Made by a program: the position numbers and the translations under genes
In this document: positions 1-64,000 of the stretch, in pieces
Layout of the letters: each line of letters starts with the position of its first letter
Numbering within the stretch: the first letter of the stretch is position 1
The notes under the pieces: generated by a model
Seen by the model: the letters and a program-made list of their open reading frames with translations, nothing else
Told to the model about the DNA's origin: nothing
Database searches by the model: none
Assembly (NCBI GenBank): GCA_003141555.1
Contig: PLMN01000004.1
Span: 1-64,000 of the forward strand
DNA length: 64,000 nt
Reading direction: 5' to 3'
Source: Candidatus Aminicenantota bacterium
GTDB lineage: Bacteria; Acidobacteriota; Aminicenantia; Aminicenantales; UBA4085

Positions 1-6
1 TCATAG

Positions 7-67
7 AAGGGGACACAGAACGCCAGCCAACTCTTAGCAGGTCATCATCGGGGTTCTGTGTCCCCTT
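7..67. repeat. Perfect 15-bp inverted repeat (REP-like hairpin)
   Basis: AAGGGGACACAGAAC at 7-21 is the exact reverse complement of GTTCTGTGTCCCCTT at 53-67, with a 31-nt loop. A run of T (66-70) follows the right arm, so on the plus strand it could also end transcription arriving from the left edge. Hairpins with a GGGGACA-type core are often relics of IS200-like or REP-associated tyrosine transposases; no transposase is visible inside the window, so that origin is inference. Confidence 0.75.
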
Positions 68-120
68 TTTCCGGAGGCCGGTGGGGTTGGTCGGCGACAC
101 GACCCGCCGGGCGCAATGGG

Positions 121-149
121 TTGACTTGAACGGCCGATTAGGGTTAGAT
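121..149 (+). promoter_or_regulatory. Candidate sigma70 promoter of the barrel gene at 158
   Basis: TTGACT at 121-126 is separated by 17 nt from TTAGAT at 144-149. The -10 box ends 8 nt before the ATG at 158 and no Shine-Dalgarno sequence lies between, which would give a leaderless transcript. The -10 match is weak (3 of 6). Confidence 0.4.
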
Positions 150-157
150 GTACAGCC

Positions 158-778
158 ATGAAATGGTTCCGCTTCCCAATCGCGATCCTTGCCGCCTTGA
201 TTTTGGGCGCATCCACGGCCCCGGCCTATGAAACGCGGCCCGCGATCCTGGTCCATGCCGGGTTCGGTTTTCCCGAAGAGAACAACCTGCACGGCGGTTG
301 GGAGTCCGGTTTGGGCCTAGTCCTGCCCTTCGCCCCCCGGCTCGCCGTCGCCGTCGAATATCTCCAATGGAAGGATACGTCCAAACAATCCTTCGGGAAG
401 CTCTATCCCGGCACTCTGACCCTGGCCCCGATCCAGGCTTCCCTCCAGTACGGGTTCTATGAAAACATGTACTTTAGGGGCTATGCCCTGGCGGGCGCGG
501 CCTACATCGTTTCGCGCTTCAGGATCGGCGCCTACCTCTCGATCCCCGAAGTCACGATCGAGCAGCGGGTGGAAAACGGATGGGCGTTCTTTGGAGGCCT
601 TGGGGCCAACCTCGCCCTTTCCAAGACATTCGACTTTTACATTGAAATGTCCTATATGCGCCGATCGCTGCCGGCCGTGACCATCGTTCACGACACGAAT
701 CTGGGAAACAGCGAAACCTCACTCACGGCCAACCTTCGCCATGTGTTCCTGAAAATGGGCCTGAAGTTCTATTTCTGA
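158..778 (+). CDS. Small outer-membrane beta-barrel protein
   Basis: The 206-residue product starts with a signal peptide (charged MKWFRF, a hydrophobic run, cleavage likely near APAYE at residues 21-25). The rest is built of short alternating amphipathic strands rich in Tyr, Phe and Gly and ends in a terminal Phe (KFYF), the usual signal for BAM-assisted insertion. Size and pattern fit an 8-stranded OmpW/OmpA-like barrel. No specific ligand or function can be read from the sequence. The start follows a promoter-like pair with an 8-nt gap, suggesting a leaderless message. A secreted glycosidase gene follows 76 bp downstream on the same strand. Confidence 0.75.
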   Translation: MKWFRFPIAILAALILGASTAPAYETRPAILVHAGFGFPEENNLHGGWESGLGLVLPFAPRLAVAVEYLQWKDTSKQSFGKLYPGTLTLAPIQASLQYGFYENMYFRGYALAGAAYIVSRFRIGAYLSIPEVTIEQRVENGWAFFGGLGANLALSKTFDFYIEMSYMRRSLPAVTIVHDTNLGNSETSLTANLRHVFLKMGLKFYF

Positions 779-785
779 CCGGCCG

Positions 786-814
786 TTGATTTTCTCCAGG
801 ATTTGCCTTACATT
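786..814 (+). promoter_or_regulatory. Candidate promoter of the GH63-like gene
   Basis: TTGATT at 786-791, a 17-nt spacer, and TACATT at 809-814. Transcription would begin near 821, giving a leader of about 35 nt to the ATG at 855. No clear Shine-Dalgarno sequence precedes that ATG. Confidence 0.35.
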
Positions 815-854
815 TGAGCCCTGAGCCCCCTTCCGGACCCGGGCAGAAACCGCG

Positions 855-3248
855 ATGAGAAAAAAAATCGCCCTCGCTATCCTCGCCTTCGGCATGGCCG
901 GGCCGGGGTTCATCCTCGGATTGCGGGCGGAGGTTGACCCGCCCTGGAAGGGTGTTTTCATCGGTGCGCTCGACGCCAAGGCCTGGTGCGGCCTCGTCCT
1001 CGCCCCCCAGAAGGACGCGGCCTTCGCCTTCCGGTTTAGGATCGAGAAGGAGGGCCGCATCGCCGACGGCGACGACCTTTTCTATATGGTCTCGGAAGTC
1101 GGCCCCCAGGCCCCGGACGGCATGTATTCCCGGATGAAATTCGACCTCGGGCTCCCGATCCTCCCCGCGGACAAGAAGTCCGAAACTCCCATCCTGATCA
1201 AGCCCGCGTCGAAATCGGACACCGTCACCTTCGAATGGTCGCGCCAGGACGAGCGAACGGTCATCGGCCGCCTCCAGGCGCCGAAATACGTCAAGGTTCA
1301 CTTGACGGCCTATCTTCCCTGGGATTTCAAGGGCCGCTACAAAATGCTGCCCGACGGGCATATCCAGGGCGAGGGAAAGACGGCCCGATCTCCCGTGGCG
1401 CTTATCTGGACGCACCGGGCGGGGGCGGCCTCCGCCTCCGAAGGAGAGGAGATCGATCTCGTCTTCTCCCAGGACGATGACCGGAGCGTATATTTCGCGG
1501 CGGGATTCGGCGACGACGCGGAGGCCGTCCGAAAGCATATCACCCGCTACAAGAACATCGGGACGATCAACGCTTTTCTCAGCGAGGAGAACGACCGGTA
1601 TCAGAAAAAGCGCTCCGTGGTCGAAGGGCTCTACCCGGGCGTCGCCGAAGCCCTGGCCAACAACCTGTTTTCCATGATCCTCTACCAGCCCGGCGAGCAC
1701 CGGCTGTACACTCCCGCGGGAAGGCGCTGGATCTTCAACCGGCCGGATGGCCAGCCCGACCAGTGGCAGATCTTCGCCTGGGATTCCCTTTTCAACGCCC
1801 TCGAGCTCGCCGTCGAAAGCCCCTCCCTCGCGATCGACGCGGCCCGCGCCGTCCTCGAGACGCAATATCCGAATGGAAACATCCCCAACTGGCGGAGCCG
1901 CTTCGGAGGGACGCCGGATCGCTCCCAGCCACCGGTCGGGGCGTATGTCGTGCTGAAGCTTTTCCAAAGGACGGGAAACCGAGAGTTCCTTGGCGCGGCC
2001 TATCCGACTCTCCGGAAATGGCACGCCTTCTGGAAAGCGCGCAAGCCAAACGGCCAGGCCCGCCGCGATGGGAACGGAGACGGGCTCCTCGAATGGGGCT
2101 CGGACCGGGAGCTCGTCGCGGACAAGGTCCCGGCGTGGGAAGCCGGCGCCCCGGGGGAGACGCGCGCCCGCTGGGAATCCGGCCAGGACGATCTCCCGAA
2201 CTGGGACGACGTGCCTTACAGCGCCGACGCGGGCACGCTCACCATGAACTGCGTCGACCTCAACAGCCTATACGCGCTCGACGCCTGGTGCCTGTCCCAG
2301 ATCGCCGATGTCCTCAAGCGGCCGGAGGAGGCCGAGGCTTATCTGGCCGAATACGGGAAGATGAAGGACCTCATCAATTCCGTCCTCTGGAATCCGCGGG
2401 AAGGCTTCTATTTCGACCGCCACTGGGACGGCCGTTTCTCGACGCACAAGGCCGCCTCGAATTTTTATCCTCTCCTCGCCCGGATTCCCGACGAGGGCCA
2501 GGCCCAGCTCATGATCCGCCACCTCCGGGATCCCAAGGAATTCTGGGGGGAATACATCCTGCCCTCGATTTCCCGCGACGATCCGGCGTTCAGTGACCCG
2601 AAGAACCCGGACCGGCAATACTGGCGGGGAACGATCTGGCCCCCGACGAACTACCTGGTCTATGAGGGGTTGAAGGCCTGCGGCTTCGACGCCGTCGCCT
2701 CGGAGCTGGCCAAGAAGAGCCAGGCCCTTTTCATGAAAGCCTGGTCGAATTTCCAGATCTGCCCGGAGAATTTTCATCCCCTGACCGGCGCGGCGGCGGG
2801 CCAGCGCTACCAGAGCTGGGGCCCGCTCTTCGCCCTGACCGCCATCGAGGAATACCTCGACTTCACGCCCTGGGAGGGGTTCCGCTTCGGGATGATCGAT
2901 CCCGAACGCAAGGGACGACTCCTCCGGGCGACCATCCAGGGCCGGAGCTACGACGTCGAGGCGTCGCGCGGCGGGATCGCCCTTCGCGAGGACGGGCGGG
3001 AGATCTTCACCATCGATGGCGGGGCGGTCGTCCGCCGGTTCCTCTATCTCGAGAACGAGGTCAGCTTCGATCTGAGCACCAAGACCTCGACGGATTACAA
3101 GATCAAAATCCTGTTCCTGAAGAAAGGGAAGTATCAGCTCCTGATCGACGGCAAGATCAATCAGATCGCCGCCGGCTCATCGCTCAAATTCAAGGTTCCC
3201 GGCGGGGAGCACAGGATCTCGATCGAGCTCCTGGAGGAGATCAGCTGA
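855..3248 (+). CDS. Secreted GH63-like (alpha/alpha)6-barrel glycoside hydrolase
   Basis: The 797-residue product has an N-terminal signal peptide (about 1-26) and a beta-rich N-terminal domain. A large (alpha/alpha)6-type catalytic region follows from about residue 260. Family features are the ESGQDDLPNWDD stretch near residue 440, resembling the ESGWD...D motif of GH37/GH63 enzymes, and the YWRGTIWPPTNYLVYEGL stretch near 590. A C-terminal beta-sandwich follows after about 680. These match the MGH1-like/GH63 group (glucosidases, mannosylglycerate or glucosylglycerate hydrolases, trehalase relatives). It probably acts in the periplasm on an alpha-linked glucoside or mannoside; the exact substrate cannot be told. 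Confidence 0.8.
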   Translation: MRKKIALAILAFGMAGPGFILGLRAEVDPPWKGVFIGALDAKAWCGLVLAPQKDAAFAFRFRIEKEGRIADGDDLFYMVSEVGPQAPDGMYSRMKFDLGLPILPADKKSETPILIKPASKSDTVTFEWSRQDERTVIGRLQAPKYVKVHLTAYLPWDFKGRYKMLPDGHIQGEGKTARSPVALIWTHRAGAASASEGEEIDLVFSQDDDRSVYFAAGFGDDAEAVRKHITRYKNIGTINAFLSEENDRYQKKRSVVEGLYPGVAEALANNLFSMILYQPGEHRLYTPAGRRWIFNRPDGQPDQWQIFAWDSLFNALELAVESPSLAIDAARAVLETQYPNGNIPNWRSRFGGTPDRSQPPVGAYVVLKLFQRTGNREFLGAAYPTLRKWHAFWKARKPNGQARRDGNGDGLLEWGSDRELVADKVPAWEAGAPGETRARWESGQDDLPNWDDVPYSADAGTLTMNCVDLNSLYALDAWCLSQIADVLKRPEEAEAYLAEYGKMKDLINSVLWNPREGFYFDRHWDGRFSTHKAASNFYPLLARIPDEGQAQLMIRHLRDPKEFWGEYILPSISRDDPAFSDPKNPDRQYWRGTIWPPTNYLVYEGLKACGFDAVASELAKKSQALFMKAWSNFQICPENFHPLTGAAAGQRYQSWGPLFALTAIEEYLDFTPWEGFRFGMIDPERKGRLLRATIQGRSYDVEASRGGIALREDGREIFTIDGGAVVRRFLYLENEVSFDLSTKTSTDYKIKILFLKKGKYQLLIDGKINQIAAGSSLKFKVPGGEHRISIELLEEIS

Positions 3249-3500
3249 CATCTTCGCCCGGCGGGGTGATGGCGGCTTTGATCATGGCGAGTTCCTAAGG
3301 AAATCCCCCGGCATTAAAATATAGGGAAACGGTTTCCTCTCCACCGACGTATATAAAGAAGGATGAGGAGGGCATGTTCCCGGCGCTTCAGCCGGGCATG
3401 TTTCTTGCTGTTCAGGAGGACGAGCACTCGCCTTCAGGGGCACGGGCCGAGGGCGGGCCAACTCTCTTTACATCCATTGTAACGATATGAAAGACAGGAT

Positions 3501-4799
3501 ATGAAACCCGGATGGCCGGCGGCGGCCCTTGTGGCCTGCCTGATGATAGCCTTCGCCCGGATCGCGCCCGCCCAAACCCGGGAGGAAACCGGCCTTGAAG
3601 CCCTGAAGAAGACCGCGCCTAAGATCTATATCGACTGCTCGTCCTGCGATCTCGAGTTCATCAAGACCGAGATCACGTTCGTAAATTACGTCCGCGACCG
3701 GAACGAGGCCGAGGTCCACATCCTCATCACCACCCAAGCCACGGCCGGCGGCGGGACCGAATTCACCCTCTCGCTCTCCGGGCAGAACGCATTCGCCGGC
3801 CTGGACGACACCGTGACCTATTTCGCCAACGGGACCGACACGTCCGACGAGACCCGGCGCGGCCTGGTGAAGACGCTCCGGATGGGGCTCATGAGCTACG
3901 TCGCCCGGCGGCCGATCGCGGCCCGGATCGCGGTGAGCTATGCCCCCGAGGAGAAACCCGGCGCGGCCAACGACCGATGGAAATCCTGGCTTTTCAATGT
4001 CGGAGGAAGCGGCTATTTTAACGGAGAGCAGTCCACGTCGAGCCATTCCTATAGCCTGAATTTCACCGCGAGCAAGATCACCCCCGACATCAAGCTCCGC
4101 CTCGGCCTGTCGGCGAGCTTTCAGCGGAATCGCTACACCTACGAGGACGCGGAGATCGTCAGCACCCAGAAAAGCTACGCGGCCAACGGGCTGTTCGTAA
4201 AAAGCCTGGACGAGCACTGGTCGGTGGGCGTCGCCTTGGACAGCCTGTCCTCGACCTACCAGAACATCAGCCTCAGCCTCGCGCCGGCGCCCGCCGTGGA
4301 ATTCAACGCCTTCCCGTATTCCCAATCCACGCGCCGCCAGCTTCGCTTTCTTTACAAGCTCTCCTTCTCCCTCGTCCAGTATCGGGAAACCACGATCTAC
4401 GACAAGCTCCGGGAGGCGCTCCTCCAGGAATCTCTGTCGGTGACCCTCGACATCAAGGAGAAATGGGGGAGCATTTCCACGTCCCTTTCGGGATCTCACT
4501 ATTTCCACGATTTCTCGAAGAACAACCTGGGCCTCTATGCCGTCGTCCAGCTCAACATCTTCAAGGGATTCAACGCCGTCGTCCTGGGAGGGGGCTATCG
4601 CGTCCACGATCAGCTCGCCCTCGTCAAGGGCGAAGCGACGCTCGAGGAGATCATCCTCCGGCGCCGCGAGATGGAAACCACCTACAACTACTTCGCCATG
4701 GTAGGGGTGAGCTATACCTTCGGGTCGATTTTCACCAACGTCGTCAATCCCCGGTTCGGATCCCTGAGCACGGGGGGAATCACCATCAATATGAACTAG
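3501..4799 (+). CDS. Outer-membrane barrel protein, first of a tandem paralogous pair
   Basis: The 432-residue secreted protein has a signal peptide ending near residue 24 (ARIAPAQT). A small domain (about 35-140) carries CSSCDLEFIKTEITFVNYVRD, and a long beta-strand-rich region follows, typical of an outer-membrane barrel. The neighbour at 4812 shares its layout and many motifs: FPYSxSTRRQLR, TIYDK, GSHYFHD, HDQLALxKG.ATLEEI, TTYNY and NPRFG. I recognise no named function. The spacing of 12 bp to the next gene indicates one transcript. The 252-bp gap upstream (3249-3500) holds a short CCCGGC/GCCGGG hairpin at 3379-3396 but no clear promoter. Confidence 0.7.
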   Translation: MKPGWPAAALVACLMIAFARIAPAQTREETGLEALKKTAPKIYIDCSSCDLEFIKTEITFVNYVRDRNEAEVHILITTQATAGGGTEFTLSLSGQNAFAGLDDTVTYFANGTDTSDETRRGLVKTLRMGLMSYVARRPIAARIAVSYAPEEKPGAANDRWKSWLFNVGGSGYFNGEQSTSSHSYSLNFTASKITPDIKLRLGLSASFQRNRYTYEDAEIVSTQKSYAANGLFVKSLDEHWSVGVALDSLSSTYQNISLSLAPAPAVEFNAFPYSQSTRRQLRFLYKLSFSLVQYRETTIYDKLREALLQESLSVTLDIKEKWGSISTSLSGSHYFHDFSKNNLGLYAVVQLNIFKGFNAVVLGGGYRVHDQLALVKGEATLEEIILRRREMETTYNYFAMVGVSYTFGSIFTNVVNPRFGSLSTGGITINMN

Positions 4800-4811
4800 G
4801 GACAGAGCGCC

Positions 4812-6140
4812 ATGAACCGCCCCCCCATCCTGCCCCCCTCGGGCCGCCGCTTGTCGAGCCGCCGGGGGATATTCCGGCTCGCCGCGGCCGCCGCCGTCCT
4901 TCTGGTCCTGGCCGTCCCCGGATCGGCCCAGACGCCTCCTGCGGGCGAGGCCGGGGCCGCGGATCCCAAGGTCTTTGTGAAATCGAGCCTCGAGCTTCCG
5001 GAGCTGGCCCGGGAAATCGCCTTCGTCCGATTCGTCCAGGATGAGACCGAAGCCCAGGTTCTCGTCGAGATCACATCGGCCGGGACGGCCGCTGGCGAGG
5101 AGTTTACCGTGGCCCTGACCGGACGGAAGGAATTCCAAGGCCTCGACAACATCTTGAAATACCCGGGGAGACCCGAAGCCGGGACCGACGCCGTCCGGAA
5201 AGATCTCGTCCGAATCCTGAAGCTGGGGCTCGTGCGCTATGTCCTCAAGACGCCGGCCGCGGGCAGGATCGGGCTGTCGTTCCAAGACCAGGTCAAGCCC
5301 ACGGCCGTGGTTGATCCTTGGAATTTCTGGGTCTTCAGCTTGGCGATCGACGGTTTTCTCCAGGGAGAGAAGACCTACGCGAGCCAGATGTGGTCCGGGT
5401 CCATCTCCGCCCAGCGGGTGACTCCCGAATGGAAAATCCGGACCGCCGCCGGGGTCAATTGGCAGAAGAACACCTACGCGGTTGAGGACTACAATTACGA
5501 AAGTGCCATGAACTCGCAGAGCTTCAGCGACGTCGTCGTCCGCAGCCTGGGGGAGCATTGGTCGATCGGCGGGTATCTCAAGGTCCAATCGTCGACGTAC
5601 GACAACCTCAAAATGCTGCTCCAGGCTACGCCCGCCATCGAATACGATCTCTTCCCGTATTCCGAGTCCACCCGAAGGCAGCTCCGGCTCCTGTATACCC
5701 TCGGCCCGAAATTCGGCTGGTATCAGGAAAAGACGATCTACGACAAGATGAAGGAGACGCTGTGGAGCCAGTCGCTGGCGGCGACGCTCGAGCTCAAACA
5801 GGCCTGGGGAGTTCTCAGCACGACGCTCGAAGGGTCGCATTATTTCCACGACCTTTCTAAAAATCGGCTTTCTCTCAGCGCCGAGCTTTCCCTCCGCATC
5901 TTCAAGGGCTTGAATTTCAACATCGACGGCAGCGGCGCGCGCATCCACGATCAGCTGGCCCTGCCCAAAGGCGGAGCCACGCTCGAGGAAATCCTCCTCC
6001 AGCGCCGGCAGCTCGCCACGACCTACAACTATTACGTCTCGGTCGGCCTCAGCTTCTCTTTCGGATCGACCAACAGCAATGTCGTGAACCCGCGCTTCGG
6101 GTCGTCCAGCGGAGGGACGTCGATCCAGATTTCAAACTGA
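4812..6140 (+). CDS. Outer-membrane barrel protein, second of the tandem pair
   Basis: The 442-residue paralogue of the preceding product has a longer N-terminus (about 40 residues to the end of the signal peptide, VPGSAQ). It keeps the same two-part structure: a short N-terminal domain with IAFVRFVQDETEAQVLVEIT, then a barrel-like region ending with Asn-rich strands and NPRFGSSSGG. The CxxC of the first copy (CSSCDLEF) is missing here; the matching position reads SSLELPELAREI. This suggests divergence of roles after duplication. Function unknown. The next gene is convergent, 54 bp away. Confidence 0.7.
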   Translation: MNRPPILPPSGRRLSSRRGIFRLAAAAAVLLVLAVPGSAQTPPAGEAGAADPKVFVKSSLELPELAREIAFVRFVQDETEAQVLVEITSAGTAAGEEFTVALTGRKEFQGLDNILKYPGRPEAGTDAVRKDLVRILKLGLVRYVLKTPAAGRIGLSFQDQVKPTAVVDPWNFWVFSLAIDGFLQGEKTYASQMWSGSISAQRVTPEWKIRTAAGVNWQKNTYAVEDYNYESAMNSQSFSDVVVRSLGEHWSIGGYLKVQSSTYDNLKMLLQATPAIEYDLFPYSESTRRQLRLLYTLGPKFGWYQEKTIYDKMKETLWSQSLAATLELKQAWGVLSTTLEGSHYFHDLSKNRLSLSAELSLRIFKGLNFNIDGSGARIHDQLALPKGGATLEEILLQRRQLATTYNYYVSVGLSFSFGSTNSNVVNPRFGSSSGGTSIQISN

Positions 6141-6194
6141 CGCCGCGGCGGAGGGAAGGGTTCGGAAAAGTACTCGACGAGGCTCGGTCCGGCC

Positions 6195-6923
6195 TCAGGC
6201 GGCCGGCCCGGCCTGCTTCGCGGCCAGATGGATGGCCGCAGCGCCGAAAAGAAGGGGAGTGATCTTCACGGGGGCGAACCCCGCCTCACCCAGGATCGCC
6301 GCAAGCTCGCCCGCGCCGTAAAACGACCGCATCGAGGCCGAGAGGTACGCATATCCCGCCCTCGATCCCGAGAGCCGATGCCCGAGCCGCTTGACGACGA
6401 CGGCCGCGTAGGCGTGAAACAGGGCGCGAGTGATCCCCCGGCGCGGCTGGCTCGTCTCCAGGTTCATGAACCGGCCTCCCGGCTTGAGAACGCGCCGGAA
6501 CTCGCGAAAGGTCGCGATCAGGACGTCCCGCGACAAATGGAGATTCCGGGTCGCGAATGACACCGTGACCAGGTCGACGCTCGCCTCCGCCAGGGGAAGC
6601 CGCTTGACGTCGCCCAGGATGAACGAGGTCGGGACGGCCATGGATTTCATCCGGGCATAGGACAGCATCGGGAGGGAGAAGTCCAGGGCGACGATCCTCG
6701 TCCCGGCCGGGGCGATCCGGGAGAGGGTCTGGGCCATCTCGCCCGTGCCCGAGCACACGTCGAGCCAAACGCCGCCGCCGTCCCGCGCCGCCCGCCGGGC
6801 CCCCTTGCGCCGCCAGACACGATCGAGGCCCAACGTCAGGATGCGGTTCGTCCTTTCATAGGTGTCCGCGAGCTCGGTATAGAGCTCTCGAAGAGGCCGC
6901 CTCACTTTTATTTTGACATCCAT
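6195..6923 (-). CDS. ubiE/menG: Demethylmenaquinone/ubiquinone C-methyltransferase (UbiE/MenG family)
   Basis: The 242-residue class I SAM methyltransferase has the glycine-rich SAM motif LDVCSGTGEMA near residues 54-64, the acidic motif II residue in VALDFSLPML, and the UbiE-type segments VSFATRNLH and FREFRRVLKPGGRFMNLE. UbiE/MenG enzymes make the last C-methylation of menaquinone or ubiquinone at the membrane. In an anaerobic relative of Acidobacteriota menaquinone is the likelier quinone (inference). The ATG at 6923 lies 10 nt after a TATTAT -10 box with no Shine-Dalgarno sequence. The divergent neighbour is the asparaginase-like gene, whose -35 box falls just inside this coding region. 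Confidence 0.9.
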   Translation of the reverse strand: MDVKIKVRRPLRELYTELADTYERTNRILTLGLDRVWRRKGARRAARDGGGVWLDVCSGTGEMAQTLSRIAPAGTRIVALDFSLPMLSYARMKSMAVPTSFILGDVKRLPLAEASVDLVTVSFATRNLHLSRDVLIATFREFRRVLKPGGRFMNLETSQPRRGITRALFHAYAAVVVKRLGHRLSGSRAGYAYLSASMRSFYGAGELAAILGEAGFAPVKITPLLFGAAAIHLAAKQAGPAA

Positions 6924-6940
6924 CGGCGTTCATATAATAT
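6913..6940 (+). promoter_or_regulatory. Candidate promoter of the asparaginase-like gene
   Basis: Consensus TTGACA at 6913-6918, 16-nt spacer, TAATAT at 6935-6940. It overlaps the start of the divergent ubiE/menG gene and the -10 box of that gene, so the two promoters probably compete. It predicts a leader of about 94 nt. Confidence 0.5.
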
Positions 6941-6962
6941 ACATTTCTCGACCGCTCTCCAA
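6934..6962 (-). promoter_or_regulatory. Candidate promoter of ubiE/menG
   Basis: On the minus strand, TTGGAG (6962-6957), 17 nt, TATTAT (6939-6934). The -10 box ends 10 nt before the ATG at 6923, which would make the message almost leaderless. Confidence 0.55.
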
Positions 6963-7040
6963 GCGGCGGAACTCAGCCGGAAGAAGGCGGGAGTCCTCGC
7001 GCCGGTCTCGATCGGCCCGGCTCCGCAAAGGAGGATCACG

Positions 7041-8120
7041 ATGCGCGTCCGATGTTCCCGAAGAGATTTTCTGCTGACCGGAGCGGTCCTTGGGGCCGCG
7101 ACCTTCATCGCCCCGCGGGAGGAGCTGCGGGGGCAGACGACCGGGACGGCCGTCGGTCCCAAGCCGGCGGGCGTCGTCCGAGCCGTGTCGTCCGCCAACG
7201 GGCTCAGGGCCACGGACCGGGCCATGGAGCTGATGCGGCAGGGCACGGACCCTCTCGATGCGGTTATCGCCGGGGTCAACATCGTCGAGGACGACCCCAA
7301 CGATATGTCCGTCGGCTACGGCGGCCTCCCGAACGAGGACGGCATCGTCGAGCTCGACGCGTCGGTCATGTACGGGCCGACCGCGGCCTCGGGCGCCGTG
7401 GCCGCCATCCGAAACATCAAGAATCCGTCCCGAGTCGCGAAGCTCGTTATGGATCGGACCAAGCATTGCCTCCTGGTGGGGAACGGCGCCCTCAAGTTCG
7501 CCCTGGCCCACGGCTTCAAGAAGGAAAACCTCCTGACCGACAAGGCCCGCGAGGCGTGGCTGAAATGGAAGGAGACGATGTCCGATCAGGACAACTGGTT
7601 GCCGGCTCAGATCAAGAAGCTGCCCGAAGACCTCCAGCCGGTCATGATGACCCACGGCACGATCAACTGCCTCGCGATCAACGAAGCGGGCGTGCTGGCC
7701 GGCGTGACGACGACGAGCGGCCTCTCCTACAAGCTGGCCGGCCGGGTCGGGGATTCGCCCATCATCGGCGCGGGCCTCTATGTGGACAACGAGATCGGCG
7801 CGGCCGGTTCGACCGGAGTGGGCGAAGCCAACATCCGGACGTGCGCCAGCTTCCAGGTGGTCGAGTTCATGGGCCAGGGATTGTCGCCCGAGCAGGCCTG
7901 CCTCAAGACCCTGGAGCGGATCGCGGACAAGGCCCGGCGCTGGCCGAAATCACTCGGGCTCACGGACGCCGGCGGGCGGCCGACGTTCGGCCTGAATTTC
8001 TATGCGCTCAACCGGAAGGGCGAATTCGCCGGGGCGACGATGACCGGCCGCTCGACCTACGCGGTCCACGACGGCCAGAAGAACGGCTTGCGGGATTGCG
8101 CCTTCCTGTTCAAGGCCTGA
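7041..8120 (+). CDS. Tat-exported N4-(beta-N-acetylglucosaminyl)-L-asparaginase / isoaspartyl peptidase family (Ntn hydrolase)
   Basis: The 359-residue product begins with a twin-arginine signal (SRRDFLL, residues 6-12), so it is exported folded. The body is a type 2 asparaginase. The expected autocleavage Thr is T207 in HGTINCLAIN; the family signature GDSPIIGAGLYVDNEIGAAGSTGVGE lies just after. T207 would become the new N-terminal nucleophile of the beta subunit. Glycosylasparaginases remove N-linked glycans from Asn; others cleave Asn or isoaspartyl peptides. The glycan substrate is a good guess but not proven. A very strong Shine-Dalgarno sequence (AAAGGAGG, 7027-7034) fixes the start. 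It is convergent with rlpA, 13 bp away. Confidence 0.88.
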   Translation: MRVRCSRRDFLLTGAVLGAATFIAPREELRGQTTGTAVGPKPAGVVRAVSSANGLRATDRAMELMRQGTDPLDAVIAGVNIVEDDPNDMSVGYGGLPNEDGIVELDASVMYGPTAASGAVAAIRNIKNPSRVAKLVMDRTKHCLLVGNGALKFALAHGFKKENLLTDKAREAWLKWKETMSDQDNWLPAQIKKLPEDLQPVMMTHGTINCLAINEAGVLAGVTTTSGLSYKLAGRVGDSPIIGAGLYVDNEIGAAGSTGVGEANIRTCASFQVVEFMGQGLSPEQACLKTLERIADKARRWPKSLGLTDAGGRPTFGLNFYALNRKGEFAGATMTGRSTYAVHDGQKNGLRDCAFLFKA

Positions 8121-8133
8121 CGGCGGCGAAAGC

Positions 8134-8772
8134 TCATTCCTCGAGCAGGATGACCTTGTAGCCATCCTCGCTCAAGACCTGGGCCAGCCGAAGCGAGGCG
8201 TCCCGGTCCTTGGCCTTCACCCGGACCCGGAAATATGTCCGTTCCGCGGAGGCGCACGACGAGAGGACCACGTCGGCGTATTTGGCCCGCAGCCGGCTCT
8301 CGAGCGCGCGGGCGTTGTCCTCATAGATGAACGCCCCCACCTGGACGAAATAGCGGGGGAGGGCCCGGGCCGTGGCCGGCGAGCCGTCGGCCAGGATATC
8401 CAGCCTCACCGGCGCCACGCCGCAGCCGACCATGTCGATCATCCGGGCCGCGGCGAAAGACAGGTCGATGATCCGCTCGCCCACGAACGGCCCCCGATCG
8501 TTGATCCGCACCGCGACGCTTTTGCCGTTATTCAGGTTCGTCACCATGACCCGGGTCCCGAAGGGGAGGGTCTTGTGGGCGGCTGTCATATCAAACATGT
8601 TGTAGATCTCGCGGTTGGACGTGGGCCGGCCTTGAAAGTCCTCCCCGTACCAGGAGGCCAGCCCGCTTAAGGCGGAACCGCCGCCGGAGGAAGGAGGGCT
8701 CAGGCGGGCACACGAGGTCAGGAGGGCGGCTCCGCACAGGAGAAGGACCATCGGTCTCGCGGCGCGTCCCAT
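8134..8772 (-). CDS. rlpA: RlpA-like septal-ring lipoprotein with DPBB and SPOR domains
   Basis: From the ATG at 8772 the product has 212 residues, with a lipoprotein signal peptide ending in the lipobox LLTSC (Cys21). A double-psi beta-barrel domain (about 35-115: ASWYGEDFQGRPTSNRE, MTAAHKTLPFGTRV, INDRGPF) is followed by a C-terminal SPOR domain (about 140-212). RlpA proteins are outer-membrane lipoproteins that bind denuded peptidoglycan at the septum; several are lytic transglycosylases. The frame stays open upstream to an ATG at 8829, but that start would put 19 polar residues in front of the signal peptide, so 8772 is preferred. The LOG gene lies upstream on the same strand. Confidence 0.88.
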   Translation of the reverse strand: MGRAARPMVLLLCGAALLTSCARLSPPSSGGGSALSGLASWYGEDFQGRPTSNREIYNMFDMTAAHKTLPFGTRVMVTNLNNGKSVAVRINDRGPFVGERIIDLSFAAARMIDMVGCGVAPVRLDILADGSPATARALPRYFVQVGAFIYEDNARALESRLRAKYADVVLSSCASAERTYFRVRVKAKDRDASLRLAQVLSEDGYKVILLEE

Positions 8773-8857
8773 GAGATATATCAATCTTGGCACGCCCTCA
8801 TGATGCATCCCATTGAGAAGCGGCGCCATCCCCGTTCGCGGTGATTCGGCTTGGGAT

Positions 8858-8921
8858 TTTCCTCTCCCCCCTCGCGGTGAGAAGGGAGTCGCCTGTAGCG
8901 GCCAAGGAGGGGAGAAGGAAA
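8858..8921. repeat. Imperfect inverted repeat between LOG and rlpA genes
   Basis: TTTCCTCTCCCCCCT at 8858-8872 pairs imperfectly with AGGAGGGGAGAAGGAAA at 8905-8921 around a 32-nt loop. It lies in the 184-bp gap between the LOG gene and rlpA. It could be a weak terminator for the LOG transcript or a small mobile repeat relic. Confidence 0.4.
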
Positions 8922-8956
8922 CGACTCCTCGGATCGACCGCCTTGCCGGATCGTTA

Positions 8957-9730
8957 TTAGATGATCTTGGACGGACCGACGAGCCGGCAATACTTCGACA
9001 GCTTTTTTTTCAGAAAAGTGAACGCCTTGGCCGGGTCGGAGGCGTAGGTGATCACCGCCGCGTCTTCCGGGGCAATGGCCTTGGCCTTGATCAGCTCGTC
9101 GAATTGCAGGATCTTGCGCCAATATTCCTCGCCGTAGAGAAGGATGACGAGAGCATCGCGCGAGATCTTCCCGGTCTGGATCAGGGTCAGGATCTCGAAC
9201 AGCTCGTCCAGGGTTCCGAAGCCGCCCGGGAAGGCGATGACCGCCCGGGCCCGTGAGACGAGCCAGAACTTCCTCATAAAGAAATAGTGGAAGGCGAACG
9301 CGAGCTCCGGCGAAATGAACCGGTTCGGCTGCTGCTCGTGGGGGAGGGAGATGTTCATGCCCATGGTCTTGCCCCCGGCCCGGGCCGCGCCGCGGTTCGC
9401 GGCTTCCATGATGCCCGGCCCGGCGCCCGTGCAAATGACGAAATTCTTGCCTTTGGGCCCCAGGGGGATGGCCCAGCGGGCCAGGAGATACGCCAGGCGC
9501 TCGGCGTCCACGTAATACGGGTGGAGGGGAGCGGCGGCATCCAAGTCGTCGATCCGGGCCGAGCCGAGGAAAAGGATGGTGGAATTGACCTTCAGCCGGT
9601 CGAACCGGGCCAAAGGCTCCAGGTATTCGCTCAGGATCCTGATCGGCCGGGCCTCGGGCGAAGCCAGGAATTCGCGATTTTCGTAGGCGATGGAAGGGGC
9701 CGGGGGATTTTTCATGGGATCTCGGTTCAT
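8957..9730 (-). CDS. LOG-family (lysine-decarboxylase-fold) nucleotide phosphoribohydrolase-like protein
   Basis: The 257-residue Rossmann-like protein carries the LOG signature FPGGFGTLDELFE (PGGxGTxxE) and the upstream GAGPGIMEAANRGAARAGG segment. LOG proteins cleave cytokinin riboside or other nucleoside 5'-monophosphates to base and ribose phosphate. The bacterial ones with an N-terminal extension like this one (about 50 residues) have uncertain substrates. The start at 9730 was chosen because a TAGAAT -10 box at 9743-9738 ends 7 nt before it and overlaps the alternative ATG at 9739. A still longer form from TTG at 9766 would begin inside the -35 box. Confidence 0.88.
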   Translation of the reverse strand: MNRDPMKNPPAPSIAYENREFLASPEARPIRILSEYLEPLARFDRLKVNSTILFLGSARIDDLDAAAPLHPYYVDAERLAYLLARWAIPLGPKGKNFVICTGAGPGIMEAANRGAARAGGKTMGMNISLPHEQQPNRFISPELAFAFHYFFMRKFWLVSRARAVIAFPGGFGTLDELFEILTLIQTGKISRDALVILLYGEEYWRKILQFDELIKAKAIAPEDAAVITYASDPAKAFTFLKKKLSKYCRLVGPSKII

Positions 9731-9737
9731 GTCCGCC

Positions 9738-9766
9738 ATTCTAGCCCAATGGCGTTTTGACTTCAA
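9738..9766 (-). promoter_or_regulatory. Candidate promoter of the LOG gene, start-defining
   Basis: On the minus strand TTGAAG (9766-9761), 17 nt, TAGAAT (9743-9738). The -10 box ends 7 nt before the ATG at 9730, so transcription would begin at or next to the start codon. Its -35 box overlaps the -35 box of the divergent purine gene. Confidence 0.6.
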
Positions 9767-9785
9767 CCCGACCGTGTGGTATCAA
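9757..9785 (+). promoter_or_regulatory. Candidate promoter of the purO-like gene
   Basis: TTGACT at 9757-9762, 17 nt, TATCAA at 9780-9785. Transcription would start near 9792, about 22 nt before the ATG at 9814. The pair occupies DNA where the open frame could otherwise be extended upstream, which supports the later start. Confidence 0.45.
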
Positions 9786-9813
9786 TAAAGGCCGATTTCG
9801 AGAAAGACAGAGC

Positions 9814-10551
9814 ATGGACAATCCCCTGGCGCCCTTGCGGCGCATGGCCTATCCGGGACGGCTCATCCTCCTGGGCAAGGACGCCTCCGGCCGGTCCGTC
9901 ATCGTCCTCTACGCCGTGACCGGCCGTTCGCCCTCGAGCCAGGCGCGCCGGCTCGTCCGGGACGGCCGAGCGGTCTGGACGCGGCCGACCGATCCCGAGG
10001 TCCTCAAGACGGGCCGCCCCGACCTCCTCGTCTACCCGGCAATCATGATCGGCCGGGGCATCGCCGTCAGCAACGGCCGGCAGACGGCCGACATCGACCC
10101 GGATGGGGACGGCGGCCCGGTCGAAACGCTCGAACGCGGTCTGAAGGATTGGAGCTACGAGCCCGACGCCCCGATTCATACCCCGCGGATCAGCGGCTGC
10201 GTCCTGCCGTCGGGACGGGCGGCTTTGGCCGTGCTGCGGAGGGCGGAGGGCGGAGGGATCCTGCGCTCCTTTTTCGAAATTCCGCTCGCGGCGGGCCGAG
10301 GGCGACTCGTCGCGACCTATTCCGGGGAAAACCGGGACCCCGTACCGTCGTTCGAAGGCGAGCCGCTCGATCTCAGGCTCGCGGGCGCCACGGCTCGCGA
10401 TACGGCCGAGGCGGCCTATGCCGCCCTGGGTCCGTCCGAAGAAGGCGGACGGGATTTCCGGATAGCCGTAGCCTGCCTGTTCGCCGACGCGGCCGACGTG
10501 TCGCAATTCGAGCTCCACATCATCAATCGCGAAGAGGGGAAGAGATCATGA
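9814..10551 (+). CDS. purO: IMP cyclohydrolase, PurO-like (archaeal-type family)
   Basis: The 245-residue product resembles the PurO/IMP_cyclohyd family rather than the cyclohydrolase half of bacterial PurH. The signature is YPGRLILLGKDASGRSVIVLYAVTGRSPSSQARR near residues 13-46. PurO closes FAICAR to IMP, the last step of purine synthesis. The neighbour, overlapping by 4 bp (ATGA at 10548-10551), encodes only the AICAR transformylase activity normally fused in PurH. The two genes together therefore replace bifunctional PurH. This linkage is the best support for the assignment, since PurO-like sequences are weakly conserved. The start at 9814 follows a promoter-like pair at 9757-9785. Confidence 0.8.
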   Translation: MDNPLAPLRRMAYPGRLILLGKDASGRSVIVLYAVTGRSPSSQARRLVRDGRAVWTRPTDPEVLKTGRPDLLVYPAIMIGRGIAVSNGRQTADIDPDGDGGPVETLERGLKDWSYEPDAPIHTPRISGCVLPSGRAALAVLRRAEGGGILRSFFEIPLAAGRGRLVATYSGENRDPVPSFEGEPLDLRLAGATARDTAEAAYAALGPSEEGGRDFRIAVACLFADAADVSQFELHIINREEGKRS

Positions 10552-11633
10552 CCAAGGACAAAGCCGAAGCCTCCGCGAGAAAGCAGTACTCTACCAAGGT
10601 GAAAGAAGAGTTCCCGGAACTTCTTGATTTTGGGACGCAGAAGTTCCTCAAGCGCCTCTCGATGCGCTACGGCGAGAACCCCGGAACGCCGGCCGCATTC
10701 TATATTGAAGAGAAGGCCGGCGGCCCCAACATGGCCACCTTCCAGATCCTCCAGGAAGGCAGCAAGGGGTTGAGCTACATCAACGTCGGGGACATGGATC
10801 TCGGCCAACGCCTGGCCGCGAGGCTCACCGCGCTCTACCCGGACCGCCGGGCGGCCGTCCTGATCAAGCACGAGATGCCGAGCGGCGTGGCCCTCGGCGA
10901 CACCCCCCTCGAGGCGTTCGTCCGGGCCTGGGACGCAGATCCGCTCTCGAACTACGGGGGCGTCGCCGTGTTCAACTTCGCCGTCGAGTCCGCCGTCGCA
11001 AACCTGCTCGTCGAAAGCCCGCGCAACATCGAAGTCGTCTACGCCCCGGACTACGACCCGGAAGCCCTCATCGTCCTGGCCGCGCGCAAATCGCTGCGCG
11101 TGGTGAAGATGGGCGGGCCGCTCACCGAGCCCGCCGTGGACAACGGGCTGGAATTCAAGCGCGTGGCCGGAGGGCTCCTGGTTCAGAGGCGGTTCCAGTC
11201 GAAAATCGCCGGGCCGGGCGACGTCGATACCGTCTCCCGGCGCAAACCCTCCCTCGAGGAAGTCCGGTCGGCCGTATTTGTCTGGACCGTGGCCGCTTTC
11301 ACCCGATCGAACGCCGTGGTCATCGGCTCCGCGGACAAGATCCACGGCATCGGGTCGGGCCAGCGAAGCCGCATCGACGCCGCCGAGGACGCCATCCGCT
11401 TCTCGCGCCGGGGATACGGGCCCGAAGGCTGCGTCCTGGCTTCGGACGCGTTCATGCCCTTCCCCGATGTCGTCGAGCTGGCCGCGAAGAACGGCATTAC
11501 GGCCGTCATCTACCCCCTCGGTTCGGTGAGGGACGCGGACGTGATCGCCCGGGCCGATGAGCTCGGCCTGGCCATGATCGTCACCCGCAAGCCGGGGGAG
11601 GTCGACTGCGAGCGGTGCTTCCTTCACCGCTGA
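10548..11633 (+). CDS. purH: Stand-alone AICAR formyltransferase (PurH C-terminal domain homologue)
   Basis: The 361-residue protein corresponds to the AICAR transformylase half of PurH only; the N-terminal MGS-like cyclohydrolase domain is absent. Motifs seen are RYGENP (residues 40-45), the KHxxPxG catalytic region as KHEMPSGVALG, SDAFMPFPD, and the C-terminal RCFLHR. The standard KHxNPCG reads KHEMPSG here, so the Asn-Pro-Cys part is altered while Lys-His is kept. It transfers a formyl group from 10-formyl-THF (or uses formate, as in some PurP-type systems; not resolvable) to AICAR. It is translationally coupled to the PurO-like gene. Confidence 0.88.
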   Translation: MTKDKAEASARKQYSTKVKEEFPELLDFGTQKFLKRLSMRYGENPGTPAAFYIEEKAGGPNMATFQILQEGSKGLSYINVGDMDLGQRLAARLTALYPDRRAAVLIKHEMPSGVALGDTPLEAFVRAWDADPLSNYGGVAVFNFAVESAVANLLVESPRNIEVVYAPDYDPEALIVLAARKSLRVVKMGGPLTEPAVDNGLEFKRVAGGLLVQRRFQSKIAGPGDVDTVSRRKPSLEEVRSAVFVWTVAAFTRSNAVVIGSADKIHGIGSGQRSRIDAAEDAIRFSRRGYGPEGCVLASDAFMPFPDVVELAAKNGITAVIYPLGSVRDADVIARADELGLAMIVTRKPGEVDCERCFLHR

Positions 11634-11655
11634 GGTCCGACGCCGAGCGCGCCCC

Positions 11656-12138
11656 ATGAGCCTGACCGAATACCGCAAGAAAAGGGATTTCAAGAAGACC
11701 CCGGAGCCCAAGCCCGTCCGCGCGGCCGCGGCGGCCACCGCTCCGTGCGCCAGCCTGATCTACCTGATCCAGAAGCATCGCGCCTCCCATCTCCATTGGG
11801 ACCTGAGGCTCGAGGAGGGTGGGGAGCTCCTGAGCTGGGCGGTTCCCAAGGAGCCGCCCGCGGCCGGAGGCGTCCGGCGGCTGGCGGTCCAGGTCGAGAA
11901 CCACACCCTGGACTACGCGAATTTCGAGGGCACGATCCCGGAGGGCGAATATGGGGCGGGAACGGTCGAGATCTGGGACCGTGGGACCTATGCGCCCGTC
12001 GAAACCGAACCGGGGAGGCGCGTCGTCGACCTCCGCGGCCGAAAGCTGAAGGGACGCTACGCCCTCATCAAGCTCAAACCCAAGGACGAAAAGGATAAAA
12101 ATTGGCTCTTCTTCAAGCTCAAAGACAAATCGGCCTAG
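11656..12138 (+). CDS. Stand-alone LigD-type 3'-phosphoesterase (PE domain)
   Basis: The 160-residue protein matches the phosphoesterase module of the NHEJ ligase LigD. The metal-site pattern is intact: H41, H47 and D49 in KHRASHLHWDL, and H83 in VENHTLDY. The family strings EGTIPEGEYGAGTVEIWD and GRYALIKLK are also present. In LigD this module trims 3'-ribonucleotides and 3'-phosphates at breaks. No ligase, polymerase domain or Ku gene is in this window, so the protein acts alone or with partners elsewhere. It lies 22 bp after the purine gene; the following peptidase frame overlaps its end by 37 bp. Confidence 0.9.
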   Translation: MSLTEYRKKRDFKKTPEPKPVRAAAAATAPCASLIYLIQKHRASHLHWDLRLEEGGELLSWAVPKEPPAAGGVRRLAVQVENHTLDYANFEGTIPEGEYGAGTVEIWDRGTYAPVETEPGRRVVDLRGRKLKGRYALIKLKPKDEKDKNWLFFKLKDKSA

Positions 12139-13517
12139 CGGCAACCCGCGCGGCGGCGGTCCTCGCATCGGCCGCCCTCCTGTTCGGAAGCGCGTCCGCG
12201 CAAACCCGGGCGGAGAAATATGCCGCGGCCGCCGAATCGATCCGGACGGCCGGATTGAGAAGCGAACACGCTTACAAGCTTCTCGAACGGTTGACGACCG
12301 AGGTCGGTCCGCGCCTCACGGGATCGCCCCAGGCCGCCGCCGCGGTCGCGCTGACGCGGGCCATGATGGACGAGCTGGGATTCGAGACCTGGCTCGAGCC
12401 CATTATGGTCCAGCACTGGGTCCGAGGGACGGAATCGGCAGCGATCGTGCGGCTGGCCGGGCAAAAAGCCCCGGCGCTCGCCATCACTGCCCTGGGCTTC
12501 AGTGTTCCCACGCCCGCGGGCGGGATCACCGCGCCGGTCGTCGAGGTCCGCTCGTTCGAAGAGCTCCGCGCGCTCGGTCCGGCGGTCCGCGGCCGGATCG
12601 TCTTCTTCAACGTCTCCATGGACCCGACGCCTATGGACACCTTCCAGGGCTACGGGGGCGCCGTCCTCTACCGGTCGGAAGGAGCCTCCGAGGCCGCCCG
12701 CCAGGGCGCGGCGGCCGTCCTTGTCCGCTCGGTCACGCTCCGGACGGACGATCATCCCCACGCGGGCATGGTCGCCTACGATCCGAAGCTGCCGAAAATC
12801 CCGGCCGCGGCCGTTTCGACGCTGGGCGCCGACGCCCTGAGCGCCCTGCTGAAGAAGGCCGGGAGCGTCGAAATCCGCCTCGAGCTCGCCTGCCGGGAGC
12901 TCGATCCGACGCCCTCGGCCAACGTCGTGGGCCAGATCCGCGGGACGGAGAAGCCCGACGAGGTCGTCCTCGTCGGCGGCCATCTGGATTCCTGGGACCT
13001 GGGAACGGGGGCGCATGACGACGGGGCCGGCTGCGTCCAGGCTATCGAAGCCCTCCGTCTCATCCGGGAGACGGGCCTCAAGCCAAAGAGGACGATCCGG
13101 GCGGTGATGTTCATGAACGAGGAGTTCGGGGCCAGCGGGGGGCGCGATTATGCCGCCGCCGACCGCCGTAAAGCCGAAAGGCACATCGCGGCCTTGGAGT
13201 CGGACCGCGGGGGATTCCTCCCGATCGGATTCGGGATCGGCGGCACGAGAGAGCAATTCGCCCGGCTCGAGGCATGGGGAGATCTGCTCAAGCCGTCGGG
13301 CATCCTTTGGATCGGACCCGGGGGCGGGGGAGCGGATACCGGGCCGCTCGCCGCATCGGGCACGGTCCTCATGGGTTTTGTCCCGGATTCGCAGAAATAT
13401 TTCGACGTCCATCATTCGAGCCTCGACGTCCTGTCCTCCGTCCACCCGCGCGAACTCGAGCTGGGGGCGATCGTCATGGCCATCTTCGCCTACGTCGTCG
13501 CCCAAGAAGGGATCTGA
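12102..13517 (+). CDS. Secreted M28-family zinc aminopeptidase/carboxypeptidase
   Basis: The 471-residue product has a signal peptide (to about ASAQ, residue 34) and a PA-like insert (about 115-270). The M28 dinuclear zinc site is complete in outline: H294 and D296 in GGHLDSWDLG, D306 in GAHDDGAG, E340/E341 in FMNEEFG, D368 in LESDRG and the C-terminal HHSSLD histidine. It probably degrades peptides in the periplasm. The only initiator upstream of the signal peptide is TTG at 12102, inside the end of the previous gene, so the exact start is uncertain. The next gene begins 2 bp after the stop, placing it in the same operon as the GH57 genes. Confidence 0.88.
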   Translation: MALLQAQRQIGLAATRAAAVLASAALLFGSASAQTRAEKYAAAAESIRTAGLRSEHAYKLLERLTTEVGPRLTGSPQAAAAVALTRAMMDELGFETWLEPIMVQHWVRGTESAAIVRLAGQKAPALAITALGFSVPTPAGGITAPVVEVRSFEELRALGPAVRGRIVFFNVSMDPTPMDTFQGYGGAVLYRSEGASEAARQGAAAVLVRSVTLRTDDHPHAGMVAYDPKLPKIPAAAVSTLGADALSALLKKAGSVEIRLELACRELDPTPSANVVGQIRGTEKPDEVVLVGGHLDSWDLGTGAHDDGAGCVQAIEALRLIRETGLKPKRTIRAVMFMNEEFGASGGRDYAAADRRKAERHIAALESDRGGFLPIGFGIGGTREQFARLEAWGDLLKPSGILWIGPGGGGADTGPLAASGTVLMGFVPDSQKYFDVHHSSLDVLSSVHPRELELGAIVMAIFAYVVAQEGI

Positions 13518-13519
13518 GC

Positions 13520-14839
13520 ATGGAACTGGCGATCCTCTGGCACTTCCACCAACCCATCTACCGGCGGCCGCACAGCCTCTCCTACGTCCTGCCGTGGGTC
13601 AATTTCCACGCGACGAAGAACTATTACCAGATGGCCCGGCTGGCCGACGAAATGGGCTTTCCCTGCACCTATAACTTCGTTCCCTGCCTGCTGGAACAGA
13701 TCGAGGACTATGCCCGGGGCGAGGCCCTCGACCCCTTCCAGCTGGCCCTCGAGTTGCCCCCCGACCGCCTCGGCCCGATCGAAATCGAGCGCCTCCGGAA
13801 ATTCGTCCCCGCGGAAACGCAGGCGAGCCGCCTTCAAAAGGCGGCCCGGGAGTCGTTCTTTTCCCCGATCGATCCCCTCCCGGACGATCCGGCCGAGCAG
13901 TTCGCCCGCCAGAAGGAGATTCAGCGGAATCTCATTCCTATGTGGGCGAAGCTCGAGTTGGGGCACAAGGCGGAGCTGACCGTCAGCCCGTATTACCATC
14001 CGCTCCTGCCGATGATCTTCGACGCGGGCACGGCCGGCCCCGAGCGGCCCGGGGCGGACTTCCGCCACCCCGGCGACGGCCACGTCCAGATCCGGATGGC
14101 GCGCGAGTACTTCCGAAACGTCTTCGGCCACTATCCGCGCGGCGTCTGGCCCTCCGAAGGCGGGATGAGCCGGGAGACGGCCGCGGCCCTGGCGGATGCC
14201 GGCTTCGCCTTCGCGGTCACCGACGAGAACCTCCTCTGGAAAAGCCTCGACGGGACCGGCGACCGGACGGCCCTGTTCAGGCCCCATCTGGCCGAAGGCC
14301 TCCCGATCTTCTTCCGTGACCGTGAGCTGTCCGATCTCATCGCCTTCGAATATCAGCGCTGGCCGGCTCGCGACGCCGCCCTCGACCTCGTCCGACGGCT
14401 CGAGGACCGCCGGGCGTTCTGCGGCGACGACGGGATCGTCGTCCTGGCCCTTGACGGCGAAAATTCCTGGGGGATGTTCCCCCGCAACGGTCTCGATTTT
14501 CTCCGGGAGCTCTACGGCCGCCTGACCTCTCACCCGGAGATCACGCCCGTCTTCTTCGAGGACCATCTGGCCCGACGCAAGCCCTCGAGCGAGATTTCAC
14601 TCAAGCCCGGCACATGGCTCGGCAACTTCTCGAAATGGTCGGGCTCGCCGGCCAAGAACCGGAGTTGGGAGATCCTGAGCCGGGCGCGGCGAGCCTGCGG
14701 CCCGGTGGAGGAGCTCCTGGTGGCCGAGGGCTCGGACTGGTTCTGGTGGTTCGGAGAGGACCACACTGAGGAGTTCTCGTTCCTTTTCGACCTCTATATC
14801 CGCGAAGCTTACCGCCGAGCCGGGGTTCCGCATGAATGA
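13520..14839 (+). CDS. GH57 glycoside hydrolase (amylopullulanase/alpha-amylase-like)
   Basis: The 439-residue protein shows the GH57 conserved regions: HFHQP (residues 8-12), the nucleophile motif GVWPSEGGMS with E213, the acid/base motif LALDGENSWGMF with D312, and the terminal EGSDWFWWFGEDH region typical of the amylopullulanase-like group. No signal peptide is present, so it acts in the cytoplasm on glycogen or maltodextrin. The following gene encodes a second GH57 enzyme and overlaps by 8 bp. Together with glgC and the convergent glgA it belongs to alpha-glucan metabolism. Debranching, amylase or branching activity cannot be separated by sequence reading alone. Confidence 0.88.
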   Translation: MELAILWHFHQPIYRRPHSLSYVLPWVNFHATKNYYQMARLADEMGFPCTYNFVPCLLEQIEDYARGEALDPFQLALELPPDRLGPIEIERLRKFVPAETQASRLQKAARESFFSPIDPLPDDPAEQFARQKEIQRNLIPMWAKLELGHKAELTVSPYYHPLLPMIFDAGTAGPERPGADFRHPGDGHVQIRMAREYFRNVFGHYPRGVWPSEGGMSRETAAALADAGFAFAVTDENLLWKSLDGTGDRTALFRPHLAEGLPIFFRDRELSDLIAFEYQRWPARDAALDLVRRLEDRRAFCGDDGIVVLALDGENSWGMFPRNGLDFLRELYGRLTSHPEITPVFFEDHLARRKPSSEISLKPGTWLGNFSKWSGSPAKNRSWEILSRARRACGPVEELLVAEGSDWFWWFGEDHTEEFSFLFDLYIREAYRRAGVPHE

Positions 14840-16793
14840 CGGCGCGGCCCTGCTCCTGGCCTTCCATAACCACCAGCCCGTGGGCAATTTCCGTTCGGTC
14901 TTCGAAACGGCCTTTGCGGACTGCTATCGCCCGTTCCTGAAGGCGATCCGGGAGCATCCGTCGGTCCGCTTCACGGCCCACTACTCCGGCCCGCTGCTGG
15001 AATACATGCGGGAGAGAGAGCCCGAATGCTGGGACATCCTGGCCGAGCTCACCGGCCGCGGCCAAGTCGAGCTTCTCGGCGGGGGGTTCTACGAACCGAT
15101 CCTGACGACGATCCCCGAGGCGGACAGGCTCGGCCAGCTCGGGATGATGAGCGATTTCCTCGAGCGGTATTTTGGAGCCCGGCCCCGCGGCATCTGGCTG
15201 ACCGAGCGCGTCTGGGAGCCGTCGCTGGCTTCGACGCTGGCCGAGGCCGGCATCGAATATACCCTCCTCGACGAGGAGCACTTCCATTACGCGGGCGTCC
15301 GCGACCTGCACGCCTATTACATCACCGAGGACCAGGGGCGGCCGCTCAAGATCTTCCCCATCGACAAGACGCTCCGCTATCTCATCCCGTTCCAAAGCCT
15401 GGAGAAATTCGAGGCCTATTGGGAAGGGATCCGGGTGCGCCACGGCTTGGCCATCCTCGGCGACGACGGCGAGAAGTTCGGCCTCTGGCCGGGCACGAAA
15501 AAATGGGTGTTCGACGAGGGCTGGCTCGCCCGCTTCCTGGAGCTCCTCGATGGGGACCGGGTCCGGACTGCGACTTACGCCGAAATTCTCGACGAGCGCC
15601 CGCCGGCGGGCCGCGCTTATCTTTCCCCGGCCTCCTATGAAGAGATGATGGAGTGGGTCCTCGAGCCCGAGGCCGCGGCAGCTTTCAAAGCGATCAAGGC
15701 CCGCACCCCGGCCGAGGCCCGCCGCTTCCTGCGGGGCGGGTTCTTCCGGGAGTTCTTCCTCAAGTATCCGGAGTCCCACCATCTCCATCAGCGGATGCTC
15801 ATGGTCTCGCGCGAGGTCGGCCGGGCTGGGAACGAGGAGGCGAGGCGCGAGCTCTACAAAGGCGAATGCAATGATCCGCTTTGGCATGGCGTCTTCGGCG
15901 GCTTGTATCTCCCCCACCTGCGCGAAGCCTCCTACGAGCACCTCCTCAAGGCCGAGAGCCTGGCTTCTCCCGAGCTCGACTGGACGGCGGAGGATTTCGA
16001 CCTCGACGGACGGGACGAGTGGCTCCGCCGGGACGCGACCTTCGGCCTCATCGTCAAGCCGTCCGCCGGCGGCGCGGTCATCGAAATCGACCACTACCCG
16101 CTGGCCCGGAATCTCGGCGACGTCCTCTCCCGGCGACTGGAAAGCTACCATGTTCCCGACGAGCCGCACTCCGCCGGGGAGGGAAAGAGCATCCACGAGC
16201 TGGCCAAGGAGCTCCCTCCGGAAGCCCGGAGCATCCGCTATGACCGCGGGCCGAGGAGCTCCGCCGTCGACCGATTTTTCGCGGCCGGAGCGGAGGACCT
16301 TGATTTCGTGGAGTACGCGGACGCCGAGAGAGGGGATTTCTTCGACGGAGGATACACGGCCTCGCTCCTCGGGCCGATCCTGCGGCTTTCGCGGAAAGGA
16401 ACCGTCCGGACGGAGAGGGGAATCATCCCGGTGCGCATGGAAAAGGATATCATCCCGGCCGAAGACGGGCGCGTGATCTTCGACGTGCGGGTCCTCAACC
16501 TCGCCGACGAAGCCGCGGCGTTCATCTTCGCCAGCGAATGGAACCTCTATCAATACCCGGAGGAAATCTCCTTCGGCGAAGGAATCGTCCGCCTTTGCCG
16601 CGGCCGGATCGAGCTCGAATTCAAGCCCGTGCCCGTCCTGAGACATCGCCCGATCGAGACGCTCTCTCAATCGGAAAAAGGGTATGATATAATCCGTCAA
16701 GGCATCAGCCTTCTCCCGTGCTGGACGATCTCGCTGGCCGGGAGGGAAGAATTCCGGGCCCGGGTGATCCTGACGGACCGCCCCGGCGATTAG
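14832..16793 (+). CDS. GH57 4-alpha-glucanotransferase-like enzyme
   Basis: The 653-residue protein closely follows the Thermococcus 4-alpha-glucanotransferase layout. HNHQP lies at 12-16, IWLTERVWEP holds the nucleophile E125 (E123 in T. litoralis), GDDGEKFGLWPGT at 210-222 holds the acid/base Asp, and a long C-terminal beta-sandwich region (DUF1925/1926-like) follows from about 300. These enzymes disproportionate maltodextrins and can also act as amylases. There is no signal peptide, so action is cytoplasmic. The start overlaps the previous GH57 gene by 8 bp, indicating coupled translation. Confidence 0.9.
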   Translation: MNDGAALLLAFHNHQPVGNFRSVFETAFADCYRPFLKAIREHPSVRFTAHYSGPLLEYMREREPECWDILAELTGRGQVELLGGGFYEPILTTIPEADRLGQLGMMSDFLERYFGARPRGIWLTERVWEPSLASTLAEAGIEYTLLDEEHFHYAGVRDLHAYYITEDQGRPLKIFPIDKTLRYLIPFQSLEKFEAYWEGIRVRHGLAILGDDGEKFGLWPGTKKWVFDEGWLARFLELLDGDRVRTATYAEILDERPPAGRAYLSPASYEEMMEWVLEPEAAAAFKAIKARTPAEARRFLRGGFFREFFLKYPESHHLHQRMLMVSREVGRAGNEEARRELYKGECNDPLWHGVFGGLYLPHLREASYEHLLKAESLASPELDWTAEDFDLDGRDEWLRRDATFGLIVKPSAGGAVIEIDHYPLARNLGDVLSRRLESYHVPDEPHSAGEGKSIHELAKELPPEARSIRYDRGPRSSAVDRFFAAGAEDLDFVEYADAERGDFFDGGYTASLLGPILRLSRKGTVRTERGIIPVRMEKDIIPAEDGRVIFDVRVLNLADEAAAFIFASEWNLYQYPEEISFGEGIVRLCRGRIELEFKPVPVLRHRPIETLSQSEKGYDIIRQGISLLPCWTISLAGREEFRARVILTDRPGD

Positions 16794-16848
16794 AGCCGGC
16801 CGCCGGGACGCCGGCCCCGGGCCCAGCGGAAGAGGAGTTCGTCGCGCC

Positions 16849-18033
16849 ATGGCACCCATCTTCGAGAAAACCCTGGTCATGATCCTTTCGGGAGGCAAGG
16901 GCGAGCGTTTGTATCCCCTGACACGAGACCGGGCGAAGCCGTCCGTCCCGTTCCTGGGATCGTTCCGGATCATCGATTTCAGTCTCTCGAACTGCCTCAA
17001 CTCCGGGCTGCGCAAGGTCGCCCTGCTCACCCAATACAAAGCACTCTCCCTCGAGCGCCACCTCCAGTTCGGCTGGAGCATTTACCATCCCGAGAGCCGG
17101 GGGTACGTGATCTCTCTTCCCGCCCAGGGCCGGGTGGGCGACCGGTGGTACGAAGGCACGGCCGACGCCGTCTTCCAGAACGTCTATTCCATCCAGCAGG
17201 AGAATCCCGAGGTCGTCCTCATCCTGTCGGGGGACCACATCTATTTGACCGATTACCGCCCGCTCCTGCGCTTCTTCCTGGACCGGGAGGCGGACGCGGT
17301 CGTCCTAGCCAAGCCCGTCCCGCGGGCCGAGGGCCGGCGCTTCGGCATCATCAAGACCGACGACGCCCAGCGCATCACCGAATTCCTCGAAAAGCCCAAG
17401 AACCCGCCGGCGATGCCGGCCGACGAGAGCCTGGCCCTCGCCTCGATGGGCATCTACGTCTTCCGGACGCGGACCCTGATTCGGGCGCTGATGCAGGATG
17501 CCAAGAGCGCCAAGAGCAGCCACGATTTCGGGAAGGACGTCATCCCGCGGCTCATCCAGGAATTCCGGGTCTTCGCCTATCCCTACGAGGGCTACTGGGA
17601 GGACATCGGGACGATCGACGCATACTGGAAATCCAACATGGCCTTCCTCTCGAGCGAGCCGCCGTTCGATCTCCACGACCCGGCCTGGCCGGTCCGGACG
17701 TACCAGCGCCAGTCGCCGCCGGCGTTCATCGACCGGACCACGGTCCAGGCGTCCATCATCAGCGCCGGCTGTCGCCTGCGGCGCGCGGACGTCCGCACCT
17801 CCGTCCTGTCGCCCGGGGTCATCATCGAGGACGAAGCGCTCGTCCAAGACTCGATTGTTTTCAACGACGCCCGCATCGGGCGCGGGGCGCGCCTGACCAA
17901 GGTGATCGTCGACAAGAAGGCGATCATCCCCGACGGCTTCGTGGTGGGGGAGGACGCCGAGGCGGACGCCCGGCAGTTCCGGATCTACGGCGACGGCATC
18001 CGGATCGTGCCCAAGGGCTGGAGGCTCTCGTGA
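16849..18033 (+). CDS. glgC: Glucose-1-phosphate adenylyltransferase
   Basis: The 394-residue ADP-glucose pyrophosphorylase has the nucleotide-binding signature SGGKGERLYPLTRDRAKPSVPF (residues 14-35), FRIIDFSLSN, the WYEGTADAV motif and a C-terminal left-handed beta-helix that carries allosteric sites in the family. It makes ADP-glucose from ATP and glucose-1-phosphate, the committed step of bacterial glycogen synthesis, and feeds GlgA encoded at 21802-23250. An AGAGGAG-like ribosome site sits about 12 nt before the ATG. The stop overlaps the GTG start of the histidine kinase by 4 bp, tying translation of the kinase to GlgC. Confidence 0.95.
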   Translation: MAPIFEKTLVMILSGGKGERLYPLTRDRAKPSVPFLGSFRIIDFSLSNCLNSGLRKVALLTQYKALSLERHLQFGWSIYHPESRGYVISLPAQGRVGDRWYEGTADAVFQNVYSIQQENPEVVLILSGDHIYLTDYRPLLRFFLDREADAVVLAKPVPRAEGRRFGIIKTDDAQRITEFLEKPKNPPAMPADESLALASMGIYVFRTRTLIRALMQDAKSAKSSHDFGKDVIPRLIQEFRVFAYPYEGYWEDIGTIDAYWKSNMAFLSSEPPFDLHDPAWPVRTYQRQSPPAFIDRTTVQASIISAGCRLRRADVRTSVLSPGVIIEDEALVQDSIVFNDARIGRGARLTKVIVDKKAIIPDGFVVGEDAEADARQFRIYGDGIRIVPKGWRLS

Positions 18034-19382
18034 TCGAGGCCCAGCCGTTCCTCGCTCCGGATTTCCAGAGCAAGGAGCCCAGGGAGCTGGCCCTCCTCTC
18101 GATCGTCACCCAGAGCTTCTTCCAGCCGTTCTCGGTCGACGATAACCTCCTGGTCATCCTGACCGCGCTGACCTCCGGGTCGGGGGTGGGATTCAACCGG
18201 GCGATGCTGTTTCGGACCGACGGAGACAAGCTCCGCGGCGGGAAGTGGCTCGGCCCGCGTTCGCCCGAGGAAGCCCGCATGATTTGGGAAGTCCTGTCGA
18301 CGCCCGGCCTCGGCTACCTCGAGATCATCGAGCACAACCGCTGGCTGCTCAGCCGGGGCGCGGACGCGATGAGCGGGAAGATCGCCCCGCTCGAATTCTC
18401 GCTGACCCGCGACAACCTGACGATCCCCGTTACGGCCGTGGCCAAGAAGGAGCTGCTCCTCATCCGGGAGGCATCGCGCGAGCCGCTCGTCGACGCTCGG
18501 TTCCTCGAGACGATCGGCGTGGAGGAATTCCTGTGCGTGCCGCTCCTGTTCCAGAACGAGGTCATGGGCGAGATCATCCTCGACAACGCCTTCAGCCGCA
18601 AGCCGATCCAGCCGAAGGACGTCAAGCTCGCCGGGCTGTGCGGGCTGATGGCGGCCAATTACATCTATACCGCCTCGCTCCACCAGAAGATGGTCGAAAT
18701 GGAGCGGATGGCCGCCCTGGGGGAGATGGCCATGTTCATCACCCACCAGATCCGGAATCCCCTGACCACGATCGGCGGCTTCACGGATCAGCTGCTCAAC
18801 GGCCAGGCCGATGAGGCCAAGCGGCGCCGGAACCTGGAGATCATCCGCGGAGAAATCCGCCGCCTCGAGAACATCGTCTTTGAGCTGGGCCATTTCCTCA
18901 AGTTCGACCCGAAGCGCCCCGAGCCGTTCGACCTCAAGGCCGAGCTTCGGTCCGTCCTTGAGGCGATGGAGCCCCGGGCCGCGGCCGAGAACCGCGAGAT
19001 CCGGTCCGAGATCGACGGTCTTCTCCCGCCCGTCCTGGGAGACCCGACGGCCGTCGGCGAAGTCCTGCGCAACCTGATCATCAACGCCTTCGAGGCCTCG
19101 CCCGCGGGAAGCCGGATCGAGGTCTGCGCCGAGCGCAAGGACGCCTCCTGGGTCGTCGTCGGCGTCAAGGACGCCGGCCATGGGATTCCGCCGGAGGCCC
19201 GGGCGAAGCTCTTTACGCCCTTTTTCACCACCAAGGAGCGGGGGATGGGTTTGGGGCTTCTCTATATAAAGCGGGTGATGGACGCCTGCGGCGGGACGAT
19301 CGAGGTGGAAAGCGAAGCCGGCCAGGGGACGACCTTCCGGCTGGGCTTCAGATCCCAAGAGGAAGGGAGACCGGAGACATGA
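18030..19382 (+). CDS. Soluble GAF-domain sensor histidine kinase
   Basis: The 450-residue protein starts at the GTG that overlaps the glgC stop (GTGA, 18030-18033). Residues about 20-215 form a GAF-like sensory domain with no membrane segment. The dimerisation/phosphoacceptor helix has H239 in THQIRNPLTTIGGF, and the ATPase domain carries NLIINAFEAS (N box), DAGHGIP (G1), FFTTKERGMGLGL (F and G2 boxes). It should autophosphorylate and pass the phosphate to the receiver encoded next, with which it overlaps by 4 bp. Because it is cytosolic and coupled to glgC, its signal is probably a small intracellular metabolite (inference). Confidence 0.92.
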   Translation: MIEAQPFLAPDFQSKEPRELALLSIVTQSFFQPFSVDDNLLVILTALTSGSGVGFNRAMLFRTDGDKLRGGKWLGPRSPEEARMIWEVLSTPGLGYLEIIEHNRWLLSRGADAMSGKIAPLEFSLTRDNLTIPVTAVAKKELLLIREASREPLVDARFLETIGVEEFLCVPLLFQNEVMGEIILDNAFSRKPIQPKDVKLAGLCGLMAANYIYTASLHQKMVEMERMAALGEMAMFITHQIRNPLTTIGGFTDQLLNGQADEAKRRRNLEIIRGEIRRLENIVFELGHFLKFDPKRPEPFDLKAELRSVLEAMEPRAAAENREIRSEIDGLLPPVLGDPTAVGEVLRNLIINAFEASPAGSRIEVCAERKDASWVVVGVKDAGHGIPPEARAKLFTPFFTTKERGMGLGLLYIKRVMDACGGTIEVESEAGQGTTFRLGFRSQEEGRPET

Positions 19383-19732
19383 AACGAATCCTGATCGTCG
19401 AGGACGAAGAGGCGCTTTGTCTCCTCTACAAGGAAGAGCTGTCCGCCGAGGGCTACGAGGTCACCACGGCCCGGGATGCCGAACAGGCCCTCGAGATCCT
19501 CCGGCGCGAGCGCTTCGACCTGATCGTGACCGACATCCGCATGCCCGGCCGGGATGGGGTGGAGCTCATCACCGAGATCATGGGCCTCCGCAAGGAGGTC
19601 CCGATCATCATCAATACGGCGTACCAGAGCTACCGGGACGATTTCATGACCTGGGCCGCCGACGCTTACGTGATCAAATCCTCCTCGCTTGACGAATTGA
19701 AGGCTAAGATTCGGGATCTCCTTTCCCGATGA
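19379..19732 (+). CDS. Single-domain response regulator receiver (CheY-like)
   Basis: The 117-residue protein consists of one receiver domain: acidic pocket E8, D9, E10 in IVEDEE, phosphoacceptor D52 in VTDIRMPG, T80 in INTAYQS and K100 in YVIKSS. There is no DNA-binding or enzymatic output domain, so it must act by binding a partner or relaying phosphate. Its gene overlaps the kinase gene upstream and the galT-like gene downstream, each by an ATGA. Its position between sugar-nucleotide genes suggests control of alpha-glucan metabolism (inference). Confidence 0.93.
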   Translation: MKRILIVEDEEALCLLYKEELSAEGYEVTTARDAEQALEILRRERFDLIVTDIRMPGRDGVELITEIMGLRKEVPIIINTAYQSYRDDFMTWAADAYVIKSSSLDELKAKIRDLLSR

Positions 19733-20760
19733 CATCCCCCTCCGAGCTCCGCAAGGACCCGGTCTCGGGCCGGTGGGTGATCATCGCTTCGGAACGGAGC
19801 AAGCGGCCGGATGACTTTCGGCCGGCCAAGCCCATCGAGCGGCCATCCGTCCCCTCCGCATTCTGTCCTTTTTGCGCGGGCAACGAAGCCAAGACCCCGC
19901 CCGAGATCTTCACCCTCTCCGGCCCCGCGGACGGGCCGGGGTCCCCGCCCTGGAGAGTCCGGCTCGTCCCGAATAAATTTCCGGCCGTCTCGAGGGGCGA
20001 CGCGCCCGCCCGCGTCCGGCGAGGCCTGTTCGAATCCATGCCCGGGATCGGAGTGCACGAAGTCGTCATCGAGTCGCCGGATCACGGCCGGGAGATGGCG
20101 GACCTCCCCGAGGACCATATTCGGGACATCCTGGCGACATACCAGGCCCGGCTCCGGAGCATAGAGGCCGAGCCCCAATACGCTTACACCCAGCTGTTCA
20201 AGAACAAGGGCGTGGAAGCCGGTGCGTCCCTCAGCCATCCGCATACTCAAATCGTGGCCCTGCCGATCATTCCCAAGCAGGTCAAGGAGGAGATCTTCCG
20301 CTCGGAGCGGTTCCATCGCCGAACGGGCGACTGCCTTTTCTGCCGGACGGTCGCCGAGGAGCTGGACGCCGTGGAGCGGATCGTCCTGAAAAACGCCCAT
20401 TTTGCCGCCGTTGAGCCTTTCGCCTCACGCTTCCCGTTCGAAACGAGGATCTTTCCCCTCCGGCACGCCCCGTTTTTCAGCGCCGCGGGCCTTGAGGAAA
20501 TCGCCGCCCTGGCCGGGATGCTCTCGGCGGTGCTGACGAAAATGAAGTCCCTTCTTGCCGATCCTTCCTATAACCTCGTTCTCCATCAGAGCCCGAACCC
20601 GGCTCACGCCCGCCGGCTCTGGCCCGAATTCGAGCAAATCTCGCACTGGTACCTGGAAATCATCCCCGTCCTGACGCATGTCGCGGGCTTCGAGTGGGGG
20701 ACGGGATTATATATCAATCCCATGGTCCCCGAGTCCGCGGCGAAATTCCTGAGAGACTGA
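19729..20760 (+). CDS. galT: Galactose-1-phosphate uridylyltransferase family protein
   Basis: The 343-residue HIT-superfamily transferase has the active-site triad motif SHPHTQ (H170, H172, Q174), two CxxC zinc pairs (C46/C49 in CPFC, C202/C205 in CLFC) and the C-terminal EWGTGLYINPMVPE. GalT exchanges UMP between UDP-glucose and galactose-1-phosphate; some homologues act on ADP-glucose instead. The location at the end of a glgC operon makes an ADP-sugar phosphorylase role a fair alternative. It overlaps the receiver gene by 4 bp. The next gene has its own promoter at 20810-20837. Confidence 0.85.
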   Translation: MTSPSELRKDPVSGRWVIIASERSKRPDDFRPAKPIERPSVPSAFCPFCAGNEAKTPPEIFTLSGPADGPGSPPWRVRLVPNKFPAVSRGDAPARVRRGLFESMPGIGVHEVVIESPDHGREMADLPEDHIRDILATYQARLRSIEAEPQYAYTQLFKNKGVEAGASLSHPHTQIVALPIIPKQVKEEIFRSERFHRRTGDCLFCRTVAEELDAVERIVLKNAHFAAVEPFASRFPFETRIFPLRHAPFFSAAGLEEIAALAGMLSAVLTKMKSLLADPSYNLVLHQSPNPAHARRLWPEFEQISHWYLEIIPVLTHVAGFEWGTGLYINPMVPESAAKFLRD

Positions 20761-20809
20761 GCAGAGCTTCGCCTACGGGATTTTCTCCGGAGGCGCCGCC
20801 CCTTTTCTG

Positions 20810-20837
20810 TTGACATCGCCAAGGATGAGATTATCAT
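20810..20837 (+). promoter_or_regulatory. Strong sigma70-like promoter
   Basis: Perfect TTGACA at 20810-20815, 16-nt spacer, TATCAT (5 of 6) at 20832-20837. It would start transcription near 20844, and the message carries an ATAGGAGTT ribosome site before the ATG at 20868. Confidence 0.7.
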
Positions 20838-20867
20838 GACTGTCTAAGAAATGAATAGGAGTTCCAG

Positions 20868-21788
20868 ATGAAAAGACATATGATCGCCTTGGCAGCCTGT
20901 ATCCTGGCATTGTCCGGGGCCGCCGCGGCTCAGCCCCTCCTCAGCGATGCGCCGCACCGCCTTCCCTTCGAAATCAGCTTCTATGGCGGTTTCAGCCTGT
21001 CCCAAATCAAGGGTACGACCAATTACCAGGACCAGTGGGGATGGAACCTTCTTCGAAACGTCAACGAGCAAACGGCCATCGCCACGAGCGCGAAGGCGGG
21101 CTATGCGGCCGGCGGCGAGCTGGCCTTCTATTTTACGCCGAACTTCGGGATCCAGGCCTTGTTCTCCTATACGAAAATGAACGTTCCCAACAGCGCGGAC
21201 TGCACGTTCGCCTGGACGTGGAACGATGGGTCGAGTTATACCCAGACCGCGACCTGGCCGGGGACGGGATCGTTCAGCTCCACCCCGCTCAGCCTCGACC
21301 TCATCGGCCGGGTCAGCACGGGTCGGCTGGATGGGACCTTCTCGGCCGGCGTGACGCTCTTCATGAATTCTTTCACCCAGAATTCATCCATGGGATACGG
21401 GATCACGACCATCACCCAGAACACGGACGGCACGTATACCCAGTCCGTGGATGCCCTCAAGGTCGGCCTCACGTTCTCGGGATGGCCGACGCTGAAGAAG
21501 ACCATGGTCGGAGCCAATATCGGTGCCGGCTTGACGTACATGCTCTCGGACTCGATTGGGATCCGGGCGGATGTCCGCTATTACTACTGCCCCGCGGCGG
21601 TCCTCACTTGGAACTTCGTCCTGGGAACTTATGACGGCGTCTTCTTCGGCGACATCACGAACGAGCCCTTCGACAACAGCGATGTCCAGCTGCTCCAGGA
21701 GACATCCAACTCATTCACGATGCGGATAAATCCGTCTTTCCTCCACCTCACGCTCGGCCTGGTCTTTTTGTTCGGCGGAGGCCGATGA
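20868..21788 (+). CDS. Outer-membrane beta-barrel protein
   Basis: The 306-residue secreted protein has a signal peptide ending near AAAAQP (residue 23) and a series of amphipathic strands with aromatic girdles (YYYCPAAVLTWNFVL, LHLTLGLVFLF). It resembles OmpW/OmpA-like barrels and has no recognised specific function. It has the best promoter and ribosome-site combination of this half of the window and probably is an abundant envelope protein (inference). It is convergent with glgA, with 13 bp between the stops. Confidence 0.72.
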   Translation: MKRHMIALAACILALSGAAAAQPLLSDAPHRLPFEISFYGGFSLSQIKGTTNYQDQWGWNLLRNVNEQTAIATSAKAGYAAGGELAFYFTPNFGIQALFSYTKMNVPNSADCTFAWTWNDGSSYTQTATWPGTGSFSSTPLSLDLIGRVSTGRLDGTFSAGVTLFMNSFTQNSSMGYGITTITQNTDGTYTQSVDALKVGLTFSGWPTLKKTMVGANIGAGLTYMLSDSIGIRADVRYYYCPAAVLTWNFVLGTYDGVFFGDITNEPFDNSDVQLLQETSNSFTMRINPSFLHLTLGLVFLFGGGR

Positions 21789-21801
21789 TCCGGCCCGCTC
21801 G

Positions 21802-23250
21802 TCAACGGCCGACCAGGCTTTGGTAGAGGAGAGCATATTCCTGGGCGGCGCGCATCCATGAAAAATCGCAGGCCATGGCGTTCGTCCGGAGCTTCCCCCA
21901 GACTTCGGGCCGCCCGTAGATCCGGACGGCGTTCTTCACCGCTTCGAGCATCGCCGGCGCTGCGTACTCCGCGAATTTGAAGCCGTTGCCCCGGCCCGTG
22001 ACCGGGTCGTACTCCTCGATGCTGTCGTCGAGGCCGCCGGTCGCTCTCACGACGGGGATCGTCCCATATTTCAGGCTGTACATCTGGGTCAGTCCGCAGG
22101 GCTCGTAGCGCGACGGGATGAGAAACATGTCGCTCCCGGCGTAGATCCGGCGGGCGAACTTCTCATCAAAGCCGATCTTGAGCCCGAAGAACGACGGGAA
22201 TCGGCGGCGGGCCGTCTCGAGCGAACGCTGGATTCCGGCTTCGCCCGTCCCGAGAATCACGAGCCTGACGCCCAGGGTGAACAGGCTGCCCAGGGCTTCC
22301 ACGACGAGGTCCAGGCCTTTCTGTCCGGCCAGGCGCGTGACCATCCCGATGACCGGCAAATCCTTCCCGTCCGCCGGGAGGCCGAATTCCCTGAGGAGCG
22401 CCTGCTTACATACGGCTTTGCCCTGGATTCGCCCGGGTCCGAAATCCGCGGGAATATCGCGGTCGACGGACGGGTCCCACACGCCGTAGTCCACGCCGTT
22501 GAGGATGCCGGCCAGAGATTCGCTCCTTTGCCGCAGGAGGCCGTCCAGGCCGCAGCCGAATTCGGGCGCCTGGATCTCCTGGCTGTATCGGTGGCTGACG
22601 GTGCTCAAAGCCGTGGCGTAGAGGATGCCCGCCTTGAGGAAGCTGACTTTTTCGAAGAACTCCAGGCCGTCCAGGCCGTAGAGGCTCTCGGGGAGCCCGG
22701 TCTCGGCCAGGACGCTCTTCTCGAACAGGCCCTGATAGGCCAGGTTGTGGATCGTGGCCAGGGTGCGCGTGGAGCGAAAGAACGGGTCGTCGGCGAAAGC
22801 CGTCTTCAGATAGGCGAGGGCGATGGACGCCTGCCAATCATGGACATGAAGGACGTCGGGCGCGAAATCGAGCGTCTTCAGCGCTTCGAGAGCCGCCCGA
22901 GAAAAAAAGGCGAACCTCGGCCCGTTGTCGGGATAATCCCCGGCCGGCGTGCCGTACAAGCCGTCGCGATTGTAGAGGGCGGGCTTGTCGATGAAATATA
23001 CGGACGCCCCACCCTCTAGAGACTCCCACAGGGCGAAGGTCTCGGGTTGTCCCGCCCAGGAAAACGTCACCCGGTCGGCCTTTTTTAAAAGAGGAATTCC
23101 CTTCTGCCGGACTTCCCGGTACAGGGGCAGGAAGACCTTGACCTCGGTCCCCGTTTTGGAAAGGGCCTGAGGAAGGGCGCCGCCGACGTCGGCCAGGCCG
23201 CCCGTCTTGGCATAGGGGGTTGCTTCCGAGACGAAGAATGCAATTTTCAT
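21802..23250 (-). CDS. glgA: Glycogen synthase (ADP-glucose type, GT5)
   Basis: The 482-residue GT5 enzyme starts with the ADP-glucose-binding motif KTGGLADVGGALP (residues 15-27). It also has HDWQAS, the GT-B C-terminal motifs RLAGQKGLD and IPSRYEPCGLTQMYSLKYGTIPVV with the catalytic Glu, and TGGLDDSI. It elongates alpha-1,4-glucan from ADP-glucose made by GlgC. It is transcribed toward the glgC cluster and divergently from mutT. A TAGAAT -10 box ends 8 nt before the ATG with no Shine-Dalgarno sequence, so the transcript is probably leaderless. Confidence 0.95.
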   Translation of the reverse strand: MKIAFFVSEATPYAKTGGLADVGGALPQALSKTGTEVKVFLPLYREVRQKGIPLLKKADRVTFSWAGQPETFALWESLEGGASVYFIDKPALYNRDGLYGTPAGDYPDNGPRFAFFSRAALEALKTLDFAPDVLHVHDWQASIALAYLKTAFADDPFFRSTRTLATIHNLAYQGLFEKSVLAETGLPESLYGLDGLEFFEKVSFLKAGILYATALSTVSHRYSQEIQAPEFGCGLDGLLRQRSESLAGILNGVDYGVWDPSVDRDIPADFGPGRIQGKAVCKQALLREFGLPADGKDLPVIGMVTRLAGQKGLDLVVEALGSLFTLGVRLVILGTGEAGIQRSLETARRRFPSFFGLKIGFDEKFARRIYAGSDMFLIPSRYEPCGLTQMYSLKYGTIPVVRATGGLDDSIEEYDPVTGRGNGFKFAEYAAPAMLEAVKNAVRIYGRPEVWGKLRTNAMACDFSWMRAAQEYALLYQSLVGR

Positions 23251-23258
23251 GGGAAGTT

Positions 23259-23288
23259 ATTCTAGCACAAAAAAACGCGGCCGGTCGA
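23259..23288 (-). promoter_or_regulatory. Candidate promoter of glgA
   Basis: On the minus strand TCGACC (23288-23283), 18 nt containing a run of seven T, TAGAAT (23264-23259). The -10 box ends 8 nt before the ATG at 23250. Confidence 0.5.
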
Positions 23289-23305
23289 TCCTTGCAGCGG
23301 CCGCC

Positions 23306-23334
23306 TTGATAAATCAAGCGCGAGCCGCTAAGAT
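23306..23334 (+). promoter_or_regulatory. Candidate promoter of mutT
   Basis: TTGATA at 23306-23311, 17 nt, TAAGAT at 23329-23334. The -10 box ends 9 nt before the ATG at 23344, again without a Shine-Dalgarno sequence. Confidence 0.5.
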
Positions 23335-23343
23335 GGGTGGGCC

Positions 23344-23733
23344 ATGCAGAAAGTCGCCGCGGCCGTCATCGAAAAGCAAGGCCGCGTCCTGATCGGCCGG
23401 CGGAAGGCGGGCGACCGATTCGGCGGGCTCTGGGAGTTCCCGGGAGGAAAGCTCGAAGCCGGCGAAGCCCCCCGGGACGGGCTTCGCCGCGAGCTCCGCG
23501 AAGAGCTGGGGATCGAGGCGAGCATCGGCCCGTTCCTGGGGAGCTTTCCCTTCAACTCGGCCGGCCTGTCCATCGAGCTGCTGGCCTTCCGAGCCTCGAT
23601 CGAAGCCGGCGCCCCGGCTCTTTTCGATCACGACGAAATCCTGTGGGTGCCCCTCGGAGCGCTGGCTGATTATCCGCTCACCGAGCCCGACAAGCTGCTC
23701 GCCGCCATTCTCGCCGGAGGAAGGGAGGCGTGA
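23344..23733 (+). CDS. mutT: MutT-type NUDIX hydrolase
   Basis: The 129-residue protein carries a full NUDIX box, GGKLEAGEAPRDGLRRELREELGIE (about residues 36-60), and the MutT N-terminus VIEKQGRVLIGRRKAGDRFGGLWEFPGG. MutT hydrolyses 8-oxo-dGTP to prevent A:T to C:G mutation. Length and the WEFPGGK segment fit MutT better than general NUDIX enzymes. The stop overlaps the GTG start of the next gene by 4 bp. Confidence 0.88.
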   Translation: MQKVAAAVIEKQGRVLIGRRKAGDRFGGLWEFPGGKLEAGEAPRDGLRRELREELGIEASIGPFLGSFPFNSAGLSIELLAFRASIEAGAPALFDHDEILWVPLGALADYPLTEPDKLLAAILAGGREA

Positions 23734-24911
23734 GCGGCCCCGACGCAAGCCGGGCCGCCGTGCTCCAGCCGGGCAAGGACAAGGCGGTCCGGAACCGGCA
23801 TCCCTGGATCTTTTCCGGGGCGATCCGCAGCCTCCCGGATTTTGAAAATGGCGGCATCCTCCCCGTCGTCGCCTCCGACGGCGCGTTCCTGGGGCACGCC
23901 TATTTCAACACGGCCACGTCGATCGCCGGCCGGATGCTGAACTTCGACCCGACCCCGCCCCTCGAATCCCTCGCCGCATGCCTGGACGAGGCGCTGGCCC
24001 TGCGCCGCCGGTTCTTCGGGCCGGAGACCACCGCCTTTCGGCTCGTGAATGGGGAAGGGGACGGCCTCCCCGGCCTCATCGCCGACCTCTACGGCGACGT
24101 CCTCGTCCTCCAGATTTCGACCCTCGGCATGGAGAGACTCAAGCCGTTCGTCCTCGAGCGGCTGGCGGAGAGGGTCGCGCCCCGGGCGATCTTCGAGAAG
24201 TCCAACATCCCGTCCCGCCGGGAGGAAGGCCTGCCCATGTTCGAGGGACCGCTCCGGGGCGATCCGCCGGATCCGGTCGAGATCCTCGAAAACGGCCTGC
24301 GCTTCCTCGTGGATATCGTCCGCGGCCAGAAGACGGGATTCTATCTCGACCAGCGCGACATGAGGACCTTCGCTCGGGCACTCGCCCCGGGACGCCGCGT
24401 CCTCAACGCCTTCGCCTACACCGGCGGCTTCAGCGTCGCCGCCTTCGCCGGCGGGGCGGCGGCCGTCGATACCGTGGACGCGTCGGAGCGGGCGACGGCG
24501 GCCGCGCGGGAGAATTGCCGCCTCAACGGCTTCGCCGAGGGGCCGGGCCGGTTCATCACCGACGACGTGTTCGAATTCATCCGCCGGCCGCCCCTGAACT
24601 ACGATTTCGTCATCCTCGATCCGCCCGCGTTCGCCAAAAGAAAAAACGAGGTCATCCGGGCCTGCCGGGGCTACAAGGACATCCACCGGGTCGTCTTCCA
24701 AAGCGTCCCGCCCCGCAGCCTGGTCATGACGTTCTCCTGTTCCTTCTTCGTGGACGAGACGCTGTTCCGGCAGGTGCTCTTCCAGGCCGCCCGGGAAGCC
24801 GGGCGCGGGGTGAGGATCCTCCAGCGGCATCGGCAGGCGTTCGACCATCCCATCAACATTTACCATCCGGAGAGCGATTACTTGAAAGGCTTCCTGCTCC
24901 ATGTGGACTGA
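23730..24911 (+). CDS. rlmI: 23S rRNA (cytosine-C5) methyltransferase, RlmI family
   Basis: The 393-residue product has an N-terminal PUA domain (about 1-85, including NRHPWIFSGAI) and a central EEHEE-type region. The Rossmann methyltransferase domain has VLNAFAYTGGFSVAAF (motif I, about 222-237), DASERAT and the catalytic-loop FVILDPPAFAKRK. RlmI methylates C1962 of 23S rRNA in E. coli. The GTG start at 23730 overlaps mutT (GTGA). The conserved N-terminal LQPGKDKAVRNRHPWIF begins a few residues later, so the start is sound. Confidence 0.88.
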   Translation: MSGPDASRAAVLQPGKDKAVRNRHPWIFSGAIRSLPDFENGGILPVVASDGAFLGHAYFNTATSIAGRMLNFDPTPPLESLAACLDEALALRRRFFGPETTAFRLVNGEGDGLPGLIADLYGDVLVLQISTLGMERLKPFVLERLAERVAPRAIFEKSNIPSRREEGLPMFEGPLRGDPPDPVEILENGLRFLVDIVRGQKTGFYLDQRDMRTFARALAPGRRVLNAFAYTGGFSVAAFAGGAAAVDTVDASERATAAARENCRLNGFAEGPGRFITDDVFEFIRRPPLNYDFVILDPPAFAKRKNEVIRACRGYKDIHRVVFQSVPPRSLVMTFSCSFFVDETLFRQVLFQAAREAGRGVRILQRHRQAFDHPINIYHPESDYLKGFLLHVD

Positions 24912-24952
24912 AGAAACGCCTTCAGGCCCTTGAGCCGAGGACGGACGTGAAC

Positions 24953-25429
24953 ATGCAAAAACCTGAGGAATTCGAGAGGGCCTTCGCCGCCAGCCGGTCG
25001 ATGGCCGTCGTCTTCGGCTTGAGCCTCCTCGTTTACCTGCTCCTCGAAGAGGTCATCCGGGGACGCTACCGGCCGTTTCTCGGCTTAGCCAAAGTCAAGG
25101 ACCTCGCCGGACTGCGGTCCGCCGGCTTCGCCGCGGCCGTCGTCGTGGTGATTGCCCTCAGGTTTCTGCACGGACGCCTTACAGCCTCGGCCGCCCGCGC
25201 AACCGACGGTTCGGCCGCCGTGAGATCGCTCTTCAGGGCGGCGGTCATCGGACTGATGCTGGCCGAGCTGCCGGCGCTCATCGGCTTGGCCCTCTTTCTT
25301 TTCAAGGGGCTGAACCAGGATTTCTATCTCCTTCTCTTCGTCTCCGGAGCCCTGGTTTTCATGTATTTTCCCCGGACGGCCTCCTGGGAGGGAGTTCTCG
25401 AGAAGCGGCGGCCCGTCTGCCCGTTGTGA
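24953..25429 (+). CDS. Small integral membrane protein of unknown function
   Basis: The 158-residue protein has four likely membrane helices (about residues 15-34, 52-70, 88-112 and 118-137) and short polar ends; it ends in a charged tail, WEGVLEKRRPVCPL. I recognise no family motif. It sits 41 bp after the rRNA methyltransferase gene and 7 bp before the beta-CASP hydrolase gene, so it is likely co-transcribed. A GTG at 24947 is an alternative start two codons upstream. Confidence 0.6.
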   Translation: MQKPEEFERAFAASRSMAVVFGLSLLVYLLLEEVIRGRYRPFLGLAKVKDLAGLRSAGFAAAVVVVIALRFLHGRLTASAARATDGSAAVRSLFRAAVIGLMLAELPALIGLALFLFKGLNQDFYLLLFVSGALVFMYFPRTASWEGVLEKRRPVCPL

Positions 25430-25436
25430 GGGAGCC

Positions 25437-26843
25437 ATGAACATCCGTTTTTTGGGCGCTGATCGTCAGGTCACCGGCTCGCACCACCTGTTGCGGACGG
25501 ACGGCTCGACCCTGCTGGTCGATTGCGGGCTGTTCCAGGAGCGTCCCTTCCTCGACCGGAACTGGACCCCTTTTCCGGTCCCGCCGCGGGACATCGACTA
25601 TATCCTCCTGACCCATGCCCACCTCGACCATTGCGGGACCATTCCCCGCCTGGTCAAGGAAGGATTCCGGGGCACCGTCTTTGCCACGGCCCCGACGATC
25701 GACTTGGCCCGGATCGTGATCCTGGACTCGGCCCAGATCATGGAAGAAGACGCGGCCTTCAAGAAGAAGCGGCACGCCAAGGAGGGGCGGGTGGCGCCTC
25801 ACCCGGAAATCCCGCTGTACACGGTCGAGGACGCCCGCCGGTCGTTCGAGCTCTTCGAGCCGGTGTCCTATCTCGAGCCGTTCGCCCTCGAGGACGGGAC
25901 CTCCGTCCGATTCTGCGATGCGGGCCACATCCTGGGATCGTCCATGATCAGCCTCGAAACCGCCGGCCCGGAGGCTTCCCGCAGAAAGCTCGTCTTTTCA
26001 GGGGATATCGGCCAATGGAACCGGCCGCTCATCCACGATCCCTCCGTCTTCGAAGCGGCGGACTACGTGATCATGGAATCGACCTACGGCGACCATAACC
26101 ATGATGACCCGCAGCCCGTCGACGAGCTGCTCGCGGCGGTCATCGCCGAGACCGCCGCCCGCGGGGGCAACGTCATCGTCCCGGTGTTCGCCCTGGAGCG
26201 GGCCCAGGAGCTCATGTTTTACATCGGGAGGCTCATCCGCAGCGGCCGCATCCCGCGGCTTCCCGTCTATCTCGACAGCCCGATGGCCGTCGAGGTGACC
26301 GCCGTCTTCGCCCGCTACCCCCAGGACCTCGACCCGGAGGCCGCGGGGCTGGTGGCCGACGGCGCGCGGCCCTTCGACTTCCCCGGCCTCCGGCTCGTGA
26401 CGAAGATCGAGGAATCCAAGGCGATCAACCGGGTTCCCGGGCCGTGCGTCATCCTGGCCGGCTCGGGGATGTGCACCGGGGGCCGGATCAAGCATCACCT
26501 CGCGGCCAACATCTCCCGCCCGGAGTGCACCGTCCTGTTCGTCGGCTACCAGGCCCGGGATACGCTCGGCCGCGAGATCCTCGAAAATGCCCCGACCGAG
26601 ATCCGGATCAACGGCCGCCAGCTCCCGGTCCGGGCCCGCATCGCCCGCATCAACGGGTTCTCGGGGCATGCCGGCCGCGACGGCCTCCTCCGTTGGCTCA
26701 ACGCGTTCAAGTTCGCGCCCCGTCGCCTGTTCCTGGTGCATGGCGAAGAGGATGTCGCCTTGGGGCTGGCCGAGTTCCTAGGCCGCGAAAAATCGTGGGA
26801 GATCACGGTCCCGCGCTACCTCGAGGAGTTCGAGCTCGGCTGA
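25437..26843 (+). CDS. Beta-CASP metallo-beta-lactamase-fold RNase (CPSF/RNase J-like)
   Basis: The 468-residue protein has the metallo-beta-lactamase motif LTHAHLDHCG (H60, H62, D64, H65) and further metal ligands in DAGHILGSSMI and FSGDIG. A beta-CASP insert (ESTYGDHNHDD, FALERAQELMFYI, YLDSPMA) and a C-terminal RMMBL-type part with GSGMCTGGRIKHHL and NGFSGHAGRDGL follow. It belongs to the CPSF73-like bacterial nucleases, acting on RNA in the cytoplasm. The lack of RNase J C-terminal domains argues against RNase J itself. Confidence 0.88.
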   Translation: MNIRFLGADRQVTGSHHLLRTDGSTLLVDCGLFQERPFLDRNWTPFPVPPRDIDYILLTHAHLDHCGTIPRLVKEGFRGTVFATAPTIDLARIVILDSAQIMEEDAAFKKKRHAKEGRVAPHPEIPLYTVEDARRSFELFEPVSYLEPFALEDGTSVRFCDAGHILGSSMISLETAGPEASRRKLVFSGDIGQWNRPLIHDPSVFEAADYVIMESTYGDHNHDDPQPVDELLAAVIAETAARGGNVIVPVFALERAQELMFYIGRLIRSGRIPRLPVYLDSPMAVEVTAVFARYPQDLDPEAAGLVADGARPFDFPGLRLVTKIEESKAINRVPGPCVILAGSGMCTGGRIKHHLAANISRPECTVLFVGYQARDTLGREILENAPTEIRINGRQLPVRARIARINGFSGHAGRDGLLRWLNAFKFAPRRLFLVHGEEDVALGLAEFLGREKSWEITVPRYLEEFELG

Positions 26844-26890
26844 GCTCCGGCCCGGGCGGGCCGGCCGGGCGGCGAACGGCAACAATTCCG

Positions 26891-26919
26891 TTGAAGACCG
26901 GGAGCATCCGGCGTAAAAT
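26891..26919 (+). promoter_or_regulatory. Candidate promoter of the HlyD-TolC operon
   Basis: TTGAAG at 26891-26896, 17 nt, TAAAAT (5 of 6) at 26914-26919. It predicts a leader of about 18 nt to the ATG at 26944. Confidence 0.55.
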
Positions 26920-26943
26920 ACCCAGCTGAAAGCGAACACATCC

Positions 26944-28224
26944 ATGACGCCCGAGATTCGCGCCGCCCGGCGCAGATGGAGCCTGCTCAAGACCATCGAG
27001 CTGTCGATCAGCGTCATCCTCATCATCCTCCTGGCCGCGCTGCTGCTCAAATCCAGCCGCGTCTCCGAGACGGGGGCCGGGGCACCGTTGACCGTCGCTC
27101 TCACCGACATCACCCTGGCCGAGGTCGCCGTCGGCCCGTTCCACGAGTTCCTGCCGGTTGAAGCCACGATCCAGCCCCAGGCCACCGTCTACCTCGACGC
27201 GGCCGAAGGCGGCCGCGTGGAAAAGACGTTCGTCGAAATCGGCTCGGTCGTCAAGGATGGCCAGCCCCTCCTTTTGCTGTCGAACCCCTCCCTGCTCATG
27301 GACATCATGTGGCGGGAATCGGAGCTCTTTCAGCAAAGCAACAATCTCCGCAACACCCGCCTCTCCATGGAACAGTTCCAGCTCCAGCTGAACCAGCAGC
27401 TCAGCGAGCTGGAGAACCAGATCCAAACGCAGAAGAAGCTCTTCGACCGCTACAAGGAGCTGGACAAGGATAGCCTGATCTCCAAGCAGGATTTCGAATC
27501 GGTCCGGGACCAGTACAACTACCTCCTCAAGCGCAAGGACCTGCTGACTCAGAGCCAGAAGAGCGAGCTCAACATCCGCAAAGCCCAGCTCGAGGCCCTC
27601 GAGGAGTCGCTTACCCGGATGCAGGGGAACCTCGATGTGGTCAAGCAGCGCCAGGAGAATCTGACCGTCAAGGCGCCGATGGACGGCCAGATCACCTCCT
27701 TCCTGGCCGAAGTCGGGCAGTCGAAATCCCCGGGCCAGCGCCTCGGCCAGATCGACGTCCTGAACGGGTTCAAGGCCTCGGCCTTCGTCGGGGAGGACTA
27801 CCTCGGCCGGCTCGAGGTCGGACAGCCGGGCGAGTTCTCCCTCGACGGCCGGACGTTCAAGCTCATCGTCAAGAAGCTCTACCCCGAGGTCAAGGACGGC
27901 AAATTCCAGATAGAGCTCGAATTCCGAGGGGAGCGCCCGAAGAGCATCAAGCGCGGACAGACGCTCCATGCCCGCCTCGGCCTCGGCGAGACGGGCCGGG
28001 CCCTGACCATCCCCGAGGGCGACTATCCCAAGACGGCGGGCGGCGCCTGGGTCTACCGGGCGGACCTCGACAAGAAGGAAGCCCTGAAAGTCCGGGTCAC
28101 GCTCGGCCGGCAGGAAGCCGAGGCCATCGAAGTCGTCAAGGGCCTCGCGGCCGGCGAGCGGATCATCGTCCCTCCCTACGACGCCTTCGGGGGGCGCGAC
28201 AAGCTTCTCCTCAAAGACAAATAA
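26944..28224 (+). CDS. HlyD/MacA-type periplasmic adaptor protein
   Basis: The 426-residue protein is anchored by one N-terminal membrane helix (about 17-36). It has a split lipoyl/biotinyl hairpin (around 75-110 and 240-260) separated by a long coiled coil (about 115-235, rich in Gln/Leu/Glu). A beta-barrel and membrane-proximal domain follow to the end. Adaptors of this class join an inner-membrane pump to a TolC channel, and a TolC-like gene follows 15 bp later. No ABC or RND pump gene is adjacent, so the energising partner lies elsewhere or is missing. Confidence 0.88.
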   Translation: MTPEIRAARRRWSLLKTIELSISVILIILLAALLLKSSRVSETGAGAPLTVALTDITLAEVAVGPFHEFLPVEATIQPQATVYLDAAEGGRVEKTFVEIGSVVKDGQPLLLLSNPSLLMDIMWRESELFQQSNNLRNTRLSMEQFQLQLNQQLSELENQIQTQKKLFDRYKELDKDSLISKQDFESVRDQYNYLLKRKDLLTQSQKSELNIRKAQLEALEESLTRMQGNLDVVKQRQENLTVKAPMDGQITSFLAEVGQSKSPGQRLGQIDVLNGFKASAFVGEDYLGRLEVGQPGEFSLDGRTFKLIVKKLYPEVKDGKFQIELEFRGERPKSIKRGQTLHARLGLGETGRALTIPEGDYPKTAGGAWVYRADLDKKEALKVRVTLGRQEAEAIEVVKGLAAGERIIVPPYDAFGGRDKLLLKDK

Positions 28225-28239
28225 GGAGGATCGAATCCC

Positions 28240-29820
28240 ATGCTCAAATCTCCGTGCGCCATCCTTCTGCTCGCTGCGGCCCTCGTCCTCCCTGCCGGAA
28301 GTGCGACCGCCGCCCCGCGGGACCAGGAACGGGAGACGGCCCTCAGCCTCCAGGACTGCATCGTCGCCGCTCTCAAGAACAACCTCGGCGTGGCCGTCGA
28401 AATCATCACCCCGCGGCTGGCCGAGATGAACTTGGCCTTCACCCAGGAAAAGTACATCCCCGGACTGTCCTTCGGGTTCAGCTCGGCCAACACGAGCTCC
28501 GCCTCGTTCTCCTGGCTCACCTCCGCCGCCACCGTCGCCTCGCTGGAGAATGATTATTCCGCCACGGTTTCTCAGCTCGTCCCGACGGGAGGGCGCTTCA
28601 CGGCCTCGCTGTCCTCCTATAAAAGCGACTCCAACCTCAGCTTCCAGACGATCAATCCCCGCTACGGGAGCACACTGAGCTTCAGCTTCTGGCAACCGCT
28701 CCTCCGCAACTTCGGGATCGCCCTCACCAACCAGGACATCGTCGTCGCCCGGAACAACCTCGACATCAACGAGACCCAGTTCCGGAGCGTCCTCCAGGAC
28801 GCCATTTTCCGGGTGGAGCAGGCCTACTGGACGCTCGTCTACAGCATCGAGAGCCTCGAGGTGCGCCGCCAGTCGCTCGGCCTCGCCCGGGACCTGCTGA
28901 CCAAGAACCAGCGCGAGGCCGACGTGGGGACCATCGCCCCGATCGAGATCCTGAACGCCGCGGCCGAGGTCGCCACGCGGGAGGCGGACATCCTCCAGGC
29001 CGAGACCCAGGTCGCCACGAGCCAGGACCAGCTTCTGACGTTAATGAATCCGCACGCGGGGGACGGGAAGCCCCGGCCGGGCCGGATCGTCCCGACCGAC
29101 AAGCCCGACTACGAGAAGCGCTCTCCGGATCTCGACGCCTGCGTCGCGACCGCCCTGGATAACCGGACCGATCTCCAGGTCGCGAAGCTCGACCTCCGGA
29201 ACAAGGAGATCGGGTATGACTATGCCCGCAACCAGCTCCTGCCCGACCTGAGCCTTTCGGTCTCGTACTGGAGCCCCGGCCTGTCCGGGACCCAGATCCT
29301 CTACCAGGACGACAACCCGCTCACGGGGGTCATTATCGGGACGGTGCCGAGCGGCGCCCGGGCATCGCTCCTCGACGCGCTCGGGTTCAAGTACAAGAAT
29401 TATTCGATCGGGCTGTCGCTCAGCATCCCGATCAACAACCTGATCAACAAGGAGCATTACGCCCAGATCCGGCTCCTCTATGACCAGGCGAAGCTCCGCA
29501 TCGAAAACCTGGAGCAGCAGGTGTTCCTCGAGATCCGGAACGCGATCCGGGCTGTGGACCTGAACTACAAAAGCGTCCAAGCCTACCGGGTCGCCCGGGA
29601 GCTCGCCGAGCGCAGGCTCCAGGGCGAGGAGAAGAAGCTCAAGGTCGGCCTGACGACGAATTACCTCGTCCTGTGGCAGCAGCGTGACCTGGCCAACGCC
29701 CAGAGCGCGGAGCTCAAGTCCCTCATCGATTACAACCTCTCCCTGAGCGCGCTGGAGCGGACCCTCGGGACGAGTCTCAAGACGAAGAACATCAACCTCG
29801 CCGAAATCATTGATCGATAA
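28240..29820 (+). CDS. TolC-family outer-membrane efflux channel
   Basis: The 526-residue product has a signal peptide (about 1-26, ending SATAAPR). Two OEP-type repeats of long amphipathic helices are visible around 130-270 and 330-510, with short beta segments such as YGSTLSFSFWQPLLRNFG. It forms the trimeric outer-membrane/periplasmic tunnel for the adaptor encoded upstream. A strong AAGGAGGA site (28223-28230) precedes the ATG by 9 nt and overlaps the adaptor stop region, so both are translated from one message. Confidence 0.88.
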   Translation: MLKSPCAILLLAAALVLPAGSATAAPRDQERETALSLQDCIVAALKNNLGVAVEIITPRLAEMNLAFTQEKYIPGLSFGFSSANTSSASFSWLTSAATVASLENDYSATVSQLVPTGGRFTASLSSYKSDSNLSFQTINPRYGSTLSFSFWQPLLRNFGIALTNQDIVVARNNLDINETQFRSVLQDAIFRVEQAYWTLVYSIESLEVRRQSLGLARDLLTKNQREADVGTIAPIEILNAAAEVATREADILQAETQVATSQDQLLTLMNPHAGDGKPRPGRIVPTDKPDYEKRSPDLDACVATALDNRTDLQVAKLDLRNKEIGYDYARNQLLPDLSLSVSYWSPGLSGTQILYQDDNPLTGVIIGTVPSGARASLLDALGFKYKNYSIGLSLSIPINNLINKEHYAQIRLLYDQAKLRIENLEQQVFLEIRNAIRAVDLNYKSVQAYRVARELAERRLQGEEKKLKVGLTTNYLVLWQQRDLANAQSAELKSLIDYNLSLSALERTLGTSLKTKNINLAEIIDR

Positions 29821-29830
29821 GGAGGTCGCC

Positions 29831-31690
29831 ATGGCCAGATCCCGGATCCTTTGGCTCGCCCTCCTGATCCTGCTCGCCGCCGGGGCTTCCCTGCCCCAGG
29901 CCGCGGGGACGGTTCCCCTCAAGATCTTCCCCGAGCCGCTGAATGAGGGCCGCATCACCCCTCTCTTCTACGGCAACTTCATCGAGCTTCTCGACGATCT
30001 CATCCCCGGCATGTGGGCCGAGATGCTGGGGAATCGGGGTTTCGAAGGGGTCGAGCCCACGGCCGGCTGGGTTTACCATCAGGGCGCCCGCAATCTCGGC
30101 GACCGCGACTGGGACCCCGATCCGTCCTGGACGCTCGACGCCGAGAAGCCGTTCAACGCCTTGCGTTCCGCCCGCCTGACCGCGGCCGCGGGGAAGCCGG
30201 GCCGGCTCGTCCAGGGCGGCCTGGCCGTCCGTCAGGGGATGACCTACCGGTTCTCCGGCTGGTTCCGATCCGACGCGCCGGGCCTGGAGACGGCCGTGAC
30301 CCTCAAGGCGGCCCTGCCCGACGGACACTGGATGACCTTGGGGACCGTCCCTCTTCCTCCGGCCGGAGCCGACTGGTCCAGGAGGGAAGCGACCTTCACG
30401 TCGTCCGGGACGACCGACCGGGCCGTCTTCGAGCTCTCGGTCCGGGGCTCCGGGCATCTCCGGGCCGACAAGCTTTCACTGATGCCCGGGGACGCGGTCG
30501 ACGGCTGGCGCAGAGACGTCGTCGATGCCACCCGGGAGATGCGCCCGGCCATCCTGCGCTGGGGCGGATCGACCGTCGACCCCGGCGGATACAAATGGAA
30601 GGACGGGATCGGCGAGCGGGACCGGCGCTCGCCCTTCCGCAACCCCGTCTGGGGCCGGTTGGACACGATGGACGTGGGGATCGAAGAGATCCTCTCGTTC
30701 TGCCGGGCCGTCGGCGCCGAGCCGCTTGTCTGCGTCTCCTTCGGCGACGGGCCGGCCAGCGCCCGGGACATGGTCGAATACCTCAACGGGCCGGCTTCCA
30801 CCCCGTGGGGCCGAAAGCGCGCCGACAACGGCCATCCCGCCCCGTATGGCGTTAAGTACTGGCAGGTCGGCAACGAAATCGACGAGCCGGGCTACCCGGC
30901 CCGCTGCGCCGAATTCTGCCGCGTGGTCAGGGCGGCCGAACCGGCGGCCGTGATCCTGACGTCCTTCCCGACGCCGGAATTGATCGACCAGGTCAAGGAC
31001 GCGGCCGATCTATACTGCCCTCACTACTACCGATCCGACCTGCAGGGCGTCGACGAGGACATCACCCGGCTGCAGGCCCTGCTGCGGGCCAAGATCCCCG
31101 GCCGTCCGGTCCGGCTCGGAGTTACCGAGTGGAACATCGATGCGGGCTCCTGGGGACTCGGCCGGGGCCGGCTTTATACGCTGAGCTGCGCCCTGTTCGA
31201 GGCCCGCTTCCTCAACCTCCTCCACCGCCATGCCGACATCATCGCCCTGGCCACGCGGTCCAACCTCTGCAACAGCTTCTGCGGGGGGACGATCCAAACG
31301 AATGCGGCCGGTCTCTTCCGCATTCCCGCCTTCCACGTCATGGCCCTCTATGCCGGCCATTCCAAGCCGGTGCCGGTGCGGATCAGCGAGCCTCCGGCGG
31401 GGGTCGACGTCTCGGCCTGCGCGGCCGAGGACCGCCGCTCGGCGACGGTCTTCATCGTCAACACCCGCAAGGAGCCCGTCGACCTGGAGATCGACGCCTC
31501 CGCCCTTGCCCCGGGCATGGACGTCGTCGAGGCCCGGTGCTTGGCCGATGCCCAGGACCGCCGCCAGCCCGACGTGATCAATTTCTGGGACCACCCGGAT
31601 CGCGTCCGGGTGGGGCCCGCCGCGCGCGTCGGGAGAGCGGTGCGCGCGCCCGCGCTGTCGGTCACGGTCGTGGATTGCGCCGCCCGCTGA
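29831..31690 (+). CDS. Secreted GH51 alpha-L-arabinofuranosidase
   Basis: The 619-residue product has a signal peptide (about 1-26) and the early GH51 segment ITPLFYGNFIELLDD. A CBM4_9-like insert follows (about 100-220), then the GH-A catalytic barrel with the acid/base E349 in YWQVGNEID and the nucleophile E433 in GVTEWNID, and a C-terminal beta domain. GH51 enzymes release terminal arabinose from arabinan or arabinoxylan. The AAGGAGG site at 29819-29825 selects the ATG at 29831 over an in-frame TTG at 29810. It is convergent with the corrinoid cluster, 25 bp apart. Confidence 0.9.
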   Translation: MARSRILWLALLILLAAGASLPQAAGTVPLKIFPEPLNEGRITPLFYGNFIELLDDLIPGMWAEMLGNRGFEGVEPTAGWVYHQGARNLGDRDWDPDPSWTLDAEKPFNALRSARLTAAAGKPGRLVQGGLAVRQGMTYRFSGWFRSDAPGLETAVTLKAALPDGHWMTLGTVPLPPAGADWSRREATFTSSGTTDRAVFELSVRGSGHLRADKLSLMPGDAVDGWRRDVVDATREMRPAILRWGGSTVDPGGYKWKDGIGERDRRSPFRNPVWGRLDTMDVGIEEILSFCRAVGAEPLVCVSFGDGPASARDMVEYLNGPASTPWGRKRADNGHPAPYGVKYWQVGNEIDEPGYPARCAEFCRVVRAAEPAAVILTSFPTPELIDQVKDAADLYCPHYYRSDLQGVDEDITRLQALLRAKIPGRPVRLGVTEWNIDAGSWGLGRGRLYTLSCALFEARFLNLLHRHADIIALATRSNLCNSFCGGTIQTNAAGLFRIPAFHVMALYAGHSKPVPVRISEPPAGVDVSACAAEDRRSATVFIVNTRKEPVDLEIDASALAPGMDVVEARCLADAQDRRQPDVINFWDHPDRVRVGPAARVGRAVRAPALSVTVVDCAAR

Positions 31691-31715
31691 CGGGGCTTGC
31701 CGGCCTCGAGGATCT

Positions 31716-32339
31716 TCAGGAGATCGGCGGCCGAGCGGTTCCCGGGAGCCGGCGGGTGGTCAGGGTGCGGTCGGCAAACAGATTGATCCGGAATGAGTTC
31801 GATTTCCGGGGGATCATCATGCAGGACTCGTTCAGCCGCACGCCCGCCGCGGTGGCGTCCACTCGGCTGAAGACGAAGCGCTGTTCCTCGAGCGGCCAGC
31901 CCCGGTAGCCCGGGCTGAACCGCCGGCCCGGCCAAAGACCCCGGCCGAGGGCTTCGGCCACGATCCGCCGTTCGACCGTCTTGAAGATCTGGACGATGGC
32001 CGCCGTGCCGAACGCGTCGAGCAGCAGCCCCCGGAGCATGTCCCCGTCCCTGAACTGGCGCTCGACCTCGTCCTCGAGAGCCGGGCCGATCGTGCTGATG
32101 CCCAAGGCCACCTGGACCGCCTTGTCGAAGATGCGGTGGCCGTTCGTCTCCCGATGGGGGAGGATCGTGTAGACGGCCCGGGGAGAGAGGAGCGACCGGA
32201 CTTCAGGCTCGATTTCCTCGATCATCCGGAGGAGGACGGGTGAGGCCGAAGCCCGACCGTTCCGCGAGCCGACGCGGATCAGGATATGATTCTCGTCCCA
32301 GCGGAAAGCGAAATCGGTGAGGAGGATCTGTTCCGACAT
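31716..32339 (-). CDS. MetH activation-domain-like protein (stand-alone)
   Basis: The 207-residue soluble protein resembles the vitamin B12-dependent methionine synthase activation domain and stand-alone relatives such as Thermotoga TM0269. It shows TIGPALEDEVERQF, LLLDAFGTAAI, and the SAM-site region RRFSPGYRGWPLEEQ followed by RLNESCMMIPRKSNSF. In MetH this domain binds SAM and supports reductive remethylation of cob(II)alamin. It is the last gene of the corrinoid methyltransferase operon, 12 bp after the MttB-family gene. It may be a second, SAM-linked reactivation factor for the corrinoid protein, or a methyl-transfer scaffold; both are inference. Confidence 0.75.
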   Translation of the reverse strand: MSEQILLTDFAFRWDENHILIRVGSRNGRASASPVLLRMIEEIEPEVRSLLSPRAVYTILPHRETNGHRIFDKAVQVALGISTIGPALEDEVERQFRDGDMLRGLLLDAFGTAAIVQIFKTVERRIVAEALGRGLWPGRRFSPGYRGWPLEEQRFVFSRVDATAAGVRLNESCMMIPRKSNSFRINLFADRTLTTRRLPGTARPPIS

Positions 32340-32351
32340 GGCGGTGTGACC

Positions 32352-33818
32352 TCAGTCGAGCTCCGGCAGTCGGTCGAGGCCGTTCCGCCGGGCGTCGGTT
32401 TCCATGATACTCCTGAGCTCCGCGCGCAGGGCGGGATCGGGGAGGTTCGGGGGAAGGGCCTCGAGGAGCGTCCTGACCCGTTCCGCGGCCCGATCGCCGA
32501 TGGATTTTCGCCCCGCGCCCTCCCAGGCGTCATACGTGTCCCGGTCGGCGAGCACGGCGGGGATGTGCTCGGCCCGGTACCAAGTCCGGGTGTGGGGCAT
32601 GGTCAAGAACTGGGTGTCCGGCCGGATCCCGGCGAACAGGTGCTCGGCGATCGGCTCCTCGCGCTGGGCGACGCCGGCCAGGAGGCGGTAGGCCATCCCG
32701 CAGATGTCGTTGTCGATGAGGAGCTTTTCCGAGCTCATGGTGCTTTCGAAGTCCATCATGCCCGGGCCCGAAACGACGTTGATCCCGGCGAGCGCGGCCA
32801 GCACGGCCCCGATGCCCGTCTCGAAGCCCGATTGGGCGTCATGAAGCTTGGCGTCGCTTAAGCCCATGTAGGCGTGGGTCGGGAGCTTGAGGGCTTTCCC
32901 GATCTGGGCGTAGGCCAGGTCGAGCATCATGGTCTCCATGGCCCCCATGGGCGTCGTGCCCTTGCGCATGTCGAAGCTCGCCGGAGAGCCGCCGAAGACG
33001 ACCGGCGAGCCCCGACGCGCGAGCTGGCAGATGACGAGGCCCGACAGGTTTTCGACCGTGTGCTGGACGAGGGCCCCCGCGAGGGTCACGGGCGCCGTCG
33101 CCCCGGTCAGGCTCATCGAGATGAGCTCCGAAGGCACGCCCGCCCGGGCGGCGTCGATCAGACTCTGGGCGGTCAGGTTGCTCCACTTCAGGGGCGGGGA
33201 GGGGCAGGCGTCGAAGATGGCCAGGGGTTTGCGCCGGAGCTCCTCGCTCCCGCCGCGGACCGCGGCCAGCATGTCGAGCATCGGCTTGAATCCTTCCACC
33301 CGGAACGTCCCCGTGACGGACGGCTTGGCGGAATAGAGAAGCCCGAGGTAGAGCCGATAGCTGTCGCCGACAATGGGCGGGACGTCGGAGGAGATGAGGG
33401 CCGTGCTCTGGAGATGGATGTGCTCGCAGGCGTCCGTCAGGCGGACGAGCCGGACGACGTCGGAGGTGAGGCCTTTCCGCTCGCGGCCGGTCGCGGAATC
33501 GAGGACCCGCGGGGCGGCGGACCCGGGGTCGAAATGGACCTCGTCCCCGCCGATCGAAAGCTCCCGGGCGCCGGACCGGTCCCAGACCGAGAACGAGGCG
33601 GGGGTGGCCGCCAGGCAGTCCTCGACGAGGCGGGGCGCGATCCGGACCCTGAGGGACGACGCATCGACCGGCATCCCGGCCTCCCGGAAAAGCCCCCGGG
33701 CTTCGCCGTTCTCCACGAAGACGCCTTCGCGATCGAGGATCGTGAACGCCTCGCCGACGATCTTGTCGACGAATTCCCGGCTCAGGAGCTCGATCCTGGG
33801 GCGCAGGGCGGGGATCAT
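32352..33818 (-). CDS. MttB-family (trimethylamine/quaternary amine) corrinoid-dependent methyltransferase, non-pyrrolysine
   Basis: The 488-residue protein matches the MttB superfamily in length and in segments such as VFGGSPASFDMRKGTTPMGA (about 274-293) and THAYMGLSDAKLHDAQSGFE (about 314-333). The region where archaeal MttB holds pyrrolysine is read through by sense codons; no in-frame stop occurs. Non-Pyl members demethylate quaternary amines such as glycine betaine (MtgB), proline betaine (MtpB) or carnitine, passing the methyl to a partner corrinoid protein. That partner is encoded directly upstream with a 4-bp overlap. The substrate is not determined. Confidence 0.88.
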   Translation of the reverse strand: MIPALRPRIELLSREFVDKIVGEAFTILDREGVFVENGEARGLFREAGMPVDASSLRVRIAPRLVEDCLAATPASFSVWDRSGARELSIGGDEVHFDPGSAAPRVLDSATGRERKGLTSDVVRLVRLTDACEHIHLQSTALISSDVPPIVGDSYRLYLGLLYSAKPSVTGTFRVEGFKPMLDMLAAVRGGSEELRRKPLAIFDACPSPPLKWSNLTAQSLIDAARAGVPSELISMSLTGATAPVTLAGALVQHTVENLSGLVICQLARRGSPVVFGGSPASFDMRKGTTPMGAMETMMLDLAYAQIGKALKLPTHAYMGLSDAKLHDAQSGFETGIGAVLAALAGINVVSGPGMMDFESTMSSEKLLIDNDICGMAYRLLAGVAQREEPIAEHLFAGIRPDTQFLTMPHTRTWYRAEHIPAVLADRDTYDAWEGAGRKSIGDRAAERVRTLLEALPPNLPDPALRAELRSIMETDARRNGLDRLPELD

Positions 33819-34480
33819 GACGACCTCTTCTCCGCGACGAGCTCCCCGGCCCGGGCTACGGCCGCCAGGGCGTTCTCCCCGTAGCCGTCCGCACCGATGT
33901 CCGCGGCCCAGGCGCGGTTGGCAGGCGCGCCGCCGACGAGGACCTTGAACCGGTCGCGCAGGCCGCGTTCCCGGAGCCTCTCGATGACCCGGCGCTGGCC
34001 GAGCATCGTGGTCGTCAGGAGGGCCGAGAGGCCGATGACGTCGGCGCGCGCCTCCACGGCCGCGTCGATGAAGCGGTCGGGCTTGACGTCGGCCCCCAGG
34101 TCGACGACGTCGAAGGCGTTGGCCGCGAGCATCGAGGCGACGAGGTTCTTGCCGATGTCGTGGATGTCGCCCTCGATCGTCCCGATGACGATCCGGCCGC
34201 GGGACAGGCCGACGGCCGCCGAAGCTTCCAAAGCCGGCTTGAGAACGGCCATGGCCGCCTTCATGCAGGCCGCGCTGCTGATCAGCTCCGGCAGGAAGTA
34301 ATCGCCGCTCTCCCAGAGGAGACCGACCCGCCGGATGCCGGGAATGTAGCCCTTTTCGATCACGTCCTGCAGGTCAAGGCGGTCCTCGAGGGCTCTCCGG
34401 GCCAAGCCGGCGGCCGCCTCGGGATCGCCGACGACGATGGCTTCGGCCATGCGCCCGTAGATCGCGTTCAGGTCATCCAT
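33815..34480 (-). CDS. Corrinoid (B12-binding) methyl-carrier protein, MtbC/MtqC family
   Basis: The 221-residue protein has the helical cap domain (about 1-88) and a Rossmann-type cobalamin domain (about 95-215). The latter carries the lower-ligand motif GDIHDIG (D105, H107, G110), GLSALLTTTM and VGGAPAN. It carries the methyl group on cobalt between the MttB-family enzyme and an acceptor methyltransferase. Overlap with the methyltransferase gene (4 bp) and 16-bp spacing from the reactivase gene show a single operon. Confidence 0.93.
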   Translation of the reverse strand: MDDLNAIYGRMAEAIVVGDPEAAAGLARRALEDRLDLQDVIEKGYIPGIRRVGLLWESGDYFLPELISSAACMKAAMAVLKPALEASAAVGLSRGRIVIGTIEGDIHDIGKNLVASMLAANAFDVVDLGADVKPDRFIDAAVEARADVIGLSALLTTTMLGQRRVIERLRERGLRDRFKVLVGGAPANRAWAADIGADGYGENALAAVARAGELVAEKRSS

Positions 34481-34496
34481 ATCTCAACACTCCTTG

Positions 34497-36272
34497 TCAG
34501 CTCCATTCCCTGAATTCGAGGGCGTCCACGAACAGGCTCTGGAAGGCGGAACCCCGAGCCAGGCTTTCGTGCCCGATCCGGCCGGCGAGAGCCTCGCACC
34601 TCTCCCGTTCCGCCATTGAAAGGAGCATGGCCCGGGCTCCGGCCAACGAGGAGTTGCCGATGAAACGGATCTTCTCCCGCGCGACGAGGGGGAGAAGGCC
34701 GAGGGCCATGGCGTTCCCAAGGTCGAGATAGCTGCCGAACGCCCCCGCGACATAAACTTCGTCGAGATCGGGGATCGAGAGCCCCTCCGCCTCGAGGAGC
34801 ATCCGGATGCCCGTCTTGACCGCCGCCGCCGCGAGTTGGACTTCACGGATGTCCTTTTGGGTCAGGACGATTCCATCAGCCACGGGGATGGCCTTGGAGG
34901 GATCGCGGATTTGTCCCTGGGGAGACACGAGGCCCCGCCGCAGGGCCAGGGCGACGAGGTCGATGAGACCCGTGCCGCAGACCCCCTGGGGGGGCTCGCC
35001 GCCGACGGTCTCGACGGCGACGGCCGTCCCTTTCCCGTCCGCGGCCTTGAACACGGCCCCGGGCACGGCGAGCATGCCGCAGCTGATCGCCATGCCCTCG
35101 AAGGCCGGCCCGGCCGCGGTGGACGTGGCCGTGAACTTCGATCCGTTCTTCAGGACGAGCTCGCCGTTCGTCCCCAGATCGATGAACAGAAAATTCCCGG
35201 GGCGATGGACGGCGTCGATGGCCGCCAGGCCGGCGGAGATATCGCCGCCGACGAAGCTCTTGAGGTTCGGGGCGACGATCACCTTCCCAGCCGAGCTGAT
35301 TTTCAGCCCGCTCTCGGAAGCCTGAACCGGAGCGATCGACGAAAAGACGGCGAAATACGGCGCGACGGCGAGCGTGTCCACGGGCAATCCCAGGAAGAGA
35401 TGGTTCATGGCCGTATTGCCCGCCACGACGGCTTCGTAGATCTCACGGCCCGCCACCCCGCTGCTCTCGCAGAGGCTCCCGATCAAGGCATTCAGAGAAT
35501 CGAGGAGGACCCGGCGCAGCTCCTCCGCCCGGGCGGGATCGCCGAACGCGGCCGTGATCCGGGACATCACGTCGGCCCCGAACTTCACCTGCGCGTTCAA
35601 GGCCGTGGCCGTGGCCATGACCCGCCCGGCGACGAGGTCGACCAGCTCAGCCGCCACGGTCGTCGTTCCGAGGTCCAGGGCGAGGCCGAAGGCCCGGTCC
35701 GCCGTGTCGCCCGGCTCGACCGCAAGGAGCTCCCGGCCGCCGTGGAGGACGACCGTGATCTCGCCGGCGGGACCGCCGCCCTCGGCCCACGCCCGGACGA
35801 GCGACCGGAGGGCGTCCGGCGAAGCGGTCAAGCCCTCGCCCGGAAACCTCGCCCGGACGAGGTCGAAAAGCGCCTGGGGCTCGGTCAGGGCGGGACTGGG
35901 GATGGCGAGCCGGATCTTGCGGACGGCCGGATCGAGGGCGAACGAGCGTTCAACGCCCTGGCTGAGGACCGGCATCCGCGGCAAGAGGGAGGACGCCGGG
36001 ATGCGGACCGCCAGGTCGCCGGCGATCCTGACCCGGCAGGCCAGCCGGAAATGGGGGGCGAGGCGCCGGCGCGCCGCCAGGGCCCGCTCGTCCTCGCCGG
36101 CTTCGGGGAGCGTCCCGCGGACGATCTCGACGAAGCACTTGCCGCACAGCCCCCGGCCGCCGCAGTAAAGGCTGAGGGGGATGCCGGCCTTGGCCAGGGC
36201 GTCGTCGAGGCCTTCGCCTTCGGTTGCGGCAAGATCGATCCCGTCGGGCAGGATCTTCAAGATCGGGCTCAT
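34497..36272 (-). CDS. Corrinoid protein reductive reactivase (RACE/RACo: 2Fe-2S + ASKHA ATPase)
   Basis: The 591-residue product has an N-terminal [2Fe-2S] ferredoxin domain with C37, C43, C46 and C79 (LYCGGRGLCGKCF ... RLAC), a linker, and a large ASKHA/DUF4445 region from about 190. That region carries FGLALDLGTTTVAAEL, FLFIDLGTNGELVL and YVAGAFGSYLDLGNA. Such proteins use ATP to drive electron transfer onto inactive cob(II)alamin carriers. The ATG at 36272 overlaps the permease stop (ATGA), so a longer frame reaching 36323 is not needed. Confidence 0.92.
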   Translation of the reverse strand: MSPILKILPDGIDLAATEGEGLDDALAKAGIPLSLYCGGRGLCGKCFVEIVRGTLPEAGEDERALAARRRLAPHFRLACRVRIAGDLAVRIPASSLLPRMPVLSQGVERSFALDPAVRKIRLAIPSPALTEPQALFDLVRARFPGEGLTASPDALRSLVRAWAEGGGPAGEITVVLHGGRELLAVEPGDTADRAFGLALDLGTTTVAAELVDLVAGRVMATATALNAQVKFGADVMSRITAAFGDPARAEELRRVLLDSLNALIGSLCESSGVAGREIYEAVVAGNTAMNHLFLGLPVDTLAVAPYFAVFSSIAPVQASESGLKISSAGKVIVAPNLKSFVGGDISAGLAAIDAVHRPGNFLFIDLGTNGELVLKNGSKFTATSTAAGPAFEGMAISCGMLAVPGAVFKAADGKGTAVAVETVGGEPPQGVCGTGLIDLVALALRRGLVSPQGQIRDPSKAIPVADGIVLTQKDIREVQLAAAAVKTGIRMLLEAEGLSIPDLDEVYVAGAFGSYLDLGNAMALGLLPLVAREKIRFIGNSSLAGARAMLLSMAERERCEALAGRIGHESLARGSAFQSLFVDALEFREWS

Positions 36273-37663
36273 TTCCGTCCTCCCTGCGCGGCGGGCCGCA
36301 TCCGGCGGCGCTTTGCGCTCCAAGCATAATACGCCGGAACGCCCGCCAGGACAAACCCCGCGCCGGCCAGGGCCTGCACGGGACGGGAGAACAGCACCGA
36401 GACGAGGATCACGACGTTGACCAGGATGTAAAGTCCCGGCAGCCAGGGGTATCCCCGGACGCGATACGGCCGTTCGCGCCGGGGAGCCTTCCGGCGGAGG
36501 ACGATCAAGGCGAAGCCCGTTGCACCGAAAAAGAGGACGAGGACGAACGTGACGAATTCGATCAGGCTCTGATAGGTCCCGGTCAGGCAGAGCAATCCCG
36601 CCCAGCCGAGCTGGGCCAGGATCGCGGTCGAGGGCACGCGGAAGCGGGGGTGGACGAAGGCCAGCCGCCGGAAAAACAGGCCGTCGCGGGCCATGGCGAA
36701 CGACACGCGCGGGCTAAAAAGGATATTGGCGCTCAGGCAGCCCAGCGTTGCCGCGGCCACCAGAACGGCGAAGATCCGGCCGGCGCCGGGCCCGAAGAGC
36801 GCGCCCGCGGCCGCCTCGCCGATCCTGACGACGCCCCGCATTTTATCCACGGAAAGGGCGAGGCTGTAGACGACGTTGGCCGCGAGGTACAGCCCGGCTA
36901 CGGCGAGCGTCCCCAGGATGAGGGCCCGGGGAAGGCTCCGCCGCGGGTCCCGGACTTCTTCGGCGGTACAGCTTACGGAATACCAGCCGTCGTACGTCCA
37001 CAGCACCGCGAGGAGCGCCGCGCCGAAGCTCGGCAGCGAGGGCAGGGGACCGCGGGGGAAGAAAGGCACGAGATTCGCGGATCCCGACTTCGCTCCGAGG
37101 AGGAGGCCGAGGACGAGGAAGGCCGCGAGCGCGCCGAGCCGGAGGATGACCATCCCGTTCTGGAAACGCGCCCCGCTTTGGACCCCGAGGCAATTCAGCC
37201 CGGAGAGCGCGGCGATGGCCCCGATCGCGACGAGGTGGCCGGCCGACAGGGTCAAGGACACGGGGCCGATCGAGGCGGAGAAAATCTCCCGGGTGAGCGA
37301 CAGGGAGGGGACGATCGAGCCGAAATATTCGGCAAAGCCCATGGCCAGGGCGGCGATTCCCGCGCTGCCTATGATCCAGAAAAATGTCCAGCCGTAAAGA
37401 AAAGCAACCCCCTCGCCGTAAGCCTCCCGCAGATAAACGTAGGGGCCGCCGGCGCCGGGGAACATCGTCCCCAGCTCGGCGTAGGTCATGGCCCCGAAGA
37501 GGGTCAATCCTCCGCCAAGAAGCCAGACGAGCCAGATGAGGAGCGGCGAAGGAAGCTCTGCCGCGATCAAGCCCGTCGTCAGGAAAATGCCCGAACCGAA
37601 AACCGAACCTATCACGAGATAAATCGAATCAAACTGCCCGAGCTTCCTGGCCAGCTCCGTCAT
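36269..37663 (-). CDS. APC-superfamily amino acid/amine permease
   Basis: The 464-residue integral membrane protein has about 12 helices and the APC start LGQFDSIYLVIGSVFGSGIFLTTGLIA with the GSGIF unwound-helix motif. It resembles the LAT/cationic amino acid branch. As first gene of the corrinoid methyltransferase operon it probably imports the methylated substrate. An APC carrier instead of a BCCT betaine carrier hints that the substrate is an N-methylated amino acid or amine (inference). Its upstream region is the AT-rich 37664-38399 segment. Confidence 0.88.
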   Translation of the reverse strand: MTELARKLGQFDSIYLVIGSVFGSGIFLTTGLIAAELPSPLLIWLVWLLGGGLTLFGAMTYAELGTMFPGAGGPYVYLREAYGEGVAFLYGWTFFWIIGSAGIAALAMGFAEYFGSIVPSLSLTREIFSASIGPVSLTLSAGHLVAIGAIAALSGLNCLGVQSGARFQNGMVILRLGALAAFLVLGLLLGAKSGSANLVPFFPRGPLPSLPSFGAALLAVLWTYDGWYSVSCTAEEVRDPRRSLPRALILGTLAVAGLYLAANVVYSLALSVDKMRGVVRIGEAAAGALFGPGAGRIFAVLVAAATLGCLSANILFSPRVSFAMARDGLFFRRLAFVHPRFRVPSTAILAQLGWAGLLCLTGTYQSLIEFVTFVLVLFFGATGFALIVLRRKAPRRERPYRVRGYPWLPGLYILVNVVILVSVLFSRPVQALAGAGFVLAGVPAYYAWSAKRRRMRPAAQGGRK

Positions 37664-38399
37664 TTATTGCATTTCCCAATAAATATCTTCATATATTGTT
37701 GATTATAATATAGTTACAAGATTTCTCCCTTTTTTCTTATCCGTTGAATTATAGGCTAACCTTAATGGGACTTCAATACTCCTTTAGTAATCCCCGAATT
37801 GATATTCGGCGATCATCCAGCCTCCAATGAATGGCCTCGCAGCGACACCTTCAATTTCGGATCGCCAATAGCTATGCCTATCAACTTCAACGAGATTTCC
37901 GCTGTCCGCATTATCCTTGCAATCGGTATTTTGAAAAAAGGATATTAATTAATATACTCAAGATCTTCGTCTCGCATTGCCCTTAAAAATAATTTATATT
38001 TGATTCATCTTTGTTTTTGATTTCCTTTTCTAAGTCGTCTCGTTCTTAACAAACGGACGTGCACTTCTCCTTTCACTCATTTAGCGATTGGATGCGTGTC
38101 CGGCCGTTATCCTCCATTCTGAAACTCAACAATTCCGAGGACACCCAAGAACTCGCAGTTATCGAAATGTTTAAGAATGCTCTCAGCGGCCGACCCTAAC
38201 TGGCCGTTATTTTTCTTTCCATTCCGCTCGTTCCGGCTTTCGCCATTTCTTGTCGATCCTTACCTAGGAATCGTAGTTATCCATTTCTTTTTCGGCGACG
38301 CTGTTCCATGCGTAACTTGATGCGTCCCGAATTCTAGGGTGAGGGGCAATATCGTCGAAAATTTGATTTTTCATCTCATTGATAATAAATGTATAAGGC
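37664..38399. other. AT-rich intergenic region upstream of parA and the permease operon
   Basis: About 740 bp without a credible gene and clearly lower in GC than the rest. It holds a 14-bp palindrome, ATATTAATTAATAT (37942-37955), and a 9-bp direct repeat GGCCGTTAT at 38102-38110 and 38202-38210, exactly 100 bp apart. It also has four TTATCC hexamers on the plus strand (37737, 37911, 38107, 38277). None is a full DnaA box. CGGCCGAC at 38187-38194 equals one half of the palindrome at 38400. It must contain promoters for the divergent permease operon and parAB, but none stands out. Confidence 0.6.
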
Positions 38400-38423
38400 T
38401 ATATGTCGGCCGGCCGACATATA
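38400..38423. repeat. Perfect 24-bp palindrome upstream of parA (candidate operator or parS-like site)
   Basis: The half-site TATATGTCGGCC (38400-38411) is followed by its exact reverse complement (38412-38423). It lies 108 bp before the parA GTG. A long perfect palindrome directly upstream of a par operon fits an autoregulatory operator or a centromere for the partner ParB. It does not match the common chromosomal parS (TGTTTCACGTGAAACA). Confidence 0.8.
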
Positions 38424-38531
38424 TACTCCTCGCAAGGGGGCTTGTCATTTTTCCGGGAATTCAGTATTCTTGTATACGCCAATTCCGCTGGCCGATATGC
38501 ACGGGAGAGGCGAAGGCGAAAGGAGGCGAGA

Positions 38532-39296
38532 GTGATCGTCGCCGTAACGAATCAAAAGGGTGGAGTAGGGAAGACCACGACAGCTGTCAACGTTGCCGCG
38601 GCGCTGGCTTTCTCCGGTTGCCGTGTGCTCTTGGTCGACACCGACTCCCAAGGTCACAGTTCCAAGTCCATTGTCCGCGACATGGAAAAGCTGGACAAGT
38701 CTCTTTATGACGTCATGATGAACCCGGGGCTCAAGCTCGCGAGCGTGACGCTCGCCTCCACGGTGCCTGGACTCGACGTAGCGATCTCGCGCATATCGAT
38801 GGCCAAGCTCGAAGCTTCGCTCCTCGGACAGATCGATGGCCACTTCAGGCTCAAGGATGTCCTTGAGCCCGTCCGGGAGAAATACGATTTCATTTTTATC
38901 GACACGCCGCCGACACTGGGTCTAATCACCCTGAACTCGCTTGTGGCCGCGACTCACCTCTTGATTCCCATCCAATCCTCCTATCTCTGCCTCGAGGGGA
39001 CGGACGATCTTCTCGAGACGATAGAGAAGGTGAGGAGGGTGGCCAATCCCGGCCTTCAGATCCTGGGCGTCCTTATAACCCTCCACGACACGCGCCTGAA
39101 CATTGCCAGGGACGTCGAGGAGCGGATCCAGAGGGTCTTTGGCGAAAAGGTCTTCCACACCCATATTTCAAAGAGCGTCAAGCTCGAGGAAAGCCCAGCT
39201 TATAAGGAATCCGTTTTCACTTATGCCAGCGGCTCCGTCGGGGCCCTTCAATACAAAAAAGTCGCCGAGGAGATATTGGAACGTGCAAAAAACTAA
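38532..39296 (+). CDS. parA: ParA/Soj-family partition ATPase
   Basis: The 254-residue deviant-Walker ATPase has KGGVGKTTT (about residues 9-17) with the signature lysine, DTDSQGHSS (Walker A', where most Soj proteins have DxDPQGN), and FIDTPPTLG (Walker B). It has no N-terminal DNA-binding domain, as in chromosomal or type Ib ParA. The GTG at 38532 is fixed by AGGAGG (38521-38526, 5-nt spacing); an ATG at 38403 lies inside the palindrome and is unlikely. The ParB gene overlaps its end. Lower GC than the genes on either side suggests a distinct history. Confidence 0.93.
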   Translation: MIVAVTNQKGGVGKTTTAVNVAAALAFSGCRVLLVDTDSQGHSSKSIVRDMEKLDKSLYDVMMNPGLKLASVTLASTVPGLDVAISRISMAKLEASLLGQIDGHFRLKDVLEPVREKYDFIFIDTPPTLGLITLNSLVAATHLLIPIQSSYLCLEGTDDLLETIEKVRRVANPGLQILGVLITLHDTRLNIARDVEERIQRVFGEKVFHTHISKSVKLEESPAYKESVFTYASGSVGALQYKKVAEEILERAKN

Positions 39297-40131
39297 GCGC
39301 TCTGGTCTTCCGGAAACGTTGGGCATGCGGCATGACACCCATTTTGTGGATTTTATTAGCAAGAAAACAGCGGCGCCTCTCGTGCGGCTGATAGCTTTGG
39401 ACAAGATCGAGCCTAATCCCCGCCAAGCGCGAAATGAGCTCGGCGACATCGAGGAATTGATGTCATCCATCAAGGCTAAAGGCATCCTCGAGCCAATCAT
39501 CGTCAGGCCCAGGGCGGACAAATACGAGATTATCGCCGGGGAGCGCCGGTTCATCGCTTCCCGGAACATCGGCTTGAAGGAAATTCCGTGCATCGAGATG
39601 TCGGTTTCGGACAACGAGGCGATGGAAATCTCGCTGATCGAGAACCTTCAGAGAAAAGATCTGGACATTTTTGAAGAAGCCGACGGGCTAAAGGTCCTGA
39701 TGGATACTTATGAATACAGCCATGGCCAGATTTCGGATAAGATCGGAAAGGCCCGCTCGACGATCACGGAGATCATTAACATCAGCCGCATCCCGCCCGC
39801 CGTCCGAAAGCTCTGCCAGGCGCACAGCTTGGACAAGAACAGGAGTTTGCTCATCGAAGTTTCGAAGCTCAAGAACGAAGAGGAGATGCTGCGCATCGTC
39901 GAAAATATCGCAGAACGAGGTCTAAAGCGAGAGGATACCCGAGATCTGACCAAGCAACTGAAAGGCAAGGACGGCGAATCTAAGAAGCCAAAATACTATA
40001 TCTTTAATTATAGTCCCAAGGAAGATAAAAGTTACAGCGTAAAAATCGAATTCAAAAAAGAGAGTGTCAGCCGGGCCGAAGTCATTCGCGTCCTCGAGGA
40101 TTTGTTGAACAAGCTCAAGCAGCGCCCGTGA
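39283..40131 (+). CDS. parB: ParB/Spo0J-family partition protein
   Basis: The 282-residue protein has the ParB N-terminal CTPase/clamp domain (about 35-130: KIEPNPRQARNE, GILEPIIVRP, IIAGERRFIAS, ENLQRKDLDIFEEADG). An HTH segment follows (YSHGQISDKIGKARSTITEIINI), and the C-terminal dimer region ends in a basic-amphipathic helix. GTG at 39283, behind GAGGAG (39267-39272), overlaps parA by 14 nt; ATG at 39325 is an alternative giving 268 residues. Codon use is AT-richer than flanking genes. ParB should bind parS-like sites; the palindrome at 38400 is the obvious local candidate. Confidence 0.9.
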   Translation: MQKTKRSGLPETLGMRHDTHFVDFISKKTAAPLVRLIALDKIEPNPRQARNELGDIEELMSSIKAKGILEPIIVRPRADKYEIIAGERRFIASRNIGLKEIPCIEMSVSDNEAMEISLIENLQRKDLDIFEEADGLKVLMDTYEYSHGQISDKIGKARSTITEIINISRIPPAVRKLCQAHSLDKNRSLLIEVSKLKNEEEMLRIVENIAERGLKREDTRDLTKQLKGKDGESKKPKYYIFNYSPKEDKSYSVKIEFKKESVSRAEVIRVLEDLLNKLKQRP

Positions 40132-40443
40132 GATTAGAACGATAATCTTCTGTGGCGCTTAATCCAGCCAATTCCCGCGTTCATTATTCATTTTGATTTA
40201 TTCTTATAATATATTATATATCGCCGTAATAATATTGCCCTTAATTATTAAAATTGGGCAGGGTGAATCAAATTCGGTTTTTGGGGGGTGGCCATGTTTC
40301 CTCCCTAGTTCTAGTTTACATAATATATGTTATGCGACTCATCATGGCTGTTTTTGTTAACCCGTTTATTATCAGCATATTACCCCTTCCTATAATGGTG
40401 TGGATATCTTCTTAGACCACAATTTGGGCAGTTGAGGAAATCC
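40132..40443. other. AT-rich intergenic region between parB and the TPR gene
   Basis: About 310 bp of very AT-rich DNA between convergent genes. It includes the 12-bp palindrome ATAATATATTAT at 40207-40218, the dif-like site at 40313-40340, and an inverted repeat GTTGAGGA/TCCTCAAC (40431-40448) that overlaps the stop of the TPR gene. No gene or clear intrinsic terminator is visible. Confidence 0.6.
40313..40340 (-). other. dif: Candidate dif site (XerC/XerD chromosome-dimer resolution site)
   Basis: Read on the minus strand, the 28 bp consist of a XerC-type arm GAGTCGCATAA, a 6-bp centre CATATA and a XerD-type arm TTATGTAAACT. Against the bacterial dif consensus (RNTKCGCATAA and TTATGTTAAAT arms around a variable 6-bp centre) the arms match at 10 of 11 and 9 of 11 positions. 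It lies in an AT-rich gap where transcription from both sides converges, as expected at a replication terminus. Confidence 0.65.
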
Positions 40444-42201
40444 TCAACAATATCTGGGGGGCTTTCTTATCAGATACGGCCGCGTTTTCTCTTCGGTACC
40501 GCCGAGCTCGACATATTTCTTAAAACATTCCGCCGCCGCTTCGGTCTCGTTCTTCTCCCAGTGCAGCCGCCCTAGCTCAAAATAAGCTTCCGATGTCCCG
40601 GGGTCAAGGCTGATTGCAAGGTTCAGGCAATCGATCGCCTGCTCCGCGCGCCCCGATTCGGTATAGAGCTTGGCGAGGTTCATATAAGCCGGTATCGAAA
40701 TCGGATGGACACGCACTTGAACATGGACGTCCAGGGCATTCCCTTTTGTCTCCGGCGCCTCTCGCTTCGCGTCCGGCCGAGCGGATGCTTCGAGAGCGAT
40801 CGCGTCCCGAAACGAAAGCTCAGCTCCGTAGAAGTCCCCTGCTCCGAATTGGGCGCAGCCGAGGTTATATCGGGCTTCGGAATCGGCCGGATCAAGCTCT
40901 ACTACGGCCTTTCGATAAAGCCGAATCGCGCCGGAAAACTCATTCAATCTGAAAAGCGCGTTGGCCGCCAGGTCCCAGGCGTCTCGGAAGTCCGGCTGCA
41001 GCTTGATCGCCTTCCAGGCGTGCCTCAGACAATTGATCCTGGCATTACGGCTGTTGTAGATCTGGGCAAGGTTGTATTCAAGCGTCGGCGACAGCGAATA
41101 AAGCTCTATGAACCTCTCCAGCAATCCCGCGGCACTATCGAGTTCGCCCAGTCTGATCAGCTCAAGCGCCCCGAAATTGACGCTGCTTGCAAGGTTGTCC
41201 GGCTCCTGATTGAAAGAATAGCGATATATCGCCTTATTAAATTCATGGAAATCCGATTCGAGCTCAAGGATGCTCGATCCCGGTGCCGGGGTCTTCCGGC
41301 TCGCAGCCGCATCGAAAAGCTCGCGCGCCTGGAAATCCGCCGGATACAGCTTCAACAGCGTGGACAGGACCGCCGCGGCTTCGCCGTGCTTCCCGCTCTC
41401 GAGTAAGCCGATGCCATAATTCCTGAGGGACCAGGACTCGAAAGGCTCCGCGTCGGCGGCGGACGACAACAAGGCCAGACCGTCAACCCGCTGTCCCAAT
41501 CCGAGCAGGGCCAGGGCCTCCAAGGTGAGCAATTCCCCACCCTCGTTCAGCGCGGGGTCGCGCGTCTCAAGCGCCCGCTTGAGGGCCCCCGCGAAATCCC
41601 GCGCTCCGAGCGCTGCCATGGCCGACTGCGCGCGGCAAGCGTTCGCGTCGTAGCCCAGCTTCAGGGCCTCCCGAAATCTCTGTTCAGCTTCCTCCGGCCG
41701 GCCGCGCGTCTTGGCGATCAGCCCCAAGACGAAGCTCGGAAGCCCGCCGTTGGGGGCCTTCTTTGCGACCCGGCCGACATTCTTCGATTCTATCCGCTCC
41801 TTGACATCTTCTTCGAAGATCGCCATATATCTACGGGCAAGCTCCTCCGCACCTCCAAGGTCTCCTTTTTCATAAAGCACGGCCGTAGCCAGGGTCCAGC
41901 CGTCCTCGTTTTTGGGAAAGCGCTCGCGCTCTTTCGCCAGTTCGCCCAGGGCCTGGTCGGGCTGTCCCAGCTTGGAGAAGGCATAGCCTTTCAGCCCCCG
42001 GACGCCTTTCGTTTCGGGGTCATCGGCGAGAGCTTGATTGAGAGCCCGGAGCGCGTCTTCATAGCTTGCGATGTCGAGCGCCTTGCGGGCCAGATTGAGA
42101 GGTTTTTCCACGGCCCACAGGCCGGCCCCGCCCGGGCCGGCGAGGGCGGCGGCTATTATCAACAGGACGGCCGGAAGGAAGCGGCCGCGGGGTTCCCTCA
42201 T
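40444..42201 (-). CDS. TPR-repeat protein, membrane-anchored or secreted
   Basis: The 585-residue product begins with a signal sequence or anchor (RFLPAVLLIIAAALAGPGGAGLWA, about 6-29). At least eight tetratricopeptide units follow, clear ones being YNLAQIYNSRN, YNLGCAQFGAGDFYGAELSFRDAI, AYMNLAKLYTESGRAEQAIDCLNLAI and YFELGRLHWEKNETEAAAECFKKYVEL. It is a periplasmic scaffold of unknown partner. ATG 42201 was chosen because TATGAT at 42213-42208 ends 6 nt before it; a TTG at 42237 would coincide with the -35 box. It is convergent with parB across the dif-containing gap. Confidence 0.82.
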   Translation of the reverse strand: MREPRGRFLPAVLLIIAAALAGPGGAGLWAVEKPLNLARKALDIASYEDALRALNQALADDPETKGVRGLKGYAFSKLGQPDQALGELAKERERFPKNEDGWTLATAVLYEKGDLGGAEELARRYMAIFEEDVKERIESKNVGRVAKKAPNGGLPSFVLGLIAKTRGRPEEAEQRFREALKLGYDANACRAQSAMAALGARDFAGALKRALETRDPALNEGGELLTLEALALLGLGQRVDGLALLSSAADAEPFESWSLRNYGIGLLESGKHGEAAAVLSTLLKLYPADFQARELFDAAASRKTPAPGSSILELESDFHEFNKAIYRYSFNQEPDNLASSVNFGALELIRLGELDSAAGLLERFIELYSLSPTLEYNLAQIYNSRNARINCLRHAWKAIKLQPDFRDAWDLAANALFRLNEFSGAIRLYRKAVVELDPADSEARYNLGCAQFGAGDFYGAELSFRDAIALEASARPDAKREAPETKGNALDVHVQVRVHPISIPAYMNLAKLYTESGRAEQAIDCLNLAISLDPGTSEAYFELGRLHWEKNETEAAAECFKKYVELGGTEEKTRPYLIRKPPRYC

Positions 42202-42207
42202 GCCGCC

Positions 42208-42237
42208 ATCATAGTAAATTCCCCCTTGAAAATCCAA
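42208..42237 (-). promoter_or_regulatory. Candidate promoter of the TPR gene
   Basis: On the minus strand TTGGAT (42237-42232), 18 nt, TATGAT (5 of 6; 42213-42208). The -10 box ends 6 nt before the ATG at 42201, implying a leaderless message. Confidence 0.5.
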
Positions 42238-42323
42238 CCCGGGACGTCCGCCTCAGGCGAACGAGAAAAGGGAAAGATCAGCGCGGCGCGGCGCCGCCCC
42301 CGGCCCGGATCAGACTAGCGGAA

Positions 42324-43157
42324 TCAATTCGGCAGGGCGCCGACGGCCAGCTGGGCCTTGGTCCAAAAAAGAAATTTCGCGGGCATACGGTCGATTCCCC
42401 GCGACGAGGCGTTAGGATCGATGCCCATCCCCGATGTGGACGTCTCGTTGGTGATATTGGCCGCTTGGCCCCGCGCTCGGGCGATCGCTTTGCGCTGGGC
42501 CTCGGTCGGGCCGCCCCATTCGAAGCCAAGGGCCACGGTCTCGCCCTTGGCGATCCCGAGGCTCGGGAGAGAGGGCGCCAGGCGCGGAAGCGGGATCATC
42601 AACTCGAAGACGAGGTTCTTCTTCTCGGTCGAGAACTTGAACAAGGCCGGCGGCCCCGAAACGCCCTCCGGGACGGGGACGACTTCGCCCTTCCCGTTCA
42701 CCACCTCGGCGAAGTAAAAGTTATAAAAGGGGGTCGCCCGCATCTTTTCCTTCTGCTCATCGGAGACCGGCCCCTGCTTTTCGAGGAGGGCGATGGACTC
42801 GTTGGCCGTGATCCTCTTGCGCCGGAACTGGATCCCGTAATCCTTGGACTCCTGGCCCGTCGGGTCGACGTAGAGGGTCAAGCCCAGCTCCTCGATCGTG
42901 CTCCGCGTCTTCTGATCGGCGATGACGAAGAGGACGTAGAGGTCGTTCGCGTCGTTGCGGAACGCGTATTGCACGGCGCCCTTCTCCGCGTCGTTCAGGA
43001 CCGCGCCCTCCCAGTCCTTGCTCGCCCCGTCGATCTTGGGCGCCTGGGCCGCCCAGGCGCTGGGGACGATCTTGTCCTGGGCGCCGGCCGGGCCGGCCGC
43101 CGCCAGGGCCAAAAGGAGAACGATGATTCCGAGCGATATCTTCCGCGATGGAGTCAT
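42324..43157 (-). CDS. Secreted CBM9/DOMON-like beta-sandwich protein
   Basis: The 277-residue product from ATG 43157 has a signal peptide (MTPSRKISLGIIVLLLALAA, cleavage near AGAQD, residue 27). A single domain opens with APKIDGASKDWEGAVLN and FRNDANDLYVLFVIAD, the usual beginning of the carbohydrate-binding family 9-like fold found in many secreted bacterial proteins. No catalytic motif is visible. The tail reads ITNETSTSGMGIDPNASSRG. Ligand unknown. A GGAAGTGAGG ribosome site supports this start; the frame is open upstream but the extra residues would precede the signal peptide. Confidence 0.72.
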   Translation of the reverse strand: MTPSRKISLGIIVLLLALAAAGPAGAQDKIVPSAWAAQAPKIDGASKDWEGAVLNDAEKGAVQYAFRNDANDLYVLFVIADQKTRSTIEELGLTLYVDPTGQESKDYGIQFRRKRITANESIALLEKQGPVSDEQKEKMRATPFYNFYFAEVVNGKGEVVPVPEGVSGPPALFKFSTEKKNLVFELMIPLPRLAPSLPSLGIAKGETVALGFEWGGPTEAQRKAIARARGQAANITNETSTSGMGIDPNASSRGIDRMPAKFLFWTKAQLAVGALPN

Positions 43158-43272
43158 GAGAGCCTCACTTCCGAACATGAATTCGTTTCCAACCGAATTA
43201 GTATGAAGCAACCCCGCTTCGAAATCAACCGGCGGCTGGGGCCCCGAGCCTTGCTTGGGGATCATTACCGCC

Positions 43273-43306
43273 GCACTCGACTGCGCCTACAGCCGCAGTC
43301 GAGTGC
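43273..43306. repeat. Perfect 13-bp inverted repeat
   Basis: GCACTCGACTGCG (43273-43285) and CGCAGTCGAGTGC (43294-43306) enclose an 8-nt loop. It lies between rho and the CBM9-like gene, 35 bp beyond the intrinsic terminator. No T-run follows, so it is not an intrinsic terminator; it may be a REP-like element or an mRNA-stabilising hairpin. Confidence 0.7.
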
Positions 43307-43340
43307 CCGCGGCGCTCTCCCCTTTCACACACACCTTAAT

Positions 43341-43389
43341 AAAAAAAATGCCGCCCGCGCCCGCCTCCATCGACGGGCCGCCGGGCGGC
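43341..43389 (-). terminator. Intrinsic terminator downstream of rho
   Basis: Read on the minus strand, GCCGCCCG (43389-43382) pairs with CGGGCGGC (43357-43350). A nested GCCCG/CGGGC stem (43378-43374 with 43363-43359) lies inside, and the hairpin is followed by A and eight T (43349-43341). It begins 25 nt after the rho stop and closes the tig-clpP-clpX-lon-rho unit. Confidence 0.8.
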
Positions 43390-43413
43390 CGCCATTTCCA
43401 TGTGCCGGGCCCG

Positions 43414-44766
43414 TTACAGGCCCTTGCTCATCGCGTTCAGGAAGTCCTGATTGGTCTTGGTCTTGCCCAGCTTGTCGATCAGCAGCTCCATGGCTTCGAC
43501 CTCGCCGAGCTGGCTGAGGACCTTGCGCAGGATCCAGATCCGGTTGAGGTCGGTCTCTTCGATCAGCAACTCTTCCTTGCGGGTCGCGGAGCGGTTGATG
43601 TCGATGGCCGGGAAGGTCCGCTTGTCCACGAGCCGGCGGTCGAGGTTGATCTCCATGTTGCCCGTGCCCTTGAACTCCTCGAAGATGACCTCGTCCATCC
43701 GGCTGCCCGTGTCGATCAGGGCCGTGGCGATGATCGTCAGGCTGCCCCCCTCCTCCACCTTGCGAGCCGAGCCGAAGAACTTCTTGGGCTTGTTCAGGGC
43801 GTTGGCGTCGATGCCGCCCGACAGGACCTTGCCCGAGGGCGGGATGATGGCATTGTGGGCCCGGGCGAGGCGGGTGATGCTGTCGAGAAGAATGACCACG
43901 TCCCGGCCGATTTCGACCAGCCGCTTGGCCTTCTCCAGGACGATGTTGGCCACCTGGGCGTTGCGCGCCGGCGGCTCGTCGAAGGTCGAAGCCACGACCT
44001 CGCCGCTCACGCTCCGCTGGAAGTCCGTGACCTCCTCGGGCCGCTCGGCCACGAGGAGGACGATCAGGAAGATCTCCGGGTGGTTCTTCTCGATGGACTT
44101 GGCGATCGTCTTCAGGAGCGTGGTCTTCCCGGCCCGCGGCGGTGAGACGATCAGGCCCCGCTGGCCCTTGCCGATGGGCGTCATCAACTCCATGATCCGG
44201 GCGTTGAGATTCTTCTGGTTGCCGTCCTGGAGCTTGATCATCTCATGGGGATAGAGCGGCGTCAGCTTCTCGAAGTGGACGTTCCGCCGCTGGTCGATGA
44301 TGACGTCGGGCTCCATGAAGTTGATGGCCTCGATCTTGATCAGGGCGAAGTACTTCTCGCCGTTCTTCGGCGGGCGGACGATGCCCGAGATCGTGTCGCC
44401 CGTCCGCAGCTGGAACTTGCGGATCTGGGAGGGCGAGACGTAGATGTCGTCCTGGCTGGGCAGGTAGCTGAATTCGGGCGCCCGAAGGAACCCGAACCCG
44501 TCCTCCAGGCATTCCAGGACGCCTTCGGAGAACAGGAGGCCCTGCTTCTTGGCCTGCGCTTCCAGGATCTTGAAGACCAGGTCATGCCGGTCATCTTTGT
44601 CGATCTCCTCCTCGGGGAGGCCGATGAGGGCCGCGAGCTTCATGAGATCCTTGGTCTCCTTGGCCTCGAGCTCGATCAGGCTGTACTCTTTCAGCTCCTT
44701 AACCTCTTTGAAGTCCTTGGGCTGCTCCCTGGGCTGGTCCTTGGGGATCGGCGTGTCTTTATTCAT
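43414..44766 (-). CDS. rho: Transcription termination factor Rho
   Basis: The 450-residue hexameric helicase has a charged N-terminal extension (about 1-30), the Rho N-terminal and OB-fold RNA-binding domain (about 45-165: [35 protein letters not shown]), the P-loop [13 protein letters not shown] (about 208-220) and [16 protein letters not shown] hydrolysis drives termination of untranslated RNA. It is the last gene of the protein-quality operon, 22 bp after lon, and has its own intrinsic terminator. Length is slightly above the 419 residues of E. coli because of the N-terminal extension. Confidence 0.96.
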
Positions 44767-44788
44767 GGTTCACCTCTTGGAAAATCGT

Positions 44789-47239
44789 TCAATGCGTCAG
44801 GGGCGGCTCTTTGGGAGATTCGCCCTCCTCCCCGTCCCGGGCCGCGCGGGGACCGCCGTCCGGCGGAGCGGACGCCTTGGCCTTGGCCGGCTTCCGGGCA
44901 GGAAGGTCCCGGGTCAAAACGAGCTTCAGGACATCGTCCATGTTCTCGACCAGGTGGATTTTCATGTCCTGGGCCAGGTTCTTGGGGAGGTCTTTCAAAT
45001 CGGCCTTGTTGTCGATGGGCAGGACGGCCTCGCGGATGCCTTCCCGGTGCGCGGCCAGGAGCTTCTCCTTGATGCCGCCTACGGGCAGGACCTTGCCCCG
45101 GAGCGTGATCTCGCCGCTCATGACCAGCTTCTTGCTGACCGGGATCTCGGTCAAAAGCGAGAGGATGGCGATGGCGATCGTGATCCCGGCCGAAGGCCCT
45201 TCCTTGGGCGTCGCGCCCTCGGGCACGTGGATGTGAATGTCAAAGTTCCGGGTGACGTCCTTGGCGATGTTCATCTCGAAGACCTTGCCCCGGACGTAGC
45301 TGAAGGCGGCCTGGGCGGACTCCTGCATGATCTCGCCGAGCTGGCCGGTGAGGGTGAAGCTGCCTTTGCCGTGAACCTTGGTCGCTTCGAACGTCAGGAG
45401 CTCGCCGCCGAACTCGGTCCAGGCCATGCCCAGGGCCACGCCGATCTCGTCCTCGCGATCGATCGCCGTCCGGCGGAACTTGGCCACGCCCAGGAAGGAC
45501 TCGAGGTTCCTGACCGTGACCTTGTCCTTGTGCTCCCGGCCCTTGACCACGACCTTCTTGACCACCTTGCGGCAGATCTTGGTGATCTCCCGCTCGAGGT
45601 TCCGGACGCCGGCCTCGCGAGTTTGGTCGTTGATGAGCTTGAGGACGGCCTGGTCCGAGATCTCGAGGTTGCGCTTGGTAAGGCCGTGGGCTGAGAGCTG
45701 CTTCGGCCAGAGGAACTGGCGGGCGATCTCGAGCTTCTCGTTCTCGGTGTAGCCCGGGAGGTAGATGATCTCCATCCGGTCGACGAGCGGCCGGGGGATG
45801 AGATCGAGCATGTTGGCCGTCACGACGAACATGACCTGGGACAGGTCGAAATCCGTGTCGATGTAGTGGTCGAGGAAGCTGTTGTTCTGCTCCGGGTCGA
45901 GGACCTCCATGAGGGCCGAGGCGGGATCGCCCCGGAAATCCATGCTCATCTTGTCGACCTCGTCGAGGAGGAAGACGGGGTTCCGCGTCCCGGCCCGCTT
46001 GATCATCTGGATGATCCGGCCCGGGTAGGCCCCGATATAGGTCCGGCGGTGTCCGCGAATCTCGGCCTCGTCCCGGACCCCGCCAAGCGACAGGCGGATG
46101 AACTTCCGGCCCGTGGCCCGGGCGATCGACTTGCCCAGGGAGGTCTTCCCCACCCCGGGAGGCCCGATCAGCCCCAGGATGATGCCCTTGGGGCTCTTGA
46201 CGAGCTGGCGAATGGACAGGTATTCCAGGATCCGCTCCTTGACTTTCTCGAGCCCATAATGGTCCTCATTGAGGATCCGCTCGGCTTCCTTCAGATCCCG
46301 CTTCTCTCGGGACTTCTTGGCCCAGGGCAGGGCGATCAGCCAATCAAGGTAATTCCGGCAGACTGTCGCCTCGGCCGACATGGGCGGCATGGCTTCGAGG
46401 CGCTCGATCTCCTTGCGGGCTTTGTCTATCGCGTCGGGGGGCATCTTGGCCGCCTCGACCTTCTTTTTGAGCTCCTCGATCTCGCCGGCCTGCTCGTCCT
46501 TCTTGGCCCCCGGGGCACCGCCCGGGGTGAAGACGCTCGGCCCGCCGGCCGGGCCGAAGGGCGACTTGCGCCGGTTGACGCCCTTGCCGTCCTTGCGGAG
46601 GTTGGCCTGGATCTTGGCCACCTCGGTCTCGAGGAGGATGATGAGGCGGCGGAGGCGCTCCTGGCTGTTAATGGTTTCGAGCAGGTTCTGCTTTTCGTCG
46701 AGAGGCAGATAGAGATGCGAGGAAATGATGTCGGCGATCCGGTCGGGCGTGTGATCGCGCAGGGCCGGGATGATCGACTGGAAGTTCGCGTTCTGGATGA
46801 GCTTGAGGTAGTCCTCGAAGAGGGCCAGGGCGCGCTTCATCTCGTCCTGGATCTCCTTGCCGGAGTCCTCGTAGACCCGGATCTCCTTGGCCAGGACCTG
46901 GTAGAAGGGATAAGAGCTCAGGAATTCCAGGATCCGGGCCCGGCGCTTGCCTTCGACGATGACCCGGACATTCTTCTCGTCGACCGGGACGGTCCGGATG
47001 ACCTTGGCCGTGACGCCCATTGAATAGATGTCCTTGGGGCCTGGGTTGTCGAGGGAGGCGTCCATTTGGGCGGCGAGGACGATGAGCCGGTCCTTCTCGG
47101 CCGCCTTTTCCAGGGCCTGGATCGAGGATGGCCGGCCGATGATGAACGGCACCAGCGTCGCCGGGAAAACCACCAGATCCCGGAGCGGGATCAGGGGCAC
47201 GTTCTTCAGGATTTCCGATTGTTCGCCGGTGGGTTCCAT
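44789..47239 (-). CDS. lon: ATP-dependent Lon protease with atypical linker
   Basis: The 816-residue protein has the LAN substrate domain (about 12-205), an AAA+ module with GPPGVGKTSLGK (about 359-370) and the C-terminal serine protease domain with the Ser in PKEGPSAGITIA and its partner Lys further on. Odd feature: between residues 214 and 250 the helical stretch that in most Lon proteins contains REYxLxEQxKAIQKELG is replaced by a Gly/Pro-rich linker (SPFGPAGGPSVFTPGGAPG). The helical bundle then resumes normally (EELKKKVEAAKMP). It degrades damaged and regulatory proteins in the cytoplasm. It lies 2 bp after the clpX stop. Confidence 0.95.
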   Translation of the reverse strand: MEPTGEQSEILKNVPLIPLRDLVVFPATLVPFIIGRPSSIQALEKAAEKDRLIVLAAQMDASLDNPGPKDIYSMGVTAKVIRTVPVDEKNVRVIVEGKRRARILEFLSSYPFYQVLAKEIRVYEDSGKEIQDEMKRALALFEDYLKLIQNANFQSIIPALRDHTPDRIADIISSHLYLPLDEKQNLLETINSQERLRRLIILLETEVAKIQANLRKDGKGVNRRKSPFGPAGGPSVFTPGGAPGAKKDEQAGEIEELKKKVEAAKMPPDAIDKARKEIERLEAMPPMSAEATVCRNYLDWLIALPWAKKSREKRDLKEAERILNEDHYGLEKVKERILEYLSIRQLVKSPKGIILGLIGPPGVGKTSLGKSIARATGRKFIRLSLGGVRDEAEIRGHRRTYIGAYPGRIIQMIKRAGTRNPVFLLDEVDKMSMDFRGDPASALMEVLDPEQNNSFLDHYIDTDFDLSQVMFVVTANMLDLIPRPLVDRMEIIYLPGYTENEKLEIARQFLWPKQLSAHGLTKRNLEISDQAVLKLINDQTREAGVRNLEREITKICRKVVKKVVVKGREHKDKVTVRNLESFLGVAKFRRTAIDREDEIGVALGMAWTEFGGELLTFEATKVHGKGSFTLTGQLGEIMQESAQAAFSYVRGKVFEMNIAKDVTRNFDIHIHVPEGATPKEGPSAGITIAIAILSLLTEIPVSKKLVMSGEITLRGKVLPVGGIKEKLLAAHREGIREAVLPIDNKADLKDLPKNLAQDMKIHLVENMDDVLKLVLTRDLPARKPAKAKASAPPDGGPRAARDGEEGESPKEPPLTH

Positions 47240-47241
47240 GG

Positions 47242-48504
<1,263 letters not shown>

Positions 48505-48562
48505 TGATGTCGCTCTTTCGTCGGTGGCGTCTCGCGGCGGTTCGTCGGCGTCGGGCCGGAGG

Positions 48563-49159
48563 CTACTTCTTCGGCGCGGGCCGCGTCGTCAGGATCTGGT
48601 CGATCAGACCGTAGTCCCGGGCCATGGCCGGGGTCATGATGAAATCCCGCTCGATATCGGCCTGGATCCGGCTTTTCGCCTGCCGGGTGTGCTTGACCAG
48701 GATATGATAGATGCTCTCCCGGATGCGGAGGATCTCCTTCGCCTGGATGGCGATGTCGGAAGCCTGGCCCTGGTAGCCGCCGAAGGGCTGGTGGAGGACC
48801 ACCCGGGCGTTGGGCAGCGAGATGCGCTTGCCCGCCGCGCCCGCCGCCAGGAGGACGGCCGCCATGCTGGCGGCCTGGCCGACGCAGATCGTGGAAATGT
48901 CGTTGGCCACGAACTGCATCGTGTCGTAGATCGCGAGCCCCGAGGTGATGCTCCCTCCGGGCGAGTTGATGTACAAGGAGATCTCGCGCTCGGGGTTCTC
49001 GGCCTCGAGGTAGAGGAGCTGGGCGGTCACGACGTTGGCCAGCTCATCGTTGATCTCGCTCCCGATGAAGATGATGCTGTCCCGGAGCAGGCGCGAATAG
49101 ATATCATACGCCCGTTCGGACCGGCCGTCCTGCTCGACGACGAAGGGAATGAGAGTCAT
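48563..49159 (-). CDS. clpP: ClpP protease proteolytic subunit
   Basis: The 198-residue serine protease has the nucleophile in [14 protein letters not shown], the catalytic His in VVLHQPFGG, and the Asp in the [18 protein letters not shown] stretch. It forms the tetradecameric chamber served by ClpX. It starts with [25 protein letters not shown], so little or no propeptide is present. It is 15 bp downstream of tig. Confidence 0.97.
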
Positions 49160-49174
49160 GGAATCAGCGTAGGG

Positions 49175-50455
49175 TTATTCAATTATAGCCTGGCCGACCA
49201 GAAAGTCAACGGTCCGGCGGACGAGCAGGCTCGATCTCAGCTCGTCGAGCCGGTCGTCCCGGGCCAGCGATTCCCGGGCCTTCGCCGGAGGGATGCCGTT
49301 GGCCTTGGCCAGGCCTTGGATCTCGCGGTCGACGTCCTCGTCCGTAACCCGGATCCCTTCAACCTCGGCGATTCGCTTCAGGAGGAGATGGCGCTTGAGG
49401 TTCACCTCGGCCTGTGTCCGGGCGGCGCCGCGGAGCGATTCGAGCACCTCGGGCGCAACGGACCGCCCCTGGGCCGACTGGAGCATGTTCTTCAGGACGG
49501 CCTCGGCCTCCTCGTCGACAACGCTCTTGGGCAGCTCGAACGCCGCCCGGTCGACAATTGTCCGCAGGACCGCGTCCGCGGTCTCGCGGCGGGCGGCCTG
49601 CCCCCGGCTCACCCCGATCTCCTCCCGGATTTTGGCCCGGACGGCATCCAGCGTGTCGAACTCCCCCAGGGTTTTGGCGAAATCGTCGTTGGCCTCGGGC
49701 AGCTTCTTCTCCTTGATCGAGTCCACCTTGAGCCGGTATTCGATCTCCTTGCCGGCCAGCTTCTTGGCCTTGTGGTCGGCGGGGTAGGCGTGCCGGAACG
49801 TCCGTTCCTCGCCGGGGGCGAGGCCGATGAGGTTGGCGTTGATGGCCGGATCGTTCCCTTCGTGGCCAGCCAGGACGACCACCTTTTCCACGGGCATCAG
49901 ACGCTTCGTCTTGATGTCGCGGCCTTGAATCTCGACGACGGCGTAATCGCCGTCCCCGACGCCGCGGCCCTCGATGGGGATGTACTCGACGGCTTTCTCC
50001 CGGAGCTCATCGAGGGTCCGGGCGACGTCGTCGTCGGCGACCGTCGCCTCGACCTTTTTGACCGGCACGCCCTTATAGGCCGGCAGCTCGAAATCCGGCC
50101 AAGTCTCCACGACGGCCTTGAACTTCAAGGGCCCGCCCTCGTCATAGGCGACGTCCTCAACCACCGGCACGCCTACGGAATGGATGCCCTTAGCCTCGAG
50201 GAGGTCCCCCAGGATGCGCGGGATCAGCTCGTCGATGACGGAGTGCTGGATTTCGGCTCCAAACATCCGCTTGACCACGTCCCTGGGCGCCTTCCCTTCG
50301 CGGAATCCCTTCAGCCGGGCCCGCCGGGCGTAATCCTCGAGAAAGCGGTCGTATTCCCGGCCGACTTCGGGGGCTGCCACCTCAGCCTCGATCTCCTTGC
50401 GGGTCGGGCCCAGGTCCTTCACGTTGCTTTGTACATGTTCCGGTTGGTCGCTCAT
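49175..50455 (-). CDS. tig: Trigger factor, ribosome-associated chaperone/PPIase
   Basis: The 426-residue protein has the ribosome-binding signature GFREGKAP (about 51-58) in the N-terminal domain, a central FKBP-like PPIase domain (about 150-240) and a long helical C-terminal chaperone domain. It shields nascent chains at the exit tunnel. The ATG at 50455, preceded by GGAAGGA, is preferred over an upstream frame start at 50479. tRNA-Leu lies 65 bp upstream on the same strand and the two are probably co-transcribed. Confidence 0.94.
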   Translation of the reverse strand: MSDQPEHVQSNVKDLGPTRKEIEAEVAAPEVGREYDRFLEDYARRARLKGFREGKAPRDVVKRMFGAEIQHSVIDELIPRILGDLLEAKGIHSVGVPVVEDVAYDEGGPLKFKAVVETWPDFELPAYKGVPVKKVEATVADDDVARTLDELREKAVEYIPIEGRGVGDGDYAVVEIQGRDIKTKRLMPVEKVVVLAGHEGNDPAINANLIGLAPGEERTFRHAYPADHKAKKLAGKEIEYRLKVDSIKEKKLPEANDDFAKTLGEFDTLDAVRAKIREEIGVSRGQAARRETADAVLRTIVDRAAFELPKSVVDEEAEAVLKNMLQSAQGRSVAPEVLESLRGAARTQAEVNLKRHLLLKRIAEVEGIRVTDEDVDREIQGLAKANGIPPAKARESLARDDRLDELRSSLLVRRTVDFLVGQAIIE

Positions 50456-50520
50456 GGATTGTCCTTCCCTTACGGTCACGTCGCACGGCCGGGCCCCGCG
50501 CCCGGCAGGATCGGAGAGTC

Positions 50521-50604
50521 TGGGCAGAGCGGGAGTCGAACCCGCATTCCCTCATCGGGAACTAGGTCCTAAGCCTAGCGCGTCTGCCATTCCGCCATCT
50601 GCCC
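50521..50604 (-). tRNA. tRNA-Leu (anticodon UAG)
   Basis: The minus strand folds as a class II tRNA: acceptor GGGCAGA/TCTGCCC, anticodon stem CTAGG/CCTAG with loop CTTAGGA (anticodon TAG, reading CUA/CUN), a long variable arm TTCCC-GATGA-GGGAA and the T-loop GGTTCGACTCC. The discriminator base is A (50521), as required for leucine. CCA is not encoded. It is the first gene of the tig operon. Confidence 0.96.
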
Positions 50605-50699
50605 TGCGAAAACGGGGTTCCCTTGGCAAGGAGGGCCTTCTCTATGAAAAGAATGAACGGAAAACGCGGTCTCGCTATTACGAGGAACGAAGGAATATT

Positions 50700-50728
50700 C
50701 TTTTACCACATTCGGGGAGCCTTGTCAA
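50700..50728 (-). promoter_or_regulatory. Candidate promoter of the tRNA-Leu/tig operon
   Basis: On the minus strand perfect TTGACA (50728-50723), 17 nt, TAAAAG (50705-50700). It would start transcription about 90 nt before the mature tRNA 5' end, leaving a leader for RNase P to remove. Confidence 0.5.
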
Positions 50729-50851
50729 TTTCCGGCAAAAAAAAGTCGGAGTTTGCCTCCCCGCGGCCCGGGATCGGGGGCGAATCCGGCGGGCTCGCTT
50801 GCCCGGGCAATAACTCAGGGCCCTTCCGCCGGGAGGCGGCGCCCTCCCCCG

Positions 50852-50870
50852 CCGGGCTTCCTCAGCCCGG
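50852..50870. repeat. GC-rich hairpin downstream of the pseudo-protease/TPR gene
   Basis: CCGGGC (50852-50857) and GCCCGG (50865-50870) with a 7-nt loop lie 24 nt beyond the stop of the gene at 50894, in the gap before the tRNA operon promoter. No T-run follows directly, so it is at best a weak or Rho-assisted stop. Confidence 0.4.
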
Positions 50871-50893
50871 GCGAAGGAAGGCGGCCGCCGCTC

Positions 50894-52744
50894 CTACTTG
50901 ATGAGCGCCTGGAGCTGCTTGGCCTTGGCCGGATCCAGGGTCTGGAGCTTCTTGACGATGTCCCTGGCGCTGTAGCTGTCATGGAGGTTCAGGTAACAGA
51001 TCCCGAGATTGTAAAAAGCGTTGGCGTTGTCGGGCTGGAGCTCGGTGGTCTTTTTCAGCGGATCGAGCGCCGCGTCGAACCTTTTGAGGAGCATGTTGTT
51101 GATGCCGATGTACAGCCAGGCGTAAGCGTTGTTCGGGTCGATCTCGATCACCTTCTTGAAGGGCGGGAGCGCGTCCCCATATTTCTTCAGGCTGTAGTAG
51201 CAGACCCCGATCTGGAAATAAGCAAGGTCGTAATTGGGCTTGATGGTCAGGGCCTTGTTGAAGGCATCGAGGGCTTCCTGGTACTTCTGCGTCTGGGCGT
51301 ACATGAAGCCCAGATTATAGGCGGCCTGTTCGTCTTTGGGTTTGAGCTCCGTGATCTTCCGGGCCGCTTCGATGGCCTTGTCGGGCTTCTGGGCGTCGCT
51401 GTACATCTTCAGGATCCAGGAATAGTAGTTGTCGGCCTTGTCGGGGTTGACCTCGGCGAGCTTCTTGTAGGTATTCTCGGCTTCCTCGAGCTTTCCGGCC
51501 TTCTGATAGGCCTGGGCCAGGTTGCTCAGGATGCTCAGGTCGCGAGGCTGGAGCTTCTGGGCTTCGGCCAGGGCCGCGGCGGCCTTGTCGAACTGCTCGG
51601 CGTTCGACCGGGCCGCCCCCAGACGCTGGTAGGCTGCGAGCGGATCCGCGGGCCCGGCCGCCACGTATTTCTCGTAGGCATCGCCCGCCTTGGGGAAATC
51701 CCGAGCCGCTTCGTAGGCCTCGCCGAGGGCGAGGTAAGCCTCTTTAGCCCCCGGGTTGATGGCCAGCGCCTTCTGGAGCGCCTCGACCGCTTCCGTGGAG
51801 CGCTGCATCCGGGCTTGGATCTGGCCGAGGCCGAGGTAGGCGTCGGCCGACTGGGGATTGAGCTCGATGACCTTTTTGTAGGCGGGAACGGCGTTTTGAT
51901 AGTCGCGCATCCCATCGTAGCCTTTAGCCAGGAGCGTCCAGGCGTCGAGGTTGGTCGGCTGGACCTTCACGACCTTCTCCAGGTTGCGCTGGGCGTTGTA
52001 GGCCTCGCCGCTCCAGGCGTAAAGCCGGCCCAGGAACCAGTTCGACTCGGGCGTCAGGAAATAATCTTCCGGCTGCCAGGCCTTGAAGGCGGTGACCTTC
52101 TTGGCCTTGGGCACGGCGTTCACGGCCGTGATGGGGACGACCAGGCGGAGCCGCTTTTCGATGACCTGGACGAGGCCCAGGATCTTTCCCGTTTCGTCGA
52201 CGGCTGCCCCGCCCGTGATCGCGTCGGCCAGATTGGCCGCCGTATCGGCGATCTTCACGCCGCCGCCGAGGTCATGGACGCTGCGGACCGTCGCCTCGCT
52301 GATGATCATATCGCCGGCCTCGTTGGCCGCCACGATATAGAACTTTTTTCCGGGCGTCAGACTATCGAAATCCCCCGGGGTCAGGGGCGTGACCTTGCCG
52401 TCGATCTGGATGATGGCCAGGTCCAGCGTCTTGTCCACGCCCATCACACCGTCGACATCGACGTCCTTCTTCTTGGCGTTCAAACCCGCGGCGCCCGCGG
52501 CCAGGCTGACGAGATGGTAGCTCGTCGCGGCCAGCTTCGGCGTCAGGACGAGGGCCGTGCCGCGGCCGATCTCCTGCTTGTCCTTGCCGGAGACGATAAC
52601 CTGGATGACGCCCATGTTCGTCAGGGAGAGGAGCTTGTCCTGCGCCGTCGGGACTTTGGCCTGCTCCCCCGTCTGGGCGAAGACGGCCCCGCAGGAAACA
52701 AGCAGGACGACGCCGAGAATCAGGGCCTTGGTTTTATTGAACAT
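50894..52744 (-). CDS. Secreted protein with degenerate trypsin-like domain and TPR repeats
   Basis: The 616-residue product has a signal peptide (KTKALILGVVLLVSCGAVFAQ). A trypsin/HtrA-like domain (about 40-225) follows, then about ten TPR units to the end (YLGLGQIQARMQRSTEAVEALQKAL, YNLGFMYAQTQKYQEALDAFNKAL). The His (ATSYHLV) and Asp (LDLAIIQI) of a protease triad are visible. The usual GNSGGP loop reads AITGGAAVD, with Thr where the Ser should be, so it is probably not a normal protease. ATG at 52744 has AGGAGG 7 nt upstream; ATG at 52747 is possible. Confidence 0.82.
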   Translation of the reverse strand: MFNKTKALILGVVLLVSCGAVFAQTGEQAKVPTAQDKLLSLTNMGVIQVIVSGKDKQEIGRGTALVLTPKLAATSYHLVSLAAGAAGLNAKKKDVDVDGVMGVDKTLDLAIIQIDGKVTPLTPGDFDSLTPGKKFYIVAANEAGDMIISEATVRSVHDLGGGVKIADTAANLADAITGGAAVDETGKILGLVQVIEKRLRLVVPITAVNAVPKAKKVTAFKAWQPEDYFLTPESNWFLGRLYAWSGEAYNAQRNLEKVVKVQPTNLDAWTLLAKGYDGMRDYQNAVPAYKKVIELNPQSADAYLGLGQIQARMQRSTEAVEALQKALAINPGAKEAYLALGEAYEAARDFPKAGDAYEKYVAAGPADPLAAYQRLGAARSNAEQFDKAAAALAEAQKLQPRDLSILSNLAQAYQKAGKLEEAENTYKKLAEVNPDKADNYYSWILKMYSDAQKPDKAIEAARKITELKPKDEQAAYNLGFMYAQTQKYQEALDAFNKALTIKPNYDLAYFQIGVCYYSLKKYGDALPPFKKVIEIDPNNAYAWLYIGINNMLLKRFDAALDPLKKTTELQPDNANAFYNLGICYLNLHDSYSARDIVKKLQTLDPAKAKQLQALIK

Positions 52745-52793
52745 CATAAGTCCTCCTGAGGGTCCGATGGAGTTCGGACAAAATATAAGTATC

Positions 52794-52823
52794 ATTATTA
52801 CAACGAAAAAATAGGCCTGTCAA
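52794..52823 (-). promoter_or_regulatory. Candidate promoter of the pseudo-protease/TPR gene
   Basis: On the minus strand perfect TTGACA (52823-52818), 18 nt, AATAAT (5 of 6; 52799-52794). The leader is about 40 nt and ends in AGGAGGA before the tandem ATGs. Confidence 0.6.
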
Positions 52824-52873
52824 ATCCAAATTGATTCGGCGCCCCGTCCGAGGCGGGCCTCCCCCGGCTGACA

Positions 52874-52902
52874 TTGACAGGGTGCGGCGTCCAGAGTAGC
52901 AT
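52874..52902 (+). promoter_or_regulatory. Candidate promoter of the GT87 gene
   Basis: Perfect TTGACA at 52874-52879, 17 nt, TAGCAT at 52897-52902. The -10 box ends 9 nt before the ATG at 52912 with no Shine-Dalgarno sequence, which fits a leaderless message. Confidence 0.55.
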
Positions 52903-52911
52903 GAAAATCCA

Positions 52912-54078
52912 ATGTCGCGCCCGAGGCCCACGACGATCTTGATCGCGGCCGCCGTCCTGGCCGTTTTGGCCGCCCTGTTCGTCCTCAAGGTCGGCCCGGG
53001 GATGGCGGATTTCGAGGTCAACTACAAGGCCGGCAACCGTCTTTGGACGGGCGAGACGCTCTACCGCACGGCGGACTCCCACTGGCAGTTCAAGTATTCC
53101 CCGTTTTCCGCCCTCCTCTATCTGCCCCTTTCCGCGCTGCCTCTGCCGGCCGCCAAGGCGATCTGGTTCGTTCTGGTGATCCTGTCCATCGGAGCGATCA
53201 TCCTCCTGGCCCGGGAGGCGGCGGCCGACAGCCGCGGGGCCGCGTCCTGGACGGTGGTCCTTCTATCCTTTCTCGCCCTGGCGAAGGATTTCCTGCGCGA
53301 GGTGCAACTCGGCCAGATCAACGCCATCATCACGGCTCTGCTCATGGGCATGACCGTCCTGATCATTCGGGACGACGAGGCCGATCGGCCCTCCGCCGGC
53401 CGCCAGGCGGCGGCCGGCCTCCTCTGGGGCCTGGCCGCGGCCCTCAAGCCCTATGCCCTGATCTTCCTCCCCTATTTCGCTCTAAAGGGGAAATGGAGGA
53501 CGCTGGTCGCGGGAGCCGCCCTCATCGCCGGCTCGCTGGCCATGCCGTCCTTGTTCTATGGAATCCCGGGCAACTGGGCCGTGATCGAGGAATGGATCAC
53601 GAGCCTGTCTCGCTCCACGCCCGGGCTTCTCGCCGCCCAGGACAACGTCTCGCTCCTGGCGTTCCTCATGAAATGGACGAACGGCTCGGCCGCCGCCTCG
53701 ATGATCTACGGCCTCGGCGTGGCTCTCCTGGCCGGGTTCACCCTGACCTTCCTCAGCCGGGGCCGCGGCGTTCCCCGGGCAGCGGCCGCGGAATCGGCCC
53801 TTCTCCTGCTGTTCATCCCGCTCATCTCCCCCCTCGGCTGGGATTATACGTTCCTGTCCGCTTTCCTCGCCGTCGTCCTCGTCATCGGCGGCTGGGCGTC
53901 CTTTCCCAAGCCGGCCAGGGTTCTCCTCGCGATCAACTTCCTGGTCGTGGGCCTGGCCCTCTACGACCTCGTCGGCCGGCGGCTCTACGCCGGGTTTATG
54001 GCTTGGTCCGTGCCTACGGTTAATTTCCTGATCATCGCCGCCGCCCTTTTCTACCTTCGTTGGAAAAAGGCGGCGTGA
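52912..54078 (+). CDS. GT87-family (DUF2029) polyprenol-phosphate mannosyltransferase-like membrane enzyme
   Basis: The 388-residue polytopic protein (about 10 helices) has the GT87/GT-C pattern: a first periplasmic loop with DFEVNYKAGNRLWTGETLYR (near residues 33-52), FKYSPFSALLYLPLSALP, and WGLAAALKPYALIFLPYFALKGKW. The acidic residue D33 after the first helix is the expected catalytic-type position. Such enzymes add sugars from polyprenol-phosphate donors on the outer face of the inner membrane. The next gene overlaps its stop by 4 bp. Confidence 0.82.
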   Translation: MSRPRPTTILIAAAVLAVLAALFVLKVGPGMADFEVNYKAGNRLWTGETLYRTADSHWQFKYSPFSALLYLPLSALPLPAAKAIWFVLVILSIGAIILLAREAAADSRGAASWTVVLLSFLALAKDFLREVQLGQINAIITALLMGMTVLIIRDDEADRPSAGRQAAAGLLWGLAAALKPYALIFLPYFALKGKWRTLVAGAALIAGSLAMPSLFYGIPGNWAVIEEWITSLSRSTPGLLAAQDNVSLLAFLMKWTNGSAAASMIYGLGVALLAGFTLTFLSRGRGVPRAAAAESALLLLFIPLISPLGWDYTFLSAFLAVVLVIGGWASFPKPARVLLAINFLVVGLALYDLVGRRLYAGFMAWSVPTVNFLIIAAALFYLRWKKAA

Positions 54079-54572
54079 GGCCGGCTCGCGTGAGCTCCCG
54101 CCGGAAAATTCTGGCCCTTTACGGCCTGACCCTGGCCGGGAGCGCCCTCTGGCTTCTGGCCGCGATCCTGGCGCCTTTCTTCGCAAGCCGGGCTCCTCGG
54201 CTCGCGGCCGGACTCTACGCCTGTTTTTCGCCGTTCTGCCATCAGATCCCCGCCCGGAGCTTCGCCCTCTTCGGGCATCCCCTGGCCGTCTGCGCGAGGT
54301 GCACCGGGATTTATGCGGGAATATCGGCCGGATTGCTGGCCTATCCGAAAATCAGGGGATTCGCCGCGCTTCGCCTTCCCTCGACGCGGATCTTCCTCCT
54401 GCTTTCGGCGCCGATCGCGCTGGACGCGGCGGGGTACTGGCTCGGCCTCTGGTCCTCGGGAAACATCCTCCGCTTCCTGACCGGCTTCACTTGGGGCGTC
54501 ATCCTCCCCTACTATTTCATGGCCGGCGTGGGAGAATGGCTGCTGTCGCGGAACGCGGACGGAGAATTCTGA
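54075..54572 (+). CDS. DUF2085-family membrane protein
   Basis: The 165-residue protein has about four membrane helices and the DUF2085 cysteine/histidine signature CFSPFCHQIPARSFALFGHPLAVCARCTGIYAG (about residues 52-84). Conserved Cys and His suggest metal binding or redox activity; the function of the family is not established. The GTG start at 54075 overlaps the GT87 stop (GTGA). Another GTG at 54090 is possible. Confidence 0.78.
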   Translation: MRPARVSSRRKILALYGLTLAGSALWLLAAILAPFFASRAPRLAAGLYACFSPFCHQIPARSFALFGHPLAVCARCTGIYAGISAGLLAYPKIRGFAALRLPSTRIFLLLSAPIALDAAGYWLGLWSSGNILRFLTGFTWGVILPYYFMAGVGEWLLSRNADGEF

Positions 54573-54616
54573 GCGCTCCCTCCGTGAATACCGCCCGGCT
54601 CCGCCCCGGGGACGAC

Positions 54617-54645
54617 TTGCATTGCCGATACATTAAAAATACAAT
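54617..54645 (+). promoter_or_regulatory. Candidate promoter of the membrane protein/lipid kinase pair
   Basis: TTGCAT at 54617-54622, 17 nt, TACAAT (5 of 6) at 54640-54645. The leader is about 21 nt and contains GAGGACGAGG before the ATG at 54673. Confidence 0.5.
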
Positions 54646-54672
54646 GGTGGCCGACTTCAGAGGACGAGGCCT

Positions 54673-55179
54673 ATGAGCGAACGCCGGGACAACCATCTCA
54701 AGCCGGCCCTGATCGGGGGGGCGGCGGCGGGCGCGCTATCCGGGTTGCCGGTGATCCAATGCCTGTGCTGCCTCTGGATTCCGGCCGGCGCCGCGTTTGC
54801 CGTCTTTCTCGCCTCCCGATCGGAAGAGCCCGTCCGGCCCGGCGATGGAGCTCGGATCGGCGCCTTTGCCGGGATCGCAGCGGCCGTCGTCCATTCCCTG
54901 ATCAACATCCCCTTCCAAGAGGTCCATCTGGCCTTCTACCGAAGGGTCTTCGAGCACTTGTCCGAATACGGCCAGGCGATGCCCGACGGCTGGCGGGATT
55001 TTTTCAGCCCCCAAACCCCTCGAGGCTTCTCGGCGATTGGCTTCCTGCTCGGTCTCCTCATTTTCGCCACGATCTTTGCCGCGTTCGGCGCCCTGGGGGG
55101 CGTCATCGGCGCCTCCCTCTTTGCCAGGAAAAGCCCCGATGTCCGGCCCCCGGCCGGGCCGCTCCCCCCGCAGCCATGA
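54673..55179 (+). CDS. Four-helix membrane protein of unknown function
   Basis: The 168-residue protein has hydrophobic segments at about 12-26, 32-46, 60-75 and 118-146, a cysteine cluster CLCCLW at 30-35, and a Pro-rich tail. It resembles small uncharacterised bacterial membrane proteins; I cannot name a family. It overlaps the lipid kinase gene by 4 bp (ATGA), so the two products are made together. Confidence 0.65.
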   Translation: MSERRDNHLKPALIGGAAAGALSGLPVIQCLCCLWIPAGAAFAVFLASRSEEPVRPGDGARIGAFAGIAAAVVHSLINIPFQEVHLAFYRRVFEHLSEYGQAMPDGWRDFFSPQTPRGFSAIGFLLGLLIFATIFAAFGALGGVIGASLFARKSPDVRPPAGPLPPQP

Positions 55180-56111
55180 AACTCCTCAAAACACAGGTGA
55201 TCGTCAATCCCGAGTCAGCCAAGGGCCAGACCCGCAAGCGCTGGGTCCAGATCCGCGAAGGCATCCGCCACGTCATCCACGATTTCAAATTCGAATTCAC
55301 GGACAAGCCGTTGGACGCCATCGACCTCGCCCGGGCGGCCCTCAAGGACGGCACGGAGCTCGTGATCGGCGTCGGAGGCGACGGCACGATGAACGAGATC
55401 GCCAACGGTTTTTACGAGGACCGGAAGATCATCAATCCCGAGGCGGCTCTGGGCATCGTCCCCTCCGGCTCGGGCTGCGACCTGACCCGGAGCCTCGCCA
55501 TCCCCTCGCGCCTCAAGGACGCCCTGACCGTGATCACCGAGGCCCCCACCCGGACGATGGACGTCGGCAAGGTTCGCTACCGCGCCCCGGACGGGACGAC
55601 GGCCGAGCGCATCTTCCTCAATGTCGCCGACTTCGGGGTCGGGGGCGAAGTCGTGGCCAAGGTCAACCAGAAACGTCTCGAGCGGAAAGCGTCGTCCTAC
55701 GTCCGCTGCCTTGTCTCCACCATGGCCAAGTACAAGGCGAAGCGCGTCCGGATCTCGGTGGACGGGATCGAGATCCCGGCCGGCGAATACCTCATGGGGG
55801 CGGTGGCCAACGGCCGCGTCTTCGGCAAAGGGATGAAGATCGCGCCCCAAGCGCGTCTGGACGACGGCCTGTTCGATTTCGTCTGCGTCAAAGGGATGAG
55901 GTTCCTGGAATTCTGCGCCAACGGCTGGAAGCTCATGAACGGCACGCACCTCGGCCATCCCAAGATCTTCCTCGTCCGGGGCCGGAAGATCGAGGCCGAG
56001 TCCGAAGATGGGGAAACCGTGCTGATCGAGCTCGACGGCGAACAACTGGGAACCCTGCCTGCGACGTTCGAGGTGATTCCCCGGAGCCTGCCCGTCAAGG
56101 GCTATTTCTGA
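55176..56111 (+). CDS. Diacylglycerol/lipid kinase family protein (DagK/YegS-like)
   Basis: The 311-residue DAGK-catalytic-fold protein has IVNPESAKGQTRKRW (phosphate-binding N-terminus), the nucleotide motif VIGVGGDGTMNEIANGF (about 67-83), IVPSGSGCDLTRSL (PxGTxND-like, here PSGSGCD) and the C-terminal AVANGRVFGKGMKIAPQARLDDGLFD. It phosphorylates diacylglycerol or a related lipid at the inner membrane. Substitution of GTxND by GSGCD is within the variation seen in uncharacterised members. It is convergent with the lytic transglycosylase gene, 3 bp apart. Confidence 0.88.
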   Translation: MKLLKTQVIVNPESAKGQTRKRWVQIREGIRHVIHDFKFEFTDKPLDAIDLARAALKDGTELVIGVGGDGTMNEIANGFYEDRKIINPEAALGIVPSGSGCDLTRSLAIPSRLKDALTVITEAPTRTMDVGKVRYRAPDGTTAERIFLNVADFGVGGEVVAKVNQKRLERKASSYVRCLVSTMAKYKAKRVRISVDGIEIPAGEYLMGAVANGRVFGKGMKIAPQARLDDGLFDFVCVKGMRFLEFCANGWKLMNGTHLGHPKIFLVRGRKIEAESEDGETVLIELDGEQLGTLPATFEVIPRSLPVKGYF

Positions 56112-56114
56112 CGT

Positions 56115-56705
56115 TCAGCGCGGGAGCTGGCCGCCCGCGTCGGACGCCGGCGGGATGTTCGTAACCCGCAGCTTCCCCTGGCCGTCCCGGTAGGAATAGA
56201 TCATTGTCTTCCGGGCGGCGACGAGGGGGACGAGCAGGGATTTAGCCTGAGCGACTTTGTTGACATAGCTTTGGGTCTCCGGGTAAGGCGGGACGCCGTT
56301 GTACTTTACCACCGCCGAGCGTCCCGCGTTGTAGGCCGCCAGGACGAGGTCGAGCCGGTCGGGGTACGCCTTCAACAGATCCTTCAGGTACTTGATGCCG
56401 CCCTCGATGTTCTCCCAGGCATTGAAGGCATCTTTGACGCCGTAGTCCCGGGCCGTCTCCGGCATCAGCTGCATCAGGCCCTGGGCCCCCTTCTCCGAAA
56501 CCGCGAACCGGTCATAGCCCGATTCGACGGCAATGATGGAGTGGACGAGCGCCGGGTCGACGCCCGCGTAGCGGGCCGCGATCTTCCGGATGATGGGATC
56601 GTAGTGAGCGGATAGCGCCGGGACGTTTACGACCGCGGCCTCGGCGGCGACGGCCAGCGCGGCGGCGGCCGCCGCCCCGGCCAGGATCCTGAGCAGAGCT
56701 TTCAT
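56115..56705 (-). CDS. Soluble lytic murein transglycosylase (SLT/GEWL fold)
   Basis: The 196-residue product has a signal peptide (about 1-23, ending AEAAVV) and an SLT domain. The catalytic Glu is in HSIIAVESGYDRFAVSEKGAQGLMQLMP, followed by NIEGGIKYLKDLL and LAAYNAGRSAV. It cleaves peptidoglycan glycan chains with anhydro-muropeptide formation. The C-terminal segment (YSYRDGQGKLRVTNIP) resembles the DUF4124-like tail often attached to such enzymes. ATG 56705 is chosen because a GATGAT box ends 7 nt upstream; ATGs at 56714 and 56717 overlap that box. Confidence 0.9.
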   Translation of the reverse strand: MKALLRILAGAAAAAALAVAAEAAVVNVPALSAHYDPIIRKIAARYAGVDPALVHSIIAVESGYDRFAVSEKGAQGLMQLMPETARDYGVKDAFNAWENIEGGIKYLKDLLKAYPDRLDLVLAAYNAGRSAVVKYNGVPPYPETQSYVNKVAQAKSLLVPLVAARKTMIYSYRDGQGKLRVTNIPPASDAGGQLPR

Positions 56706-56712
56706 CGCCCTC

Positions 56713-56741
56713 ATCATCCTCCGCCGGCCTCCCCGATTCAA
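56713..56741 (-). promoter_or_regulatory. Candidate promoter of the lytic transglycosylase gene
   Basis: On the minus strand TTGAAT (56741-56736), 17 nt, GATGAT (56718-56713). The -10 box ends 7 nt before the ATG at 56705. It would separate this gene from alaS, which ends at 56792. Confidence 0.4.
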
Positions 56742-56791
56742 TCGCCTTTGAGGGTGATTTTTCGCCCTCCTCGGCTCCCCCCTGCCGACGA

Positions 56792-59431
56792 TCATCGGAG
56801 GAGCGACTCGACAAGGCCCGGGACCGCCACGAGCGCGGCGTCGAGCGACCCGGTCTTGCTCCCGCCCGCCTGGGCGAAATCCGGGCGCCCGCCTCCCCCG
56901 CCCCCGACGATCGGGGCAAGACCCTTGATCATGTCCGCCGCCGAGATCCGGCCTACGAGGTCCTTCGTCACCCCGACGACCAGGAAGGCCTTGCCATCGG
57001 TGACCGCGCCCAGGATGACGACCCCCGAGCCGATCCTGCCCTTCAACGCGTCGGCCAACCCGCGCGCTTCGGACGGGACGAGGCCGTCCCGCTTCTGGAC
57101 AAGGACCTTTATGCCCCGGACCTCCCGGACTTCCTCCCCGACGCCCTCCGCGCCCCCCCGGACAAGCTTCTGGCGGAGCGCCTTGATCTCGCGGTCCTTG
57201 TCCCGGATGTGCTCCTTGAGCTTCTCGACCTGCCCGGGCGCGTCGCGGAGCGGCGTCCCCAAAGCCCGGAGGATGTCTTCGAGAAGGGCCTCTGTCTCTT
57301 GGACGTGGGCAAGCGCTTCCTCGCCCGTGACGGCTTCGATGCGGCGCATCCCGGCGGCGACGCTGGTCTCGGAGAGGATCTTGAACAGGCCGATCTCTCC
57401 GGTCGACGGTGCATGGGCGCCTCCGCAGAGCTCGCGGCTGAACTCACCGACCGAGACCATCCGGACAGTCTCCCCGTACTTTTCCTCGAAGATCGCCATT
57501 GCCCCCGCCCGGACGCCCTCCTCGAGCGTCGTCTCCTTGGTGAAGACGCTCAAGTCCTCCCGGATTTTCTCATTGACCAGCCTTTCGACCTGGGCAAGCT
57601 CCCCCGGCTCGACGGCCTGGAAATGGGTGAAGTCGAACCGGAGGCGGGCCGCCGAGACGAGCGACCCGGCCTGCTTGACGTGATCGCCCAGGGTCTGGCG
57701 CAGGGCGGCATGGAGGAGATGGGTGGCCGTGTGGTTGCCCCGGACGGCCTTCCGCCTAGCCTCGTCAATCGAAGCCGCGACGGTGTCGCCCTCGCGGAGC
57801 GTTCCGGCCAGAACCTTGATCCTGTGGCTGCGCACCTCGGGAACGGGGTAATAGGCGGCCTCGACTGCGGCCGAAGCGAGAGCGTTTTTCAGAAGCCCCG
57901 TATCCCCAACCTGGCCGCCGGCCTCGGCGTAGAAAGGCGTGATGTCTAGGACGGCCTCTCCGGAGTCGCCTTGGGCTAGGGCGGGGACTCGCGCGCCATC
58001 CTTGATCAGGGCGACGATCCGGGCCTCGTCCACGCGCCCGCAGTCGACGCCCGCGAATCGAACCGCCCCTGGGGCGATCCCTTCGAACGCCTTGCGCTCC
58101 TTCTGCGGCCCGGCGCCCTTCCAGGAAAGGCGGGCCCTCTCCTTCTGCCGTTCGAGCTCGTCGCGAAACCCGGCCTCGTCGACGGTCAGCGCCTCTTCCT
58201 GGGCCAGCTCCTGGGAAAGGTCGAGCGGGAAGCCGAACGTGTCGTAGAGCTTGAAAGCCGCCTCTCCGGACAGGCCGGCCGCGCCGCGCTCCCGGGCCTC
58301 CCCGGCGTATTGATGGAAATAGCGGAGGCCGGAGGCGAGGCTCCGGGCGAAACGCTCCTCCTCGGCCCGGCAGATCCTCGCGATGAAATTCTGGGAGGCG
58401 AGGAGCTCGGGATAGGCTTCCTTCATGATGTCGGCCACCACGCCGACGAGCTTGTAGACGAAGGGCTCCTCGAGGCCGAGCAGGTTGCCCTTGCGGAACG
58501 CCCGGCGCACGAGCCGCCGCAGGACGTAACCCCGGCCGTCGTTAGCCGGCATGATCCCGTCGCCGATCATGAACGAGACCGCCCGGACGTGGTCGGCGAT
58601 GACCCGGACGTGGACGTCGCCCTCGTCGCCCGCGGGATAGTCGCGCCCGGCCATCCCGCAGACCTCGGCGATCAGCGGGCGGAACAGGTCGGTCTCGAAA
58701 TTGCTCGTCTTGCCCTGGAGGGCGGCGGCCATCCGCTCCAGGCCCATGCCGGTGTCGATCGAGGGCGAGGGCAAGGGATGGTAGACGCCGGTCTCGTCCA
58801 GGAAGAACTGCATGAAGACGAGGTTCCAGAGCTCGACCATCCGGTCGCTGCCCTTTTCGATGAGCTCGAGCGGCGTCCCCGGCTCGAGCGCCGGATCCTG
58901 GTCGTAGTGGATCTCGGAACAGGGGCCGCACGGCCCGGTCTCGCCCATCGCCCAGAAATTGTCCTTCCGGCCGAGGCGGAAGATGCGGTCCGCGGGGACG
59001 CCGGCCTCGCCGGTCCAGAGGCCGAAGGCCTCGTCGTCCTCCTCGTAGATCGTGACGTACAGCCGGTCCTTGGGGAAGGCGAAGACCTCGGTCATGAGCT
59101 CCCAGGCGGCGAGGATGGCCTCCCGCTTGAAGTAGTCCCCGAAGGAGAAATTGCCCAGCATCTCGAAAAAGGTGTGGTGCTTCCGCGTCCGGCCGACCTG
59201 TTCCAGGTCATTGTGCTTGCCGCTGACCCTCATGCATTTCTGGACCGTGACCGCCCGCTTGTAGCTCCGCGTCTCCAGGCCGAGGAAGATGTTCTTGAAC
59301 TGGTTCATCCCGGCGTTGGTGAAGAGAAGCGTCGGGTCGTCCTTGGGCAGGAGCGGGGAACCGGGCAGGACCTTGTGTCCCTTGCGGCCGAAAAAATCGA
59401 GGAACGTGCGGCGGATGTCCTGGGCGTTCAT
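56792..59431 (-). CDS. alaS: Alanyl-tRNA synthetase
   Basis: The 879-residue class II synthetase starts with RRTFLDFFGRKGHKVLPGSPLLPKDDPTLLFTNAGMNQFKNIFLG. It carries the editing-domain zinc motif GNHTATHLLHAAL and ELCGGAHAPSTGEIG, and ends with the C-Ala domain GGGGGGRPDFAQAGG. The editing-site sequence usually reads CGGTHV; here it is CGGAHA, keeping Cys and His but changing Thr and Val. It charges tRNA-Ala in the cytosol. The start lies 4 bp after the pilT stop, so both are co-transcribed. Confidence 0.96.
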   Translation of the reverse strand: MNAQDIRRTFLDFFGRKGHKVLPGSPLLPKDDPTLLFTNAGMNQFKNIFLGLETRSYKRAVTVQKCMRVSGKHNDLEQVGRTRKHHTFFEMLGNFSFGDYFKREAILAAWELMTEVFAFPKDRLYVTIYEEDDEAFGLWTGEAGVPADRIFRLGRKDNFWAMGETGPCGPCSEIHYDQDPALEPGTPLELIEKGSDRMVELWNLVFMQFFLDETGVYHPLPSPSIDTGMGLERMAAALQGKTSNFETDLFRPLIAEVCGMAGRDYPAGDEGDVHVRVIADHVRAVSFMIGDGIMPANDGRGYVLRRLVRRAFRKGNLLGLEEPFVYKLVGVVADIMKEAYPELLASQNFIARICRAEEERFARSLASGLRYFHQYAGEARERGAAGLSGEAAFKLYDTFGFPLDLSQELAQEEALTVDEAGFRDELERQKERARLSWKGAGPQKERKAFEGIAPGAVRFAGVDCGRVDEARIVALIKDGARVPALAQGDSGEAVLDITPFYAEAGGQVGDTGLLKNALASAAVEAAYYPVPEVRSHRIKVLAGTLREGDTVAASIDEARRKAVRGNHTATHLLHAALRQTLGDHVKQAGSLVSAARLRFDFTHFQAVEPGELAQVERLVNEKIREDLSVFTKETTLEEGVRAGAMAIFEEKYGETVRMVSVGEFSRELCGGAHAPSTGEIGLFKILSETSVAAGMRRIEAVTGEEALAHVQETEALLEDILRALGTPLRDAPGQVEKLKEHIRDKDREIKALRQKLVRGGAEGVGEEVREVRGIKVLVQKRDGLVPSEARGLADALKGRIGSGVVILGAVTDGKAFLVVGVTKDLVGRISAADMIKGLAPIVGGGGGGRPDFAQAGGSKTGSLDAALVAVPGLVESLLR

Positions 59432-59435
59432 GCGG

Positions 59436-60602
59436 TCATGTCTCGCCGACGGAGGACGGGGTCTTGGATCCGGCCGTCGTCCGGTCCATCTTTTTCTCCA
59501 TCTCCTCCATGGCCAGGTCGGTCGTCGACTGGATGCCTTGGATGCGCAGCCGGAAGTTGTCGGGGCTGGTCGAGTAGCGAAGGCCCTGCTCGAAGGAGAT
59601 GAGCCCATCTTTGTAGAGATGGTGGATGGACTGGTCGAAGGTCTGCATGCCGTACTGCGACACGCCGGCCGCGATCGCCTCCCGGATCAAGGGCCCCCTG
59701 TCCCGGTTCTGGATCAGGTCCTGGATGTGGGGCGTGGAGATCATGACCTCCACGGCCGGGACGCGGCCCTTGCCGTCCTTGCGCGGGATGAGCCGCATGG
59801 AGATCACGGCCGCCAGGATGCTGGCCAGCTGAATGCGGATCTGGCGGTGCTGGTGGGGAGGGAAGACCGAAACAATGCGGTTGATCGTCTCGGGAGCGTC
59901 GAGGGTGTGGAGCGTGCTCAAGACGAGGTGGCCCGTCTCGGCCGCCATCAAGGCCGTCTCGATCGTGTCAAGGTCCCGCATCTCCCCCACGAGGATGATG
60001 TCGGGGTCCTCGCGCAGGGCGCTGCGCAGGCCCCGGGAAAAGCTCTTCACGTCCCAGCCGACCTCGCGCTGGCAGATCGTGCTCTTCTTGTCGCGGTGGA
60101 GAAACTCGATCGGGTCCTCGATGGTGATGATATGCTTGCGCCGGCTGTTGTTGATGTAGTCGATGATCGAGGCCAGGGTCGTGGTCTTGCCGCTGCCCGT
60201 CGTCCCCGTCACCAGGATGAGGCCCCGTTCGAACTGGGCGATCTTCTCGATGACCTCGGGCAAGACCAGCTCCCGGATGGGCTTGACCTCGAAAGGGATG
60301 ATCCGGAGGGAGATGGCGATCGAGTTGCGCTGGAGAAAGATGCTCCCCCGGAACCGGCCGAAGCCGGGGAGGCTGTAGGCCAGGTCCAGGTCGAAATCCT
60401 CCTTCAGCATCTGGCGCTGGAAATCGCCCATGATCTGGTTGGCCATCTCCTCCATGTCCTTGCCCGTCAGTTTGGGAAGCTGGGCCAGGGCCACGAGGAC
60501 CCCATGGACGCGGAAATTGGGCGAGCTGCCGACTTTCAGATGGACGTCCGAAGCTTCCATCTCGATCGCGGCTTTCAGGAGGTCGTCGATGTTCATGGCC
60601 AT
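59436..60602 (-). CDS. pilT: Type IV pilus retraction ATPase PilT
   Basis: The 388-residue secretion-type ATPase has an N-terminal PAS-like domain (IDDLLKAAIEMEASDVHLKVGSSPNFRVHG), Walker A GTTGSGKTTTLAS (about 133-145), the Asp box, Walker B region DIILVGEMRD, the His box STLHT, and the AIRNLIRE-like PilT motif as GPLIREAIAAG. It depolymerises type IV pili for twitching motility. No other pil genes are in the window. It lies 10 bp after ilvE. Confidence 0.93.
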   Translation of the reverse strand: MAMNIDDLLKAAIEMEASDVHLKVGSSPNFRVHGVLVALAQLPKLTGKDMEEMANQIMGDFQRQMLKEDFDLDLAYSLPGFGRFRGSIFLQRNSIAISLRIIPFEVKPIRELVLPEVIEKIAQFERGLILVTGTTGSGKTTTLASIIDYINNSRRKHIITIEDPIEFLHRDKKSTICQREVGWDVKSFSRGLRSALREDPDIILVGEMRDLDTIETALMAAETGHLVLSTLHTLDAPETINRIVSVFPPHQHRQIRIQLASILAAVISMRLIPRKDGKGRVPAVEVMISTPHIQDLIQNRDRGPLIREAIAAGVSQYGMQTFDQSIHHLYKDGLISFEQGLRYSTSPDNFRLRIQGIQSTTDLAMEEMEKKMDRTTAGSKTPSSVGET

Positions 60603-60612
60603 GGTGGTCCTC

Positions 60613-61542
60613 TCAGATCTCGATATAGGTCAGCCACCGGCGCTCGTCTGCGGCCCGGCCCTGGAGGATTGCAAAAAACGCCTCCTGGAGGCGCGTCGTC
60701 ACGGGCCCTCGCCGGCCGTCGCCGACCGGAATCTTGTCGACCGAGCGGACCGGCGTGATCTCGGCCGCCGACCCGGTGAAGAAGATCTCGTCGGCGACGT
60801 AGAGCATTTCGCGCGGGAGCGTCTCCTCGCGCACGGGGATCCCGAGCTTGCGGGCAAGGATCATCACCGAGTCGCGGGTAATGCCGGGCAGGATGGAGGA
60901 CGAAAGGGGCGGCGTATAGATCGTCCCGTTCTGGACGAGGAAGATGTTCTCGCCGCTGCCCTCGCTGATGTGGCCCCGGATGTTAAGGGCGATGCCCTCG
61001 CTATAGCCCTCGAGCTTGGCCTCCATCTTGATCAGCTGGGAGTTCATGTAGTTGGCCCCGGTCTTGGCCAGCGCCGGGAACGAGTTCGGGGCGAGCCGTT
61101 GCCAGGTGGAGACCTTGACATCCACGCCGGCCTCGAGGGCTTCCTCGCCCAGGTACCGGCCCCATTCCCAGACGAGGACGGCGCAGTCCACGGGGTTGGG
61201 GAAGGGATCGACGCCGAGCGCGCCATAGCCCCGGTAGACGATCGGCCGGATGTAGCATTCCCGCAACTTGTTGGCCTTGACGGTGGCGATGATCGCGGCG
61301 TTGAACTCTTCCTCGGAATACGGGACCTTCATCCTATAGATTTTACAGGAGTTGTAAAGGCGCCGGGTATGGTCCGACAGACGGAAGAGGCCCGTCCCCT
61401 TGGGATTGGCGTACGCCCGGAATCCCTCGAAGATCGAGCTTCCGTAGTGGATGACGTGCGAAGCGACGTGGATGGTTGCGTCCTTCCAGGGCACGAGGCG
61501 GCCGTTCATCCAGACGATCCCGGTTGCGGGAAAAGGGCTCAT
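60613..61542 (-). CDS. ilvE: Branched-chain amino acid aminotransferase
   Basis: The 309-residue fold-type IV PLP enzyme has [37 protein letters not shown] at the start, the likely PLP lysine in [13 protein letters not shown], and [10 protein letters not shown]...[14 protein letters not shown]. It interconverts Leu, Ile and Val with their 2-oxo acids. Its own promoter (61616-61587) and an AAGGAG ribosome site precede the ATG. Confidence 0.94.
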
Positions 61543-61586
61543 GACCGGCTCCTTCGTTGGTTTTCGACGGCGGATTTCGCGCGCCT

Positions 61587-61616
61587 ATCTTACCGGACAT
61601 CCGTTCCGGGAGTCAA
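61587..61616 (-). promoter_or_regulatory. Candidate promoter of ilvE-pilT-alaS
   Basis: On the minus strand TTGACT (61616-61611), 18 nt, TAAGAT (61592-61587). The leader is about 40 nt with AAGGAG before the ilvE ATG at 61542. It lies between the kinase stop and ilvE. Confidence 0.5.
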
Positions 61617-61624
61617 ACAGGCGC

Positions 61625-62566
61625 TCAGAGGCCTTCGCCGCAGTAGGGGCAAGCCTTGGCCCGCGGCGGAAGCGGCCGGCGGCAGTTCCAACAGAACTCG
61701 GACGCGGACGGCTCGCGGGCCCGGATCCTGCCGAGGATATCCTCGATCTCGGATTTCCGGTGCTTTTCGCCCCGGATGTCCGACAGCAGGGCCCGCAGGA
61801 TCTCGGACGGCCGCTGGTAGCGGTCCTCGACCTTGGAGGCCAGGCATTTCATGATGATCTCGTCGAGCTCCCGGGGGATCTTCATGTTTTTCAGGCGGGG
61901 CGGCGTGATCTTGCCCTCCTGGGCCTTCTCCAGGATCTTGAACGGGTCGGGATCGTAAATCGGCGGCCGGCCGATGACCATCTCGTAAAGGATGCAGCCG
62001 ATCGAGTAGATGTCCGAAGCGAACGTCGCCTTGCCCTGGAACTGCTCGGGGGCCATGTAGGGCGGCGATCCGATGCGGGTCGAGGCGTAGGGGACGTTCT
62101 GCAGCCAGGCCGAAGTCCCGAAATCCGTGATCTTGACCGTCCCCTCCTCCGAGACCATGATGTTCGACGGCCGGAGATCGCGGTGAATGATCTTGTTCTT
62201 GTGGGCGTGGTCGACGCCGGCGCAGAGCTGCTTGGTGTAGTCAAGGGCCTGGTCGATGGGGAGGATCTTCTCCTTGATCAGGATCTTCTCGAGAGTCTTG
62301 CCCCGGACGTACTCCATGACCATGAAGAAGGTCTTGTCCTCCTTCTCGGCGGCGATCATCCGGACGATGTTCGGGTGGTTGAGGGCGGCCTGGAGGCGCG
62401 GCTCCTTCAGGAGCTTGAAGAGCTCCTGGGATTGCTTGTGGGGGACCTTGATCGCGACCTTGATGTCGAGCCAGGTGTCCTTGGCCAGGAGGACGGAGCC
62501 GAATCCCCCGCTCCCAAGCGAGCGGATGATTTCGTATTTCCCGACTTTCTGACCCTGGAGAAACAT
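61625..62566 (-). CDS. Soluble Hanks-type Ser/Thr protein kinase with C-terminal zinc ribbon
   Basis: The 313-residue protein has a complete kinase core: LGSGGFGSV (17-25), K40 in VAIKVPHK, HRDLRPSN (128-135), DFG (148-150) and the APE-like MAPEQF. After about residue 275 a short tail ends in a four-Cys zinc ribbon, CWNC...CPYC. There is no membrane helix or PASTA domain, unlike most PknB-type kinases. It lies 1 bp after rsmE, so it is translated from the dnaJ-rsmE message. Substrates are unknown. Confidence 0.92.
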   Translation of the reverse strand: MFLQGQKVGKYEIIRSLGSGGFGSVLLAKDTWLDIKVAIKVPHKQSQELFKLLKEPRLQAALNHPNIVRMIAAEKEDKTFFMVMEYVRGKTLEKILIKEKILPIDQALDYTKQLCAGVDHAHKNKIIHRDLRPSNIMVSEEGTVKITDFGTSAWLQNVPYASTRIGSPPYMAPEQFQGKATFASDIYSIGCILYEMVIGRPPIYDPDPFKILEKAQEGKITPPRLKNMKIPRELDEIIMKCLASKVEDRYQRPSEILRALLSDIRGEKHRKSEIEDILGRIRAREPSASEFCWNCRRPLPPRAKACPYCGEGL

Positions 62567-62567
62567 G

Positions 62568-63302
62568 TCACCAATTCCAGAAATGGGAGAGGACGGCGGC
62601 GGCGCTGAGGGCCGCGGTCTCGGCCCGGAGCACGGACCGGCCCAGGCTCACGGCTTCGTAGCCGCGGCCGGAGATCGAAGCCTCTTCCGCTTCCGTCCAC
62701 CCGCCCTCGGGCCCGACCAAGATCACGGCGGAGACGGGCACCCGGTCGCGGTCCGCCCCCAGGACGTCCCGGAGCATCGGCCCTTGCCGCTCGCTGAGAA
62801 AAAGCGCCGCTTCGGGCGGCGGATCCGCGAGGAATTCGTCCAGACCGAGGGGCGCATGGATACGGAAAGGCCAGCCCAGGCGCGACTGCTTCGAGGCCTC
62901 GCGGGCGATCTTTTCCCAGCGATCGACCTTGCGGAGGCTCTTTTCCCCGAGCCTGGAGACCGAACGCACGGCCGCAATCGGGAAGAATTCCGCCAGGCCC
63001 AATTCAGCCGCTTTTTGGACCACGAAATCCATCGTCTTAACCTTGAGCAGGCCCTGGGCCAGTCCGATTCGCGTCTTGCGGCCTTCGCCCGGCGTCCGGT
63101 CCAGGCAAGTGAGCGTCATGGCCTCGGCCGCGACGTCCTCGACCCTGGCCCTATATTTCGTGCCCTCCTCGTCGAACAGAACCACGACTTCGCCCGGACG
63201 GGCCCGGAGGACCCGGCTCAGGTGGCGATGTTCCCGGCCTTCGAGGACCATGACCGCGCCCGTCGCGCGGGCCTTCGGAATGAAGAAATGGTTCGAGGTC
63301 AC
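62568..63302 (-). CDS. rsmE: 16S rRNA (uracil(1498)-N3)-methyltransferase
   Basis: The 244-residue SPOUT methyltransferase has an N-terminal PUA-like domain (HFFIPKARATGAVMVLEGREHRHLSRVLRARPGE) and the trefoil-knot C-terminal region ILVGPEGGWTEAEE ... SLGRSVLRAETAALSA. It methylates U1498 of 16S rRNA. The GTG at 63302 overlaps the dnaJ stop (GTGA), and the conserved HFF motif begins at residue 4. The dnaJ-rsmE order is common in bacteria. Confidence 0.94.
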   Translation of the reverse strand: MTSNHFFIPKARATGAVMVLEGREHRHLSRVLRARPGEVVVLFDEEGTKYRARVEDVAAEAMTLTCLDRTPGEGRKTRIGLAQGLLKVKTMDFVVQKAAELGLAEFFPIAAVRSVSRLGEKSLRKVDRWEKIAREASKQSRLGWPFRIHAPLGLDEFLADPPPEAALFLSERQGPMLRDVLGADRDRVPVSAVILVGPEGGWTEAEEASISGRGYEAVSLGRSVLRAETAALSAAAVLSHFWNW

Positions 63303-64000
63303 CGGCGGCTTTCGCCCGGCCGGACCCGCGATTTCCGGACCTGGTCCTGGCTCAGGAGATCCAAATTCTCGCCACGGAGGTCGGCCAGCTGGCGGAGGAG
63401 GGCTCTCTGGTCCTTGGCCAGATCGTCCGGCGTGCGGACATGAATCCGGACGAACAGGTCGCCCACGCGGCGGCTGTCGAGCTCTTTCAGCCCCTTGCCC
63501 CGGATCCGCAAGACCTCCCCCGACTGCGTCCCGGCGGGGATCTTGAGCTTTTCCCCGCCGTCGAAGGTCGGCAGGTCGACGGTCACGCCGAGGGCGGCCT
63601 GGGCAAAGGTGATGGCGATCTCGCATATCAGATGGTGATCCTCCCGCTCGAAAAAGTCATGCTTCCGAACGCGGATCAGGGTATAGAGGTCGCCGGGTTC
63701 CGCCCCGCTTTCCCCGGCTTCGCCCTCCCCGGCGATCCGGAGGCGGGAGCCGTCGCCGACCCCCGCGGGAATGCGGACCTTCAGGTCGCGCTTCCGGCGG
63801 GCGTGGCCCGTGCCCCGGCACTCCTCACACGGAGCGGTGATGATCTCACCCCTCCCCCCGCAGCGCGAGCAGGGGCGGGTGACGGTGAAGAAGCCCTGCT
63901 GGTGCCGGATCTGTCCGCGGCCGCCGCAGGCCCCGCAGGTTTCCTTGTGCGAGCCCGGTTTGATCCCCGTCCCCCCGCAGGTCGGACAAGCCTCGGCCCG
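63299..64000 (-). CDS. dnaJ: Chaperone DnaJ (3' part, N-terminus outside the window)
   Basis: The visible 233 codons cover the zinc-finger domain with four CxxCxGxG-type repeats (CPTCGGTG, CGACGGRG, CSRCGGRG, CEECRGTG). The C-terminal beta domains follow (FFEREDHHLICEIAITFAQAALG, then PTFDGGEKLKIPAGTQSGEVLRIRGKG). The J-domain is cut off by the window edge. It is the co-chaperone of DnaK. Its stop overlaps the rsmE start by 4 bp. Confidence 0.95.
   Translation of the reverse strand, partial: RAEACPTCGGTGIKPGSHKETCGACGGRGQIRHQQGFFTVTRPCSRCGGRGEIITAPCEECRGTGHARRKRDLKVRIPAGVGDGSRLRIAGEGEAGESGAEPGDLYTLIRVRKHDFFEREDHHLICEIAITFAQAALGVTVDLPTFDGGEKLKIPAGTQSGEVLRIRGKGLKELDSRRVGDLFVRIHVRTPDDLAKDQRALLRQLADLRGENLDLLSQDQVRKSRVRPGESRR

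Follow-up and report, generated by a model that had tools for sequence, protein, structure and literature searches.

Genetic work in Ruegeria and Phaeobacter has shown that methionine synthase can be divided into separate proteins around one corrinoid protein (PMC12478193, PMC5764234), and deletion of the corrinoid gene of Ruegeria causes both methionine auxotrophy and a loss of betaine demethylation (PMC12478193). For MtgB, the glycine betaine methyltransferase, docking predicted Y94, N199, R309 and H345 as ligands of glycine betaine (PMC6855144). The Thermotoga protein TM0269 is, according to the title of Huang et al. 2007 (cited in PMC7857596), required to reactivate MetH. Here, we describe a locus combining such parts in the window, the 64,000-nucleotide stretch of a Candidatus Aminicenantota contig (PLMN01000004.1) that we analyzed. 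We read it, with a probability of about 0.72, as the cobalamin hub of a methionine synthase split into separate proteins, to which an amine methyl-donor arm is attached.

The locus consists of five genes on the minus strand (Table 1). The permease and RACo-type genes and the corrinoid and MttB genes overlap by 4 bp, and the other two gaps measure 16 and 12 bp. The mechanically called frame of the RACo-type gene begins with TTG at 36323, but an alternative ATG at 36272 has GGGAGG upstream and makes the gene overlap the stop of the permease gene by 4 bp (ATGA). The positions and the short overlaps and gaps of the first-pass annotation were all reproduced, and family searches bore out its description of the locus as a corrinoid methyltransferase operon whose MttB enzyme is of the non-pyrrolysine kind and whose permease belongs to the APC family.

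Table 1. Genes of the corrinoid operon, with positions in the window
Feature	Position	Strand	Remarks
APC-family permease (AA_permease_2)	36269..37663	-	PF13520 190 bits; operon gene 1
RACo-type ATP-dependent corrinoid reductive activase	34497..36272	-	Fer2, RACo_linker, Raco_middle, RACo_C_ter; 2Fe-2S + ASKHA
Corrinoid (cobalamin-binding) protein, MtgC/MtbC-like	33815..34480	-	PF02607 + PF02310
Non-pyrrolysine MttB-superfamily methyltransferase	32352..33818	-	PF06253 297 bits
Stand-alone MetH-activation-type protein, TM0269-like	31716..32339	-	PF02965 20.8 bits, below cut-off

The corrinoid protein carries the cobalt-ligand motif DIHDIG and is the only protein combining PF02607 and PF02310 that profile searches found in the genome. 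Ten other B12-binding proteins were seen, nine of them radical SAM proteins and one a 154-aa protein with the B12-binding domain alone, a layout as in mutase small subunits; the product of the window is thus the only MetH-type cobalamin carrier found. The RACo-type protein has all the domains of such activases, 2Fe-2S, linker, middle and ASKHA C-terminal (PF00111, PF17650, PF17651 and PF14574), and matches RACo (PDB 3zyy) with 1.3e-100. For the fifth gene, described earlier as MetH-activation-like, the resemblance is weak for the single sequence and solid at the level of family profile and fold: 21 of 21 family members match PF02965, the family profile hits TM0269 (1j6r) with 4.5e-13, and the AF2 model (pLDDT 94.8) finds 1j6r as its best fold match, followed by MetH reactivation domains. 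The profile and the fold both place it with TM0269 and the MetH activation domains, and in five genomes of genus g15 (G040, G060, G062, G082 and G084) a homologue adjoins MetH, as in the TM0268/TM0269 pair. The best NCBIfam relatives of the permease are amino acid transporters, all under cut-off, and its type does not name the substrate. A permease homologue adjoins or overlaps mttB in Ignavibacteria (L191) and lies near it in two further loci (L198 and L168); the permease of the operon presumably takes up the methyl donor or a ligand resembling an amino acid.

In the rest of the genome, profile searches found neither MetE nor MetH, and PF01717, matched in only 1 of the 99 genomes searched, had no match. 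A single PF02574 protein was found, a stand-alone homocysteine S-methyltransferase (HcyMT) in a 301-aa frame on contig C29 and thus outside the operon. In a tree in which all rows carry the zinc-cysteine motifs, it grouped with the HcyMTs linked to the operon in other genomes (support 96/93) and apart from the N-terminal domains of MetH (98/93), and it is orthologous to the operon-linked enzymes. Two THF:corrinoid-type methyltransferase (MeTr) domains are encoded on contigs C2 and C13. One MeTr-type protein has 291 aa, its gene overlapping an MTHFR-like gene, and the other is part of a 786-aa fusion of MTHFR, the MTHFR C-terminal domain (DUF5981) and MeTr (L034 1336-3696, contig C13 of G000). 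PF02574, PF00809 and PF02607+PF02310 are hence present as separate proteins with no complete MetH, and a PF06253 methyltransferase is encoded together with the corrinoid protein, as expected for a split system. We also considered wider partners. The fusion was rejected as a general partner, being confined mainly to two families of the order plus weak outliers, as was an MtgD-like protein (L033) present in only 17 of 148 genomes, and the MtrH-type acceptor (PF02007) was absent from the order.

The block of permease, RACo-type, corrinoid and MttB genes, in some cases joined by that of the activation protein, is conserved throughout the order, mostly at 40-80% identity, a togetherness far beyond chance that answers the earlier question of whether the partners are conserved together. 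In many relatives from several families, a PF02574 HcyMT gene of approximately 300 aa lies between the RACo-type and corrinoid genes; Zixibacteria, Krumholzibacteriota and Asgard archaea have the genes arranged as corrinoid-HcyMT-activation-MttB, and one Gemmatimonadota locus (L196) has corrinoid, MttB, MeTr and HcyMT in one row. HcyMT was found at most 6.5 kb from the clade MttB in 30 of 80 named loci, many of them on short contigs (21 from Aminicenantes, 3 each from Zixibacteria and Asgard archaea and 1 each from Krumholzibacteriota, Gemmatimonadota and an unclassified source), and in only 13 of the 34 Aminicenantes loci that extend 3.5 kb or more to each side. Four MttB-positive genomes of genus g15 (G014, G019, G095 and G098) have an HcyMT-MeTr pair at a separate locus. 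The first-pass annotation had left the methyl acceptor open. The candidate acceptor enzymes in the genome itself, together with the HcyMT inside the operon of many relatives and other phyla, largely resolve this, and the acceptor of the corrinoid methyl is probably homocysteine, along with THF.

Genes beside the operon gave no clue to the substrate, as the recognizable ones look like housekeeping genes. Divergent parA- and parB-like genes lie next to it at 38403-40131 of the window. Homologues of both recur in 34 cluster loci compared, some of these loci being duplicates of one another, which suggests that the operon has a fixed chromosomal place.

Within genus g15, the operon and MetH hardly ever occur in the same genome. 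Eight of the nine MttB-positive genomes are without MetH, G056 carrying both, and of the ten MttB-negative genomes eight have a true MetH, a single 778-863-aa frame that covers the HcyMT and cobalamin regions and, in the majority, also a recognizable pterin region; the remaining two show only a fragment of a PF02574 match. With the fragment genomes dropped, Fisher's test, which ignores kinship, gave P = 0.0004; with them counted as being without MetH, and kinship again ignored, it gave P = 0.005. This swap of the operon for MetH bears on the idea that the cluster serves a purely catabolic demethylation of quaternary amines to THF, similar to MtgABC and apart from methionine, which HcyMT would make otherwise. 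The tested non-pyrrolysine MttB homologues are indeed mostly quaternary-amine demethylases (PMC8604678, PMC6855144), MeTr was found in the window genome and others among those surveyed, and the MTHFR-DUF5981-MeTr fusion could process the methyl. However, it is HcyMT, more than MeTr, that stays beside the clade MttB across phyla, and searches of the genome turned up no second MetH-type corrinoid protein that HcyMT could use. Together with the exchange within one genus, this makes a purely catabolic role improbable. Where the first-pass annotation pictured a stand-alone operon for one amine, the comparison of genomes points to a core that is probably the methionine synthase of the organism and to which amine demethylation is attached.

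The MttB gene, the sole PF06253 match detected in the genome, has no internal stop and encodes Leu320 at the pyrrolysine column, the in-frame amber codon of trimethylamine MttB being absent. Its closest named records come from Candidatus Aminicenantes metagenome-assembled genomes (58-79% identity). In a 51-row tree, it belongs to a 33-row clade with a support of 100/100 and a stem of approximately one change per column, spanning Aminicenantes, Bacteroidota, Ignavibacteriota, Zixibacteria, Gemmatimonadota, Krumholzibacteriota, Spirochaetota and Heimdallarchaeota. The clade is apart from Methanosarcina MttB, Sinorhizobium MttB (4yyc, the pSymB protein) and Desulfitobacterium MtgB, to which the window protein is about 29-30% identical. 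The comparison with known relatives proposed in the first-pass annotation thus separates the enzyme from MtgB, in a tree whose rows are without Eubacterium limosum MtpB, MtcB and MtyB and within whose clade an E. limosum member could fall. The four predicted betaine ligands of MtgB, kept in Sinorhizobium MttB, are all replaced, by S100, C205, H315 and G351 in the same order; in a 16-sequence alignment, S100, C205 and G351 were invariant and H315 nearly so. Binding of glycine betaine in the manner of MtgB hence appears unlikely.

The replaced ligands are also consistent with the MttB-clade protein being no amine demethylase but the pterin arm of the synthase, binding methyl-THF or methyl-H4MPT in place of the folate domain of MetH. 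Such a role would fit the complementarity of the operon and MetH and the TIM-barrel fold that MttB shares with MeTr. Profile matches to MeTr were seen in 24 of 40 genomes, those of G035 and G079 being FolP genes; this leaves 22 genomes with MeTr and 18 operon-type genomes without, the latter largely chosen for a FolP-like PF00809 match or none and several of them fragmented. One of the 18, G091, is a single 4.35-Mb contig in which profile searches detected no MetH, MetE, MeTr or MtrH. On the other hand, most of the well-completed genomes keep MeTr as well, and L196 has it in the same row as MttB. The AF2 model of the window protein (pLDDT 85; matches 9yce, 2qne and 7xcl) has MtgB and MttB as its best fold matches, with MeTr far below, and the presence of a permease next to MttB in several phyla points to a ligand that is taken up. 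We thus regard a pterin-binding role as very improbable. The gene content of G091 also makes a folate-independent route conceivable in part of the clade, with the methyl of an imported amine passing via the corrinoid protein directly to homocysteine, in a synthase not built on MetE-like core enzymes, but we consider this rather unlikely.

Whereas the gene-level findings above are observed, we infer the individual reactions of a split methionine synthase with an amine arm, the direction of methyl flow and the amine nature of the donor. We do so from homologues and from two genetically studied systems, MtgBCDE in Ruegeria (PMC12478193) and the Phaeobacter split synthase (PMC5764234). An N-methylated substrate, probably brought in by the permease, would donate its methyl via the MttB-clade enzyme to the Co(I) of the corrinoid protein, and the stand-alone HcyMT would pass it from there to homocysteine, giving methionine. 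The MeTr-type proteins would connect this corrinoid protein with methyl-THF, on either the donor or the acceptor side. Co(II) would be re-reduced in an ATP-driven step by the RACo-type protein, and the TM0269-like protein probably acts in a SAM-dependent reactivation of the cofactor. Several observations count against this reading: the organism's own HcyMT is encoded outside the operon, and most Aminicenantes loci with enough flanking sequence likewise show none nearby (21 of 34); the predicted betaine ligands are replaced; the permease type does not point to a particular substrate; and no SAM or cobalamin riboswitch was found upstream of the operon, either here or in the relatives.

Other MttB genes were seen among the relatives. 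Two genomes of the same class carry MttB genes with an in-frame TAG (YVGGT*GDSK; L013 around base 2110 in G129 and L022 around base 2430 in G136), which, with TAG at the pyrrolysine position, are probably true pyrrolysine MttB. Some Aminicenantes (L002 in G030, L003 in G015 and L004 in G037) have several additional MttB paralogues that belong to other clades, with as many as nine matches in one genome, and in G015 and G037 a MeTr gene adjoins them; these paralogues probably represent separate catabolic systems. The Rfam model PYLIS_3 matched within non-pyrrolysine mttB genes of relatives (L064 9531-9630, L090 10087-10186, L195 4207-4306 and L198 10948-11045). These genes read through without a stop, so we rejected the matches as evidence of pyrrolysine, and they warn against using the model as such.

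If our reading is right, the operon is the likely methionine synthase of a whole uncultured group without MetE and often without MetH, for which our literature search found no paper linking Aminicenantes with methionine synthase. The connection of amine demethylation with methionine synthesis would then reach beyond marine Proteobacteria to several further bacterial phyla and Asgard archaea, and a label of plain trimethylamine or betaine catabolism on such genes would mislead. As the MttB proteins form a deep, defined clade with a fixed active-site pattern, the substrate can be searched for directly.

Among the known systems, MtgB of Desulfitobacterium hafniense (PDB 2qne, 9yce) shares with the window MttB the superfamily, the fold and the lack of pyrrolysine, but the latter falls outside the MtgB clade and differs in the four predicted ligands. 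RACo (PDB 3zyy) and RamA provide the counterpart of the reactivase, RACo sharing its domain layout with the N-terminal 2Fe-2S domain; here, however, the protein accompanies a MetH-type corrinoid protein rather than CoFeSP and scores below cut-off against the AcsV and RamA models. With TM0268/TM0269 of Thermotoga maritima, the operon has the stand-alone activation protein in common, 1j6r being its best match, but TM0269 serves a multidomain MetH and the window protein sits with an MttB-corrinoid pair. MtgBCDE of Ruegeria pomeroyi and the split synthase of Phaeobacter inhibens consist, as here, of a separate PF06253 donor, PF02607/PF02310, PF00809 and PF02574 proteins and an ASKHA-type reactivase, in genomes without MetH and mostly without MetE. 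Sinorhizobium meliloti pSymB has a matching parts list, including MeTr, MTHFR and MTHFR C-terminal genes in a row that correspond to the single 786-aa fusion described above. The corrinoid protein is 44% identical to its S. meliloti counterpart, and the MttB protein, from a different clade, is 28% identical. The system of the window further differs from MtgBCDE in having a TM0269-like activation protein instead of DUF1638 and an APC permease, and it occurs in Aminicenantes, several other bacterial phyla and Asgard archaea, whereas the hosts of MtgBCDE are aerobic marine Proteobacteria.

Follow-up and report, generated by a model that had tools for sequence, protein, structure and literature searches.

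The dif-like XerCD site in an AT-rich gap of the window (the whole stretch of 64,000 nucleotides that was analysed) raises two questions: whether it is a genuine dif at the terminus of the chromosome, as an earlier note made from sequence alone had inferred, and what the parA and parB genes and the palindrome adjoining it, which are the unusual part of the locus and had been overlooked, are doing there. The features of the locus are the following:

36269..37663, minus strand: amino-acid permease, neighbour beyond parA, followed by a RACo-like activator (Pfam, synteny in relatives)
38379..38389, plus strand: motif TTGATAATAAA, beside parS2
38404..38419, no strand assigned: parS2, TGTCGGCCGGCCGACA, a perfect 16-bp palindrome and the putative centromere of the ParAB at the terminus
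38532..39296, plus strand: parA2, a ParA/Soj-type ATPase with GTG start, AGGAGG upstream and KGGVGKTT deviant Walker A motif
39325..40131, plus strand: parB2, a ParB/Spo0J-family protein of 268 aa with GERR CTP motif, His/Glu-type HTH and N-terminus MRHDxHFV
40313..40340, minus strand: dif, with XerC arm GAGTCGCATAA, 6-bp centre CATATA and XerD arm TTATGTAAACT
40365..40374, plus strand: IHF-like AT-rich motif TTTATTATCA, between dif and the DnaA-box-like element
40399..40441, plus strand: DnaA-box-like element, direct repeats TGTGGATAT ... TGAGGAAAT, 34 bp apart
43414..44766, minus strand: rho, neighbour on the far side of dif, followed by lon, clpX and tig (Pfam, synteny in relatives)

The dif site and the replication terminus

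The minus strand at 40313-40340 reads GAGTCGCATAA-CATATA-TTATGTAAACT, with arms and 6-bp centre exactly as the earlier note had described them. The arms match those of E. coli dif at 8/11 and 9/11 positions. For the left arm, the match to the degenerate consensus RNTKCGCATAA is 10/11. The XerD arm is also identical (11/11) to that of B. subtilis dif. The gap around the site is AT-rich, as had been claimed (51% GC vs ~64%).

A search with CGCATAAN6TTATGTAAA, allowing up to three mismatches, gave a single match in the 64-kb window where 0.04 were expected. The 28-mer was unique at ≤3 mismatches in the genome (3.79 Mb, 33 contigs), so that the several copies that would have refuted the earlier reading were not found, and the search of the clade proposed at that time recovered the site in 56/59 relatives, usually once per genome, either perfectly or with one mismatch, with the flanking parA-parB order recurring. 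These three lines of evidence indicate that the match is not due to chance. Beyond the 28-mer, TTAGTT is also conserved across the order on one flank, and CNCA often on the opposite flank. XerD (367 bits, NCBIfam cut-off 329.6) and XerC (345.5 bits, cut-off 335.15), whose presence had been proposed as a check, are encoded in the genome, as is an FtsK-gamma domain. In both XerD and XerC, the open frame continues upstream of the family domain for ~175 codons, and the start codon is unresolved.

The check by cumulative GC skew failed within the window, where no maximum or switch was present at 40 kb or at dif, but passed in a relative. Since the window genome (64% GC) has weak skew, the complete 1,170,667-bp contig of G036, from the same order, was used. 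Its cumulative skew climbs with little interruption, peaks at 999,879 and declines thereafter; the first position of the orthologous dif, 999,786, is 93 bp from that peak. KOPS-like octamers, which guide FtsK, were counted in the E. coli form GGGNAGGG over 17 related loci of the order and change strand at dif: 93 plus and 19 minus on the parAB side, 26 plus and 73 minus on the far side. Genes predicted by a caller based on codon usage, which missed parA and parB (both plus), were 19 plus and 9 minus to the left of dif and 4 plus and 16 minus to its right. The earlier statement on gene orientation was thus roughly correct; convergence begins near 31.7 kb, as had been written, and not at 40.3 kb.

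Placement across the phylum was in agreement. In seven of the eight chromosomes assembled as one contig, the distance between ParB2 and the origin-linked ParB is 0.42-0.50 of the genome; among them are four with dif beside ParAB2 (G117, G180, G364 and G234; 0.43-0.49). The exception is G373 (one contig, 74% complete), with ParB2 only 0.14 of the genome from ParB1. The chromosome of G180, which we take to be Luteitalea pratensis, Acidobacteria subdivision 6 strain HEG_-6_39, measures 7,480,314 bp and carries dif at 4,257,085; the record of that chromosome is numbered from dnaA (PMC4882960). Skew samples of L. pratensis were too weak for placing its terminus.

The skew of G036, the KOPS polarity, the gene convergence and the position of ParB2 opposite ParB1 support the dif locus as the replication terminus, and the earlier inference held on the skew and polarity results together with XerC, XerD, FtsK-gamma and the phylum-wide placement. 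By its arms, copy number, terminal location and accompanying XerC, XerD and FtsK-gamma, the 28-mer is a genuine dif, although XerCD recombination itself is inferred. parAB and the DnaA-like boxes had pointed to a possible second replication origin, a reading rejected on the skew maximum and the convergent KOPS in G036.

Other dif-like sites were observed. A second, weaker one, CGTATAATATCTGTTATGTCAA, in G000 (C30:43583), has a gene for a tyrosine recombinase 5 kb away and might belong to an integrated element that uses Xer. Contigs C96 and C103 of G030 carry ~15-20 dif-like sites in both orientations, 0.2-14 kb apart, whose arms are conserved while the 6-bp centres vary. They resemble the arrays of pdif modules known from Acinetobacter plasmids; at the thresholds used, G030 gave no match to ParB2 or to the palindrome.

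The parS2-parA2-parB2-dif cassette

The product of parA2, whose start was set from conserved relatives, matches the Pfam families AAA_31 and CbiA and is 65-89% identical across the order. That of parB2 matches ParB_N and HTH_ParB, and Thermus Spo0J (1vz0) with E=5e-35. The order parA-parB-dif, with dif just beyond the 3' end of parB, was found in 11/11 relatives of the family and in almost every dif locus within the order, and tig, clpX, lon and rho recur beyond dif wherever the contig covers that side. A second, canonical ParB (ParB1) is encoded in the same genome on contig C25, ~54 kb from dnaA, and the ParAB of the window is therefore an additional system. Beside ParB1 only a degenerate match to a canonical-type parS was detected; in the order, canonical parS was present in just 23/59 genomes at ≤1 mismatch. 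In addition to ParB1 and ParB2, three more ParB_N-domain matches were seen in G000 (C30:358748, C30:360793 and C10:116095), of which one fell short of the family cut-off.

The palindrome parS2, of pattern TGTCGGCNNGCCGACA, is located 112 bp before the start of parA2 in the window. When the palindromes of the parA-dif region were enumerated, a single 16-bp site, of this pattern, emerged in each of the 18 fully covered loci. Most genomes of the order have parS2 only once (49/59 at ≤1 mismatch; 37/39 good genomes), and G036 contains just one copy at ≤1 mismatch in 1.17 Mb. The interval between parS2 and dif in the order is 1.74-1.96 kb. In length (16 bp) and outer TGT/ACA it is like canonical parS, TGTTTCACGTGAAACA, from which it differs in the inner half-site, CGGC instead of TTCA.

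Within the phylum, the exact pattern was present in 174/396 genomes, whereas the reversed control occurred in ~7. Of those 174 genomes, all but G074 (173) also have a ParB2 match at E≤1e-40, an overlap counted by hand from two tables. The resulting 2x2 table (173/74/1/148) gives a Fisher p of about 7e-51, uncorrected for shared ancestry, which inflates it. Around 70 genomes have a ParB2-like match without the exact palindrome, and some of the matches near E=1e-40 could be canonical ParB.

Thus, parA2-parB2 with its linked palindrome meets what is expected of a ParABS system, with a deviant-Walker ATPase and a ParB with CTPase and HTH features in one operon; binding of the palindrome is inferred. 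That parS2 is the centromere-like site of ParB2 is likewise an inference, drawn from conservation and co-occurrence in the absence of binding data. The anatomy, conservation, terminus location and co-occurrence show that parS2-parA2-parB2-dif is a conserved cassette with dif at its 3' end.

An IMEX-like mobile element exploiting Xer and integrated at dif was considered as an alternative. Such elements are known to carry parAB and Xer sites, and G030, of the same order, has many dif-like sites. Against it, the flanks are conserved order-wide, dif is single instead of two bounding copies, the cassette has no integrase or phage gene, and the parS-dif interval spans only 1.74-1.96 kb; this explanation is very unlikely.

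Smaller elements accompany the cassette. The DnaA-box-like repeats surround an inverted repeat resembling TGCCC-N7-GGGCA, which in the window is degenerate; similar boxes are also present upstream of the genome's own dnaA. The element lies 83-86 bp from dif, on the far side from parB, and is conserved in four families. It is missing from other families that retain parAB and dif, and is therefore unnecessary for the ParB2 system; as a candidate ParB2 site it was rejected, being absent in families with the same ParB2 HTH. Motifs of the TTGATAATAAA type, AT-rich and partly matching the IHF consensus, were found in 27/38 right flanks of dif (5.5 expected in shuffles) and in 22/36 flanks of parS2 (10.7 expected).

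DNA-binding residues, distribution and origin of the system

The residues Q162, G170, K171, S172, N178 and R204 are parS contacts conserved in ParB and Noc (Jalal et al., PMC7383237). All 26 ParB2 proteins compared, from the order and from distant genomes, carry His for Q162 and Glu for N178, with Lys/Arg at G201, Leu/Ile at R204 and R173 kept; the genome's own ParB1 retains Q and N at positions 162 and 178. The GERR CTP motif of ParB2 is intact. Its N-terminus, the region where canonical ParB has the ParA-stimulating peptide, reads MRHDxH(F/Y)V, a motif found phylum-wide, and is of the LGKG type in ParB1. The contact residues, the N-terminus and the inner bases of the palindrome suggest that ParABS2 is orthogonal to ParB1/parS1, without binding data.

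The best NCBIfam model for ParB2 was Noc, with a score of 155.8, below the cut-off of 315. From this match, and from the loading of SMC by ParB at origin parS sites (PMC7333895), it can be proposed that ParB2 is not chiefly a partition motor but loads or unloads SMC condensin at the terminus, or regulates division as Noc does. Against this role, a cognate ParA adjoins ParB2 in nearly all loci checked, ParB1 of the same genome outscores ParB2 on the Noc model, and parS2 is at the terminus. Noc is not known to have a ParA of its own and its sites avoid the terminus. The SMC or Noc role is considered improbable, and ParB2 does not qualify as Noc, given its score below the cut-off, its retained R173 and the adjoining ParA.

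In ten distant genomes of the Acidobacteriota dif was located 57-1002 bp from parB2, in the form C[CT]GATAAN6TTATGTNAA, and the palindrome of distant families is often inside parB2. The dif consensus of the order was not found near ParB2 in those families, in stretches of 20 kb. The two-contig f41 genomes have parS2 and ParAB2 at 0.42-0.50, with no recognisable dif adjoining. The two-contig genomes G217 and G152 show 2-4 palindromes of the parS2 type over ~35-55 kb around ParAB2 near the terminus. No recognisable dif was found near ParAB2 in either; their dif may have diverged. Several whole families of the phylum are without the parABS2 system, which is therefore not universally essential.

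The simplest alternative is an ordinary dif at an ordinary terminus, with parAB adjoining it by historical accident and acting elsewhere or merely autoregulating. In its favour, dif alone accounts for the original observation, and ParB spreading from parS can influence nearby genes (PMC7333895). However, the linkage of parAB and dif recurs across families of the phylum despite changing neighbour genes, and a centromere-like palindrome remains with them, which makes an accidental neighbourhood unlikely.

The cassette could also be a relic: an ancient plasmid or chromid (parABS, Xer site and DnaA-box origin) would have integrated at dif in an ancestor of the phylum and been retained as a stability module. 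The combination of parABS, a Xer site, DnaA-box-like repeats and AT-rich DNA resembles a replicon core, and the codon usage of parAB appears atypical, because the gene caller missed both genes. Nevertheless, the best plasmid or phage ParB relatives among the top matches are at most ~37% identical, 80 viral ParB loci contain neither the palindrome nor a His/Glu HTH, and there is one dif, not two. The relic is thus regarded as unlikely; capture of a plasmid or chromid remains conceivable as the origin of the system, though not as its present function. A specific plasmid or phage source was discarded, no close ParB relative being among the matches obtained.

Proposed function and comparison with known systems

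The preferred interpretation is that parS2-parA2-parB2-dif is a second chromosomal ParABS, located at the terminus, which positions the terminus and dif. This is likely, with binding and function inferred from sequence comparison. ParB2 would load at TGTCGGCNNGCCGACA as a CTP-dependent clamp and spread from the palindrome over ~1.9 kb to dif and further; canonical ParB spreads over 10-20 kb (PMC7333895), and the parS2-dif distance falls within that range. ParA2, bound to the nucleoid, would position or tether the ParB2 complex, so that FtsK-XerCD may find sister dif sites held close to each other at the division site, or the termini may be the last to move apart. The altered contact residues and different N-terminus of ParB2 would avert interference with the origin-linked ParB1/parS1. 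In two species, additional canonical parS sites were harmful when far from the origin, and such sites are reported to be tolerable only within ~600 kb of the native site or the origin (PMC7333895); this would account for ParB2 having to differ in specificity. The broader proposal, that much of the Acidobacteriota has two orthogonal ParABS systems, one at the origin and one at the terminus, the latter with its own centromere TGTCGGCNNGCCGACA, a third ParB/Noc specificity and ParA-positioning coupled directly to FtsK-XerCD, is as open to doubt as to acceptance at present.

No terminus-located ParABS was described in the open-licence full-text literature searched, nor was there in it any paper containing any of the three palindrome sequences. 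Chromosomal ParABS systems have been described as segregating origins, and a phylum-wide terminus ParABS fused to dif, if true, would alter that picture. In that case, terminus positioning in bacteria other than enterobacteria would become directly testable, the ParB/Noc family would include a natural third specificity class, and the locus would serve as a genomic marker for finding termini in draft genomes.

With canonical ParABS (Soj/Spo0J, Caulobacter) the system shares the ParA-type ATPase, the ParB with CTP motif and HTH, and the parA-parB operon order. It differs in location, at the terminus beside dif instead of near oriC and coexisting with a canonical ParB near dnaA, in the invariant His/Glu of ParB2 instead of the base contacts Q162/N178, and in the N-terminal motif, MRHDxHFV instead of LGKG. 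Noc-NBS is also a ParB-family paralogue with shifted DNA specificity that coexists with ParB; Noc has Q at position 173, whereas ParB2 keeps R173. The proteins of MatP-matS (enterobacteria) and ZapT (Caulobacter; PMC7858052) are not known to be related to ParAB2; MatP has many sites over a large region, and ParABS2 one or few beside dif, plus an ATPase. Finally, the arms, the 6-bp centre, the single copy, XerC and XerD, FtsK-gamma and the KOPS-like polarity are shared with dif-XerCD-FtsK, from which this locus differs in that dif is physically fused to a partition locus.
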